A stretch of DNA of 38,521 nt, from positions 1-38,521 of the forward strand of contig CAIKAF010000008.1 in NCBI GenBank assembly GCA_903825395.1, given 5' to 3'. The DNA is from an uncultured Flavobacteriales bacterium. GTDB lineage: Bacteria > Bacteroidota > Bacteroidia > CAIKAF01. Of this stretch, positions 1 through 38,521 are shown piece after piece. Every line of letters starts with the position of its first letter. Positions within the stretch are counted from its first letter, which is position 1. Below the pieces are notes generated by a model. The model did not search any database. It was not told where the DNA came from and saw nothing but the letters and a program-made list of their open reading frames with translations. Made by a program: the position numbers and the translations under genes.

Positions 1-113
1 AAGAGAAGATTCTCCGTGACCGAATCAATATCCCTGACGGGTTGCTCCTCAGCAGAGCCCGTTTCCGTTTCTTGATTGGCAAAATGAAATTAAACACAAA
101 TTTGTATATTTAA
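1..113. other. Window edge, possible end of a truncated gene
   Basis: The first 113 bases are open in more than one frame, so a gene cut by the window edge is possible. On the plus strand, frame 3 reads through from base 3 to a TAA at 111-113 (peptide ending KMKLNTNLYI), and frame 1 runs to a TGA at 73-75. The minus strand also has an open acidic frame, but it has no ATG start. I cannot tell which, if any, is real and I recognise no family. If the plus frame is genuine, its end would face the minus-strand gene at 285-755, with the structured repeat between them. Confidence 0.25.
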
Positions 114-129
114 AACCTGTCCTAAAAAT

Positions 130-265
130 GGGGTGGTTACAGTTGCCCGCAAGGGTGCCGGCGGGAGGTGGCGCGCAACGAGGAGGCGACGTGAGGAGCC
201 ACCGCAGTACGCTGCCACCCCGACGGCAACCGCGGACAACCTGAGAAAGCCCGTATCCCGCCCAC
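130..265 (-). repeat. Structured 3'-UTR repeat, copy A
   Basis: This is the first and most divergent of four related elements in the window. Read on the minus strand it begins with the family's GGGCGG..TACGGGCTTTC about 20 nt after the stop of the 285-755 gene. The stems are: 142-150 with 232-240 (GTTGTCCGC/GCGGGCAAC in gene sense, one G-U pair), 156-160 with 224-228 (TGCCG/CGGCA) and 167-172 with 214-219 (GGTGGC/GCCACC). The stem sequences differ from those of the other copies but still pair. The short open frames here (for example 49-267 minus) arise from its high GC and are not credible proteins. Confidence 0.85.
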
Positions 266-284
266 AAAAAAATAAATCGAAGAA

Positions 285-755
285 TTAATTTTTATTTCCA
301 ATGAAGTCGGCTAGCAATTTCATTTTATAAAACAGATTCGTGAAGTGCAAGGCGATGTTTGTGTTTTCGATGTTTTTTAGGCTGCCGTAATGCGTTTTCA
401 TGTCGCGCAGTTCGGTGATTTTTGATTCGATATTTTTGAACATCCAATCGGAGGATTTTCCGATATACCGCTTGTTGCGTTGATCAAAAACATGGTGTTT
501 TTCAATTCTTCCTTTTCTAACTTTTGAGAATGGATACTTGTCTTCTAATGCCTTTTCGAATGCCGTGGTTCGCAGCAAGTCCAACAGCGAATCGTAATTC
601 ATTTTTTTGGAAATCTGAGCGGTTTTGAAGGCCTTAATATTTCTCTTCAATTCCCTTATTAGTAAATCCTTGTGCGCTGAATTGTACTTGATGGATTTCT
701 TTAAATCCAATAAAATTTCAGCAATCGGTAAAGCGGCTAGCCAAGAAAAATCCAT
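285..755 (-). CDS. Hypothetical protein, 156 aa
   Basis: I do not recognise the family. The product is 156 residues, basic and mostly helical in appearance, with no signal peptide beyond a short hydrophobic start (MDFSWLAALPIAEILL) and no cysteine. Lys/Arg/Asp-rich segments alternate with leucine-rich ones, which suggests a soluble cytoplasmic helical bundle. No longer frame opposes it, so it is unlikely to be a shadow. The ATG at 755 is chosen because a perfect 14-bp palindrome (769-782) lies just upstream, as expected for a regulated 5' region. The gene stands alone: the EamA gene upstream is 256 nt away on the same strand, and structured repeat copy A follows the stop. Function unknown. 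Confidence 0.6.
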   Translation of the reverse strand: MDFSWLAALPIAEILLDLKKSIKYNSAHKDLLIRELKRNIKAFKTAQISKKMNYDSLLDLLRTTAFEKALEDKYPFSKVRKGRIEKHHVFDQRNKRYIGKSSDWMFKNIESKITELRDMKTHYGSLKNIENTNIALHFTNLFYKMKLLADFIGNKN

Positions 756-768
756 GCGATAAGGGTTA

Positions 769-782
769 AAGTGTTAACACTT
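769..782. promoter_or_regulatory. 14-bp perfect palindrome, operator-like
   Basis: AAGTGTTAACACTT is perfectly palindromic and ends 14 bp upstream of the ATG of the minus-strand gene at 285-755. The position and symmetry suit a dimeric repressor site, but no regulator gene is adjacent, so the function is inferred from position only. Confidence 0.4.
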
Positions 783-823
783 GAAGAGTGATTAATGATT
801 GATTTTTTCCAAACGCGAAAAAC

Positions 824-844
824 CTTAGAATTAAAAATTCTAAG
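824..844 (-). terminator. Putative hairpin terminator (minus strand)
   Basis: CTTAGAATT and AATTCTAAG form a perfect 9-bp stem with a 3-nt loop. On the minus strand the stem is followed by GGTTTTT. It lies about 170 nt beyond the end of the EamA gene and upstream of the 285-755 gene, so it could end the transporter transcript. The stem is AT-rich and weak. Confidence 0.35.
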
Positions 845-1010
845 CAGAAATGAAGTGGAAACGGAAATCGGCAGCGCGTTTGTCGATTACAACAGCATCA
901 ATTCACAGAACATCAATCAGAAAAAGCCCAACGTGCGGCGACCATCCCAAGTCCCTTTGTTTCCGAAGCAAAAATAGAAAAAAAATAAAAAGATATATCC
1001 TTAGTAAAGG

Positions 1011-1898
1011 TTATGTTCTTTTTTTTCTATTTACAAGGTAAACTCCAAAGAAAATAATGCCCATACCAATGAATACAGATGGGTTTAAATCTTCATTCAA
1101 TACCCAGCCCCAAATCAAAGCAAACACGGGAATCAGATAGGTTACTGAAGCCGCGAATAAGACAGTGGTTTGTTTAATTAAATAATTGAATACCAAAACA
1201 GCAATCCCAGTTCCTATAACACCAAGCAATGCGATATACAGCAGGGAGGCCTGCCTAGCGCTATCGGATTGCAACGCGGTCAGGCTGCCATCTAGAGCTA
1301 GAGAAATAAGTGCCGGAAGGCCTACCACGAACAGCGCACCGCCTGAAATAACAACGGCAGGTTGTTGGTTTAGCTTGGATTTAATAATGTTGGTTGAAAA
1401 TCCGTAGCATATACTACCCAGCAAAGGCATTAAAGCAAAATACAGGGTCGAAATATCGGCATGGATTTTCTTTTGCGAAGCAATTAGGAATATGGTTCCG
1501 GCCAGTCCAATTCCAATTCCTAGGGCCCCTTTCCAGCTCACCCGGAGTTTGAAAAAGGCCAAGCCCACCAACAAGGTAAATAGAGGGGCGGTTGAATTAA
1601 TTATAGCCGCTAAAGAGGAATCAATTCGGGTAATTCCAGCAGCAAAAAGCACTGCCGGTATTCCGCTTCCAATGAAACCGGCTGCAAGAAGCCAAAGCCA
1701 AGCTGTATTGTTGATTCCTGACCAATGCCGCAGTAAAAAGGGAAGCAATATGGCCGCTCCAAAAACCATTCGCCAGCGTGCCACTTCAAAGGGGCTAAAT
1801 GCATCTAAGCCTTTTTTCATTAGAATAAATGAACTTCCCCATGTCATTCCCAACACCAGCAAAACAAAAAACTGAAACGGCCTGTTTTTAAAATCCAT
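1011..1898 (-). CDS. EamA/DMT-family membrane transporter
   Basis: Inner-membrane permease of the drug/metabolite transporter superfamily, about 295 residues with roughly ten hydrophobic segments arranged as two EamA halves. The N-terminal half has the typical GMTWGSSFILMKKGL start and a conserved proline/arginine region (FEVARWRMVFGAAILLPF). The second half opens at PLLGSICYGFSTNIIKSKL and ends with IPVFALIWGWVLNEDLNPSVFIGMGIIF, the usual EamA signature. The frame extends to a GTG at 1925, but that codon overlaps a TAnnTTTG promoter box at 1915-1922. I therefore start at the ATG at 1898, which leaves a leader of about 13 nt. The substrate cannot be read from sequence; members export amino acids, metabolites or drugs. 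Transcribed alone. Confidence 0.9.
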   Translation of the reverse strand: MDFKNRPFQFFVLLVLGMTWGSSFILMKKGLDAFSPFEVARWRMVFGAAILLPFLLRHWSGINNTAWLWLLAAGFIGSGIPAVLFAAGITRIDSSLAAIINSTAPLFTLLVGLAFFKLRVSWKGALGIGIGLAGTIFLIASQKKIHADISTLYFALMPLLGSICYGFSTNIIKSKLNQQPAVVISGGALFVVGLPALISLALDGSLTALQSDSARQASLLYIALLGVIGTGIAVLVFNYLIKQTTVLFAASVTYLIPVFALIWGWVLNEDLNPSVFIGMGIIFFGVYLVNRKKRT

Positions 1899-1914
1899 AG
1901 TGTTGTTTAGGGGG

Positions 1915-1922
1915 CAAATGTA
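1915..1922 (-). promoter_or_regulatory. Bacteroidota -7 promoter box of the EamA gene
   Basis: TACATTTG on the minus strand fits the TAnnTTTG consensus exactly. It sits 16 bp before the ATG at 1898, giving a predicted transcription start near 1911. It decides between the GTG (1925) and ATG (1898) starts. Confidence 0.65.
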
Positions 1923-2015
1923 CACCAGAGGTTTGAGGCAATCGAGCCCATAAAAAAATAAAGTTGACTTTTTCTGTCCGAATTTGATGTAGGACTCTTA
2001 CTATGTGTGTATTGG

Positions 2016-2756
2016 CTATTTTTGCATGGGGCTTGATTTCCAAGACTTTCCTATTTCATCGTAAATAATTTGCCGCCAAATCTGGTATCCTTGAGCATTC
2101 ATGTGAAGGCCATCATTCAGAAAAAGAGTAGGGTTGGGTTCACCATCGGTGCTCAGCATAGCTGTTTGGATGTTGATGTAATGCCAGCGGTGGTCTGGAA
2201 AGGAATCAATCCGGGCTTTTATTCTTTGGTTGATGCAGTTTTGTTTTTCCAAGTACTGTCGGCTGAGTAAACTGGGTTTAACCGAAATAAACCAAATGGG
2301 TATTTTAGGAAGGTGTAGGTTAAGGCTATCGGCCAGCCGCTCAAATTGATGTACAATAGCGTCGATGGTAGAATAGAATAGGGATATATCGTTTTCTCCG
2401 CAATAGATAACCAGGCCATTTGGGTTGTGATTGTAGACCAATTCAGGTAGGTAGGTAATTAACTCAGGTAAGGTCGAGCCTCCAAACCCAGTATTGCAAA
2501 CCGGAAAATCCGGGAAATCCGATGCCAATGTTTTCCAAATTCGAATGCTCGAACTGCCCGTAAAAACGATGCTGTTGGTTGGGCATACTTGCTCTTTTAT
2601 CGCAAGAATTTGTTGGTTAAATCGGGAGCTGACAGCATGAACCGAGTCAACATACGAACCTGAAATGCTATCTGTCCAAAGGCATTGAGACTTAATGGAT
2701 GGAGCAAAAAGAAATAGGGCAATCCAGAGTTGAAAAACCAGGTTGATTTTTACCAT
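2016..2756 (-). CDS. Secreted SGNH/GDSL-type esterase
   Basis: Secreted hydrolase of the SGNH superfamily, 246 residues with an N-terminal signal peptide (residues 1-23, ending FAPSIKSQ). All four blocks are visible. Block I is FTGSSSIRIW with the likely nucleophile Ser69, block II is NTGFGGST with Gly93, block III is YCGENDI with Asn122, and block V is DGLHMNAQGY with Asp215 and His218. Relatives cleave acyl or acetyl esters from lipids or polysaccharides; the substrate here is unknown. The ATG overlaps the stop of the upstream protease gene (ATGGTAA, 2750-2756), so the two are translationally coupled. It has no T9SS sorting domain, unlike its partner, and probably stays in the periplasm. 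Confidence 0.9.
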   Translation of the reverse strand: MVKINLVFQLWIALFLFAPSIKSQCLWTDSISGSYVDSVHAVSSRFNQQILAIKEQVCPTNSIVFTGSSSIRIWKTLASDFPDFPVCNTGFGGSTLPELITYLPELVYNHNPNGLVIYCGENDISLFYSTIDAIVHQFERLADSLNLHLPKIPIWFISVKPSLLSRQYLEKQNCINQRIKARIDSFPDHRWHYINIQTAMLSTDGEPNPTLFLNDGLHMNAQGYQIWRQIIYDEIGKSWKSSPMQK

Positions 2757-5700
2757 TTAATTAACCGTCGATTCCCCACTTGTTTCCCATTCTTGCCAAT
2801 GGCCTGTAAGAAGTACACTCCAGATTTAAGCGTATGAATTTCGGTGAATTTTTGTGGGCTTTTTTCAGAGGCTTCGATGGAATGTATTAAGCGTCCGGTC
2901 AAATCCATAATTTGCCAATGACCAACCTGTAAGCCAGGATGCCAGCTGACCGTTAAAACGGAAGAGAATGGGTTGGGATAGGCTTCAAATTCAAAGGTCA
3001 AATCTTGAGTTAGGCCCATGTCGTTTAGCGTAATGATTTGAGATGTGGTATCGGCACACCCTTGATGAAATGCGATTAAGGTGACCGTATAGGTTCCTGC
3101 TTGAGTATAGCTGTGCGAAGGGTTTTGTTGTGTTGAGCCATTTCCATCGCCAAAATCCCACAAATAGGAAGAGGCACCTTGAGAGGTAGAGTTAAAGTTT
3201 AGGGTGTAGCCCTGTGTACTTTGTGTAAAACTGGCAACCACCGAATCTAGGCTAACCACAATAGGAATTCTTGGAGAAATGCAGGGTTTTGCCTGGATTT
3301 CCCAATCGTAGCAATAATAGTAGAAATTATTGCCGGCTGATGACCCGGTAATACTGAGTAAACCAGCTGAGGTGTAGGGATAAGAAACATTGGCGTTGTT
3401 CCGGTATAGGGCCATATCGCTGCCTCCAAGTCGATAGCCTGTTCCCGGTTGTAAATTGAAATTAAGGGCAATGCGGGATTGGCCAGCCGGAATATTGATG
3501 AATCTGGAGTCAAGCAAATTGCCTGCAGCATCCCAAAGCATGATGGTTCTGTTCCCTCCTCCGTTGGCATTTACCCAAACCGAATTTAAGCTAAGGGGTT
3601 GAAGCACATTGAAGATTAGATATTGAACCGTGGAGTTGTTGTGATAGCCTCCATTTGCCCCGCTATTAACAGAACCAACATTGAGAACCGGTTGATTTTC
3701 GACATGTTCAACCCAAAACGTATCTGTGCTTGTAATGTAAACAGGTAAACTATCGCCAACCAAAATTGGGGTAGAAGCGGAAGGAGCAAGGTACCACCGA
3801 ATTTCATCGGCAGCGGTGGCGGTGAGTAGAGCAGAATCGGGGACACAGGTGCTCACATTTCCGCCGGAAAGGGGCGCATCCGGGCGGTCGATGCTGATGT
3901 AATTTGTTTTAATAATGGAGTCAGAACCTATAAAATTTGTGGCCACCAATTTAACCGAGTATATTCCATCGGTTTGGTAATCGTGCGTTGGATTTTGAAG
4001 GGTAGACGTTCCTCCATCCCCAAAATCCCAGGCCCAGGTAACGGCTCCATTGCTGGTTTGATCGTAAAAATGAATCAATCCATCGCAGGAAGTCAAAGAG
4101 GTGGCTAAGAAATCAGCACTGGGAGGAGTTGTGGGCATGGTACAGGACCAATTGCAAACAAAACCGGCTTCGGTGACATAGACATCGGAGGTCATTTTCA
4201 AAGTAATGGCTCCGGTTGAACTGGTAATGGTTCCCCCATTCGGAAGCGTGGCGCCCGAATATTGACCAATTAAGGGAGCATTCACACTGCTTCCATCATA
4301 AATGTAGAGGTAATCATAATTGGCTTCCAAATTAAAGGAGGTAAAGGCAAGGGTTACTGTTGAAGCTCCTGTGGGAGCGATGGTAATTTCAGAGGTCAGG
4401 TTGTCGGGATAATTGTTGGCTGGACCGCCTGGATCAAAAAGTGTTCCTGCACATGAAAACTGCGTTTGATTTAGTCCATTTGGATTCATGGTGATGGAGC
4501 AGGGTAGTGTTGTATCAAGAACAACAAAGGCAGTTTGAATTACCGTATCCATCCCACAGGCTCCACCGTTGGCAATCAAGCTAACATTGAACGTTCCTAG
4601 CGATTGGTAGGTGTGGGTAGGATTAACGGCGGTTGAGGTATTTCCATCTCCGAAATTCCAAATAAAAGAGCCGGCATTGGTACTTGTATTATTGAAATTG
4701 ACCATCGCCGGAGCTTGGCAAAAGGAGGTCGTTGGAGCCGTAAATCCGGCAATTACAGAGCTATTAAATACGGGCCCTACACCAACCGCATGCCAGGCAT
4801 TTGTAGTTGCAATCACCTCAGGCGTACATGGGCCGAACAGGTCAATGGCAGATTGGATGGCATAAAATCGTGCATCTTGGTGGTCGCTGTTTGGGCCAAG
4901 ATAGACCGTCAAATTTCTGAACGCAATTTTTGCAGCGTTGACTACGCCCAATCCATTTACGGAGAAGGCATTCCCAAGGTCATTTGTGCCAGTACCACCT
5001 ACAGTTAGCAAATAAAACCAATAGTTTTGGACTCCGGAATTGGTGTGAACACCGCCGTTGTCCTGAGTGCCGTTGTAATAAAACGTTCCGCCATAGGTGT
5101 CGGGGTCATTGTACGCATTTGGGTTGCTCATGGAACGGATTCCATTTCCATTGGGTGTAGCGTCTTCACCAATGGTCCATTCCAACACATTATTGGCATA
5201 GGCGGTAACAGCCATTCCAAAAATATCGCTGAACGATTCATTTAGAGCTCCAGATTCATTTTGGTAAATTAGGCCTGCGGTATTTGTTGTGAGGCCATGA
5301 GATACCTCATGAGCGCAGATGTCCAATGCAGTTAGGGGGGTGAATACACTGCCATCTCCGTCTCCATAGGTCATTCGTTGACCATCCCAAAAAGCATTGT
5401 TGTAGTTATTGCTGTAATGGATATAAGAGCGAAGCAAAAATCCATTTCCATCAATGCTGTTTCGGTTATGAATCAGCATGAAATAATCGTAAGTCATTTC
5501 AGCTCCCCAATGCGCATCTCCGGCATATTGATCTAGGCTGGCATTTACGTTATTCCAAAGGTTGTCTGAATCTGTAAAATCAACGGCCGAGCCATAATTG
5601 GTTCCGTTGTTTAAATCAAACGTTTGTATTCCGTTGCCACGGCCCGATTCCCTTAGGCGATAAGTTCCGTTGTTGTAATCTGAAACAATAGGTCGTGTAC

Positions 5701-6448
5701 CGGAATATACCGTTACAGCTGTGCCATTGGAATCTGCGGTATGGATTTTATTCATTTTCCATAGAACTTGGCCTGTTTGGGCATCAACGAAAACATCGTG
5801 TCGGCTCAGAGGTTGCACCGCATACACATCCAACTTGTAAGCAAGTTTAAATTCAGAGCTATTGAAATTTGGACTTGCTGGAACATAAACCAATTCAGGT
5901 TGTGGATAGTATGTAGCCCCTTGCTGATTTAATTCCCATTTTAGCCTTGATTCTTCTTCTGGAACTTCCCATTTGTACGAATTAGCTTGAATGGATTGGG
6001 TAGCTGCTTGAATGGCTTGGAAGGACGAAATGCTTGGGGTTGAGGCTTCAGAAAATTCGGAATACCATTGGCCATTTCCAGAAAAGATAAATCCGTTTTT
6101 GACATGCAATCGATAGAAGGCAAATTCAACGGGTACATTATTAATTCGTTGCTGGTACGTGATATGTTCAACTCCCAATTCGTCTTTTTCGTGTTTAATT
6201 TCGTGCCAAGAGGCATTTTCGCTGATGATGAGCAATTTATTAAGCAATTTACCTGCTTCAGAGAATGGGCGTTCATGGCCGGACCGAAATTTAAAGAAAT
6301 CAGGAATAGGGCTTTGGCTTTTAAATCGAAGCAGTTCAGCACCGGTTAGGTATTCTTCGGCTTTAGAACCTTCAAGAATGGTTTGGGCTTGAGGGCTTAA
6401 CCAAACAAAGGAAAAGAGGATTAAAAGCAAATTGCGAATGAGAGACAT
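2750..6448 (-). CDS. T9SS-exported thermolysin-like (M4) metalloprotease with PKD domains
   Basis: Large secreted zinc endopeptidase, 1232 residues. Order of parts: signal peptide (1-22); FTP/PepSY-like propeptide (about 50-240); M4 catalytic domain (about 245-560) with zinc ligands His380 and His384 in HEVSH, Glu404 in NESFSD and the active-site His468 in GGVHTNSG; a PKD domain (about 565-645); a CUB-like domain (about 650-770); a second PKD; an Ig-like segment; a beta-sandwich segment; and a third PKD (WDFGDGNGST). The last 75 residues (AYPNPFSS... to GVYFLQAIGKNGKQVGNRRLIKW) match the type A T9SS sorting domain, so it should cross the outer membrane and be anchored or released. The spacing of catalytic residues matches thermolysin. 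It precedes and overlaps the SGNH esterase gene; a TACTTTTA box lies about 35-40 nt upstream of the ATG. Confidence 0.95.
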   Translation of the reverse strand: MSLIRNLLLILFSFVWLSPQAQTILEGSKAEEYLTGAELLRFKSQSPIPDFFKFRSGHERPFSEAGKLLNKLLIISENASWHEIKHEKDELGVEHITYQQRINNVPVEFAFYRLHVKNGFIFSGNGQWYSEFSEASTPSISSFQAIQAATQSIQANSYKWEVPEEESRLKWELNQQGATYYPQPELVYVPASPNFNSSEFKLAYKLDVYAVQPLSRHDVFVDAQTGQVLWKMNKIHTADSNGTAVTVYSGTRPIVSDYNNGTYRLRESGRGNGIQTFDLNNGTNYGSAVDFTDSDNLWNNVNASLDQYAGDAHWGAEMTYDYFMLIHNRNSIDGNGFLLRSYIHYSNNYNNAFWDGQRMTYGDGDGSVFTPLTALDICAHEVSHGLTTNTAGLIYQNESGALNESFSDIFGMAVTAYANNVLEWTIGEDATPNGNGIRSMSNPNAYNDPDTYGGTFYYNGTQDNGGVHTNSGVQNYWFYLLTVGGTGTNDLGNAFSVNGLGVVNAAKIAFRNLTVYLGPNSDHQDARFYAIQSAIDLFGPCTPEVIATTNAWHAVGVGPVFNSSVIAGFTAPTTSFCQAPAMVNFNNTSTNAGSFIWNFGDGNTSTAVNPTHTYQSLGTFNVSLIANGGACGMDTVIQTAFVVLDTTLPCSITMNPNGLNQTQFSCAGTLFDPGGPANNYPDNLTSEITIAPTGASTVTLAFTSFNLEANYDYLYIYDGSSVNAPLIGQYSGATLPNGGTITSSTGAITLKMTSDVYVTEAGFVCNWSCTMPTTPPSADFLATSLTSCDGLIHFYDQTSNGAVTWAWDFGDGGTSTLQNPTHDYQTDGIYSVKLVATNFIGSDSIIKTNYISIDRPDAPLSGGNVSTCVPDSALLTATAADEIRWYLAPSASTPILVGDSLPVYITSTDTFWVEHVENQPVLNVGSVNSGANGGYHNNSTVQYLIFNVLQPLSLNSVWVNANGGGNRTIMLWDAAGNLLDSRFINIPAGQSRIALNFNLQPGTGYRLGGSDMALYRNNANVSYPYTSAGLLSITGSSAGNNFYYYCYDWEIQAKPCISPRIPIVVSLDSVVASFTQSTQGYTLNFNSTSQGASSYLWDFGDGNGSTQQNPSHSYTQAGTYTVTLIAFHQGCADTTSQIITLNDMGLTQDLTFEFEAYPNPFSSVLTVSWHPGLQVGHWQIMDLTGRLIHSIEASEKSPQKFTEIHTLKSGVYFLQAIGKNGKQVGNRRLIKW

Positions 6449-6574
6449 ACCTTAAAGTATTGAGTTTATTGCACCTATTAAGGCTTTAAAAGTACAAAAA
6501 GGATTCTGAAAAACAGAGTTGAACAGATAAAAACTCGGGGCGTATGGGGTCGGGTTGCCCTGAAAAAATCAACT

Positions 6575-7249
6575 CTATTCTTCTGTGACGTAACCGTCTT
6601 TAACGGAGAGCGTTCGGGCAGGGAAGGAGGACAGGAAATTCAGTTCGTGTGTAGCCATCAAAATGGAAGTTCCTGCCTCGCTAATGCTACGAAGTAATTT
6701 TAGAATTTCGATGGAGGTTTCTGGGTCGAGGTTTCCTGTGGGTTCATCGGCCAAAATCAATGCAGGTTCATTAAGTAGAGCTCTAGCAATGACCACGCGC
6801 TGCTGTTCCCCACCCGAAAGCTCCCAAGGAAACTTAAATCCTTTGGTTTTAAGGCCAACCCAATCAAGAACTTCAGCAATTCTGTAATCCATTTTAGATT
6901 TCCCTTTCCATCCTGTAGCTTGAAGTACAAACCTGAGGTTTTCATCGATGCTGCGATCGGAAAGCAACTGAAAATCTTGAAAAACGATGCCAATTTTTCG
7001 ACGAAGCAATGGCAACTCCTTGGATTTTAAATTGTGCAGGTGAAAGCCCACAACAGAGGCCTGCCCGTCAGCGATGGCCACATCTCCATACAGCATTTTC
7101 AGTAAACTGGATTTTCCGCTTCCTGTTTTTCCAATGATATACACAAATTCTGCCGGAAGAATGGAAAAGCTTACATCCCTGAGCACCAGCATATTGCCTT
7201 GGTGGATGCTTACCTTAGATGCCTGAACAATAGGGGTGTTACTTACCAT
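6575..7249 (-). CDS. ftsE: FtsE-like ABC transporter ATP-binding protein
   Basis: ABC ATPase of the FtsE/LolD/MacB type, 224 residues, a lone nucleotide-binding domain. It shows Walker A GKTGSGKS (40-47), Q-loop Gln91, signature LSGGEQ (144-149), Walker B LILADEP (164-170), a D-loop NLD and H-loop His201. FtsE works with the membrane protein FtsX to activate septal peptidoglycan hydrolases. No ftsX is next to it, which I believe is common in this phylum. The ATG at 7249 is preceded by an exact TAnnTTTG box only 5 bp away, implying a leaderless or nearly leaderless mRNA. It is divergent from the TPR/beta-barrel genes. It could instead be an orphan LolD-type ATPase; the symbol is moderately sure. 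Confidence 0.85.
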   Translation of the reverse strand: MVSNTPIVQASKVSIHQGNMLVLRDVSFSILPAEFVYIIGKTGSGKSSLLKMLYGDVAIADGQASVVGFHLHNLKSKELPLLRRKIGIVFQDFQLLSDRSIDENLRFVLQATGWKGKSKMDYRIAEVLDWVGLKTKGFKFPWELSGGEQQRVVIARALLNEPALILADEPTGNLDPETSIEILKLLRSISEAGTSILMATHELNFLSSFPARTLSVKDGYVTEE

Positions 7250-7253
7250 ATTT

Positions 7254-7261
7254 CAAAGATA
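7254..7261 (-). promoter_or_regulatory. TAnnTTTG promoter box of the ftsE-like gene
   Basis: TATCTTTG on the minus strand, with TTTG 16 bp upstream as a possible -33 element. Its spacing puts the transcription start at or within one or two bases of the ATG at 7249. Confidence 0.55.
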
Positions 7262-7364
7262 TGTTACCAATCCTTCTCAAAAAACAAGGTCTAGAATCAT
7301 TTTATTAAAAGATGTACGTTAATAAAAGAAACAAAGGTTCAGATAACCAAGGGTTGAGGTTCTT

Positions 7365-7372
7365 TAGATTTG
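7365..7372 (+). promoter_or_regulatory. TAnnTTTG promoter box of the TPR gene
   Basis: TAGATTTG is an exact match to the Bacteroidota -7 box. It contains the TTG codon (7370) from which the frame could start, which argues that translation begins instead at the ATG at 7391. Confidence 0.55.
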
Positions 7373-7390
7373 TCAAAGAAAATTGGTAAC

Positions 7391-10300
7391 ATGCAACAAA
7401 TTCGCCTGCTTTTTGGCTTAATTTTTTTCTCCCTTTGCCTGGTTGGGGGGCTGGAAGCGCAAAAAAGTGTGGGTCAATCTGACCCGGATGCCTTATATAA
7501 GGAAGGGTACACGCTTTTTCAAAAACGGCAATTTCAGGCTTCTAAAGTCAAATTACAGGAATATCTGAACCAATCTGCTTCTCAGGTTTTTGCTGCGGAT
7601 GCTGAATATTATATTGCGGCGGCAGCGACCGAGTTGTTTCAGTTGGAGGCCTTGCATCGATTAAGTTCGTTTATCGACAATTTTCCTGAAAATCCTAAAA
7701 TCAGCATGGCTTGGTTTCAGCGGGGTAATGTGATGTTCCGCGATCGAAAATTCCAAGATGCAGAACAAAATTTTCTAAAGGCCGATCCCTTTGTTTTAAC
7801 CAAGCTGCAGTGGTCAGAATTTTACTTTAAACTGGGATATGCTCAGTTTATGAATGGGAAGAATGAAGATGCCTTGGTGGCCTTTGCCAAAACAAAAGAC
7901 ATCGAATCGCCCTACAAAGCCCCGGCCTATTATTATGCAGGCCATATTCATTATGCTGCAGAGCAATGGGAGAGCGCCTTGGGCATGTTTGAACAAATTA
8001 AAGACCAAAAGGCCTTTTCTAAGGTAGTTCCTTTGTACATCGCCCAAATATATTATCGTCAACAACGGTATGAAGAATTAGTCGGATATGTAAAGCCATT
8101 GGCCGATACCCTTAAAGGGTCAACGGCCTTGGCGGTATTTCGAATGATGGCCGAATCGGAATTTAAAATGGGGCATTACGCCGCAGCCCTGAAATATTAC
8201 ACCATGCTCATTGAAAAGGGTGGGGTTTTAGATCGGGAAGGAAATTACAATATCGGGATAGCTTATTTTGAAGAAAAGGAGTATAAAACTGCCGCCACCT
8301 ATTTTTCTAAATCTGCAGATCAGGAAGATTCTTTAGCGCAAACGGCCTTCTATTATATGAGCGAATGCTATTTGCAACTGGGTCAAAAAAAACTGGCACT
8401 GGATGCGTTACGATTGGCGTATGCCTTGAAGAAGCATCCTCAAATTACCCGCGAAGCCCTATTTCAATTCGCAAAGCTATCTTACGAACTAGGGTACAAC
8501 CCTTATAATGAGGCAGTAGAGGCTTTAGAGGAGTATTTGGAGGCGTATGACAAGTCTGATTTTGCCGAAGAAGCCAGGCAGCTTATGGTCGAGATTTACC
8601 TGTCTTCTAAGAATTACCGGCAAGCCATTGTGGCATTGGATAAAATGCCAAGAAAATCACCTGCCCTTCAATTGGCCTTGCAACGGGTATTGTATTTCCG
8701 TGCCATAGAGTTGTTTAATAATTTAGAATTTGATGCATCAATAGCGCATTTTGAAAGGGCTGTAGGCTTAAATTTTGATCCAAATATTACGGCTGAGGCC
8801 TTGTTCTGGTGGGGGGATGCGAATTTTAAGCAAGGGAACTTTACCCAAGCCATTCAACAATGGGAGCGCTTTATAAAAACGCCAACAGGTCCAAGCTCTT
8901 CAGCATTGCTGCATGTTTATTATAACTTGGGTTACGCCCAATTGAAATTAAAGAAATATGCCCAGGCTTTGACGGAATTCAGGACTTTTTTGGATTCCGA
9001 GAAGGGCAAGGCAGAACCCGCTGTTCGGACGGATGCTTTATTGAGGGCCGCCGATTGCTATTTTGCTTTAAAGAAGTTTGAATTTGCTCTTGAATATTAT
9101 GCAAAGGCAGAGAGCCTACCCAAGTTCCGAAGCGATTACGGCCACTTTCAATGGGGGATGCTTCATGGCTTGACAGGAAATCAGTCCGAAAAAGGCAGAA
9201 TTTTAGCTGAATTGCTAGAGCTGTTCCCGAAGTCTCCATTGGCTGAAGAAGCCTTGTTTGAACAGGCTGTGGCTCAAATGCGCCTGCAAGAATTAAATAC
9301 CGCGCGCATTTTGTTTGAACGGGTTCTGGGGGAGTATCCTTCAGGCACGCTGCACGGAAAATCGGCCCTTCAAATCGGCATCATTTATCGGAATCAGGGA
9401 GAAGATGATTTGGCCTTGGATTGGTTGAAACGGGTTCTAACAAATTTTCCAGGTACTCCAGAAGCCGCGTTATCGGTTGGATATATTAAAAGCATTTATA
9501 CCGAATCAGGACAAGTCAATGAATGGTTGAACTTCGCTCAAAATTCAGGTCAGGTAAATGCTAGTCGAGCCGAATTGGATTCCTCAGCATATTTTGCTGT
9601 TCAGAATTCAGTGTCTTCAGGAGCATGTCCTAAAATTATTTCAGCCTCTCAGGCCTACTTGGCGGCCTTTCCTAAAGGGTTTTTTGTTCAAGAAGTGGCC
9701 CATCACTTGGGAGAATGTTATTATGCCGCTGAAAATGATTCGGCCGCTCTTTCAGCCTTTTCTTTGGTTTTAAATGGACCTAAAGGAGCTTTCACTGAAA
9801 ATGCTCTGATTAAGGTTGGATACCTATTTCGCCAGGCTAAAGACACCGCCAATGCGCTGCGTACGTACACTTCTTTAGAATCTCTAGCAGCTTCAGCTGA
9901 GGTGTTAAAAGACGCTCGGATTCAATTGCTGGATTTGTACTTCGCCGGCCAAAACTGGAGAAAGGCGATTGAATATGCGGATGCCCTTTTGACTTTGGAG
10001 AAATTATCTGGTTCTGACCGCGACCGCTTTCTGTTTATAAAAACACGCTCGCATTATCGCCTGGAAGAGTATGAATTGGCGTTGGCCGCCGGAAGAAAAA
10101 TATCCGCCAATGCGAATACAGAACAGGCCGCAGAAGTAGCTTTTACACTTGCCGATGTTTTGAGAATTAAAAAAGAACTTACCCAAGCTGAACGGGAATT
10201 GCGCCAAAATGTCAAAAAAATGAGCAACCATCCATATTGGGTTGCCAAATCGTTAATCCTACTCAGCGATATTTACTTGGAACTGGGAAATTTATCGCAA

Positions 10301-10462
10301 GCTAAAGCCACCCTGAAGCCTGTTATAGATCACCACGAAGGGGCTGATTTGGTCGCGCTCGCAAAAGAAAGGTATGACCATATTTTAAATATTGAGCAAG
10401 AGAAAAATAGGGCTAAAGATGCCCAGCCCGAAGAAATAAATTTAGACCCAAATGCCGAATAA
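7391..10462 (+). CDS. Large periplasmic TPR-repeat protein
   Basis: About 1023 residues with a signal peptide (MQQIRLLFGLIFFSLCLVGG, cleaved near GLEAQ), then tetratricopeptide repeats almost to the end. Visible repeats include ALYKEGYTLFQKRQFQASKV, AWFQRGNVMFRDRKFQDAEQ, ALFWWGDANFKQGNFTQAIQ and HVYYNLGYAQLKLKKYAQAL. Many units resemble the YbgF/CpoB and BamD-type outer-membrane-assembly TPRs. It has no catalytic motif, so it is probably a scaffold for an envelope complex. The frame can extend to a TTG at 7370, but that codon lies in the promoter box; the ATG at 7391 begins the signal peptide directly. The stop overlaps the start of the beta-barrel gene by 11 bp, which predicts joint function. 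Confidence 0.9.
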   Translation: MQQIRLLFGLIFFSLCLVGGLEAQKSVGQSDPDALYKEGYTLFQKRQFQASKVKLQEYLNQSASQVFAADAEYYIAAAATELFQLEALHRLSSFIDNFPENPKISMAWFQRGNVMFRDRKFQDAEQNFLKADPFVLTKLQWSEFYFKLGYAQFMNGKNEDALVAFAKTKDIESPYKAPAYYYAGHIHYAAEQWESALGMFEQIKDQKAFSKVVPLYIAQIYYRQQRYEELVGYVKPLADTLKGSTALAVFRMMAESEFKMGHYAAALKYYTMLIEKGGVLDREGNYNIGIAYFEEKEYKTAATYFSKSADQEDSLAQTAFYYMSECYLQLGQKKLALDALRLAYALKKHPQITREALFQFAKLSYELGYNPYNEAVEALEEYLEAYDKSDFAEEARQLMVEIYLSSKNYRQAIVALDKMPRKSPALQLALQRVLYFRAIELFNNLEFDASIAHFERAVGLNFDPNITAEALFWWGDANFKQGNFTQAIQQWERFIKTPTGPSSSALLHVYYNLGYAQLKLKKYAQALTEFRTFLDSEKGKAEPAVRTDALLRAADCYFALKKFEFALEYYAKAESLPKFRSDYGHFQWGMLHGLTGNQSEKGRILAELLELFPKSPLAEEALFEQAVAQMRLQELNTARILFERVLGEYPSGTLHGKSALQIGIIYRNQGEDDLALDWLKRVLTNFPGTPEAALSVGYIKSIYTESGQVNEWLNFAQNSGQVNASRAELDSSAYFAVQNSVSSGACPKIISASQAYLAAFPKGFFVQEVAHHLGECYYAAENDSAALSAFSLVLNGPKGAFTENALIKVGYLFRQAKDTANALRTYTSLESLAASAEVLKDARIQLLDLYFAGQNWRKAIEYADALLTLEKLSGSDRDRFLFIKTRSHYRLEEYELALAAGRKISANANTEQAAEVAFTLADVLRIKKELTQAERELRQNVKKMSNHPYWVAKSLILLSDIYLELGNLSQAKATLKPVIDHHEGADLVALAKERYDHILNIEQEKNRAKDAQPEEINLDPNAE

Positions 10463-12116
10463 TATGTCTATGAAGACACTACGCTTTTTGTTTGCCCCTG
10501 CACTTTGGCTCTCAGTTGCCGCTTTAGGTATAGCTCAGCCCGTCTTAGAAAATGAACGGGTCATTTATACTGGATTTGAACCGAGGCTGGCCAATATGGA
10601 GAAAATCGAGATTCAACCCGTAATTGTTGATACCCTACGTCTGCCAAAGGAAGGGAAATATGAATTAAACCAAATAAAAATTCCCACGTTTTATATTCCC
10701 GACACCTTGGCAGTTCGACGAATGGGGAAGGAACCGCTCGAAAAGTTACAGCGGTTTTATGCCCGAGGTGGATTCGGGAATTACACTACTTTTTTGGGAG
10801 ATTTAGGTTTTAATAGCGTCCGTAATAAGGCGCATGCATATAGCCTGAATTATCACCACTACTCCATGAACGGGAGCATTTCCGACCGAGGAAATCCTGC
10901 CTTAAACCACAACATCTTAAGCGGTCAATATTCCCATTTTTTCAAGCCCTTGACCATACAAGTGCAAGGCGGCTATCATCGACAAGGAATTCACTACTAT
11001 GGCTTTTCTCCTTTAAATGCAAGTATTAACCAAGATTCCACAGCCCAAGTCTATGTACATGCTCATGCGGGACTAGGGTTAAGTAGTCGACACCGAACAG
11101 ATTCGATTTTTCCAAATTATACGGCTAACTTAAACTTTAAACACCTAACAGATCGGTATGGCTTTCAAGAAAATCATATTCGGTTTAAAGGAGAACTAAA
11201 TCATTTTACGGATTTCTTTGCCGCTGAATTTTTTGGATTGAAATCGGTGGTAGATGTTTGGCAGTTTGCAGACCTTTCAACCACTTCCAATGCTCATGTT
11301 GTAGATGTTAATCCATACTTGCGATTGGGCAGAAAAAGCTGGAACGTAGAACTTGGGGCAGCATTGGCTGGAGGACAAAACGACAGCAGCGCTTTTTTAT
11401 ACATTTTCCCTCGGATTTCAGGGCATTGGAATATTTTTTCGAAATACATCATCGTGCATGCTTCTTTAGGGGGCAATGTACAACGTGCCGGGTATAGCGA
11501 ACTTATCCATGAAAATCCCTTTATTCAACGCATTGATTCGCTGGCCACTCAACAAAGGCCGATCGAGTTCCGAGCCGGTGTAAAGGGCGCTTTTTCAAAT
11601 GATGTTTCATATTCGGCGGGGATTTCGTTTGTCGATCAACGAAATGCAGTTTTTTATTCCGCCGATAGCAGCAAACAGCATAGGCATGGATTTTCTTTGG
11701 CCTACGATAATTTGCGCACAACAGAAATATATGCTGGTCTTCATTTCCATCGAGGCGAAAAACTACGGATTGGCTTAGATGCCTCATACCGTATTTTTAG
11801 CTTGGATACCTTGCCTCAGGCTTTTCATATGCCCGCCCTTCAAATTCGGGCTTTAGGGGCCTATCAATTGGGAGAAAAAATATTGGCCAAAGCCGATTTG
11901 TTCTTTATCGGTAGCCAATTTTCTAATGGGCCCAACGGAACTGTGATAGAATTGGCTCCTACTTTCGATGCTAATTTGGAGGCCGAATATCGTTTGACGA
12001 AAGGCCTTTCCTTTTTTGCTCGGTTGAACAACCTAGCCGCCTTTCGATACAATCGATTCTACCGGTATCCAACCATTGGCTTTACTGTTCTTGGGGGCTT
12101 GACTTTAAGCTTATAA
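10452..12116 (+). CDS. Outer-membrane beta-barrel protein, TonB-receptor-like
   Basis: 554 residues with a signal peptide (KTLRFLFAPALWLSVAALGIAQ) and, from about residue 110, alternating aromatic/polar strands typical of an outer-membrane barrel (FKPLTIQVQGGYHRQGIHYY, LFFIGSQFSNGP). The end, LTKGLSFFARLNNLAAFRYNRFYRYPTIGFTVLGGLTLSL, resembles the last strands of TonB-dependent receptors. There is no visible plug or carboxypeptidase-regulatory domain and the protein is shorter than normal receptors, so it may be a plugless barrel partnering the TPR protein whose gene it overlaps. Starts at 10452, 10464 and 10470 are all possible; the last begins exactly at the signal peptide. Confidence 0.85.
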   Translation: MPNNMSMKTLRFLFAPALWLSVAALGIAQPVLENERVIYTGFEPRLANMEKIEIQPVIVDTLRLPKEGKYELNQIKIPTFYIPDTLAVRRMGKEPLEKLQRFYARGGFGNYTTFLGDLGFNSVRNKAHAYSLNYHHYSMNGSISDRGNPALNHNILSGQYSHFFKPLTIQVQGGYHRQGIHYYGFSPLNASINQDSTAQVYVHAHAGLGLSSRHRTDSIFPNYTANLNFKHLTDRYGFQENHIRFKGELNHFTDFFAAEFFGLKSVVDVWQFADLSTTSNAHVVDVNPYLRLGRKSWNVELGAALAGGQNDSSAFLYIFPRISGHWNIFSKYIIVHASLGGNVQRAGYSELIHENPFIQRIDSLATQQRPIEFRAGVKGAFSNDVSYSAGISFVDQRNAVFYSADSSKQHRHGFSLAYDNLRTTEIYAGLHFHRGEKLRIGLDASYRIFSLDTLPQAFHMPALQIRALGAYQLGEKILAKADLFFIGSQFSNGPNGTVIELAPTFDANLEAEYRLTKGLSFFARLNNLAAFRYNRFYRYPTIGFTVLGGLTLSL

Positions 12117-12120
12117 CGCC

Positions 12121-12576
12121 TTGCAGTTTCCAGAATTAGCCATACCACCTCAACAGCTAAATTTAAGGCTCCTCGAGGATGGGAAATATGAAGTCTGGGA
12201 CGTTTGGAGAAAGAAATGGATACTACTTAGTCCTGAGGAATGGGTAAGGCAGCAGTTCTTACATTGGTTGGTTGCTGAACATAAGTACCCCTCAGGTCGA
12301 ATTTTGATAGAAAAAGGGGTGCCCGGTCTTTCCCGTAAGCGACGCTTTGATGCCTTAGTGCTTTCAAAATCAGGATCTGTTTTTATGATTCTAGAGTTTA
12401 AGGCACCCGAAGTTCCACTAAATAACGAGGTTTTTTTGCAAATTGCGCATTACAACAGCCAGATTGCAGCTCAATACTTGGCAGTAAGCAATGGTTTGCA
12501 TACATACATTGCTCAAATTACAGCAGAAAGCAACGAAATTGTTTTTCTGACCAACATCCCTACAGAAACTCGATGA
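12121..12576 (+). CDS. HsdR N-terminal-domain (PD-(D/E)xK-fold) protein
   Basis: Small 151-residue protein matching the stand-alone type I restriction HsdR N-terminal family found widely in Bacteroidota. The nuclease-fold core is visible: Asp77 in RRFDALVL, then Glu92 and Lys94 in LEFKAPEV, followed by QIAHYNSQIAAQYLAVSNGLHTY. The usual N-terminal block DGKYEVWDVWRKKWILLSPEEWVRQQF is also present. No hsdM, hsdS or helicase domain is nearby, so this is not a restriction system; a DNA-related housekeeping role is possible but unknown. Translation must begin at the TTG at 12121, four bases after the barrel gene stop, since no ATG or GTG fits. Confidence 0.85.
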   Translation: MQFPELAIPPQQLNLRLLEDGKYEVWDVWRKKWILLSPEEWVRQQFLHWLVAEHKYPSGRILIEKGVPGLSRKRRFDALVLSKSGSVFMILEFKAPEVPLNNEVFLQIAHYNSQIAAQYLAVSNGLHTYIAQITAESNEIVFLTNIPTETR

Positions 12577-12638
12577 ACCATTAATAAATTGTAAACTACC
12601 ATTCATAGTTTTAAAATTATTACGTACATTTAATTTCC

Positions 12639-12646
12639 TACCTTTG
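12639..12646 (+). promoter_or_regulatory. TAnnTTTG promoter box of the coiled-coil gene
   Basis: TACCTTTG matches the -7 consensus and lies 28 bp before the ATG at 12675, predicting a start near 12650. Confidence 0.55.
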
Positions 12647-12674
12647 CAATTGTGAGTACGAATTCAGGGAACCC

Positions 12675-14594
12675 ATGACCGCTCGCTTTTACATAGTAAT
12701 GCTTTCTATTCTCTCCCTTTGGGGGACATTTTCAGGTATTGCCCAAAGTCAAGAGGTTTTTTTAGAGCTCAAAGGCATTGTAGAAGCAGAAGATGGCCCC
12801 ATTCGCCTTTACATAGAAGTAGGAGAAAAGGGACAACCCAGGCAATTGGTTAAGCTGAAAAAAGATGGTTCATTTTTTATCGAGCTTGATTTAAACATGG
12901 ACTATGAGTTTTATGTCCGCGCAGACGGTTATCAACCCCAGCTCGTTAAGTTAAATACCCGCACTTCTGATGAAACGATTGAAGCGGGACTAAAACCCTT
13001 GGATTTCAATATTTTCATGGCTAAGATTCCCGAGAAGCTAATGAAGGAAAAGGAGGAAGATGATAAAGAGAATCCCAATCCCGAAGAAATTCAACCGGTA
13101 GTTTCGAATGTGGCCTTCAACAAGGAAACAGGTCAGTTTGCTTTTAAAGAAGAGTATATGAAAAGCGTGGAAGGTCAAAAAAAGGCCGCAGAGGAGCGCA
13201 AAACACAACAAATCGCACAATATGAAAATCGCTTAGCCGAAAAAGAAGCACTAAAGGAATCAGCGGAAAAAAATAAGGAGGCTGCAGCAGAACGCCAGCG
13301 CGCCCAAGAAGAGGCACGACTCAAAGAGAAACAAATACAAGATTCCCTCCTAGCTGTTCGACGAGCAGAACAAGCCAAACGCGATGCCGAACTGGCCGAG
13401 GTAGCCCGACAACGAGAACAGGAGGCGAAAAAAGAAAAACAACGGCTTGATTCCATCCAGGCAGCCAACCTAAGGGCCATTGAGGAAAAAAGACTGAGGC
13501 AAAAAGATTCTTTAGCCGCCGTTGCAGCAGCCCAAGCAGATAAATTGGAACGAGCCAGATTGGAGGCTCAAAGAATAAAGGATTCAGTTGATAACGCCCG
13601 AATTCAAGAACAAGCTCGAATCGATGCCCTAATTGCAGCCAAGGCCGAAGAAAAACGAATTCGTGAAAACATGGAAAGAGCCCGGCAAGATTCTCTAGCT
13701 CAAGTAAGGGCCGCTGAGAATTTGGCTCAAAAGAGAAAAGAAGAACAATTGAGAATCGAAGAACAACGGCAACGTGCCATTCAAGATTCTACAGCTTTTG
13801 CTCTTCTTCAAAAAAAACAGAATCAAGAGGCCGCTTCTGCCCAACAGCAAAAATTGAAACAAGACTCGATAGCCCTAGCTAAAGAGCGACAGGCTATTGC
13901 AGAACGAGAAAAGCAGCGATTCTACGATCAGCAAGCAGCCAAAGAGCGAGACTCCATTTTGCAGGCTCAGGCTGAACAAGCAAAACGAATGGCTGCCGAA
14001 AAAAATCGACTTCAAGCATTAGCTAAGGCTCGACAAGATTCAATTGACCAAGTAAAACGCGAGGAACTACGCCGAATTGAAGCCCAACAAGCCCAAGAAG
14101 AAAAGGCCGAAAGAGCACGCCAAGATTCCCTAATACAAGAAAGAATTGAGCAAAAACGGAAAGAAGACGAACAACGACGGGTGTTGGCCTTAAAGGCTCA
14201 AGCACGCCAAGATTCCCTTGCAAAAGCTATACAACAAAAACGGGAATTGGAATTGCGCGAGGAACAACTAAGAAAAGCAGAAGCCGCCCGCCAAGCCGAA
14301 GAAACTCTAAAGGCAAAGAATGCACAGGAAGATCAAAAAATCGACCCAGCTAAAAAACGGATTATAGATAACAACATCCGGATTTTCAAAACAGCCGAAG
14401 AACGGTCAGAGGTCGTTTCTACTAGCGAACGAGCCGCCCTCATCAGCAGGCTTGTTGTGACCTTGAAAAAGTACGATATGGAAGAACTTGAGGCTTCAGA
14501 TGCCTATGGCTTTATCAATTTTGGAGATGGATCTGGAAACATCGAAGTAAGCGAAAAGGAATTCTACCGCTATCGGCGCTTATTTTTCCGCTAG
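12675..14594 (+). CDS. Exported long coiled-coil protein with 29-residue period
   Basis: 639 residues. A signal peptide (1-24) leads to a small beta-rich domain (about 27-115: VFLELKGIVEAEDGPIRLYI) that resembles the carboxypeptidase-regulatory/SprB-like folds fused to Bacteroidota envelope proteins. Residues 160-550 are a highly charged uninterrupted helix rich in E, K, R, Q and A, punctuated by a D-S motif (RQDSL-type). Eleven D-S motifs occur; the last five Asp are at 397, 426, 455, 484 and 513, exactly 29 apart. A conserved-looking C-terminal domain follows (560-639, IIDNNIRIFKTAEERSEV to EFYRYRRLFFR). I do not recognise the whole protein. It could be a long periplasmic spacer or a filament-forming scaffold. 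A palindromic repeat array begins 17 nt after its stop. Confidence 0.8.
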   Translation: MTARFYIVMLSILSLWGTFSGIAQSQEVFLELKGIVEAEDGPIRLYIEVGEKGQPRQLVKLKKDGSFFIELDLNMDYEFYVRADGYQPQLVKLNTRTSDETIEAGLKPLDFNIFMAKIPEKLMKEKEEDDKENPNPEEIQPVVSNVAFNKETGQFAFKEEYMKSVEGQKKAAEERKTQQIAQYENRLAEKEALKESAEKNKEAAAERQRAQEEARLKEKQIQDSLLAVRRAEQAKRDAELAEVARQREQEAKKEKQRLDSIQAANLRAIEEKRLRQKDSLAAVAAAQADKLERARLEAQRIKDSVDNARIQEQARIDALIAAKAEEKRIRENMERARQDSLAQVRAAENLAQKRKEEQLRIEEQRQRAIQDSTAFALLQKKQNQEAASAQQQKLKQDSIALAKERQAIAEREKQRFYDQQAAKERDSILQAQAEQAKRMAAEKNRLQALAKARQDSIDQVKREELRRIEAQQAQEEKAERARQDSLIQERIEQKRKEDEQRRVLALKAQARQDSLAKAIQQKRELELREEQLRKAEAARQAEETLKAKNAQEDQKIDPAKKRIIDNNIRIFKTAEERSEVVSTSERAALISRLVVTLKKYDMEELEASDAYGFINFGDGSGNIEVSEKEFYRYRRLFFR

Positions 14595-14611
14595 CCCCTC
14601 GCCCCGTCTTT

Positions 14612-14975
14612 AATCCCCATGGCCCCGTACGGACGGACAATCGTCCGTCCAACGTTTTAAAACCCCATGCCCCGTACGGACGGACAATCGTCCGTCCATA
14701 CGATCCCCGTGGCCCCGTATGTGCGGTTATGAATCCCCATGCCCCCGTATGGACGGTTATGAATCCCCATGGCCCCGTATTAAATCCCCGTGCCCCGTAA
14801 GGACGGACAATTGTCCGTCCTACAATCCCCATGCCCCCGTAAGGACGGACAATTGTCCGTCCATACGATCCCCGTGGTCCCGTATTAAATCCCCATGCCC
14901 CCGTACGGACGGACAATTGTCCGTCCCCACGTTTTAAATCCCCATGGCCCCGTACGGACGGACAATTGTCCGTCC
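14612..14975. repeat. Ten-unit direct repeat array with six 20-bp palindromes
   Basis: The 416-nt gap between the coiled-coil and kinase genes is filled by ten copies of AATCCCC(A/G)TG(G/C)CCCCGTA. Six are followed by a 20-bp palindrome, at 14631-14650, 14678-14697, 14801-14820, 14843-14862, 14907-14926 and 14956-14975. The last four read GGACGGACAATTGTCCGTCC, perfectly symmetric; the first two have ATCG at the centre. Two units carry degenerate GTGCGGTTATG or GGACGGTTATG instead of a palindrome, and two have only TTA. Each palindrome can fold as an 8-bp stem with an AATT or AATC loop. The long minus-strand open frame across it (14515-14916) is a repeat artefact. Confidence 0.95.
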
Positions 14976-14987
14976 CTACTTTTTTTT
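14956..14987 (+). terminator. Last array palindrome followed by T-run
   Basis: The final palindrome (8-bp stem, AATT loop) is followed by CTAC and a run of eight T (14980-14987), so it can act as an intrinsic terminator of the coiled-coil gene or shield the histidine kinase gene from readthrough. The 4-nt gap before the Ts makes it less than ideal. Confidence 0.45.
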
Positions 14988-15010
14988 ATTACATTTAATC
15001 CCTCGACCCC

Positions 15011-17029
15011 ATGAAAAATCCCATTTTTCTAATTATCGCCATAATAGGTGTTGCCCTAAACGGATTTGGTCAATCCGTTGATAATCATACGAATGTAGAT
15101 GCGTGGGCAACCAAAATGCAAAATTGGATTGTCGAACATCCGGACGATAAATCTGTCCTGATTGATTTGGATAAATTTGGACAGGAGGCTTTACGGAAGA
15201 ACGACTCCCTTTCAATGATGCATTTCTACCGCCTAAAAAGTCATTATTTCCACTCCATTCAACGCTACCAAGATGCATTGAAATATGCACTCATGGGCGT
15301 ACAGTTGAACCATAACCTAAACAGTCAACTTCATTTCCAACTGCTGTTGGATGTGGTTTCTAATTATTGGAATTTAGGAGAACACGCTGCGGCTATTCCT
15401 TACCTTATTCAAGGTGAAAATAGAATTTCAAACCCTGAAATAAACGAGTTTTCCAAGGCGATTTTTTACAATTTCATGGGGCAATATCATTACAATGAAT
15501 ATGCCAGTGAAACAGCATTAATGTTTTTCAAGAGGGGCGATAGCCTCTTGACCCTTAATCCCGACTTTATTGAACTTCATTTTATTTGGCAACAAAACTT
15601 TAAGTCCAATATAGGTCTTTGTTTAATGGATTTAAAGCGGTTTTCGGAAGCAGAAGCAAACTTTAATCTGGCCTATTCTATTTCCAATTCCATCAACAAT
15701 AAGGCCGCAATGGGCTTTGCCTTAGTCAATAAAGTAATCGCCTCAAGGCATACCTTTCCCGACAGTACATTCGCCCCCATTTTGCAGCGAGCCTTAAATC
15801 TTGTGGAGGGAGATGCGGACAACAATTTGAAATTAACGGTTTTAAGAGAATTGGCTAAGGAATATCTAAAGTACAATCAAGCCGATAGCCTCCGAGCAAT
15901 TTTGCCTAGATTGGAAACCAGTGTCGAATTTATTCCCTCCGGTAAATCTAAAGTTCGCTTTTTATTTTATCTCGCTAAATTTAATCGGTTCCTTGGCGAA
16001 TCAAAAGCTCTAGATTATTTCGATCGGGCTTTGGCTCTAAACGATAGTCTAGCTCTGAATCCTCAAGGCCAAAATTTGCTGCAGCTGGAACGCCAACGCA
16101 ATTTAAACCTTCAGGAGCAAGAAGCAAAGAATTTGGCCGAGCTCAAGGCAGAACAACTTCGGAAAAACTTCCGCCTCACTTCGTTTTTTCTAATGGCAGC
16201 TGTTGGTTTCCTAATCCTGCTTTTGGGGGTATTAATCGCGCTATTCCAAAAAGATCGACGGTTACGAAAGACCTTAAAAACGCTCCGTTGGCAAAATTCC
16301 AATTCCGATACGCTCAACCAACAGCTGCAGCTGTCCATGCAACAAAAAAATCTCCTACTGGGAGCCGTCGCCCACGATCTGCGAAATTTATTGGTGAATG
16401 TCAATCAAGTTTCTGAAATGATGATTAAGCGGGAACTGGAAAACAATCCTACGTTTAAAGACAGAATGATTAAATTAATGGAACGCTCCTCTCGACTTGG
16501 AATGCATACCATTGAAGATTTAATCGATGGCGTTCAGCCCGAAGGCCGGCAAAGGCTAAGGCTTGAAGCCATTAATCCTGCTGATTTAATCGATTTTATC
16601 ACAGATTTGCTCTCCTTCAAAGCCGAAAAAAAGGGAATTACCTTGCAAATTAATAAGGAGCCGGGCACAGTGTATTTGTATGCCGATCGAGATAAACTGA
16701 ATAGGGCATTGATTAATTTACTCGATAATGCCATCAAATTCAGTCCAATAGATGAAGAGGTGCATGTCGGTTTTCATTCTTCCGATGAATTTTTAATTTT
16801 CGAAATCACAGACCTAGGTAAAGGTCTGCATCGCAGTCGCTTCACGCAAGGCGAACATCCGTTTACCGATATTGGCGAAGCAGGAACGCTCGGCGAACCA
16901 AGCACCGGTCTAGGCCTGTTCATCGTTAGAAAAATTGCCGAATTGCACCTAGGCTCATTCAATTTACGCTCTGAAGAAGGCAAAGGCACAACCGCAACAT
17001 TGCTAATTTCCCGAAATTTAAGGGCTTAG
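15011..17029 (+). CDS. TPR-containing sensor histidine kinase
   Basis: Membrane sensor kinase, 672 residues. Signal peptide (1-21), a periplasmic helical TPR-type region (about 55-345), a coiled coil (about 355-385), one transmembrane helix (about 389-412, SFFLMAAVGFLILLLGVLIALF), then the transmitter. H-box is AHDLRN with phospho-acceptor His455, N-box LLDNAIKF with Asn573, G1 box DLGKG (601-605) and G2 box GLGLFIV (633-639). The layout is the common Bacteroidota TPR-HK type. No response regulator is encoded in the window, so it is an orphan. It follows the palindromic array and a TACATTTA box near 14990. Structured repeat copy B starts 5 nt after its stop. Ligand unknown. Confidence 0.93.
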   Translation: MKNPIFLIIAIIGVALNGFGQSVDNHTNVDAWATKMQNWIVEHPDDKSVLIDLDKFGQEALRKNDSLSMMHFYRLKSHYFHSIQRYQDALKYALMGVQLNHNLNSQLHFQLLLDVVSNYWNLGEHAAAIPYLIQGENRISNPEINEFSKAIFYNFMGQYHYNEYASETALMFFKRGDSLLTLNPDFIELHFIWQQNFKSNIGLCLMDLKRFSEAEANFNLAYSISNSINNKAAMGFALVNKVIASRHTFPDSTFAPILQRALNLVEGDADNNLKLTVLRELAKEYLKYNQADSLRAILPRLETSVEFIPSGKSKVRFLFYLAKFNRFLGESKALDYFDRALALNDSLALNPQGQNLLQLERQRNLNLQEQEAKNLAELKAEQLRKNFRLTSFFLMAAVGFLILLLGVLIALFQKDRRLRKTLKTLRWQNSNSDTLNQQLQLSMQQKNLLLGAVAHDLRNLLVNVNQVSEMMIKRELENNPTFKDRMIKLMERSSRLGMHTIEDLIDGVQPEGRQRLRLEAINPADLIDFITDLLSFKAEKKGITLQINKEPGTVYLYADRDKLNRALINLLDNAIKFSPIDEEVHVGFHSSDEFLIFEITDLGKGLHRSRFTQGEHPFTDIGEAGTLGEPSTGLGLFIVRKIAELHLGSFNLRSEEGKGTTATLLISRNLRA

Positions 17030-17033
17030 TGTA

Positions 17034-17175
17034 GGGCGGCTTACGGGCTTTCACCGGTTGTCCGCGCTGCATGACCAATGGCCCAGCCGCTTTGCGCGGG
17101 CTCCCAAGGTCGCCTGCGCAGCTGGCGGGCCCTAGGCCATGCCGCTTGCGGGCAACCGCGTTCAATCCCTGCCGC
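17034..17175 (+). repeat. Structured 3'-UTR repeat, copy B
   Basis: Begins 5 nt after the kinase stop, in the same sense. Stems: 17055-17065 with 17148-17158 (CGGTTGTCCGC/GCGGGCAACCG, 11 bp with one G-U), 17069-17073 with 17138-17142 (GCATG/CATGC) extended towards GGCCC/GGGCC, and an inner stem GCGCGGGC/GCCTGCGC closing a loop. It has changed bases on both sides of the inner stem compared with copies C and D. It lies between convergent genes. Confidence 0.9.
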
Positions 17176-17197
17176 TCACCCCAAATCGGCCTGTTTT

Positions 17198-17680
17198 TTA
17201 AAATTGATTTATAGTCCAACCCCCACGGGCGTTTTTAAACGCCAATCCCTGTATATGGTCTAAAAATGGATTGTAGGCCTGTTGCTGCGAAATAAACAGC
17301 GCCGAAATCGGCCGAATTTCTGAACCATATACGGCAAAATCTAGAGCCGAGGGAGCCGAAAATGAAACATCGGCTTCTGGAAACCAAGCCAACCGAATAT
17401 ATTCCTTATGAGAATAATGGATTCGATTTAACCAAATTTGCAACGGTCCCAGCTCCTTGGGAACAATCCAAATCAAATACTTGAATGGCAATATTTGGGT
17501 TGGATGCCGAAAACGATGAAAAGGAATTTGTTGACCCAAAGCTAAACCCTCTAGCTCATCTAAATATGAGCAGGTTTTGCCAGGTAATAATGAAATGGCA
17601 TTGATACCGGAAACAATCATAACAAGGCAATCTACGAAGAAATTTCGTCCAAAGTACCTTCCTTCATGACCTTGCTCCAT
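17198..17680 (-). CDS. Hypothetical protein, 160 aa
   Basis: I do not recognise the family. The ATG at 17680 gives 160 residues; a second ATG at 17620 (MIVSGINAIS) would give 140. The product is neutral to basic, aromatic- and proline-rich (RFRHPTQILPFKYLIWIVPKELG), with no signal peptide and two cysteines. It looks like a soluble alpha/beta protein. No larger frame lies opposite, which supports a real gene. It is convergent with the histidine kinase, with repeat copy B between them, and divergent from the rhodanese gene across a 159-nt gap that holds no other feature I can see except the rhodanese promoter-like box. Confidence 0.55.
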   Translation of the reverse strand: MEQGHEGRYFGRNFFVDCLVMIVSGINAISLLPGKTCSYLDELEGLALGQQIPFHRFRHPTQILPFKYLIWIVPKELGPLQIWLNRIHYSHKEYIRLAWFPEADVSFSAPSALDFAVYGSEIRPISALFISQQQAYNPFLDHIQGLAFKNARGGWTINQF

Positions 17681-17839
17681 GGTTGGCTATTCTATGAAGG
17701 TTGTTTTCTTGGTCTATTGTGCAAACAAAAAGCTCAAAAAGGGTTCTCTCCAATTCCATCCCCCTTTAAACAGGGTTAGATTTGTAATTGAAGTCACCAT
17801 AGGAATGGTAAAATCAAACGACCTTTGTCAAAAATAACC

Positions 17840-18313
17840 ATGCAAATTACCCCAAGCCAAAAAAAATCAGTTCTGTGGATGCTCGTTGGTGGAGCTGCCG
17901 GATATGCCTACTATCATTTTGTAGGTTGTTCCTCTGGAACCTGCGCCATTACCAGCAATCCCGTTCTTAGTTCTGTCTGGGGCGCTGCCATGGGCTTTTT
18001 TTCCTTTCAATCTTTTTTTAATAAATCATCTAAAAACAAAAAAATGGACATTCAAGAATTTTTACAAAAAGGAGCTAAAATTGTCGATGTAAGAACTCCC
18101 GAAGAGTTTTCTATGGGGCACATTGCAGGATCTGTGAACATTCCCTTGCAGGATTTGGTAGCACGATTTTCAGAAGTTGAAAACATGAAAGCGCCCATCA
18201 TTTTCTGTTGCGCTTCAGGCAACCGTAGCGGACAGGCCACGCACTTTGCTCAAGGACGCAATTTAGATTGTACCAACGGCGGTGGCTGGTCATCGTTAAA
18301 CCGTTTGGTTTAG
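17840..18313 (+). CDS. DUF6132-rhodanese membrane protein
   Basis: 157 residues. The N-terminus has two short hydrophobic helices around VGCSSGTCAITSNPVLSSVWGAAMG, the DUF6132 signature. A rhodanese domain follows (about 68-157) with active-site loop CASGNRS, catalytic Cys124. Rhodaneses carry persulfide sulfur to acceptors; this one is membrane-tethered. The frame could open at a TTG at 17825, but that overlaps a GACCTTTG promoter-like box (17820-17827), so I use the ATG at 17840. It is followed 94 nt later by a rhodanese-thioredoxin gene in the same orientation, which suggests a shared sulfur or redox function. Confidence 0.88.
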   Translation: MQITPSQKKSVLWMLVGGAAGYAYYHFVGCSSGTCAITSNPVLSSVWGAAMGFFSFQSFFNKSSKNKKMDIQEFLQKGAKIVDVRTPEEFSMGHIAGSVNIPLQDLVARFSEVENMKAPIIFCCASGNRSGQATHFAQGRNLDCTNGGGWSSLNRLV

Positions 18314-18385
18314 TATTTCAGGGCTCAAGGCCTTAAGTGTCATACCCAAACTTTAATGCCACGCAAGCCTTTGCCTGGCTTTTTA

Positions 18386-18393
18386 TACCTTTA
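18386..18393 (+). promoter_or_regulatory. TAnnTTTA promoter-like box of the rhodanese-thioredoxin gene
   Basis: TACCTTTA differs from the TAnnTTTG consensus only at the last base and is 14 bp before the ATG at 18407, the spacing seen for other genes here. Confidence 0.35.
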
Positions 18394-18406
18394 ACAAAAA
18401 ATCCAC

Positions 18407-19144
18407 ATGCGCACCATATTGCTTATTGCCCTTTCTGTTTCCATTTTTGGAATTTCGTGTTCAGGTCAACCCTCCAATACAAAAGGACTTCCTGAAAAGG
18501 CGAGTGCAGAACAGTTTAAAGCCATCATGGATTCGTTATCCGATGAAATTGTGTTGGATGTACGAACCTTAGGTGAGGTTCAAGGCGGTATGATTGAAGG
18601 TGCAGTACACATGGATTTCAATACGTCAGACTTTAAACAAAAGGCCTTAACCCTCGACAAACAAAAAACCATTCTGGTGTATTGCCTTTCTGGCGGAAGA
18701 TCGTCCTCTGCCGCTGCTTATCTGCGTGACAACGGCTATGCCAATGTAGTAGAACTGGGAGGAGGTACCCTTCAATGGAAGAATAAAGGCTATGCCTTGG
18801 TTTCACCCAACGCCCCACAGTCCAATGAGCCCAAAGCGAAAGGTATGGGCATGGATGAATTTAATGCTCTAATTCAGAAGAAAAAGTTTGTGCTGGTAGA
18901 TTTTCAAGCGGTTTGGTGTAAACCTTGCCAAATGATGAAACCAGAAATTCAAAAGCTTTTAAAGAAGTACCCCGAATTGGAATTGATGGATGTGGACGTT
19001 GACGAGAATCCCGAAATTGCCAATGCCCTCGAAATTCAAGCGATTCCCAAACTGCATTTCTACAAAAACGGGGAATTAAAAGATGCCAGTATGGGCTTTC
19101 AAACCGTCGATCAATTGGAACAAAATTGGTTGAAAGTGCGTTAA
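18407..19144 (+). CDS. Exported rhodanese-thioredoxin fusion
   Basis: 245 residues: signal peptide with a terminal cysteine (GISCSG, Cys18), a rhodanese domain (about 32-135) with active loop CLSGGRS (Cys93), and a thioredoxin domain (about 145-245) with the WCKPC motif (Cys171, Cys174) and cis-proline in AIPKLHFYKNG. Glycine at the -3 position makes the lipobox unusual, so lipoprotein status is uncertain. The fusion suggests that a persulfide on the rhodanese cysteine is reduced by the attached thioredoxin in the periplasm. It lies downstream of the membrane rhodanese gene in the same orientation. Substrate unknown. Confidence 0.92.
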   Translation: MRTILLIALSVSIFGISCSGQPSNTKGLPEKASAEQFKAIMDSLSDEIVLDVRTLGEVQGGMIEGAVHMDFNTSDFKQKALTLDKQKTILVYCLSGGRSSSAAAYLRDNGYANVVELGGGTLQWKNKGYALVSPNAPQSNEPKAKGMGMDEFNALIQKKKFVLVDFQAVWCKPCQMMKPEIQKLLKKYPELELMDVDVDENPEIANALEIQAIPKLHFYKNGELKDASMGFQTVDQLEQNWLKVR

Positions 19145-19195
19145 ATAAATGTGGTTCTGCTGAATTTCAATCCAGGCGTTCGCACATTTTAACCA

Positions 19196-20098
19196 ATGAA
19201 TAAAAAAACCTTGCTCATTGCCGGCGGCTCAGGATTTCTGGGTAGAGCCGTTACCTCCTTTTTTCAACACCATAATTGGAATGTGGAATGGCTAAGTCGT
19301 CATTCTTCCCAGCAATCCGAATCGGCGACTAAAATCTGGTTTTGGAATCCTGCAGAACTACAAATGGATCCGGCAGCCCTGCAATCTGCCGATGCTGTAT
19401 TGAACCTGGCCGGATTGTCGCTGGCCGACGGACCTTGGAATCAAGCACGGAAACTGGAGTTTGAAAAAAGCCGCTTGCAGGCGGTATTTACACTATCTAA
19501 ATTTCGCCCCGATCGGTCTGATATTCATTTTATTTCAGCTTCTGCCACAGGTTATTATGGAAGTTATGCGCACCAGGTCCATACGACAGAATCGGATAAG
19601 CCCGGAACTGATTTTTTGGCCCAGTTGTGTGAAAAATGGGAGGGGGCTGCTCTTTCCTCGGGCTACTCTCAAATCAGCATTGCCCGAATTGGGGTTGTAC
19701 TCGCCAAGAATGAAGGGGCCTATCCCCTCATGATTAAACCTGTACGCTGGGGAGCTGGAGCCGGACCCGGCAGCGGCAATCAAGGCCTGTCTTGGATTCA
19801 TCTCGATGACTTGGTTCGTGGATTTTTTTGGCTGCTTGAAAACCAAATCACAGGCACCTTCAATTTTACCGCTCCGGTCCCGGTTTCAATGAAACATTTT
19901 ATGCGTGAAGTGGCCAAGCATTATAACAGACCAATTTGGCCAATTCATATTCCTGAATCATTGATTTCTTTTGCCTTGGGCGAAAAGTCGGTGCTAGCTT
20001 GTAAAGGGGTGTATGCCGAACCCAAAGCGCTTCTGGAATCTGGATTTTCCTATTCTCAGCCCTCCATCGAAACGGCCATACGCTCTCTATCTTCTTGA
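19196..20098 (+). CDS. TIGR01777-family NAD-dependent epimerase-like protein
   Basis: Rossmann-fold protein of the extended short-chain dehydrogenase type, 300 residues. The nucleotide-binding GGSGFLG motif is at 9-15; ISASATGYYGSY carries the Tyr of the active site region; LSWIHLDDLVRGFFWLLEN and the C-terminal DUF1731 segment (PKALLESGFSYSQPSIETAIRSL) are diagnostic of TIGR01777, the family of E. coli YfcH. Its biochemical role is not established. It starts 51 nt after the rhodanese-thioredoxin gene and ends 36 nt from the convergent MarR gene. A CCCCG/CGGGG hairpin near 20143-20160 overlaps the end of marR and lacks a clear T-run. Confidence 0.9.
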   Translation: MNKKTLLIAGGSGFLGRAVTSFFQHHNWNVEWLSRHSSQQSESATKIWFWNPAELQMDPAALQSADAVLNLAGLSLADGPWNQARKLEFEKSRLQAVFTLSKFRPDRSDIHFISASATGYYGSYAHQVHTTESDKPGTDFLAQLCEKWEGAALSSGYSQISIARIGVVLAKNEGAYPLMIKPVRWGAGAGPGSGNQGLSWIHLDDLVRGFFWLLENQITGTFNFTAPVPVSMKHFMREVAKHYNRPIWPIHIPESLISFALGEKSVLACKGVYAEPKALLESGFSYSQPSIETAIRSLSS

Positions 20099-20134
20099 TT
20101 TTAGCGAACTAAATCGCCTAAGTCTTTGAGCCCT

Positions 20135-20614
20135 CTAAGTTCCCCGTTTTTTGGCGGGGCCTAACCTTAATTTACTTAGAAGATAATTTAATGTTGTTAC
20201 TTCTTTTCCAGTAAGCGAAGAGGAGGTTTGCTGTGATTTTTGGATGGCAGATTGAATCTCGACCAATAAATTTTGTCCCGCTTCTGTGATGTAAATATCA
20301 ACCAATCTACGGTCCTTTGCTGAAATTTCCTTTACCACAAATCCTTTTTTTATCAAGCGTTCCACAATTTTCGGAGTATCGCTCATTTTATCCAACATGC
20401 GCTCACGCAAATGCAGGGTGCTAATGGCTTTTCCCTGTTGCAGATTTAATACCTGCAGCGCTTGATATTGGGTTAAGGTTAAATCGAACGGAGCCAACAA
20501 CATCATAAGTTGGTTTTTAATCGCCCCAGAGGTTAACAATACGTTCGAATTCAATCGATCTCGATCGTTTTCGAAGGGAAAGAAATCTAATTCATCTTGT
20601 CTCCATTGCTTCAT
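20135..20614 (-). CDS. MarR-family transcriptional regulator
   Basis: Winged-helix DNA-binding regulator, 159 residues. A dimerisation helix region (about 10-45) precedes LTLTQYQALQVLNLQQGKAI, the recognition region LRERMLDKMSDTPKIVERLIKKGFV and the wing KEISAKDRRLVDIYITEAG, with the family D-R-R motif. The frame can extend to a TTG at 20653, but the ATG at 20614 gives the normal family length. It lies downstream of the TonB receptor gene in the same orientation (154 nt), so receptor and regulator might be co-transcribed. Targets and ligand unknown. Confidence 0.9.
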   Translation of the reverse strand: MKQWRQDELDFFPFENDRDRLNSNVLLTSGAIKNQLMMLLAPFDLTLTQYQALQVLNLQQGKAISTLHLRERMLDKMSDTPKIVERLIKKGFVVKEISAKDRRLVDIYITEAGQNLLVEIQSAIQKSQQTSSSLTGKEVTTLNYLLSKLRLGPAKKRGT

Positions 20615-20768
20615 GAAAACAGGGTTTTGGAAGGTTAATTTGCAATAATACAAATTAAACTTTACGTAAACAAAAAATTATTTTAGCGAATTTTTCATTT
20701 GATGATTCCCCGATATTTGCCTCGAAATGATTGCTAATTCAACAAATCATCCGGCGCTTAATCGCAAC

Positions 20769-23195
20769 TTAAAAATCAACTATAAGTCCAATGGTTGGAA
20801 GCACTGTGCCTGCCGTATTGGGCAAGGTTTGCAACTGATATTTATCTGGATTGCTGGGGTCGGTAAGTGGATTTCCATTTGGATCTTCTTTTACAACCAA
20901 AAAGTCTCGGGTTCGAGATTTGAAATTGTAAATATTTTGGATATCCAGATACATGTTCAGCGACCATTTTTTAAAGTACCAAACTTTATCAACCCGAAGA
21001 TCCAATTGATGGTAGGCCGGAATTCGTTGGCTGTTGAGTTGGTTTACATCTGAAATTCCCATTTGGGTAATGTCCCAAACAGCTTTAATGGATGATGTGA
21101 CCGTGTCGTACGGGGTGAATGGTTGACCATCAACAAATCGGAAGCGCATGCCCAATTCCCAATTTCGTTTGAATTTATAGCCGGCCGTCAAACTGAGAAT
21201 ATGACGTGCATCCCAAGAAGAGGGAATGTAGTTGCCATTTTTATCACTGAATTCACTTCGAACCAAGGTATAGGCTAAGATGCCATATAAGCCTTTAAAA
21301 AGTTTTTGCTGTGCCAGAAACTCCAACCCATATGCTCTGCCTTGAGCGCTGCTGTTGGCCGGAACATTACCTACAACGCCAAAATCAGCCCCCAAATTGG
21401 CCAAAGCAACTGAATCACGAAGGGAGAACGGATACCGGTCGTAAATTTTATAAAATCCTTCCAGTGTAATTCGCGTGTTTTCCGTTGGAGCATATTCCAA
21501 GCCACCAACAAAATGATCTGCCTGAATGTACTCCAAACCATTGTTCAGATTTCCTAAGCTTCCATCGGGTAGGCCATAGCCTAAAACGGTGTACTGAGGT
21601 CGCTGTACAAATCTGCCTACGCTGGCATTAATGGCCCAGTTTTCAATAAAGGAATAAGATATACTCGCTCTTGGACTAATTTGGTTCAAGGGGTTGGCCA
21701 TGCGTTCATTGAAATCATTGTTCTCAATGCTTAAACCAAAAGATACATTTAGTTTGTCATTGGCTAAGGAACGGCTTACTTGCCCGAACAATCGACCTGA
21801 AAAGAGATTTAACCTTGATGAGAAGTCAATGGTGTCAATTCCGGCAAGGGTGTTAACACGGTTGTATGTGCGGTTGGTGAATCGGGCATACAAAAGTCCT
21901 GCGCCTACATTAAATTTCCATGATTTAATCCGAAAATCAAATTCATACCTTAGGTTGTTCTCTGCCTCTTGAGAAGCATAGTCCAAAACCAATTTATCGG
22001 GTTGATCTTCCTGATTGTCTTGGTATTTTGTGGCGGTATTGTTCAACATACTGCGGCTCAATACCAGGGTATGCCTTCCCCCTTTTTTAGTAATCTCGCG
22101 GTAAACCCCGCCCAAGGTATAATTCCATTGTTGGTTTTTAGGAAGTATCCTCAACTGATATCTCTGTTCTACCGTTTCGTTGGCCTGTAAATTCAATCGA
22201 AATAAATCAATGGCACCCAAGCCCAGAACGGTTACTTCTCGGCGGGCATCAATGGCGTATTTAAATTTGAATTGCATGTCATAATAGGTCGGTAAAAAAG
22301 GCAATTTAAGCGCGGAAAACAGAAATTGAAGGTAGGAGGTTCTAGCTGAAACGATCAGCGATGCTTTTTTCCCAATGGGCCCGTCGGCTGCCAGGGCCGC
22401 ATCCGAGCTACCAATGGTTCCCCTGAATTTCCATTTTTCTCGGTTTCCATCAATTTGCTTAAATTCCAATACACTGGATAATGCATTACCCCGATTTGCA
22501 GGGAAGGCGCTGCTTAAGAAGTCCACTTCACGAATCAAATTGACATTGATTATTCCAACCGGCCCTCCACTTGCCCCTTGGGTTTGAAAGTGGTTAATCA
22601 AGGGAACTTCTACTCCATCTAAAAAGAACCTGTTTTCACTTGGAGCTCCTCCACGAATAATGATGTCGTTTCGAAATGCGGGAGTGCTCCCAACCCCTGG
22701 AAACGATCGCAAAACATTGCTGATGTCGCGATTTCCGCCTGGGTTTCGCTCAATTTCCGCCAAACCAATTGTCCTTAAACTAACGGGACTTTCCTGCGTT
22801 TTGTTAAATGGGGAAGGCTGTAAATTAAATTCCTCCAACTGCCGAGCATCTGGCTCAAGTGCAATGGTTACGGTAGCTACCTGACTTCGAGTCACTAAAA
22901 TATCCCTATAAATTAACGTTTTGTATCCCACATATGAAATTTTCAGGTTTTGAAATCCGGGCGGCACCTCCAAAATCTCAAACTCTCCCTCCAAATTCGA
23001 AGTCACTCCTTTCTCGGTACCTGCTAGCACTATATTGGCCAACGGAATGGATTCGTTGGTGACGGCATCTACAACTTTTCCTTTAATGCCCCCTTGACTT
23101 TGGGCATGTAGTGTAGAAATGGAAAGGGTTAAAATGCTCCCTAACGCCATCGATAATGAGATAAAATGTACTTTTAGTGTATGAAATGGATTCAT
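20769..23195 (-). CDS. TonB-dependent outer-membrane receptor with CarboxypepD_reg domain
   Basis: 808 residues from the ATG at 23195. Signal peptide (1-32, ending STLHAQ), then a carboxypeptidase-regulatory-like domain (GGIKGKVVDAVTNESIPLAN... to KISYVGYKT), a plug domain with NVLRSFPGVG, IIIRGGAPSENRFFLDGVEV and a 22-strand barrel, ending LPTIGLIVDF. It imports a ligand across the outer membrane using TonB. No SusD gene is next to it, so polysaccharide uptake of the Sus type is unlikely; iron, cobalamin or other compounds remain possible. An upstream frame to 23288 lies inside the opposing gene and lacks the signal peptide at its start, so I reject it. Confidence 0.95.
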   Translation of the reverse strand: MNPFHTLKVHFISLSMALGSILTLSISTLHAQSQGGIKGKVVDAVTNESIPLANIVLAGTEKGVTSNLEGEFEILEVPPGFQNLKISYVGYKTLIYRDILVTRSQVATVTIALEPDARQLEEFNLQPSPFNKTQESPVSLRTIGLAEIERNPGGNRDISNVLRSFPGVGSTPAFRNDIIIRGGAPSENRFFLDGVEVPLINHFQTQGASGGPVGIINVNLIREVDFLSSAFPANRGNALSSVLEFKQIDGNREKWKFRGTIGSSDAALAADGPIGKKASLIVSARTSYLQFLFSALKLPFLPTYYDMQFKFKYAIDARREVTVLGLGAIDLFRLNLQANETVEQRYQLRILPKNQQWNYTLGGVYREITKKGGRHTLVLSRSMLNNTATKYQDNQEDQPDKLVLDYASQEAENNLRYEFDFRIKSWKFNVGAGLLYARFTNRTYNRVNTLAGIDTIDFSSRLNLFSGRLFGQVSRSLANDKLNVSFGLSIENNDFNERMANPLNQISPRASISYSFIENWAINASVGRFVQRPQYTVLGYGLPDGSLGNLNNGLEYIQADHFVGGLEYAPTENTRITLEGFYKIYDRYPFSLRDSVALANLGADFGVVGNVPANSSAQGRAYGLEFLAQQKLFKGLYGILAYTLVRSEFSDKNGNYIPSSWDARHILSLTAGYKFKRNWELGMRFRFVDGQPFTPYDTVTSSIKAVWDITQMGISDVNQLNSQRIPAYHQLDLRVDKVWYFKKWSLNMYLDIQNIYNFKSRTRDFLVVKEDPNGNPLTDPSNPDKYQLQTLPNTAGTVLPTIGLIVDF

Positions 23196-23201
23196 AGTAG
23201 A

Positions 23202-24134
23202 ATGGTCTTTGTTGTGCTGCTGTCGCTCAATGTCAGTTTTCATCTTGAGAGCCAAAAAACCTTGCCTGTTCCAAACAGCCAAACCCATGTGTTTGACTTT
23301 GCTCGGTTCCTTGACAACGAAGTCAGTCCTGTTAAAGAGAAAATGGATTTTTTTTTCACGGCATTTGGGAGCGCTGATTCTTCAAAATTGGCCGAAGTTG
23401 TTGCTGTCCTAAACACGGAAGCGCCCAAATTGTTCTCCACCGTTGGAAATTTGCCTCGAAAACCCGACAACGAGGCCTTGCTAAATACCTACATGGACTT
23501 TGCCCGCTTTTGTATGAATTCCAAGTCAACCCTTCGAAAATGGGTGGCTGTTTCTGGCCGATATCAATGGGCAAAACGCCTGGGTAAACCCATACCCGAA
23601 CTAAGCAAAGCCCCCTATGAGGCGCTGGTGAATTTGAGAAAGGGCTACATCCAAAAAACCAAAGAACTGCTCCAAAAACACAATGAATTTTGTGCAAAAC
23701 ATGGAGCAGAATTTGAATCTTACCCTTCTCACCGCGTATTGGAGATTTTTCAAAATCTTAAATTTGGAGGTGCTTCAGGTACGGTTGTTTTTATTGATGC
23801 TGTGGCCTCTCTAAGTCGTTTCGAATCGGGTCAACGGTATGTATTTAACCTTGGTTCAATTGGAGGTTCCAGCACTTCAGGTTTAGATCAGTTTGAAGCA
23901 TTGAAGGAAAATATAAATTATGGATTGCCAGAAAAAACCTATGCTTGGCAAACCATGGTTGACAAGCAAAATCCTGACCATAAAATTGAAGTCTTGTATT
24001 CTGCCCGCTATGCAAAGCCCTCCGCTCCGTTGCTTGTTCTAAGGTATAATTCTCAATCTGCCGAAGTTTCGAAACGCATGCAAATGGAAGTGTATTCTAA
24101 AGTTCCGGCCTTTTTAGGCGCTGCTACCCAATAA
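23202..24134 (+). CDS. Secreted hypothetical protein, about 310 aa
   Basis: I do not recognise the family. It has a signal peptide (MVFVVLLSLNVSFHLESQ) and a mature part of about 290 residues, helical at first (YMDFARFCMNSKSTLRKWVAV; LRKGYIQKTKELLQKHNEF), then beta-rich (GGASGTVVFIDAVASL). No lipobox, T9SS tail or catalytic motif. The ATG at 23202 is preferred because a TACTTTTA box (23169-23176) would start transcription near 23183; the frame also has an ATG at 23181, which overlaps the start codon of the TonB receptor on the other strand. Divergent pairing suggests shared regulation with the receptor. Confidence 0.75.
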   Translation: MVFVVLLSLNVSFHLESQKTLPVPNSQTHVFDFARFLDNEVSPVKEKMDFFFTAFGSADSSKLAEVVAVLNTEAPKLFSTVGNLPRKPDNEALLNTYMDFARFCMNSKSTLRKWVAVSGRYQWAKRLGKPIPELSKAPYEALVNLRKGYIQKTKELLQKHNEFCAKHGAEFESYPSHRVLEIFQNLKFGGASGTVVFIDAVASLSRFESGQRYVFNLGSIGGSSTSGLDQFEALKENINYGLPEKTYAWQTMVDKQNPDHKIEVLYSARYAKPSAPLLVLRYNSQSAEVSKRMQMEVYSKVPAFLGAATQ

Positions 24135-24161
24135 AAAGGCCGTCCCCAATCAGGAACGGCC
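24131..24161 (-). terminator. Intrinsic terminator of the oxygenase gene
   Basis: On the minus strand GGCCGTTCC pairs with GGGACGGCC (9 bp, one U-G) around TGATT, followed by TTTTTATT. It lies 32 nt after the oxygenase stop. The plus strand gives a C-A mismatch and no T-run, so it works mainly for the minus-strand gene of this convergent pair. Confidence 0.8.
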
Positions 24162-24192
24162 ATCGCAAACAAACACGCCATCGTTGCGTGAT

Positions 24193-25152
24193 TTACATAA
24201 CGGCTTTTAAGCCCAATTCAGTAATCCGTTCATCCAAATATTGCCCTGCTGTTAAGTCGGAATATTTCTTTGGATTTGCATCATTTATGCAAGAAGGTAA
24301 ACAGGTTAAATCCATATTGGAACGGGGATGCAAAAAGAAAGGGGTAGAATACCTGGGCTTCTTCAGTCCTTCGCTGTCCAAATTGATTACCCGGTGTGGA
24401 GTAGATTTTAATCTTCCGTTGGTTAACCGCTGCAACATGTCTCCAATATTAATGACAATTTGGTTGGGTTCAGGAGCCACATCGAGCCAGGTTCCGTCTG
24501 TTTTTTGAGCTTGAAGCCCGGCGGCACTACCTCCCATCAACAAGGTGATTAGGTTGATATCCTCATGCGCACCAGCCCGCACTGCTCCCACTGGAATTTC
24601 ATCGGCATGCTCAATGGCGTAATAGTGCAGCAGCCGTAGAATGCTATTCCCATTATGGATTTTATCGTCAAAATAGGTCTCCTCTAAATTTAAATATAAG
24701 GCGATGGCAGACAGCAAGTCGCGCCCCGTTTTTTCAAAGGTCCGAAACACCTCCATGGTGATCGATTCAAACTCTGGAAATTGCTCGGGCCAAATGTTGA
24801 CGGGATATTCATTTTTTATGGGGTCTCCATCCGTAACTTCTTGCCCCACATGATAAAATTCTTTTAAATCTGGAACGGTAAATCCTTTTGCGGTTTCTCG
24901 TCCTTTGCGAATAAAGCCACGCTGACCATTGTTGCTTAAGTCCTCATCTTTCCGTTTAATTTCATCTGCCTGACTAAAATACCGTTGGGCCAAGTCGAAT
25001 AACTTATTCTTAAGCTCCTCTGAAACGCCATGATTTGAGACGATAGCGAAACCAATCTCAGAAAAGGAGTCGCCAAGGTTTTTTATAAATCGCTGTCGAA
25101 CTACGGGATCCTGACTCAAATAATCCTGATAATCTACCACTCGAATGCTCAT
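24193..25152 (-). CDS. Isopenicillin-N-synthase-like Fe(II)/2-oxoglutarate dioxygenase
   Basis: 319 residues from the ATG at 25152. N-terminal DIOX_N half (GDSFSEIGFAIVSNHGVSEE), then the jelly-roll core with the iron-binding H-x-D...H triad: His196 and Asp198 in GAHEDINLITLL and His253 in TPHRV, followed by Arg267 and Ser269 in PRYSTPFF, which bind 2-oxoglutarate in this family. The enzyme oxidises a small molecule using O2. Despite the family name it need not make penicillin, and no NRPS gene is near. The frame reaches 25194 but that part lacks family similarity. Transcribed alone, followed by its own terminator. Confidence 0.9.
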   Translation of the reverse strand: MSIRVVDYQDYLSQDPVVRQRFIKNLGDSFSEIGFAIVSNHGVSEELKNKLFDLAQRYFSQADEIKRKDEDLSNNGQRGFIRKGRETAKGFTVPDLKEFYHVGQEVTDGDPIKNEYPVNIWPEQFPEFESITMEVFRTFEKTGRDLLSAIALYLNLEETYFDDKIHNGNSILRLLHYYAIEHADEIPVGAVRAGAHEDINLITLLMGGSAAGLQAQKTDGTWLDVAPEPNQIVINIGDMLQRLTNGRLKSTPHRVINLDSEGLKKPRYSTPFFLHPRSNMDLTCLPSCINDANPKKYSDLTAGQYLDERITELGLKAVM

Positions 25153-25301
25153 ATAATTGGTTTTTATTGGTGTGAGTACAAAGCAACGGCTCAATCGAAT
25201 TGTAAACCATGATAAAAATCATAAGGTAAGGAACAGGAGCAAAACGTCCTCTTTTTTTGCAATTATCCCTTTTATAGAAGAGGTCTAAACTCCAATTTCT
25301 G

Positions 25302-25309
25302 TACCTTCG
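25302..25309 (+). promoter_or_regulatory. TAnnTTTG-like promoter box of the DUF2279 gene
   Basis: TACCTTCG, one mismatch to the consensus, lies 16 bp before the ATG at 25325. Confidence 0.35.
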
Positions 25310-25324
25310 GATGGTGTCTGAACT

Positions 25325-26275
25325 ATGAAATGTCTTTTCCTCTCCATCGCCCTTCTGCCCAGCGTACTGTTCGGCCAATATGCGGAGCTTAAGTTGTGGG
25401 AGAGCGATCAAGAGCCAATTTGTGTTCAAAGCCCGGTTCCCACATTGTCAGATTCCATTTCTGCCGTTAAAAAGGTCCTTTATCCTACATTAATTGGTAG
25501 TACAGCAACAGCCTCAACCCTTGGTCTCTATTTTCTTTGGTACAAGGATTATCCCATGGAATCCTTCCATTTTTATGACGATATTCAACAATGGGGCGGC
25601 ATGGATAAATTGGGGCATTCCGCTAGTGCTTACGGATTGGCCGAAATTATTGCCCTTGGAGCAAAGCCTTTTGGGTATTCCACTAAGGCCGCCAATACCA
25701 TTGGAGCTGCATCTGCGTTTGGTTTTCTTTCCTGCATTGAAGTTCTAGATGGATTTTCTGCCGGTTGGGGATTCTCACCCTGGGATGCTGCCGCAAATGC
25801 TGCCGGGGCAAGTTTATTCTTTTTTCAGCAACAGGCATGGGCCGAGCAGCGCATACGCTTTAAGTTTTCTTGGTGGCCCAGCGGTATTGCTCCCCTAAAT
25901 CCAGGCTTGCTGGGCGATGGATTTCCCTCAACTCTATTGAAAGATTACAATGCTCAACGCTATTGGTTAAGCCTATCACCCATGTCGTTTTCAAAAAATT
26001 CAGATAAAAAGCGGTTTTCTTGGTTGGCCATAGCTCTAGGGTATGGCATTGATGGTTATGTGGGGGCCCGGGCCAACGAAGGGGATTATATGTTTATTCC
26101 GCGTACCCTACACCTGTACTTGGCGCCCGATATTCATTGGTCTAAAATTCCCAGTCGGCACAAGTTTTTGCGTGCATTGTTTCATGCCCTAGATTACATT
26201 AAACTGCCTGCACCTACTTTGGAATTTGGATGGGGAGACAAAACCGAAATGCGCTTTCACTGGTTGTTTTTTTAA
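25325..26275 (+). CDS. DUF2279 family exported protein
   Basis: 316 residues with a signal peptide (MKCLFLSIALLPSVLFGQ). The DUF2279 signature is clear: WGGMDKLGHSASAYGLAEII followed by DGFSAGWGFSPWDAAANAAG, with conserved Lys, His and Asp residues between short hydrophobic helices. The C-terminal part is beta-rich and ends at the outer face-like segment EFGWGDKTEMRFHWLFF. The family is known as predicted periplasmic or lipoprotein-like; it has no assigned reaction. The next gene starts at the base after its stop, so they form an operon. Confidence 0.88.
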   Translation: MKCLFLSIALLPSVLFGQYAELKLWESDQEPICVQSPVPTLSDSISAVKKVLYPTLIGSTATASTLGLYFLWYKDYPMESFHFYDDIQQWGGMDKLGHSASAYGLAEIIALGAKPFGYSTKAANTIGAASAFGFLSCIEVLDGFSAGWGFSPWDAAANAAGASLFFFQQQAWAEQRIRFKFSWWPSGIAPLNPGLLGDGFPSTLLKDYNAQRYWLSLSPMSFSKNSDKKRFSWLAIALGYGIDGYVGARANEGDYMFIPRTLHLYLAPDIHWSKIPSRHKFLRALFHALDYIKLPAPTLEFGWGDKTEMRFHWLFF

Positions 26276-26872
26276 ATGGGCATGGCAAATTGGCTTCAAC
26301 GGTGGTTTAAACAGAGTGAAAAAGACCCTTGGATTATTCAATCTCCTAGTACTCGAACACCTAAAGAAATTGAGGAGTTTAATCTGTGGAGAAGGGGAGG
26401 CTTAGCCAAGGAACGGCTTTTTGAACTTGGCCGGGCTTTGGAATTCCACCGCATGGGCATTCATTCTGAATTCAAAATTCACACCTTTAGCGGGCAGGGC
26501 GCAGAAGGAATTTTTTTCAATCCCCCAATCCATTGGACGGAATCCGACTCTAGGTATTTTTACGATTGGATTGCCTTTGTTGCCATTGCCCTGGGATATA
26601 ATGAAGCGCACAGTGAATTCAAAACCAATTGGGTAACGCCCCAAACCGGAAATCGCGAATTTAAATACCTAAAGCCCAATCGTACTCAAAATCCCCAAGA
26701 TACCATTCCACAATTGTTTGGAAATTTAATCGTAGAGCGCTGCATTGTTTTTGATAAAACAACCTGGGTTAAATTGGTAAGTCAACATTATCAAGGGCGC
26801 CCTTACCAAGAAGTCCAGCCCTTTTCTGAGTTTTTAGAACAGCTGCTTTCCTTCCCATTTCAGGAGGACTAA
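26276..26872 (+). CDS. Hypothetical protein, 198 aa
   Basis: Soluble protein of about 198 residues with many aromatic residues, no signal peptide and no motif I recognise. The ATG directly follows the DUF2279 stop (TAAATG), so translation is coupled; another ATG is two codons on (26282). Segments of note: NLWRRGGLAKERLFELGRAL (helix), IHWTESDSRYFYDWIAFVAI and LFGNLIVERCIVFDKTTWVKL. It may assist its DUF2279 neighbour, but the only basis is position. Confidence 0.75.
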   Translation: MGMANWLQRWFKQSEKDPWIIQSPSTRTPKEIEEFNLWRRGGLAKERLFELGRALEFHRMGIHSEFKIHTFSGQGAEGIFFNPPIHWTESDSRYFYDWIAFVAIALGYNEAHSEFKTNWVTPQTGNREFKYLKPNRTQNPQDTIPQLFGNLIVERCIVFDKTTWVKLVSQHYQGRPYQEVQPFSEFLEQLLSFPFQED

Positions 26873-26938
26873 CCCTGTATTCTATTTTCTGGGAAAGGAA
26901 GCGCCTAAATCTGGCAGATGAGCCGCCTTAAATTTTCC

Positions 26939-26946
26939 TACTTTTG
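26939..26946 (+). promoter_or_regulatory. TAnnTTTG promoter box of the nucleoside phosphorylase operon
   Basis: TACTTTTG matches the consensus. The predicted start near 26950 leaves a short leader before the ATG at 26960 or 26969. Confidence 0.55.
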
Positions 26947-26959
26947 TGCCCATTGATGA

Positions 26960-27865
26960 ATGTGTGCCATGGCCAATCCTGAAATAGTTAACTCCATTCC
27001 CGAATCTGAATTAATTTTAAATTCAGATGGGTCCGTTTACCACTTACGACTACGGCCAGAGCAGCTGGCATCCACCGTCATTCTAGTGGGCGATCCGGGT
27101 AGGGTAGAGCAGGTCTCGTCCATGTTTGACCGCGTTGATGAGCGCATCCACCACCGTGAATTCATTACCCATACTGGTGAATATCAAGGGAAAAGATTGA
27201 GCTGTGTGGCTACCGGAATTGGAACAGACAATGTGGATATCGTTCTAAATGAATTGGACGCCTTAGTAAATGTGGACCTAGACAGCAGGATGCCCAAAAC
27301 CAATACCGCATCCTTAGATTTGGTTCGCATTGGTACAACGGGTGCTCTGCATGCCGATATTGATGTAGGTACTTGGATTGCTTCAGAATGGGCCATCGGA
27401 TTGGATGGACTAATGAATTGGTACGGACATCCAGATTCAGATGAAGCCCTAGAAATGGTTGAAAATTTCATTCGTACTGCAAATTACCCCAATACCTTCG
27501 CCAGGCCATACGCAGTGAAGGCATCCAACGATTTGATGAGCCGGCTTCGTTCTCAAACGCTGTCAGGGATTACGCTCACCAGCCCCGGATTTTACGCCCC
27601 TCAAGGCCGAAAACTGCGGCTTAATCCGAGCAATTTAGATTTAAACGACCGCATGGCCAGATTTGAATCTCAGGGATTGAGAACAACAAATTTTGAAATG
27701 GAAACCAGCGGTTTATATGGCTTGGGATCGGCATTGGGACACCGTTGTGCCAGCATTTGCATGGTCATGGCCAACCGCTCAGAAAAGAAAATAAATCCAT
27801 CTCCCAAACAATCCATGAGCAATCTTATTGGGTATGTGTTGGATTCCATGACCCAAAAGGCATGA
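26960..27865 (+). CDS. Nucleoside phosphorylase (PNP/UDP family)
   Basis: Cytosolic enzyme of the purine/uridine phosphorylase superfamily, 301 residues, which splits nucleosides with phosphate to base and ribose-1-phosphate. Visible are the phosphate-binding GDPGRV, VATGIGTDNVDIVLNELDAL, RIGTTGALH and the nucleoside-binding FEMETSGLYGLGSALGH. The type is nearest uridine phosphorylase; I cannot assign base preference from sequence. Two ATGs are possible: 26960 and 26969 (MANPEIV). The end overlaps queE by 4 bases (ATGA), so it begins a three-gene operon with queE and the OmpA-type gene. Confidence 0.9.
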   Translation: MCAMANPEIVNSIPESELILNSDGSVYHLRLRPEQLASTVILVGDPGRVEQVSSMFDRVDERIHHREFITHTGEYQGKRLSCVATGIGTDNVDIVLNELDALVNVDLDSRMPKTNTASLDLVRIGTTGALHADIDVGTWIASEWAIGLDGLMNWYGHPDSDEALEMVENFIRTANYPNTFARPYAVKASNDLMSRLRSQTLSGITLTSPGFYAPQGRKLRLNPSNLDLNDRMARFESQGLRTTNFEMETSGLYGLGSALGHRCASICMVMANRSEKKINPSPKQSMSNLIGYVLDSMTQKA

Positions 27866-28473
27866 ATACCTCAGAACAGCGCTGGCCTGTGATGGAACAA
27901 TACCTTACCGTTCAGGGGGAAGGTGCAAATTCAGGACGGTCGGCCTACTTTATTCGGCTTGCCGGTTGCGATGTGGGTTGTGTGTGGTGCGATGTAAAAG
28001 AATCCTGGCCCACCGATGGATTCCCCCAAAAATCAGCTGCAGAACTTTGTCTTGAAGTGCAAGCCTCGGGAGCAAAATATGTAGTTATTACCGGCGGAGA
28101 GCCTTCCATGTACAACCTGGATGATTTGTGTGCGGCTTTTCATACCATGAACCTACAGGTTTGGATTGAAACCAGTGGCTCACATCCCTTTTCAGGGACC
28201 TGGGATTGGATCTGCGTCTCACCCAAAAAGTTTAAAGCTCCACGGCCCGATTGGCTTTCTAAAGCCAATGAATTTAAGGTAGTGGTTTTTCATTCTTCAG
28301 ACTTAACTTGGGCTCAGCAATTTGTACCCCAATTGCCAGCAAATTGCATGCTGTTCCTTCAACCTGAATGGGAGCGAAGGGATAAAATAACCGAGGATAT
28401 TTTGCGTTTTATACACGATAATCCCCAGTGGCGGTTATCTTTACAAACGCATAAATATGTAGGTATTCCTTGA
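27862..28473 (+). CDS. queE: 7-carboxy-7-deazaguanine synthase QueE
   Basis: Radical-SAM enzyme of queuosine (preQ0) biosynthesis, converting 6-carboxytetrahydropterin to 7-carboxy-7-deazaguanine. The 203-residue product has GEGANSGRSAYFIRLAGC followed by the iron-sulfur motif C-x3-C-x2-C (Cys36, Cys40, Cys43 in CDVGCVWC), VITGGEPSMYN and the C-terminal LFLQPEWERRD segment typical of QueE. A frame extending to 27745 is inside the phosphorylase gene and has no family similarity; the ATG at 27862 overlaps that gene's stop (ATGA). No queC, queD or queF is in the window. Confidence 0.93.
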   Translation: MNTSEQRWPVMEQYLTVQGEGANSGRSAYFIRLAGCDVGCVWCDVKESWPTDGFPQKSAAELCLEVQASGAKYVVITGGEPSMYNLDDLCAAFHTMNLQVWIETSGSHPFSGTWDWICVSPKKFKAPRPDWLSKANEFKVVVFHSSDLTWAQQFVPQLPANCMLFLQPEWERRDKITEDILRFIHDNPQWRLSLQTHKYVGIP

Positions 28474-30383
28474 AAAACACCTGTTTACTTCTTTTACTTC
28501 TAGGTCTTTTTTCCTGCCCTAGCTTTTCGCAATCCATTGCTACCCCAAAGTCTGAAAAGGCTTTAAAGCGAGCAGAAGCCGCCTATACAGAGCGGGATTT
28601 TGAGGCGATGAAACGCCACCTCAATGAAGCCATAGAATTTGGTCCAAAATATGCCGAAGCCTATTTGTTTAGGGCCGATTGGAATGTCCAGTCCGGTAAG
28701 CCGGCCGAGGCTATTCCCGATTTATACGCCGCATACCGGATAGATTCCAAACGCTATGCCCGGGCCATTGCCATTGCCTCTAATGTATGGATGGACTTAG
28801 AAAAGCCAGATTCTGCTGTGGCTTGCATTTCGTTGTACTTGAAAACGGCGTCATTGACTCCGGAAAAAATGGCCGAATGGGAAAAGCGCCGGACCGAATT
28901 GGAGTTCTCTGCGCAGTTAATGAAAAACCCCATTGTTCTGAATAGCTTTTCTATGGGTGCTGGCGTAAATGAAACCACCGCAGAATACCATCCTTCGTTC
29001 ACGATTGACGGTTCAAAGATGATTTTCACTGTACGTATGCCGTATAAAGGCGGATGTCCCGGTTTCGGCTCTCGAGAAGAAGAGAATTTTTTTGAAAGCC
29101 GTTGGGATGGCCATCAATGGCTGCCACGGCAATTGTTGCCCGGGCGAGTGAATACCCCCTGCAATGAAGGCGCAGGTTGTATTTCGCCCGATGGGAAATT
29201 TCTGTTTTTTGCAGCATCTGCCCAATCCGATAATTTCGGCAGCATGGATTTATATGTTTCGGAATTGAAAAACGGCAGCTGGCAGGCCCCAATAAACCTC
29301 GGCCCCAACGTGAATGGCCCGCATTGGGAATCTCAACCCAATTTTTCATCCGACGGAAAAACCTTGTATTTCGTCAGCAATCGGCCGGGAGGAATTGGGA
29401 AACAAGACATTTGGAAAACCCGCAGGCTTCCCAATGGAACTTGGGCTAAGCCAGAAAATGTTGGCGCTCCCATCAATACGGCGGAAGATGATTTCTCTCC
29501 CTTTTTACACGCCAATCAACACACGTTTTATTTCGCATCCAAAGGGCATCCGGGGCTGGGCGGCTCGGACATTTTTGTCACAGAACTGCAACCCAATGGC
29601 CAATTTTCAGCACCCCAGAATTTTGGATACCCTTTAAATACGCTTCGAGATGAACGACTTCTGGTGATTTCAGCGGACGGCAAAAAGGGCTATTACGCAT
29701 CAAATGCCGCAGGCGGGAAAGGTGATTTTGATTTGTATGGATTTGATATTCCCTCCAACCTACAACCCGAACCGGTGACCTGGCTGAATGCCAAAGTACT
29801 CACCGAAGAATCGGTTGACCAAGCCTTTATTGATATTGTGCATCTGGCTTCAGGAGATACGGTGGTTCAAACCAGTGTTTCCTTTCCCGGAGGAAGCTGC
29901 CTGATACCCTTGCCCACGGGAACCGATTATGGATTAACCATTCAAGCTCCAAAGCACCTGTTCCATTCCGAACACTTTAAATTGAAAAGTACCGACGGTG
30001 GACAACAGCAAACGGTTCAACTTAAAAAAATCAAAGAAGGGAATGAGGTGGTATTAAAAAACATCTTTTTTGACACCGATCGGTTCGACTTATCTCCCTT
30101 ATCAAACTCTGAGCTGAGTCGATTAAAAGGCTTTCTGATTCAAAATCCAAGCCTGCGGATTTCCATAGAAGGGCATACCGACAGCCGTGGAGACAAAAAT
30201 CACAACCTAACTTTATCAAAGCGCCGTGCCGAGGCGGTTCAACAATGGCTAATTCGAAATGGTATTCAGTCCAATCGAATTGAGGCCATGGGCTTTGGAG
30301 ATACCCAGCCCATAGGCGACAATCAAACGGAAGCGGGAAGAGCCCTAAATCGGCGTACAACCTTCCGCATTAAAGGACTTTGA
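28470..30383 (+). CDS. TPR/PD40/OmpA outer-membrane protein, PorE-like architecture
   Basis: 637 residues. Signal peptide MKNTCLLLLLLGLFSCPSFS with an imperfect lipobox (LFSC); TPR repeats (about 28-100); a PD40/WD40-like propeller (about 165-430: FTIDGSKMIFTVRM, CISPDGKFLFFAAS, PNFSSDGKTLYFVSNRPGG, GYYASNAAGGKGDFDLYGF); a carboxypeptidase-regulatory-like segment (about 435-515); and an OmpA_C peptidoglycan-binding domain (about 525-637, EGHTDSRGDKNHNLTLSKRR). The order TPR-propeller-CRD-OmpA is that of PorE, a T9SS component that links the outer membrane to peptidoglycan. Paralogues with other roles also exist, so I do not assign the symbol. Starts at a TTG that overlaps the queE stop (TTGA). 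Confidence 0.88.
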   Translation: MKNTCLLLLLLGLFSCPSFSQSIATPKSEKALKRAEAAYTERDFEAMKRHLNEAIEFGPKYAEAYLFRADWNVQSGKPAEAIPDLYAAYRIDSKRYARAIAIASNVWMDLEKPDSAVACISLYLKTASLTPEKMAEWEKRRTELEFSAQLMKNPIVLNSFSMGAGVNETTAEYHPSFTIDGSKMIFTVRMPYKGGCPGFGSREEENFFESRWDGHQWLPRQLLPGRVNTPCNEGAGCISPDGKFLFFAASAQSDNFGSMDLYVSELKNGSWQAPINLGPNVNGPHWESQPNFSSDGKTLYFVSNRPGGIGKQDIWKTRRLPNGTWAKPENVGAPINTAEDDFSPFLHANQHTFYFASKGHPGLGGSDIFVTELQPNGQFSAPQNFGYPLNTLRDERLLVISADGKKGYYASNAAGGKGDFDLYGFDIPSNLQPEPVTWLNAKVLTEESVDQAFIDIVHLASGDTVVQTSVSFPGGSCLIPLPTGTDYGLTIQAPKHLFHSEHFKLKSTDGGQQQTVQLKKIKEGNEVVLKNIFFDTDRFDLSPLSNSELSRLKGFLIQNPSLRISIEGHTDSRGDKNHNLTLSKRRAEAVQQWLIRNGIQSNRIEAMGFGDTQPIGDNQTEAGRALNRRTTFRIKGL

Positions 30384-30408
30384 GCTTGGCACTCAAACCG
30401 CTTTTATG

Positions 30409-30416
30409 TACTTTTG
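30409..30416 (+). promoter_or_regulatory. TTG-N20-TAnnTTTG promoter of yqeY
   Basis: TACTTTTG at 30409-30416 with TTG at 30386-30388, 20 bp apart, close to the TTTG-N19-TAnnTTTG consensus. The ATG at 30433 is 16 bp downstream. Confidence 0.6.
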
Positions 30417-30432
30417 AGGAAAGAATGCGCAT

Positions 30433-30879
30433 ATGTTGGAGCAACGAATAACAGAAGACATGAAGACTGCCATGAAGGAAAAGGATGCCGTTCGTTTGGC
30501 AGCCATTCGGGCAATAAAGTCAGCTATTTTACTTCTAAAAACTGAAAAAGGGAAAGCCTCTGAGGTTTCAGATGCCGATACAAATGCGCTGCTTCAAAAG
30601 TTGATGAAGCAACGCAAAGAAGCGTTTGATGTGTACCAGCAGCAAAATCGTCCCGATTTGGCCGCCGAAGAGCAGGCGCAAATGGAAGTAATCTCGGGAT
30701 ATTTGCCGCCACAAGCAACAGATGAAGACATCTTGCAGGTGATTCATGCTGTATTGGCGGAGTTCCCAGCCGCCAGTCCCAATGATTTTGGGAAAATCAT
30801 GGGCAAAGTCAATCCTCAATTTGCAGGGAAAGCAGATTCAGGCCGCATTGCTCAATTGATAAAACAAGCATTGGCTTAA
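30433..30879 (+). CDS. GatB/YqeY domain-containing protein
   Basis: 148 residues matching the YqeY family: the N-terminal helix ITEDMKTAMKEKDAVRLAAIRAIKSAI, the conserved KLMKQRKEAFDVY and EEQAQMEVISGYLPPQATDEDI, then the C-terminal helical tail shared with amidotransferase subunit GatB (GKIMGKVNPQFAGKADSGRIAQLIKQ). The stand-alone form is common and is thought to relate to tRNA-dependent amidation, but its role is unproven. A good promoter lies just upstream, and the DUF2480 gene starts 3 nt after its stop, so they form an operon. Confidence 0.92.
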   Translation: MLEQRITEDMKTAMKEKDAVRLAAIRAIKSAILLLKTEKGKASEVSDADTNALLQKLMKQRKEAFDVYQQQNRPDLAAEEQAQMEVISGYLPPQATDEDILQVIHAVLAEFPAASPNDFGKIMGKVNPQFAGKADSGRIAQLIKQALA

Positions 30880-30882
30880 GGA

Positions 30883-31386
30883 ATGGACGAAATCCGAAAT
30901 CGAGTCGCGGAAAGCGGGTTGTTGACCTTAGACTTGGAACGGTATGTGCCCCCCGTACAGGTTGTTGCTTTCGATCTTGCAAATTGGTTGGATCAGGGAT
31001 TGGTTTTGAGGGAATCAAGGTTCAAGGAACAACTTCAATCCATGAATTGGTTCGAGTATCAGAACAAGGATGTGGCAGTACATTGCAGCACCGGAGCCAT
31101 TGTTCCTGCCTGGGCCTTTATGTGGCTTAGTCGCGATTTAGCAAAGGTGCAGGCCCGGTTGTTTCTTGGAACTCCAGATGAGGTGGCTTCTCGAATTTTT
31201 TTAAGCCATCTTGAACGTTTGGTAGCCGAAGACTCCGCCCTTGTTGGAGCGCGAGTTATTGTAAAAGGCTGTTCCAAAAATAAGGTTCCTTTAGAGGCCT
31301 ATCCGCTATTAACGCGACTGCTTTTGGGAAAAGCCAAAAGCTTGATGTTTGGAGAACCCTGTTCTACGGTTCCGGTGTTTAAATAA
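30883..31386 (+). CDS. DUF2480 family protein
   Basis: 167-residue cytosolic protein of the Bacteroidota DUF2480 family, recognised by its start (LERYVPPVQVVAFDLANWLDQGLVLRE), WFEYQNKDVAVHCSTGAIVPAWAFM and the invariant C-terminus with GEPCSTVPVF. Two or three conserved cysteines (CSTGAI, GCSKNKVPLEAY, PCSTVP) suggest a metal- or sulfur-handling role. The family is usually found near iron-sulfur assembly genes in relatives, from memory, but none is visible here. Starts 3 nt after yqeY. Function otherwise unknown. Confidence 0.85.
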   Translation: MDEIRNRVAESGLLTLDLERYVPPVQVVAFDLANWLDQGLVLRESRFKEQLQSMNWFEYQNKDVAVHCSTGAIVPAWAFMWLSRDLAKVQARLFLGTPDEVASRIFLSHLERLVAEDSALVGARVIVKGCSKNKVPLEAYPLLTRLLLGKAKSLMFGEPCSTVPVFK

Positions 31387-31417
31387 AACTCCTTTCAGAC
31401 CTAACAGTTTCTTTTAC

Positions 31418-31532
31418 TACAAAGGCCGCCAAGGGTAGTCGCAAAGGGCACAAAGGGGGTATTGAAGCATCAGCGCCGTACTTCGAAACCCACATCTCTG
31501 TGTACTCTGCGCCTACCTTGAGCTCTTTGTGA
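31418..31532. repeat. Imperfect inverted repeat, about 35-bp arms
   Basis: Left arm 31418-31455 (CAAAG..CAAGG..GTAG.CGCAAAG..GCACAAAG) and right arm 31498-31532 (CTGTG..CTCTGCGCCTACCTTGAGCTCTTTGTG) are reverse complements with mismatches and about 42 nt between. The wording (repeated AAAGGGCGCAAAG-like blocks) resembles short inverted elements I remember from other genomes, but I cannot verify that. The 238-nt gap between the convergent DUF2480 and rpoD genes holds this and the terminator below. Confidence 0.7.
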
Positions 31533-31564
31533 TAAAAAAATACACCAAACCAACAAGGTTGTTT

Positions 31565-31591
31565 AAAACAAAAAAGGGCATTACGCCCTTT
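31565..31591 (-). terminator. rpoD: Intrinsic terminator of rpoD
   Basis: On the minus strand AAAGGGC and GCCCTTT pair perfectly around GTAAT, followed by TTTGTTTT. It starts 34 nt after the rpoD stop. There is no T-run on the plus strand. Confidence 0.85.
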
Positions 31592-31624
31592 GAAGTCAAA
31601 AACAAATCGTGTTAATCAATCAAA

Positions 31625-32488
31625 TCAACCTAGGTAGCTGCGAAGCAAACGGCTGCGCGTACTTTGCCGAAGACGCTTAAGCGCCTTTTCTTTAATTTGA
31701 CGCACCCGTTCCCGAGTCAAATCAAACTTTTCTCCAATCTCATCAATGGTCAATCCATGATTCATGCCGATACCAAAATACAACTTGATGATTTCTTTCT
31801 CACGCTCACTTAAGGTATCAAGCGTACGCTCAATTTCCATTTGCAGCGATTCCTTCAACAAATCACGGTCGGCCTTAGGAGAATCTGAATTCACCATAAC
31901 ATCATACAAGGTGCTTTCTTCGCCAGACACCAAGGGAGCATCCATAGAAATATGCCGCCCGCTGATTTGTATGCTGTCTTTTACCTTATCTTCTGCCAAG
32001 TCCAACTGCTGAGCCAATTCTTCTTCGGTAGGTTCCCGTTCAAATTGCTGCTCTAACTTTGAAAATGCCTTATTCAGTTTATTCAAAGAGCCAACCTGGT
32101 TCAGGGGTAGGCGAACAATCCGAGAATGCTCGGCGATGGCCTGCAGAATAGATTGCCGGATCCACCATACCGCGTACGAGATGAATTTAAAACCCCGCGT
32201 TTCATCAAAACGCTGAGCAGCCTTAATCAAGCCCAAATTTCCCTCATTAATTAAATCGGGCAGAGATAACCCCTGGTTTTGATATTGTTTGGCTACCGAA
32301 ACCACGAAGCGAAGATTGGCACGGGTTAATTTTTCCAGTGCCAATTGGTCGCCCTGTTTAATCCGGCGAGCCAATTCAACTTCTTCCTCGGCATTGATTA
32401 ATTCTTCTTTACCAATTTCCTGTAAGTACTTATCCAACGAACGGCTTTCGCGGTTGGTGATGGACTTGGTAATTTTTAGCTGACGCAT
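31625..32488 (-). CDS. rpoD: Primary sigma factor RpoD (sigma-70)
   Basis: 287 residues from the ATG at 32488 ([21 protein letters not shown]), the short form normal in Bacteroidota, without region 1.1. Region 1.2 [20 protein letters not shown]; region 2 with [20 protein letters not shown] (2.2) and [19 protein letters not shown] (2.3-2.4, DNA melting and -10 recognition); region 3 [20 protein letters not shown]; region 4 [20 protein letters not shown] (helix-turn-helix for the -35/-33 element). It directs housekeeping transcription. Its unusual region 2/4 contacts fit the TTTG-N19-TAnnTTTG promoters seen in this window. It lies downstream of htrA but is separated from it by repeat copy C, and followed by its own terminator. 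Confidence 0.97.
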
Positions 32489-32688
32489 TCCCAAAGCAAA
32501 AAATATTTAAAGGTTAGGAGATTAAAGCGGTTTATACCTAAATTTAGTATGTTCTGCGAAGATACGGGTTCTAAAAAGAAATCGCAAGGGCAACCGCTCA
32601 TGTTTTTTTGTTTTTCTTTCAGATTTCTAGAATTGGGGGCAGAACGTTCAACGCCATGCGCTGCGGTTCTCCTTTCCCTGTGGCCCGC

Positions 32689-32830
32689 GGGCGGGATTGA
32701 AGAGGGTTGCCCGCAAGGGGGGCAGTGCCTGGCCCGCGTGGCGCGGAGGCGACTTTAGGAGCCACCGCAAGCCCGCTGGGCCAGCCACTGCCCACCGCGG
32801 ACAACCCCTGAAAGCCCGGTACCCGCCCCA
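32689..32830 (-). repeat. Structured 3'-UTR repeat, copy C
   Basis: In minus sense it starts 16 nt after the htrA stop. Stems: 32704-32714 with 32797-32807 (GGGTTGTCCGC/GCGGGCAACCC in gene sense, 11 bp, one G-U), 32721-32727 with 32786-32792 (GGCAGTG/CACTGCC), then TGGCCC/GGGCCA, and the inner GCGGTGGC/GCCTCCGC around UCCUAAAGUC. It separates htrA from rpoD. Confidence 0.9.
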
Positions 32831-32845
32831 CAATCTCCAGCTCAA

Positions 32846-34288
32846 TTACGGATACGCGAAAAACCGCTTTTCTCCACGACGGTAAAATCCGCCCAGGTAA
32901 AAGCGGTGGGGACTGCGCTCCAACTGCTCATCCAATTGCTCAGGAGTATGAATGCCAACTCCGTTCATTTCTGTGATTACAAAGCCCTCCCGAATGCCCA
33001 TGTGAGAAAACAAGCCTCCGGAAACATGCTTGACCTCGACTCCGTGACTTATGCCAAGCGCCTTGAGCCGATCCTCGCTCCCCTTTGCCAAATGCCCCCC
33101 AAATTTGGCGTCAATTTCCCGTTCTAAGGTCAACAGTTCGGTGGTGCCCAATTTGTTCTTCAGTTTCAGGGCCAAGCGCATGTGCCGGCTGCCCCGCAAA
33201 ATGCCTAAGGATATCTCATCACCCGGGCGGTGCAAGCCAATGCGCTCCTGCAAAGCCGCCGTCCCGTCCACATTGAAGCTGTCCACCGCAATGATGATGT
33301 CGCCCGGTTCCAATCCGCCTGCCTCTGCCGAACTTCCATTCAAAACGCCTTCTACATACACCCCCTTTAAGCGCGACAAATTCTGCGCTGTAGCCAAGGC
33401 CTGGTCAATGTCCCGAATGTTTACCCCCATCAATGCCCGTTGAACATTGCCAAATTCAATCAAATCCATGGCTACCTTCTGGGCTAAATTGGATGGGATG
33501 GCAAAGGAATATCCTGCATAACTTCCGGTATTTGAGGCAATGGCCGTGTTGATGCCCACCAATTCTCCATTCAAATTGACCAGTGCTCCGCCGCTGTTTC
33601 CCGGATTCACCGCGGCATCGGTCTGAATGAACGATTCAATTTTAAAGTTCTCTTGAATGATGTCGATGTTTCGGCCTTTGGCGCTGACAATGCCCGCCGT
33701 TACTGTTGAAGCCAAATTAAAGGGGTTGCCTATGGCCAATACCCATTGACCAACCTGGGCTTCGTCCGAGTTTGAAAAGGCAATGGGCGTCCATTCATCG
33801 CCAGAAATTTTTAACACAGCTAAATCCGTCTTAGGATCAGCTCCAATCAAGCGGGCCGTATAGCTTCGCTTGTCGTTCAGCACCACTTCAATTTGGTCGG
33901 CATTTGCCACTACGTGGTTGTTGGTAATAATGTACCCATCTTTTCGGATGATGACTCCACTGCCGCTGCCCGATTGAATGGGATTGCGCTGATTTCCGTT
34001 CGGATGCCCAAAGAAGAAGTCCTGAAACGGCTGAGCTTGAGGCTGCCGAGCCCTGGCCATGGTTTTGATGTGCACCACAGCATCCAAGGTTTTGGCGGCT
34101 GCCGATGTGAAGTCGGGTATATAGGCCCCCGTGGGTTGATCTGCCAAACTGGTGTACAAGCTTGGAATTGGGTCTGCCGGCATGGTGTCCTGCTGCAACG
34201 TCAACTCCTCTGCCTTAGGACGCAAACTATACACAACAGCAGCGCTGGTTAGGGCGCTTATCGCAACAACAAGAATATAGCGTTTCAT
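32846..34288 (-). CDS. DegP/HtrA-type periplasmic serine protease
   Basis: 480 residues from the ATG at 34288. A single N-terminal membrane or signal segment (KRYILVVAISALTSAAVVYSL) is followed by a trypsin-like domain with catalytic His125 (ITNNHVV), Asp155 (KTDLAVLKI) and Ser232 (GNSGGAL), then two PDZ domains (about 285-375 with GVYVEGVLNGSSAEAGGLEPGDIIIAV; about 395-480 with GVEVKHVSGGLFSHMGIREGF). It degrades or refolds damaged envelope proteins. The upstream frame to 34318 has no signal peptide. Divergent from dapF; the minus-strand promoter is not clear. Confidence 0.94.
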   Translation of the reverse strand: MKRYILVVAISALTSAAVVYSLRPKAEELTLQQDTMPADPIPSLYTSLADQPTGAYIPDFTSAAAKTLDAVVHIKTMARARQPQAQPFQDFFFGHPNGNQRNPIQSGSGSGVIIRKDGYIITNNHVVANADQIEVVLNDKRSYTARLIGADPKTDLAVLKISGDEWTPIAFSNSDEAQVGQWVLAIGNPFNLASTVTAGIVSAKGRNIDIIQENFKIESFIQTDAAVNPGNSGGALVNLNGELVGINTAIASNTGSYAGYSFAIPSNLAQKVAMDLIEFGNVQRALMGVNIRDIDQALATAQNLSRLKGVYVEGVLNGSSAEAGGLEPGDIIIAVDSFNVDGTAALQERIGLHRPGDEISLGILRGSRHMRLALKLKNKLGTTELLTLEREIDAKFGGHLAKGSEDRLKALGISHGVEVKHVSGGLFSHMGIREGFVITEMNGVGIHTPEQLDEQLERSPHRFYLGGFYRRGEKRFFAYP

Positions 34289-34330
34289 AAGATCAATGTT
34301 GAAAGTTTCGTAAAGCATAACGAAAGAACG

Positions 34331-34338
34331 TACCTTTA
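34331..34338 (+). promoter_or_regulatory. TAnnTTTA promoter-like box of dapF-mltG
   Basis: TACCTTTA lies 24 bp before the ATG at 34362. One mismatch at the last base. Confidence 0.4.
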
Positions 34339-34361
34339 GGCTGCGTTAAACCCGTTAAAGG

Positions 34362-35174
34362 ATGTTAATGAAAGCAGATGGCCTTTCCTTTTGGAAATTT
34401 CATGGAACCGGAAATGATTTTGTGTTGCTCGACAACCGACAGGGAAACCTTAAACCAACCACAGAACAGGTTGAAATGCTCTGCCGTTTCCATACCGGCA
34501 TCGGTGCCGATGGCTTAATCATGCTGGAACGCGATGAACAAGGGTACCGCATGAAGTATTACAATTCCGACGGAGCCATTTCCAGTTTTTGTGGAAACGG
34601 AAGCCGCTGTTTTATGGCCTTCGCCCGATTGCTTGATGTGGTGCAACCCGAACAGGATTTTGAATACCTGGCTGCCGACGGAGTTCACCAATCTAGACTG
34701 ATTCAAGAACAACAGCATCGGTTTTTGGTGGAAACGCGCATGCAAATGCCAGCAAAACCAGAACCCCATGCCATGGGCAGCATTTTGCAGACCGGCAGTC
34801 CCCATTTAATCGTTCCAGCTTCCGGCACCGATTTTGAGTCCCTCGATTTTCATGAACGGGCTGCTGCCATTCGGTATTCCGATCCGTTTAAAGCCGAAGG
34901 CATCAATGTGAATTGGTTGAGGTACGACGAACAGGGCCTGTGGCTGCGTACCTATGAACGTGGAGTAGAACGTGAAACATTGTCTTGCGGCACCGCCGCC
35001 GTAGCAGCAGCCTTTTGGTTCAAACACCAATTTCCGGAACAGGCCTCGAACTGCATTCCCATACAGACCGCCGGTGGAACGCTGACCGTAATATGGGATT
35101 CAGAAGGACAAATCTGGCTGCGCGGCCCCGTTGAATTTACCTTTCAAGGAACATGGCAAGGCTTCGAACTCTAA
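34362..35174 (+). CDS. dapF: Diaminopimelate epimerase DapF
   Basis: 270 residues. Converts LL- to meso-diaminopimelate, used for peptidoglycan and lysine. The two catalytic cysteines are present: Cys77 in SSFCGNGSRC and Cys209 in TLSCGTAAVA; also FHGTGNDFVLLDNR, FHTGIGADGLIMLE and YYNSDG, all typical. A second ATG at 34368 is possible. The last 22 bp overlap the start of mltG in another frame. This pairing links peptidoglycan precursor and glycan-strand processing genes. Confidence 0.96.
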   Translation: MLMKADGLSFWKFHGTGNDFVLLDNRQGNLKPTTEQVEMLCRFHTGIGADGLIMLERDEQGYRMKYYNSDGAISSFCGNGSRCFMAFARLLDVVQPEQDFEYLAADGVHQSRLIQEQQHRFLVETRMQMPAKPEPHAMGSILQTGSPHLIVPASGTDFESLDFHERAAAIRYSDPFKAEGINVNWLRYDEQGLWLRTYERGVERETLSCGTAAVAAAFWFKHQFPEQASNCIPIQTAGGTLTVIWDSEGQIWLRGPVEFTFQGTWQGFEL

Positions 35175-36178
35175 GCATTGGATTGCTGATCGCTTTCTCG
35201 TTGGTTTCTTGCCATTGGATTCGCCATGCCACTCAAGACGCCTTACGCTCTGACTTGAAATCGGCCTACCTATTGGTACATGGTCCCGGTCAGGCAGAAC
35301 AGGTTCAGCAAGCCGTCCGGAATTGCGATTGCTTTCAACGCCCAGATGAATTCATCGATTGGATTGAGGGGCAATCCGGATTTCGTCCGGGCCGATACCG
35401 CATTGAAGCCGGCATGACTCCCCTTGAAGTGGTTTTACTGCTTCGTTCCGGAAAACAAGAGCCGGTGATGCTTCGTTTTCAGCGCCAGGGAAGCCTGGAA
35501 GAGCTGGCCGGATTGCTCGGCCGAAAGTTTGAAGCCGATTCTACCGAATTTCTGAAGGCCATGACCGATACGCTGGCCCTACATGCCCTAGGAGTAAATA
35601 TGCGCCAGGAACAGCTCCCTGCCTTGTTTATTCCCAACAGCTATGAATTGTATTGGACCGCCAAGCCCGCCTCTTTTGTGGAACGCATGGTAAAAGAATA
35701 CCGAAAATTTTGGAACCCGGACCGCACATTGCAGGCTCAGAAGCTGGGATTGACTGAGGTTCAGGTGGTCACCCTGGCTTCGATTGTGCAGGCTGAACAG
35801 GCCCGATTGTCGGACGAGTGGGGCAGCATAGCCCGCTTGTATCTGAACCGCTTGAACAGCGGAATGCTGTTGCAGGCCGATCCTACTGTAAAGTTCGCCC
35901 TGGGCGACCGCAGCTTAAGGCGCATTCGCTTTCAGCATCTGAAAATAGACCACCCCTACAACACCTATATATATAAGGGTCTTCCGCCGGGTCCAATTTC
36001 CTTGGTCGAGTCGGCCGTCATTGATAGCGTATTGCAGTCCAAAAATCACTCCTATATATATATGTGTGCCAAGGCCGATTTTTCCGGGCGGCATGCGTTC
36101 AGTTCCACCTTCCAGGAGCACAAGCGGAATGCAGAGGCATTTCGACGGGAATTGGATCGCCGGCAAATTCAAAACTAG
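35153..36178 (+). CDS. mltG: Endolytic murein transglycosylase MltG
   Basis: 341 residues, YceG-type fold that cleaves nascent glycan strands and sets their length. Family motifs: FRPGRYRIEAGMTPLEVVLLLRSG (LysM-like part), IPNSYELYW (162-168 region), TLASIVQAEQARLSDEWGSI with Glu215, LQADPTVKFALG and HPYNTYIYKGLPPGPI. The usual Glu two residues earlier (ASIVE) is Gln213 here, which I think is variable. The start has a perfect lipobox (LVSC, Cys20) instead of a plain membrane helix, so it may be a lipoprotein. Overlaps dapF by 22 bp; repeat copy D follows its stop. Confidence 0.94.
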   Translation: MARLRTLSIGLLIAFSLVSCHWIRHATQDALRSDLKSAYLLVHGPGQAEQVQQAVRNCDCFQRPDEFIDWIEGQSGFRPGRYRIEAGMTPLEVVLLLRSGKQEPVMLRFQRQGSLEELAGLLGRKFEADSTEFLKAMTDTLALHALGVNMRQEQLPALFIPNSYELYWTAKPASFVERMVKEYRKFWNPDRTLQAQKLGLTEVQVVTLASIVQAEQARLSDEWGSIARLYLNRLNSGMLLQADPTVKFALGDRSLRRIRFQHLKIDHPYNTYIYKGLPPGPISLVESAVIDSVLQSKNHSYIYMCAKADFSGRHAFSSTFQEHKRNAEAFRRELDRRQIQN

Positions 36179-36210
36179 GGGGCACAGGCTGTTGAGTGTA
36201 TTGGGGGTTT

Positions 36211-36353
36211 GGGCGGCTGCCGGGCTTTCAGGCTTTGTCCGCGGTGGCCGGAAGGCTGGCCCAGCGGGCTTGCGGTGGCTCCTAAAGTCGCCTCCGCGCC
36301 GCGCGGGCCAGGCTCCGGCCCCCTTGCGGGCAAAGCTCTTCAATCCCTGCCGC
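36211..36353 (+). repeat. Structured 3'-UTR repeat, copy D
   Basis: Starts about 32 nt after the mltG stop in the same sense. Stems: 36232-36242 with 36326-36336 (GCTTTGTCCGC/GCGGGCAAAGC, 11 bp, one G-U), 36246-36252 with 36314-36320 (GGCCGGA/TCCGGCC), TGGCCC/GGGCCA, and the inner GCGGTGGC/GCCTCCGC. Its core is nearly identical to copy C, but its two outer stems differ on both strands. Confidence 0.92.
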
Positions 36354-36397
36354 ATAAAAAACCGGCATCGAAGTCCAAACCGGCATAAGGCCTAAAT

Positions 36398-36700
36398 CTA
36401 GGGATGGGTTGAGATAAGAGGGGGAGACAGGAATAGAGGAAGGCTAAAAAAGGAGCGGTTGGGTTGAGGCGGGATTGGATTGTAGAGGAGGGGGCATGGG
36501 GTAGAATGGAAGGGAGCATAGAGGGGTAAAGGCGGGTTAATTGCATTAAAACAGGGGGGAGGACTGTTGATTAAAAAGGGGGAAGAGAAAAAAAGAAGCC
36601 ATTGAAATCAAATAAAACGGGCTGTAGTTGGAGTTCAATCGTTGAATTTTTGAGAGTAGGGGGTAGGGGGGTGAGAAAAGTTGAAAAAAATGGGTGTGGT
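36398..36700 (+). other. C-depleted purine-rich tract upstream of the rRNA promoter
   Basis: About 300 bases with few C, dominated by G, A and T, with many runs of four to six G (for example near 36421, 36484, 36555 and 36662). It holds no credible gene; the minus-strand frame at 36340-36546 is a by-product of the bias. It lies between repeat copy D and the rRNA promoter. Confidence 0.6.
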
Positions 36701-36744
36701 AATCAGCGTATTACCAATAAATGAAGAAAAAGATGAATAGAATG

Positions 36745-36775
36745 TTTGGGAATTCGGGAAAGGGTTGTATGTTTG
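36745..36775 (+). promoter_or_regulatory. rRNA operon promoter, TTTG-N19-TAnnTTTG
   Basis: TTTG at 36745-36748 and TATGTTTG at 36768-36775 are exactly 19 bp apart, the full Bacteroidota housekeeping consensus and the best promoter in the window. Transcription should start near 36779, about 215 nt upstream of the 16S rRNA. Confidence 0.85.
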
Positions 36776-36779
36776 CAGT

Positions 36780-36994
36780 CCCAATCGACACGTTCTTTGA
36801 TTGTGGAAAAAAAATGAGGGACAGATTTGGTAGAATGAAAATTCTTCTTACCTTTGCCCTCGCCAAAACAAAAAGGGGTTACCTGATTTGGATTTGGAAA
36901 GTTCTTTGAATTAATTGACATTTAGCAAGCGCAGCATCGAATATGTTGAGAGACATAGGCGAGATGCTCACTCCTAGTGAGATTCAAATTTTAT
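36780..36994 (+). other. rRNA leader with antitermination-like boxes and hairpin
   Basis: Pre-16S leader. GTTCTTTGATTG (about 36792) and GTTCTTTGAATT (36901) resemble a boxA antitermination signal and are also the usual pre-16S motif of this phylum. A hairpin pairs AGCATC (36933-36938) with GATGCT (36963-36968) and TATGT with ACATA inside it; it may assist processing. The small frame at 36721-36909 starts before the predicted transcript and is probably not a gene. Confidence 0.5.
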
Positions 36995-38517
<1,523 letters not shown>

Positions 38518-38521
38518 GGAG

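Follow-up and report, generated by a model that had tools for sequence, protein, structure and literature searches.

In the window, by which we mean the whole 38,521-nucleotide stretch of DNA analysed here, a plus-strand gene coding for a 639-aa protein without a Pfam match (12675-14594) precedes a plus-strand kinase gene (15011-17029) whose 672-aa product combines TPR and HATPase_c domains, and between the two lies an array of ten 18-bp units and six hairpins in a single orientation (14612-14975, plus strand). A further plus-strand gene (12121-12576) codes for a 151-aa protein that matches HSDR_N_2 alone, the N-terminal domain of type I restriction R subunits. The units, two of which are one base short of 18 bp, start at 14613, 14661, 14703, 14733, 14763, 14784, 14825, 14868, 14889 and 14938. 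Six of them are directly followed on their 3' side by a hairpin, to which no strand is assigned (hairpins 1 to 6: 14631-14650, 14678-14697, 14801-14820, 14843-14862, 14907-14926 and 14956-14975), with start-to-start distances of 47, 123, 42, 64 and 49. This bears out the preliminary description of the locus, which had reported ten units with six palindromes and an uneven palindrome spacing of 42-123 bp, unlike that of CRISPR. Each hairpin has the sequence GGACGGAC-AAT(T/C)-GTCCGTCC, that is, 20 bp with an 8-bp stem and a 4-nt loop, extending up to 28 bp if the feet are included. The loop reads AATT in hairpins 3 to 6, which are perfect 20-bp dyads, and AATC in hairpins 1 and 2, where it is non-dyad; what had earlier been taken for an ATCG-centred version of the palindrome is thus not a full palindrome, but the identical 8-bp stem with AATC replacing AATT in the loop. 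The four units without a full palindrome comprise three in succession (14703-14783, plus strand), with the connectors TGTGCGGTTATG, TGGACGGTTATG and TTA, and a fourth at 14868-14888 (plus strand), again with TTA; we read these short connectors as hairpin remnants or losses. The earlier suggestion that unit and palindrome are separable modules consequently holds in one direction: four of the ten units lack a palindrome, but every one of the six palindromes directly follows a unit in the same relative orientation and uses its final GTA as one of its feet. Among the feet of the array we found one GTAG (hairpin 6, minus strand), one GTGG (hairpin 5, minus strand) and one GTAG that shares one base with the stem, the other three hairpins bearing the degenerate forms CGTT, GTAT and GTAT. 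When up to 3 mismatches are tolerated, the unit pattern has 9 matches in the window against 0.22 expected from dinucleotide shuffles. The array region holds 6 hairpins with a stem of at least 8, whereas 300 shuffles yielded 0.05 on average and never more than 1; with both counts so far above the shuffles, chance can be excluded as the source of the array.

Hairpin 6, at the downstream end of the array, is followed by CTAC and a run of eight T (T8), and its counterpart in the sister species (genome G003) by CTACATTTTTTT. Together, this hairpin and the T8 resemble a plus-strand terminator, a role that is putative because terminator-like sites in the array region show no excess over shuffled sequence (9 against 8.8). 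Just 5' of the kinase gene stands the putative promoter motif TACATTTA (14990-14997, plus strand). In the window's own genome (G000) and in G003 the TACNTTTA motif precedes the kinase ATG by 21 nt, and in two further relatives, G001 and G005, by 23 nt; it resembles the Bacteroidota -7 element TAnnTTTG. Its position downstream of the array suggests that the kinase gene has its own transcription start there.

We then examined the distribution of both elements. With up to 3 mismatches allowed, the array locus was the only place in the window's own genome (2,625,067 bases) where the hairpin was recovered. A genome-wide scan for the unit returned, within the array, eight matches at 0-1 mismatch and one at 3 mismatches, and outside it just 12 matches, all at 3 mismatches, against 13 for a reversed control pattern. 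The hairpin core GACGGACNATNGTCCGTC is present in four of 395 genomes of the class, namely G000, G003, G012 and G013, which belong to a single family. When genome contigs were scanned for GTAG together with the hairpin, seven stretches were recovered, among them one from a record titled Flavobacteriaceae and one from a record titled Bacteroidales. A phage origin of the hairpin was rejected, as viral contigs contained no exact match to it. A search of Rfam with five sources likewise returned nothing in the array, its sole match in the window being the 16S rRNA (36995-38515).

In G003, whose kinase is 91% identical, the array occupies the orthologous place, there split over two contig ends, and these two loci are the only places where the 18-bp unit was found. 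The two arrays have been homogenised in a species-specific manner: seven of the ten units read ATG in the window, all six recognisable units read GTG in G003, and the short connectors differ between the two, which together support tandem amplification followed by drift. All four G003 hairpins carry a GTAG foot, counting one that overlaps the stem. In the more distant G001 and G005, with kinases 65% and 62% identical, the order of the gene pair from the coiled-coil gene to the kinase is kept, and no such hairpin or array lies between the two genes, where a different repeat of about 145 nt is found instead.

In G012 and G013, which belong to another genus, the hairpin occurs singly at dispersed places, for the most part in the gaps between unrelated genes. 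We examined 18 of these copies (11 of the 13 places in G012, six of the eight in G013 and one further G013 place): 16 lie outside ORFs longer than 300 nt and near gene ends, while the remaining two, with the same 18-bp core, lie inside RAYT genes of G012 (C7:416209-416712 and C36:44128-44619). Many of the copies in the two genomes have GTAG directly before the stem, and some of those in G012 have T-runs after the hairpin. A wider family is captured by the pattern GTAGNGACG(8-14)CGTCNCTAC, which matched in six of the 16 genomes of the order, every match being 28 bases long and several lying inside or beside RAYT genes; the reversed control gave none.

The window's genome has a related RAYT gene on contig C5 (11005-11556), of 184 aa in the frame listed. 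Its product scores 56.1 bits against NF047646 REP_Tyr_transpos (3.6e-15), which is below the cut-off of 80, and 24.5 bits against Y1_Tnp, which exceeds the cut-off of 23. Its motifs are WQ, YIKNNP and DHIH, to be compared with WQ, YIxNNP and NH[IFV]H in TnpAREP subclass 2.4, as given in the pertinent sections of Quentin et al. (2018; PMC6006769). Around and inside this gene are six sister-stem hairpins, AGACGCAC..GTGCGTCT. They differ from the array stem at two stem pairs, and one contains a mismatch in its stem; the internal copy is in frame and precedes the HUH motif. A RAYT with exactly the stem of the array was not found in G000, where the C5 RAYT has a sister stem. Beyond its own and the G003 copies, the nearest family relatives of the C5 RAYT are the RAYTs of G013 (52%) and G012 (55% and 47%), and the array stem thus belongs to the kind of REP that the C5 RAYT carries. 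The best Y1_Tnp match in G000 (L063) was set aside as an IS200-type transposase with no such hairpins nearby. As a separate observation, just after the RAYT gene on contig C206 of G003 (L065, about 1870-2015) there are several tandem copies of the half-hairpin CCCGTAGTAGAGACGCACAATAGTGCA, each preceded by CCCCGTA, which is reminiscent of how the 18-bp unit in the window ends.

In-frame REP-like palindromes are seen in the RAYT genes of G000:C5 (L137, 2003-2557, minus strand) and G003:C206 (L138, 2329-2895, plus strand), as well as in L147, L148, L152-L155, L157, L160 and L213, the last with as many as 12. Across the class, perfect palindromes occur in frame at 68 of the 111 RAYT loci analysed, where the 111 are part of a longer listing with approximate start codons and some near-duplicates (e.g. 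L219 and L220); 94 such palindromes fall in 66,042 in-frame bases against seven in 146,083 bases at distances above 400 nt. We considered and rejected this as a novelty, since REPs flanking the RAYT gene and in frame inside it, along with "double foot" REPs, are already described for subclass 2.4 in the part of PMC6006769 devoted to it, and the count accordingly serves only to support the REP reading of the array.

In an alignment of 29 copies of the hairpin, 27 of them distinct, 99.5% of the 216 stem cells pair, and 20 cells are changed on both sides. At the outermost stem position the pairs seen are G-C, A-T and C-G, at the fifth they are G-C and C-G, and five of the eight pairs never vary. 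The numbers of paired cells and of double-changed cells and the covariation score all exceed those of shuffled alignments (0 of 500 shuffles reaching them). With five of the eight pairs invariant, no such excess is seen in how many pairs vary or how many pair types occur.

Based on these observations we propose that the array is very probably a head-to-tail REP cluster of the TnpAREP/RAYT subclass 2.4 type, amplified in place and without a dedicated job, and that the 18-bp unit is most likely co-amplified flanking DNA. The hairpin is a short palindrome in the 20-40 bp range, with an 8-bp stem, a 4-nt loop and covariation; the GT[AG]G foot expected of REPs is seen in G003 and in several G012/G013 copies, but among the six window copies three have a degenerate foot; dispersed, mostly intergenic copies are seen in G012 and G013, all six of G000 being at one locus; and the same 18-bp core is carried by two RAYT genes of G012, the C5 RAYT of G000 having a sister stem only. 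The C5 RAYT, with REPs on its flanks and in frame within it, may itself belong to subclass 2.4. As for the origin of the array, a single REP with a GTAG-type foot, presumably mobilised by a RAYT, may have landed between the two genes in an ancestor of the window species and G003. Local amplification would then have copied it along with some 18-23 bp of neighbouring DNA, the later unit; hairpins would later have been lost or shortened in some copies, probably by slippage, leaving the palindrome-less units. Incidentally, hairpin 6 and the T8 behind it probably terminate transcripts of the upstream gene, while the kinase gene would be read from a promoter of its own just downstream of the array. 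REP elements are usually present in high copy number in a genome, and the confinement of the element to one locus in G000 thus speaks against this reading, as do the lack of an exact-stem RAYT in that genome, the degenerate feet and the invariant stem pairs.

The REP interpretation also agrees with two of the guesses made in the preliminary description, namely that the palindromes are a hairpin-forming element or the target of a small transposase: the palindrome looks like the REP of a RAYT (TnpAREP) of the Y1/HUH kind. That description had further named an outcome that would overturn it, the wide occurrence of palindrome and unit as known REP-like elements without a fixed gene association, which proves largely true of the palindrome but not of the unit. 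The search it recommended, for consistent pairing of the two in this genome and its relatives, found the palindrome on its own in G012 and G013 and the unit solely at the window locus and its G003 ortholog.

BIMEs of Escherichia coli are tandem REP mosaics with intervening motifs in which the orientation of the REPs alternates. The window array is alike in being a tandem mosaic but keeps a constant orientation, a comparison that draws in part on a portion of PMC3686654. For the GTAG REP clusters of Di Nocera et al. (2013; PMC3733652), large tandem clusters of single REPs with variable-length flanking DNA are reported, and REPs mostly lie near gene 3' ends; the window array shares the tandem reiteration with flanking DNA and the gene-3'-end position, but differs in that all its copies are head-to-tail. 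With subclass 2.4, which is abundant in Bacteroidetes according to the relevant part of PMC6006769, the array shares the hairpin with, in part of its copies, a 5' GT[AG]G foot, its relatives with a complementary CTAC at the other end correspond to the "double foot", and REPs around and in frame in the RAYT gene are common to the C5 and G012 RAYTs and that subclass. Unlike subclass 2.4 as characterised there, the window array sits at one locus with no adjoining RAYT and partly decayed feet, and the C5 RAYT has its internal REP before rather than after the HUH motif and DHIH where NH[IFV]H is expected.

Other readings of the array have to be weighed against the REP cluster. The preliminary description had entertained a protein-binding array controlling the kinase gene, in effect an operator with six sites for a dimeric regulator, and the perfect 20-bp dyads of four copies as well as the retention of the array directly upstream of the kinase in both G000 and G003 would fit such a role. 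However, G001 and G005 keep the gene pair together with its TACNTTTA motif in the absence of the array, the palindrome has no other site in its own genome, two copies have a non-dyad loop, and relatives of the palindrome lie at gene ends and inside RAYT genes, in another genus beside unrelated genes; given the array-less pairs and the single genomic site we rejected the operator, which we hold to be very improbable. We regard it as quite unlikely that the array is a selectively maintained, functional multi-hairpin terminator or insulator shielding the kinase promoter from transcription of the upstream gene. The CTAC and T8 after the last hairpin, CTACATTTTTTT at the same point in G003 and the T-runs after some scattered G012 copies favour it, but within the array the T-run is limited to the last hairpin, the region has about as many terminator-like sites as shuffled sequence (9 against 8.8), and the 18-bp unit and the copy number are left unexplained. 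Since it is compatible with a REP origin, this reading in part supplements the REP cluster instead of competing with it.

That unit and hairpin form one composite is likewise unlikely; here the unit would supply the GTA foot and act as a recognition or duplication module, growth and shrinkage of the array in place would be driven by TnpAREP copying, and the whole could operate as a tunable multi-hairpin terminator/insulator separating the upstream gene from the kinase promoter. A CRISPR-like array, suggested by tandem repeats with a conserved unit, has practically no likelihood: in place of unique spacers of constant length there are hairpins or short remnants at a spacing of 42-123, relatives of the hairpin occur singly, and it is the absence of spacers that refutes it. 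The REP cluster adds a REP subfamily that, among 395 genomes of the class surveyed, is limited to four from a single Bacteroidota family. It also offers two sister species between which the make-up of one such cluster can be seen to change, and it removes a false lead, in that the hairpins are probably not a switch for the kinase.

The array-less site of G001 led to the detection of a GC-rich structured repeat of about 145 nt. In both G001 and G005 (L015 and L016) one copy lies upstream of the kinase gene at the place of the array and another just downstream of the gene. Four copies are present in the window (121-259, plus strand; 17033-17178, minus strand; 32684-32829, plus strand; 36210-36356, minus strand), one of which starts 4 nt after the kinase stop. 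Rfam, searched at gathering scores with five sources, contained no match, and we found no description of the repeat in the literature, which is not proof of its being unpublished. With about 40 of the 181-216 first-look candidates scored per genome, there are at least 41-42 matches each in G000, G001, G003 and G005, with one in G002 and three in G004. A covariance model recovered the four separate window copies (a fifth row being the opposite strand of one of them), matched 52 of 52 scored candidates, drawn from 800, in its own genome and gave weak matches in three of 59 other genomes; as it was trained on same-genus copies, three of them from the window, its hits here are partly by construction. 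The window's own genome thus has at least 41-52 copies, and perhaps about 200. When 13 copies are aligned, they fold as a single long hairpin of 49 pairs, of which 26 show a compensatory change in at least one copy.

Follow-up and report, generated by a model that had tools for sequence, protein, structure and literature searches.

Known intergenic palindromes and the repeat of the window

The closest described counterparts of the repeat analyzed here are the REP/BIME sequences of Proteobacteria and the Flavo-1 motif of Bacteroidetes. REP/BIME are high-copy intergenic palindromes of 20-40 nt, tagged with GTAG or CGTC, which occur mostly in unidirectional and convergent gaps, often near stop codons, and form inverted doublets (PMC3733652). 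Those of E. coli that lie at most 15 nt from a stop codon are reported, in work cited in PMC12306157, to stall ribosomes. Flavo-1 (RF01705), with many dispersed copies and typically short A/T inner stems, was catalogued in 2010 among probable RNAs, as one that is not cis-regulatory (Weinberg et al. 2010, PMC2864571), and in the transcriptome of F. psychrophilum its copies were sense or antisense to transcribed regions without preference, many of them lying outside such regions (PMC9723704). A great many Bacteroidota genomes carry annotations of it as an sRNA. A literature search with the repeat's own sequence returned nothing relevant, and nothing on the 142-nt family was found in the literature on intergenic repeats of Bacteroidetes.

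The window, that is, the whole stretch of 38,521 nt that was analyzed, contains four copies of one GC-rich hairpin of 142 nt. The copies, and the flanks of copy 2, are as follows:

123-263, minus strand: copy 1, 21 nt past the stop codon of the gene at 285-755 (minus strand)
17011-17033, plus strand: 5' flank of copy 2, the last ~17 nt T/G-rich and nearly C-free across copies
17034-17175, plus strand: copy 2, 4 nt past the histidine kinase stop codon at 17029
17176-17197, plus strand: 3' flank of copy 2, the first ~20 nt A/C-rich and low in T across copies, with no U-tract
32687-32828, minus strand: copy 3, 17 nt past the HtrA-like protease gene and upstream of an RpoD-like sigma factor gene
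36211-36353, plus strand: copy 4, 32 nt past the MltG/YceG gene and ~640 nt before the 16S rRNA

Pfam searches confirmed the identity of three adjoining genes, with HATPase_c in the histidine kinase, Trypsin_2 plus PDZ in the HtrA-like protease and YceG in MltG. The window copies give folds much more stable than those of shuffled sequence (z from -3.4 to -7.4), as do their reverse complements, both strands having near-equal energy. Copy 1 has a degenerate 3' terminus, its recognisable part extending from about 139 to 262, and its score of 86.5 bits is the lowest among the 150 genomic matches listed. The sequence-only reading had described four elements, each closely after a stop codon and in the sense of the gene before it, and in the window this is borne out (21, 4, 17 and 32 nt). 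The agreement in orientation of all four is also true, but it carries less weight than was claimed for it: copy 2 occupies a convergent gap, with the stop codon of the gene at 17198-17680 (minus strand) 22 nt from its other end, and would therefore follow a stop in either orientation, so that three informative copies are left.

A genome-wide family of long hairpins

A covariance model (R1) built from 43 copies was run on the 2.6-Mb Flavobacteriales genome (G000) and gave at least 150 matches; when copies were counted from the sequence stretches around them, at least 152 scored above 60 bits. Throughout the genome they adjoin unrelated genes. The family consensus reads GGGCGGCTGnCGGGCTTTCACnGGTTGTCCGCGG...CCTTGCGGGCAACC..TTCAATCCCTGCCGC and forms an imperfect hairpin with the conserved ends GGGCGGC..CGGGCTTTC and TTCAATCCCTGCCGC. 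Its consensus structure is a single long stem of 49 pairs, 27 of which show changes on both sides. Stem cells are paired in 97.2% of cases, and there are 168 double changes, a number reached by none of 500 shuffles (mean 55). All other measures of covariation were likewise above 500 of 500 shuffles and above every slid control. Covariation of this RNA-like kind is by itself no proof of RNA. Paralogous copies have a median identity of 74%, and only two paralogue pairs exceed 97%.

Copies that lie a few hundred bases apart (at L035, L107, L152, L116 and others) form inverted doublets with their 3' ends inward. An extended basal stem made of the T/G-rich and A/C-rich flanks was considered and discarded, since a copy's own flanks pair no better than swapped ones (12.9 vs 13.6). 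The same happened to a KOPS- or Chi-like polarity, as strands are mixed along the contigs (83 plus and 67 minus, with neighbours in all combinations). Rfam matches to microRNA families were dismissed as chance matches to a long hairpin.

Comparison with Flavo-1 and REP/BIME

Rfam searches of the window at the families' own cut-offs matched the 16S rRNA alone and gave no RF01705. The window copies stayed below the Flavo-1 gathering cut-off of 42 bits, copy 4 remaining unmatched even with lax filters. The best RF01705 match in G000 reaches 27.6 bits and belongs to another, short locus (G000:C25:2045-2112, L069:2045-2112), a Flavo-1-like element separate from the 142-nt family. A relationship between both families is nevertheless shown through intermediate copies. 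Copy L173 of genome G014 is matched at full length by both R1 (44.3 bits, E 5e-7) and RF01705 (32.3 bits, E 2.5e-5); the two matches share their coordinates and are on opposite strands. The hairpin core is the same but lies on the opposite strand, where GATTGAAGCGG..GGAAAGC of Flavo-1 equals GGGCTTTC..TTCAATCCC of the element. In addition, the G000 copies have the Flavo-1 ends GGGCTNTC and CNATCCCT with co-varying 5' and 3' middle bases. In 22 of 39 relatives RF01705 itself has matches, which exceed the cut-off in 8; the 14 control genomes have none. The end pattern was present in 133 of 295 genomes of the class, far above the reversed-pattern control, with 115 copies in G056. Three genomes (G055, G146 and G201) carry a variant with the ends GGGCTNTC/CNATCCCT and another inner stem, CTCGCTTTTTGCCG..GGCAAAAGAGCTCAAACA.

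Both Flavo-1 and the present family have many dispersed copies in Bacteroidetes. The window element differs in being 142 nt long and GC-rich, in its long covarying inner stem in place of short A/T stems, and in the reversal of the annotated strand. Judged by these sequence comparisons, it is best described as an outlying, elongated, sub-threshold relative of Flavo-1 and not as a formal member.

The likeness to REP/BIME is one of distribution. The element is intergenic and enriched between convergent or unidirectional genes (121 of 144 copies), it often lies near stops, and it too forms inverted doublets. Yet it is much longer than the REP units, belongs to a different phylum and needs no RAYT. 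Within 15 nt of the hairpin foot the tag GTAG was present in 23 of 150 copies, about the estimated chance level, and CGTC in 1 of 150, so the REP foot tags are not a feature of this family.

Position and orientation relative to genes

With gene ends taken from a simple codon-usage gene caller, 144 copies in G000 have genes on both sides: 55 are in convergent gaps, 36 are in tandem gaps in gene sense, 30 are in tandem gaps in antisense and 23 are between divergent genes. Orientation is readable only from the tandem pairs, and in these it was random. The sense to antisense ratio was 36:30 in G000 (p = 0.54), 6:8 in the related genomes G001/G005 and 7:9 in G056, which belongs to a distant genus. 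That the element always stands in gene sense, as the window had suggested, thus does not extend to a general rule, and the 23 divergent copies point the same way. Closeness to stop codons, in turn, proved to be genome-wide. Where a gene reads towards the copy, the 5' end lies at a median of 22 nt past the stop (5th-90th percentile 7-62 nt), at most 15 nt away in 30 of 97 copies, and in 42 of 55 convergent gaps it is closer to the stop of the sense gene. Where the neighbour is divergently oriented, its start codon lies a median of 89 nt from the 5' end; distances from the 3' end are longer and looser, 73 nt to stops and 242 nt to starts. The tight distance between element and stop is real, whereas the gene-sense orientation rule, genome-wide, is not.

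These data bear on the 3'-UTR role first proposed for the repeat, in which a gene-sense RNA would form the transcript end, protect the mRNA or release a small RNA. The four copies of the window and the anchoring of the 5' end to stops, that of the sense gene above all, agree with it. The tandem counts do not, the strand given to Flavo-1 in Rfam is the opposite one, and no wobble signature marks the gene-sense strand (see below), all of which makes such an RNA very improbable. What survives of the general proposal is a structured, repeated element next to unrelated genes; the strand-specific, gene-sense part of it does not.

A strand-neutral version fares better. At least one gene reads into 121 of the 144 copies, and any mRNA that does so would end in a hairpin of ~65 bp, which could block 3' exonucleases, slow the last ribosomes or be cleaved by RNase III; orientation would be irrelevant because both strands fold, with near-equal energy. 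The tight spacing of 5' ends behind stops, with almost a third of the copies at 15 nt or less, is the expectation for a role in the upstream mRNA and a counterpoint to any reading of the element as DNA. On the other side, no gene reads into the 23 divergent copies, and six to seven copies lie beyond the U-tract of a strong terminator and so are probably outside the mRNA. We regard this RNA hairpin as rather unlikely.

On a circular chromosome convergent and divergent gaps are equally many, and the copies favour the former by 55:23 (p = 4e-4). This enrichment and a stable GC-rich hairpin downstream of genes, the latter a trait of intrinsic terminators too, favour a terminator, and a transcript-end role of that kind had been part of the sequence-only reading. 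However, neither strand has a U-tract behind the hairpin: the 10 nt that follow it contain a mean of 1.4 T on the plus strand and 1.6 on the minus strand, with maxima of 3 and 5. The T-rich, nearly C-free tract sits ahead of the hairpin instead and is alike beside stops and starts (T 0.53 vs 0.52). As a general account, this tract was rejected as the U-tract of a terminator belonging to the upstream gene, because of its equal T content near starts, although six to seven copies do come immediately behind the U-tract of a strong, ordinary intrinsic terminator. The element is not a standard intrinsic terminator, and termination in one or both directions is scarcely credible as its function.

Wobble pairs and the selected form

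The stem TTGTCCGC/GCGGGCAA contains a G-U pair that had been taken to name the RNA strand. This T.G in TTGTCC/GGGCAA is a single fixed position of the family; in the remainder of the stem, G-U pairs are as infrequent as A-C pairs, whichever strand is transcribed, and the argument for one RNA strand is not supported. In tandem gaps, copies in sense orientation have 4 G-U and 9 A-C cells and those in antisense 8 G-U and 4 A-C, which, with the small numbers involved (12-13 cells per class), is opposite to the expectation for an RNA read from the gene strand. An excess of wobble over A-C on the transcribed strand, as in a structured regulatory RNA, was thus not seen in these few cells. The tRNAs of the same loci, used as a control, had 20 G-U and 0 A-C in 211 pairs, and intrinsic terminators, a weaker control, had 17 G-U vs 8 A-C. 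At orthologous sites in more distant members of the genus, 51 double Watson-Crick changes were counted vs 13 G-U and 12 A-C. The lack of wobble enrichment on the transcribed strand of tandem copies, and the rarity of wobble relative to tRNA, also speak against the strand-neutral RNA hairpin.

The changes in the stem fit a dyad kept complementary in both DNA strands. Template-switch correction, or a paralogue taking the place of an entire copy, could give the same scarcity of wobble, without selection on the DNA form. Our preferred reading, to which we assign a probability of about one half, is that of a REP-like DNA palindrome, neutral as to strand and retained at the edges of transcription units, the selected form of which would be DNA and not RNA.

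Constraint, turnover and the mobile-element alternative

The close relative G003 allowed single copies to be compared. In 43 pairs of orthologous copies of G000 and G003, 60 of 6119 sites differ (0.98%), vs 5.5% in the adjoining 60 nt and 3.6-5.9% in the 250-nt flanks, so that the copies evolve about five times more slowly than adjacent DNA. Changes fell on 24 of 4418 Watson-Crick-paired positions and on 35 of 1559 other positions. The low divergence of orthologues does not come from concerted evolution or conversion to a master copy, because paralogues differ more, as their median identity shows. Purifying selection appears to act on individual copies, and this strong per-site constraint would make them individually important to the cell.

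Forty-six of the 52 G003 copies examined occupy the site of a G000 copy. Those without a counterpart are weak, and their counterparts may be outside the G000 matches listed, which number at least 150. No recent hopping was seen between the two genomes. In the window, copies 2, 3 and 4 are all present in G003. At genus distance the picture is mixed: copy 2 is kept at the same place in G001 and G005 as in G003, the site of copy 3 is empty in G001, G005, G002 and G004, and copy 4 was not found in G001/G005. The orthologous gaps that are missing copies 3 and 4 still have the gene order and the promoter region of the sigma factor gene. The family turns over slowly, and absence at a site may represent loss or lack of gain.

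This pattern has to be weighed against a non-autonomous mobile element, MITE- or REP-like, persisting mainly as a relic of transposition tolerated at gene ends. Like MITEs, the copies are dispersed, have inverted ends and have no coding capacity; their sites vary within the genus, as copies 3 and 4 illustrate, a turnover that needs some spreading or loss; and the four pairs less than 1.5 kb apart are all inverted (-> <-). Unlike MITEs, they show no signal of target-site duplication, as there was no excess of words common to both flanks (longest shared word 5.23 vs 5.11 in shuffled flanks), no identical recent copies and a slow evolution that relics would not have. Most G003 copies moreover remain at G000 sites. 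Nor do Y1 transposase genes (PF01797) follow copy number, there being one in G000 and none found in G001 or G005, each with at least 148 copies. RAYT-driven spread was therefore rejected, and an associated RAYT, as in REP systems, is not a trait of this family. We consider a mobile relic unlikely, less so than a gene-sense RNA or a terminator.

At one G003 locus (L278, G003:C15:5590) the left flank matches that of the G000 copy L039 and the right flank that of L092, also in G000, which marks either a rearrangement junction or an assembly join near an element.

Proposed role

For the DNA palindrome kept at transcription-unit edges, a mechanism can be outlined. Both arms, kept complementary in the two strands alike, would form a hairpin, either in single-stranded DNA or as a cruciform, and a putative host protein would recognise it. 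The dyad would be maintained on the outer borders of transcription units, a short way past stops or upstream of promoters, in a manner comparable to REP/BIME in Proteobacteria. It might there act as a mark or an insulator between adjacent units, for instance as a site for supercoiling, for the nucleoid or for a nuclease. A transcript that runs through the element would carry a very stable hairpin, and an RNA hairpin at the ends of mRNAs, effective on either strand, is for that matter the main rival of the DNA palindrome.

Orientation, wobble use, the U-tract analysis and constraint are together reasons to re-read Flavo-1 as a DNA-level palindrome. It is possible, although we advance it only tentatively, that the Flavo-1 superfamily, present in much of Bacteroidia and reaching hundreds of copies in some genomes, is a DNA palindrome under strong purifying selection and not an sRNA, bound at transcription-unit edges by a putative, undescribed host protein, and a separately evolved counterpart of REP/BIME.

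The window holds a second palindromic repeat. At 14595-14991, between the gene at 12675-14594 (plus strand) and the histidine kinase gene, lies an array of about seven units, each made of a perfect 20-nt palindrome, GGACGGACAATTGTCCGTCC, and a spacer, CCCCATGGCCCCGTA; it is partly conserved in G003.

Follow-up and report, generated by a model that had tools for sequence, protein, structure and literature searches.

The window, i.e., the whole stretch of 38,521 nt analysed here, holds four copies of a repeat that occurs throughout its genome. We put the chance at about even that this repeat is a DNA hairpin of the Flavo-1 superfamily, scattered between genes, comparable to REP, BIME and ERIC sequences, and kept as a chromosomal site that is read by a protein. 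Comparative arguments suggest that the repeat acts at the level of folded DNA and not through an RNA.

The repeat family and its hairpin

The four elements noticed in the preliminary description were real, and their placement by a covariance model lay close to the positions first given (Table 1). Their strands had been left unstated, and the four copies aligned well once A and C were read on the minus strand and B and D on the plus strand. The model, named R1, was built from 42 copies of the window's genome and has 149 positions. In the 2.63-Mb genome (33 contigs) it found at least 150 full-length copies, far beyond chance. The listed copies scored 91-175 bits (E 1e-32 to 3e-15), all of them at full length. 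Because extra copies were found adjoining the fetched ones, the true genome total is above 150, and the density of the window, i.e., four in 38.5 kb, would imply approximately 270 copies per genome. The repeat unit is approximately 145-146 nt long. The copies sit between genes, have approximately 70% GC against 42-51% in the surrounding window, and share a mean pairwise identity of 75%.

Table 1. Positions, in the window, of the four elements and of the hairpin parts of element D
Feature	Position	Strand	Pairing partner	Description	Basis
Element A	about 124-263 (R1: 121-266)	-		most diverged; outer 3' arm degraded	R1, 91.2 bits
Element B	17034-17175 (R1: 17031-17178)	+			R1, 139.7 bits
Element C	about 32687-32828 (R1: 32684-32831)	-			R1, 157.9 bits
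Element D	36211-36353 (R1: 36208-36356)	+		imperfect hairpin of about 143 nt, GGGCGGC ... GCCGC	R1, 171 bits, model positions 1-149/149
D, outer stem	36213-36217	+	GCCGC, 36349-36353	GCGGC	sequence, 42-copy alignment
D, conserved lower stem, 5' arm	36232-36242	+	GCGGGCAAAGC, 36326-36336	GCTTTGTCCGC; includes the conserved block TTGTCCGC and a conserved T.G pair	sequence, 42-copy alignment
D, variable stem, 5' arm	36246-36252	+	TCCGGCC, 36314-36320	GGCCGGA	sequence, covariation
D, conserved apical core	36274-36293	+		GGTGGCTCCTAAAGTCGCCT; the apex CY-AA-RG covaries	
D, conserved block	36325-36333	+		TGCGGGCAA; 3' arm of the lower stem	

Each copy is a single long imperfect hairpin, which is very stable whichever strand is folded. 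Folded as DNA, elements B, C and D were better than shuffled sequences, with z of -3.2 to -7.9 (-4.7 for D), and element A was weakly better (z -1.6). The stems that had been read by eye were present, e.g., the variable stem of D given in Table 1 and GCTTTG (36232-36237) with CAAAGC (36331-36336).

It had also been claimed that the partners change together while pairing is kept, and this was confirmed. Among the 42 copies, double-sided compensatory changes were found at 26 of the 49 consensus pairs. Covariation above the phylogenetic background was present in 108 copies, by a home-made, tree-aware equivalent standing in for R-scape, i.e., a G-test with APC whose null places the inferred substitutions anew on the tree. 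Fifteen column pairs were significant (E<0.05) against this tree-based null, and 13 or 14 of these belong to the helix. Columns 53/100, for example, were CG in 70 copies, GC in 26, TA in 6 and AT in 4. At the apex, a Y..R pair covaries over a two-base AA gap, being T..A in 57 copies and C..G in 45, and T..G or C..A never. With the apex columns left out of tree building, the tree requires at least 26 switches of apex type, compared with 33 for shuffled labels, so the copies may also have exchanged blocks. Some of the pair flips could likewise be mimicked by recombination that moves stem blocks from one copy to another.

Constraint in place and the question of mobility

The named relatives are metagenome-assembled genomes, the record names of which point to freshwater as the habitat of the host. 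In 24 pairs of orthologous copies between the window's genome (G000) and its closest relative, G003, the element diverged by 0.85%. At the same loci the adjoining 30 nt diverged by 6.1% on the 5' side and 4.2% on the 3' side, and the farther flanks by 3-5%. The boundary at the element edge was sharp. The copies are therefore constrained in place.

On a longer time scale, copies are gained and lost. Element D is identical in sequence in G003, whereas the orthologous sites of G001 and G005 have no copy of it. Element C is shared with G003 and is missing from its orthologous sites in the same two species, and element B occupies its orthologous site in four species of the genus, i.e., that of the window and three others. 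R1 matches are dense in the genus, at full score in G001, G003 and G005 and as diverged forms in G002 and G004. One other genus of the family has many copies (G014, 84 R1 matches), and elsewhere the matches are single weak ones. Because copies are present or absent between species, the repeat has probably been mobile in the past or moves slowly.

No polymorphic insertion was found between G000 and G003 in the 11 flanks tested, i.e., searching with the flanks alone showed the G003 site to be occupied at 10 of the 11 judgeable loci. At the eleventh, the G003 ortholog of the L024 copy (L168 approximately 1160-1260, G003:C146) lacks 54 internal bases between CTTGCGG repeats. Such a loss is typical of hairpin deletion, although an assembly error may also explain it.

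The 5' flank of the copies is T-rich and C-poor, and the 3' flank is A/C-rich, with CTCA frequent. TTTT stands immediately upstream in 61/108 copies, compared with 10/108 farther out. In the search for target-site duplication, no direct repeat was clearly above shuffled flanks. Outer-flank pairing, which was seen by eye in several copies, was no better than with shuffled partners. Copy pairs less than 500 nt apart are always tail-to-tail, with the 3' ends facing, and this holds in other species too. Such pairs were seen at L072, L075, L078, L093, L101, L016, L102 and L126, and the likeness between the members of a pair was not clearly above average.

Possible carriers of the repeat were searched. 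The Y1/RAYT transposase domain (PF01797) was not found in G001 and G005, each of which has at least 77 copies, and RAYT was rejected as the mover because it is absent from these two copy-rich species. Three PF01797 matches were found in G000. One domain, in a RAYT-like Y1 ORF (L070 2303-2935, plus strand), lies approximately 570 nt from a copy, and another RAYT-like Y1 ORF (L063 3539-4093, minus strand) lies approximately 1.4 kb from a copy. Phage carriage was likewise rejected; four pattern matches were found in viral contigs and none was supported by R1, and in the two contigs inspected the matches fall inside ORFs.

These results bear on the alternative of a non-autonomous mobile element of the MITE or REPIN kind, in which a putative enzyme would recognise the folded single strand and its needs would shape the covariation. 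Such an element would have the high copy number observed, would differ in presence between species, as C and D do, and could give the invariable tail-to-tail pairs; a T-rich insertion context without target duplication is as expected for single-strand insertion. However, a mobile element accords poorly with copies that are constrained in place and nearly all full length, with G000/G003 flanks that are filled at 10 of the 11 tested loci and show an internal deletion at the other, with the absence of the transposase from G001 and G005, and with the search for phage carriage, which found none. We consider it rather unlikely.

Folded RNA or folded DNA

The preliminary description had proposed a candidate structured RNA and, more broadly, selection on a folded RNA or single-stranded DNA. 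Strong constraint on a structured element stood, and single-stranded DNA is the better supported of the two; the RNA proposal was not supported, since the orientation is random to transcription, the transcribed strand has no wobble bias and G.T is not above A.C.

By simple ORF calling, the neighbour genes in element orientation were convergent at 41 copies, codirectional at 26 and 22, and divergent at 20. This arrangement roughly follows intergenic length, and as the two codirectional counts are 26 and 22, neither strand is preferentially transcribed. An intrinsic terminator was rejected as a candidate: the T-run is 5' of the hairpin and the 3' flank is A/C-rich, and on the other strand the run reads as A's.

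Selection on a transcript would be expected to raise G.T over A.C in copies codirectional with their flanking genes, and the reverse otherwise. The GT:AC counts by transcribed strand were 24:23 in the ++ arrangement and 18:12 in the -- arrangement (p 0.49). In 42 Watson-Crick-dominated columns, 460 cells held an alternative Watson-Crick pair and only 22 held G.T and 40 A.C, whereas the RNase P RNA control from related genomes gave, by the same rule, 55 G.T and 7 A.C. The slight excess of A.C over G.T (p 0.03) may be read from these counts as a mild hint that wobble pairs are preferred on the minus strand, i.e., that of Flavo-1. The conserved T.G pair on one strand and the A.C-rich columns 45/108, which read as G.T on the complementary strand, are still compatible with single-strand preferences. 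A two-base hairpin loop is tolerated by DNA and strained for RNA.

As a structured RNA, the copies would be UTR hairpins acting from either strand, i.e., as RNase barriers or on the stability or processing of mRNA, or they would form an sRNA family. The high stability on both strands, the many copies that lie 5-60 nt beyond a stop codon, and the Rfam entry type of Flavo-1, an sRNA gene, agree with such an RNA. Weinberg et al. (2010; PMC2864571) listed Flavo-1 as a likely RNA with no cis-regulatory role. Against a transcript stand the random orientation, with 20 copies between divergent genes, the lack of wobble enrichment on the transcribed strand, and the covarying pair over a two-base loop. 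In the Flavobacterium psychrophilum transcriptome, too, Flavo-1 matches were indistinctly sense or antisense to transcribed regions, and many were outside them (PMC9723704). A structured RNA is thus distinctly unlikely.

A functionless palindrome maintained by quasipalindrome-templated correction in replication is very improbable: pair flips do outnumber one-sided changes, and wobble-type mismatches of either kind are rare, but correction would remove the conserved mismatches, bulges and T.G pair, which persist, and among the 24 ortholog pairs there were 0 double changes and the element divergence was lowered, not raised.

For the preferred reading, a DNA hairpin kept as a protein-read site, the following steps are proposed. 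The palindrome would fold as DNA, either on the single strand exposed in replication or, in supercoiled DNA, as a cruciform. A putative host DNA-binding protein would then read the conserved unpaired and mispaired bases together with the conserved base of the hairpin. The copies, having presumably spread in the past, would be kept as chromosomal sites for topology, the nucleoid or replication-repair.

Relation to Flavo-1 and to other known systems

The preliminary description knew of no matching family, and this held in part. At the gathering threshold, the window matched only 16S rRNA among known RNA families; element D had no match to RF01705 at E<=1, and the window copies are below the RF01705 gathering score of 42 bits. 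The motifs and the fold, however, match Flavo-1 on the opposite strand by way of L106, a 90-nt copy from another genus of the family. L106 matches RF01705 over the full model on the minus strand (30.1 bits) and R1 at full length on the plus strand (37.9 bits). Because this intermediate matches both models, the window family is linked to Flavo-1.

The two share the same base motifs on opposite strands (GATTGAAG...GCGGA / GCGGAAAGC), an A-run after the hairpin, a single hairpin with a variable upper stem, and many dispersed copies in Bacteroidota. They differ in that the window copies are approximately 146 nt long with approximately 70% GC and have their own core, GGCTCCYAARGTCGCC, whereas the RF01705 model has 76 nt and an AT-rich upper stem. 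As the copies of the window's genus are larger, GC-rich and below threshold, they are a variant of the Flavo-1 superfamily and fall outside the Rfam family in its present definition. The repeat is a large, previously undescribed relative of Flavo-1, i.e., a long GC-rich subfamily.

Of 40 relatives, 22 had RF01705 matches at E<=0.01, and in 8 of these the gathering score was exceeded. One genome had 35 matches, and none of 14 control genomes had any. The best match in the window's genome (27.6 bits) is a separate short form, L207 1501-1568 (G000:C25:2045-2112), which is Flavo-1-like with an extra small basal hairpin, GCCGG..CCGGC. It is conserved in G003 (L206), and the CCACCTCA motif then follows, as in the long copies. 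The Flavo-1 copies of G036 (L188, L210-L213 and L216, approximately 1501-1610 in each) have other palindromes in their apical loops. A repeat of the TTCGACAGGCTCAGCCTG type stands in several of these copies and one of the TTCGAGAACCTCAG type in copies of G024, i.e., the repeats are nested.

ERIC and REP/BIME sequences of enterobacteria are imperfect intergenic palindromes with tens to hundreds of copies, found in inverted pairs and with an orientation that is not bound to the strand. The likeness to them is one of kind, by description, and no sequence relation is claimed; enterobacteria belong to a different phylum. Integron attC sites resemble the repeat in that a single strand folds into a hairpin, the stem of which varies while its extrahelical bases are conserved. 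However, both terminal boxes (RYYYAAC ... GTTRRRY) were found in 0/110 copies on either strand, and the repeat is dispersed rather than set in cassette arrays; attC was thus rejected. REPINs with RAYT (PMC3116915) are likewise hairpin repeats paired in inverted orientation, but the repeat unit of the window is much longer, and RAYT is undetected in G001 and G005.

Flavo-1 has been listed since 2010 as an RNA of unexplained function. The present subfamily, which has at least 150 constrained copies per genome, lends comparisons strong power for choosing between RNA and DNA, and it points to DNA. We hold it as a tentative and somewhat unlikely proposal that Flavo-1 and its relatives are a Bacteroidota superfamily of DNA-structure sites that a dedicated putative protein reads in their folded DNA form, with a role in chromosome maintenance. 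If this is true, a family used in sRNA catalogues would be misfiled, and Bacteroidota would have their own chromosomal hairpin-site system, the binding protein of which could be searched for.
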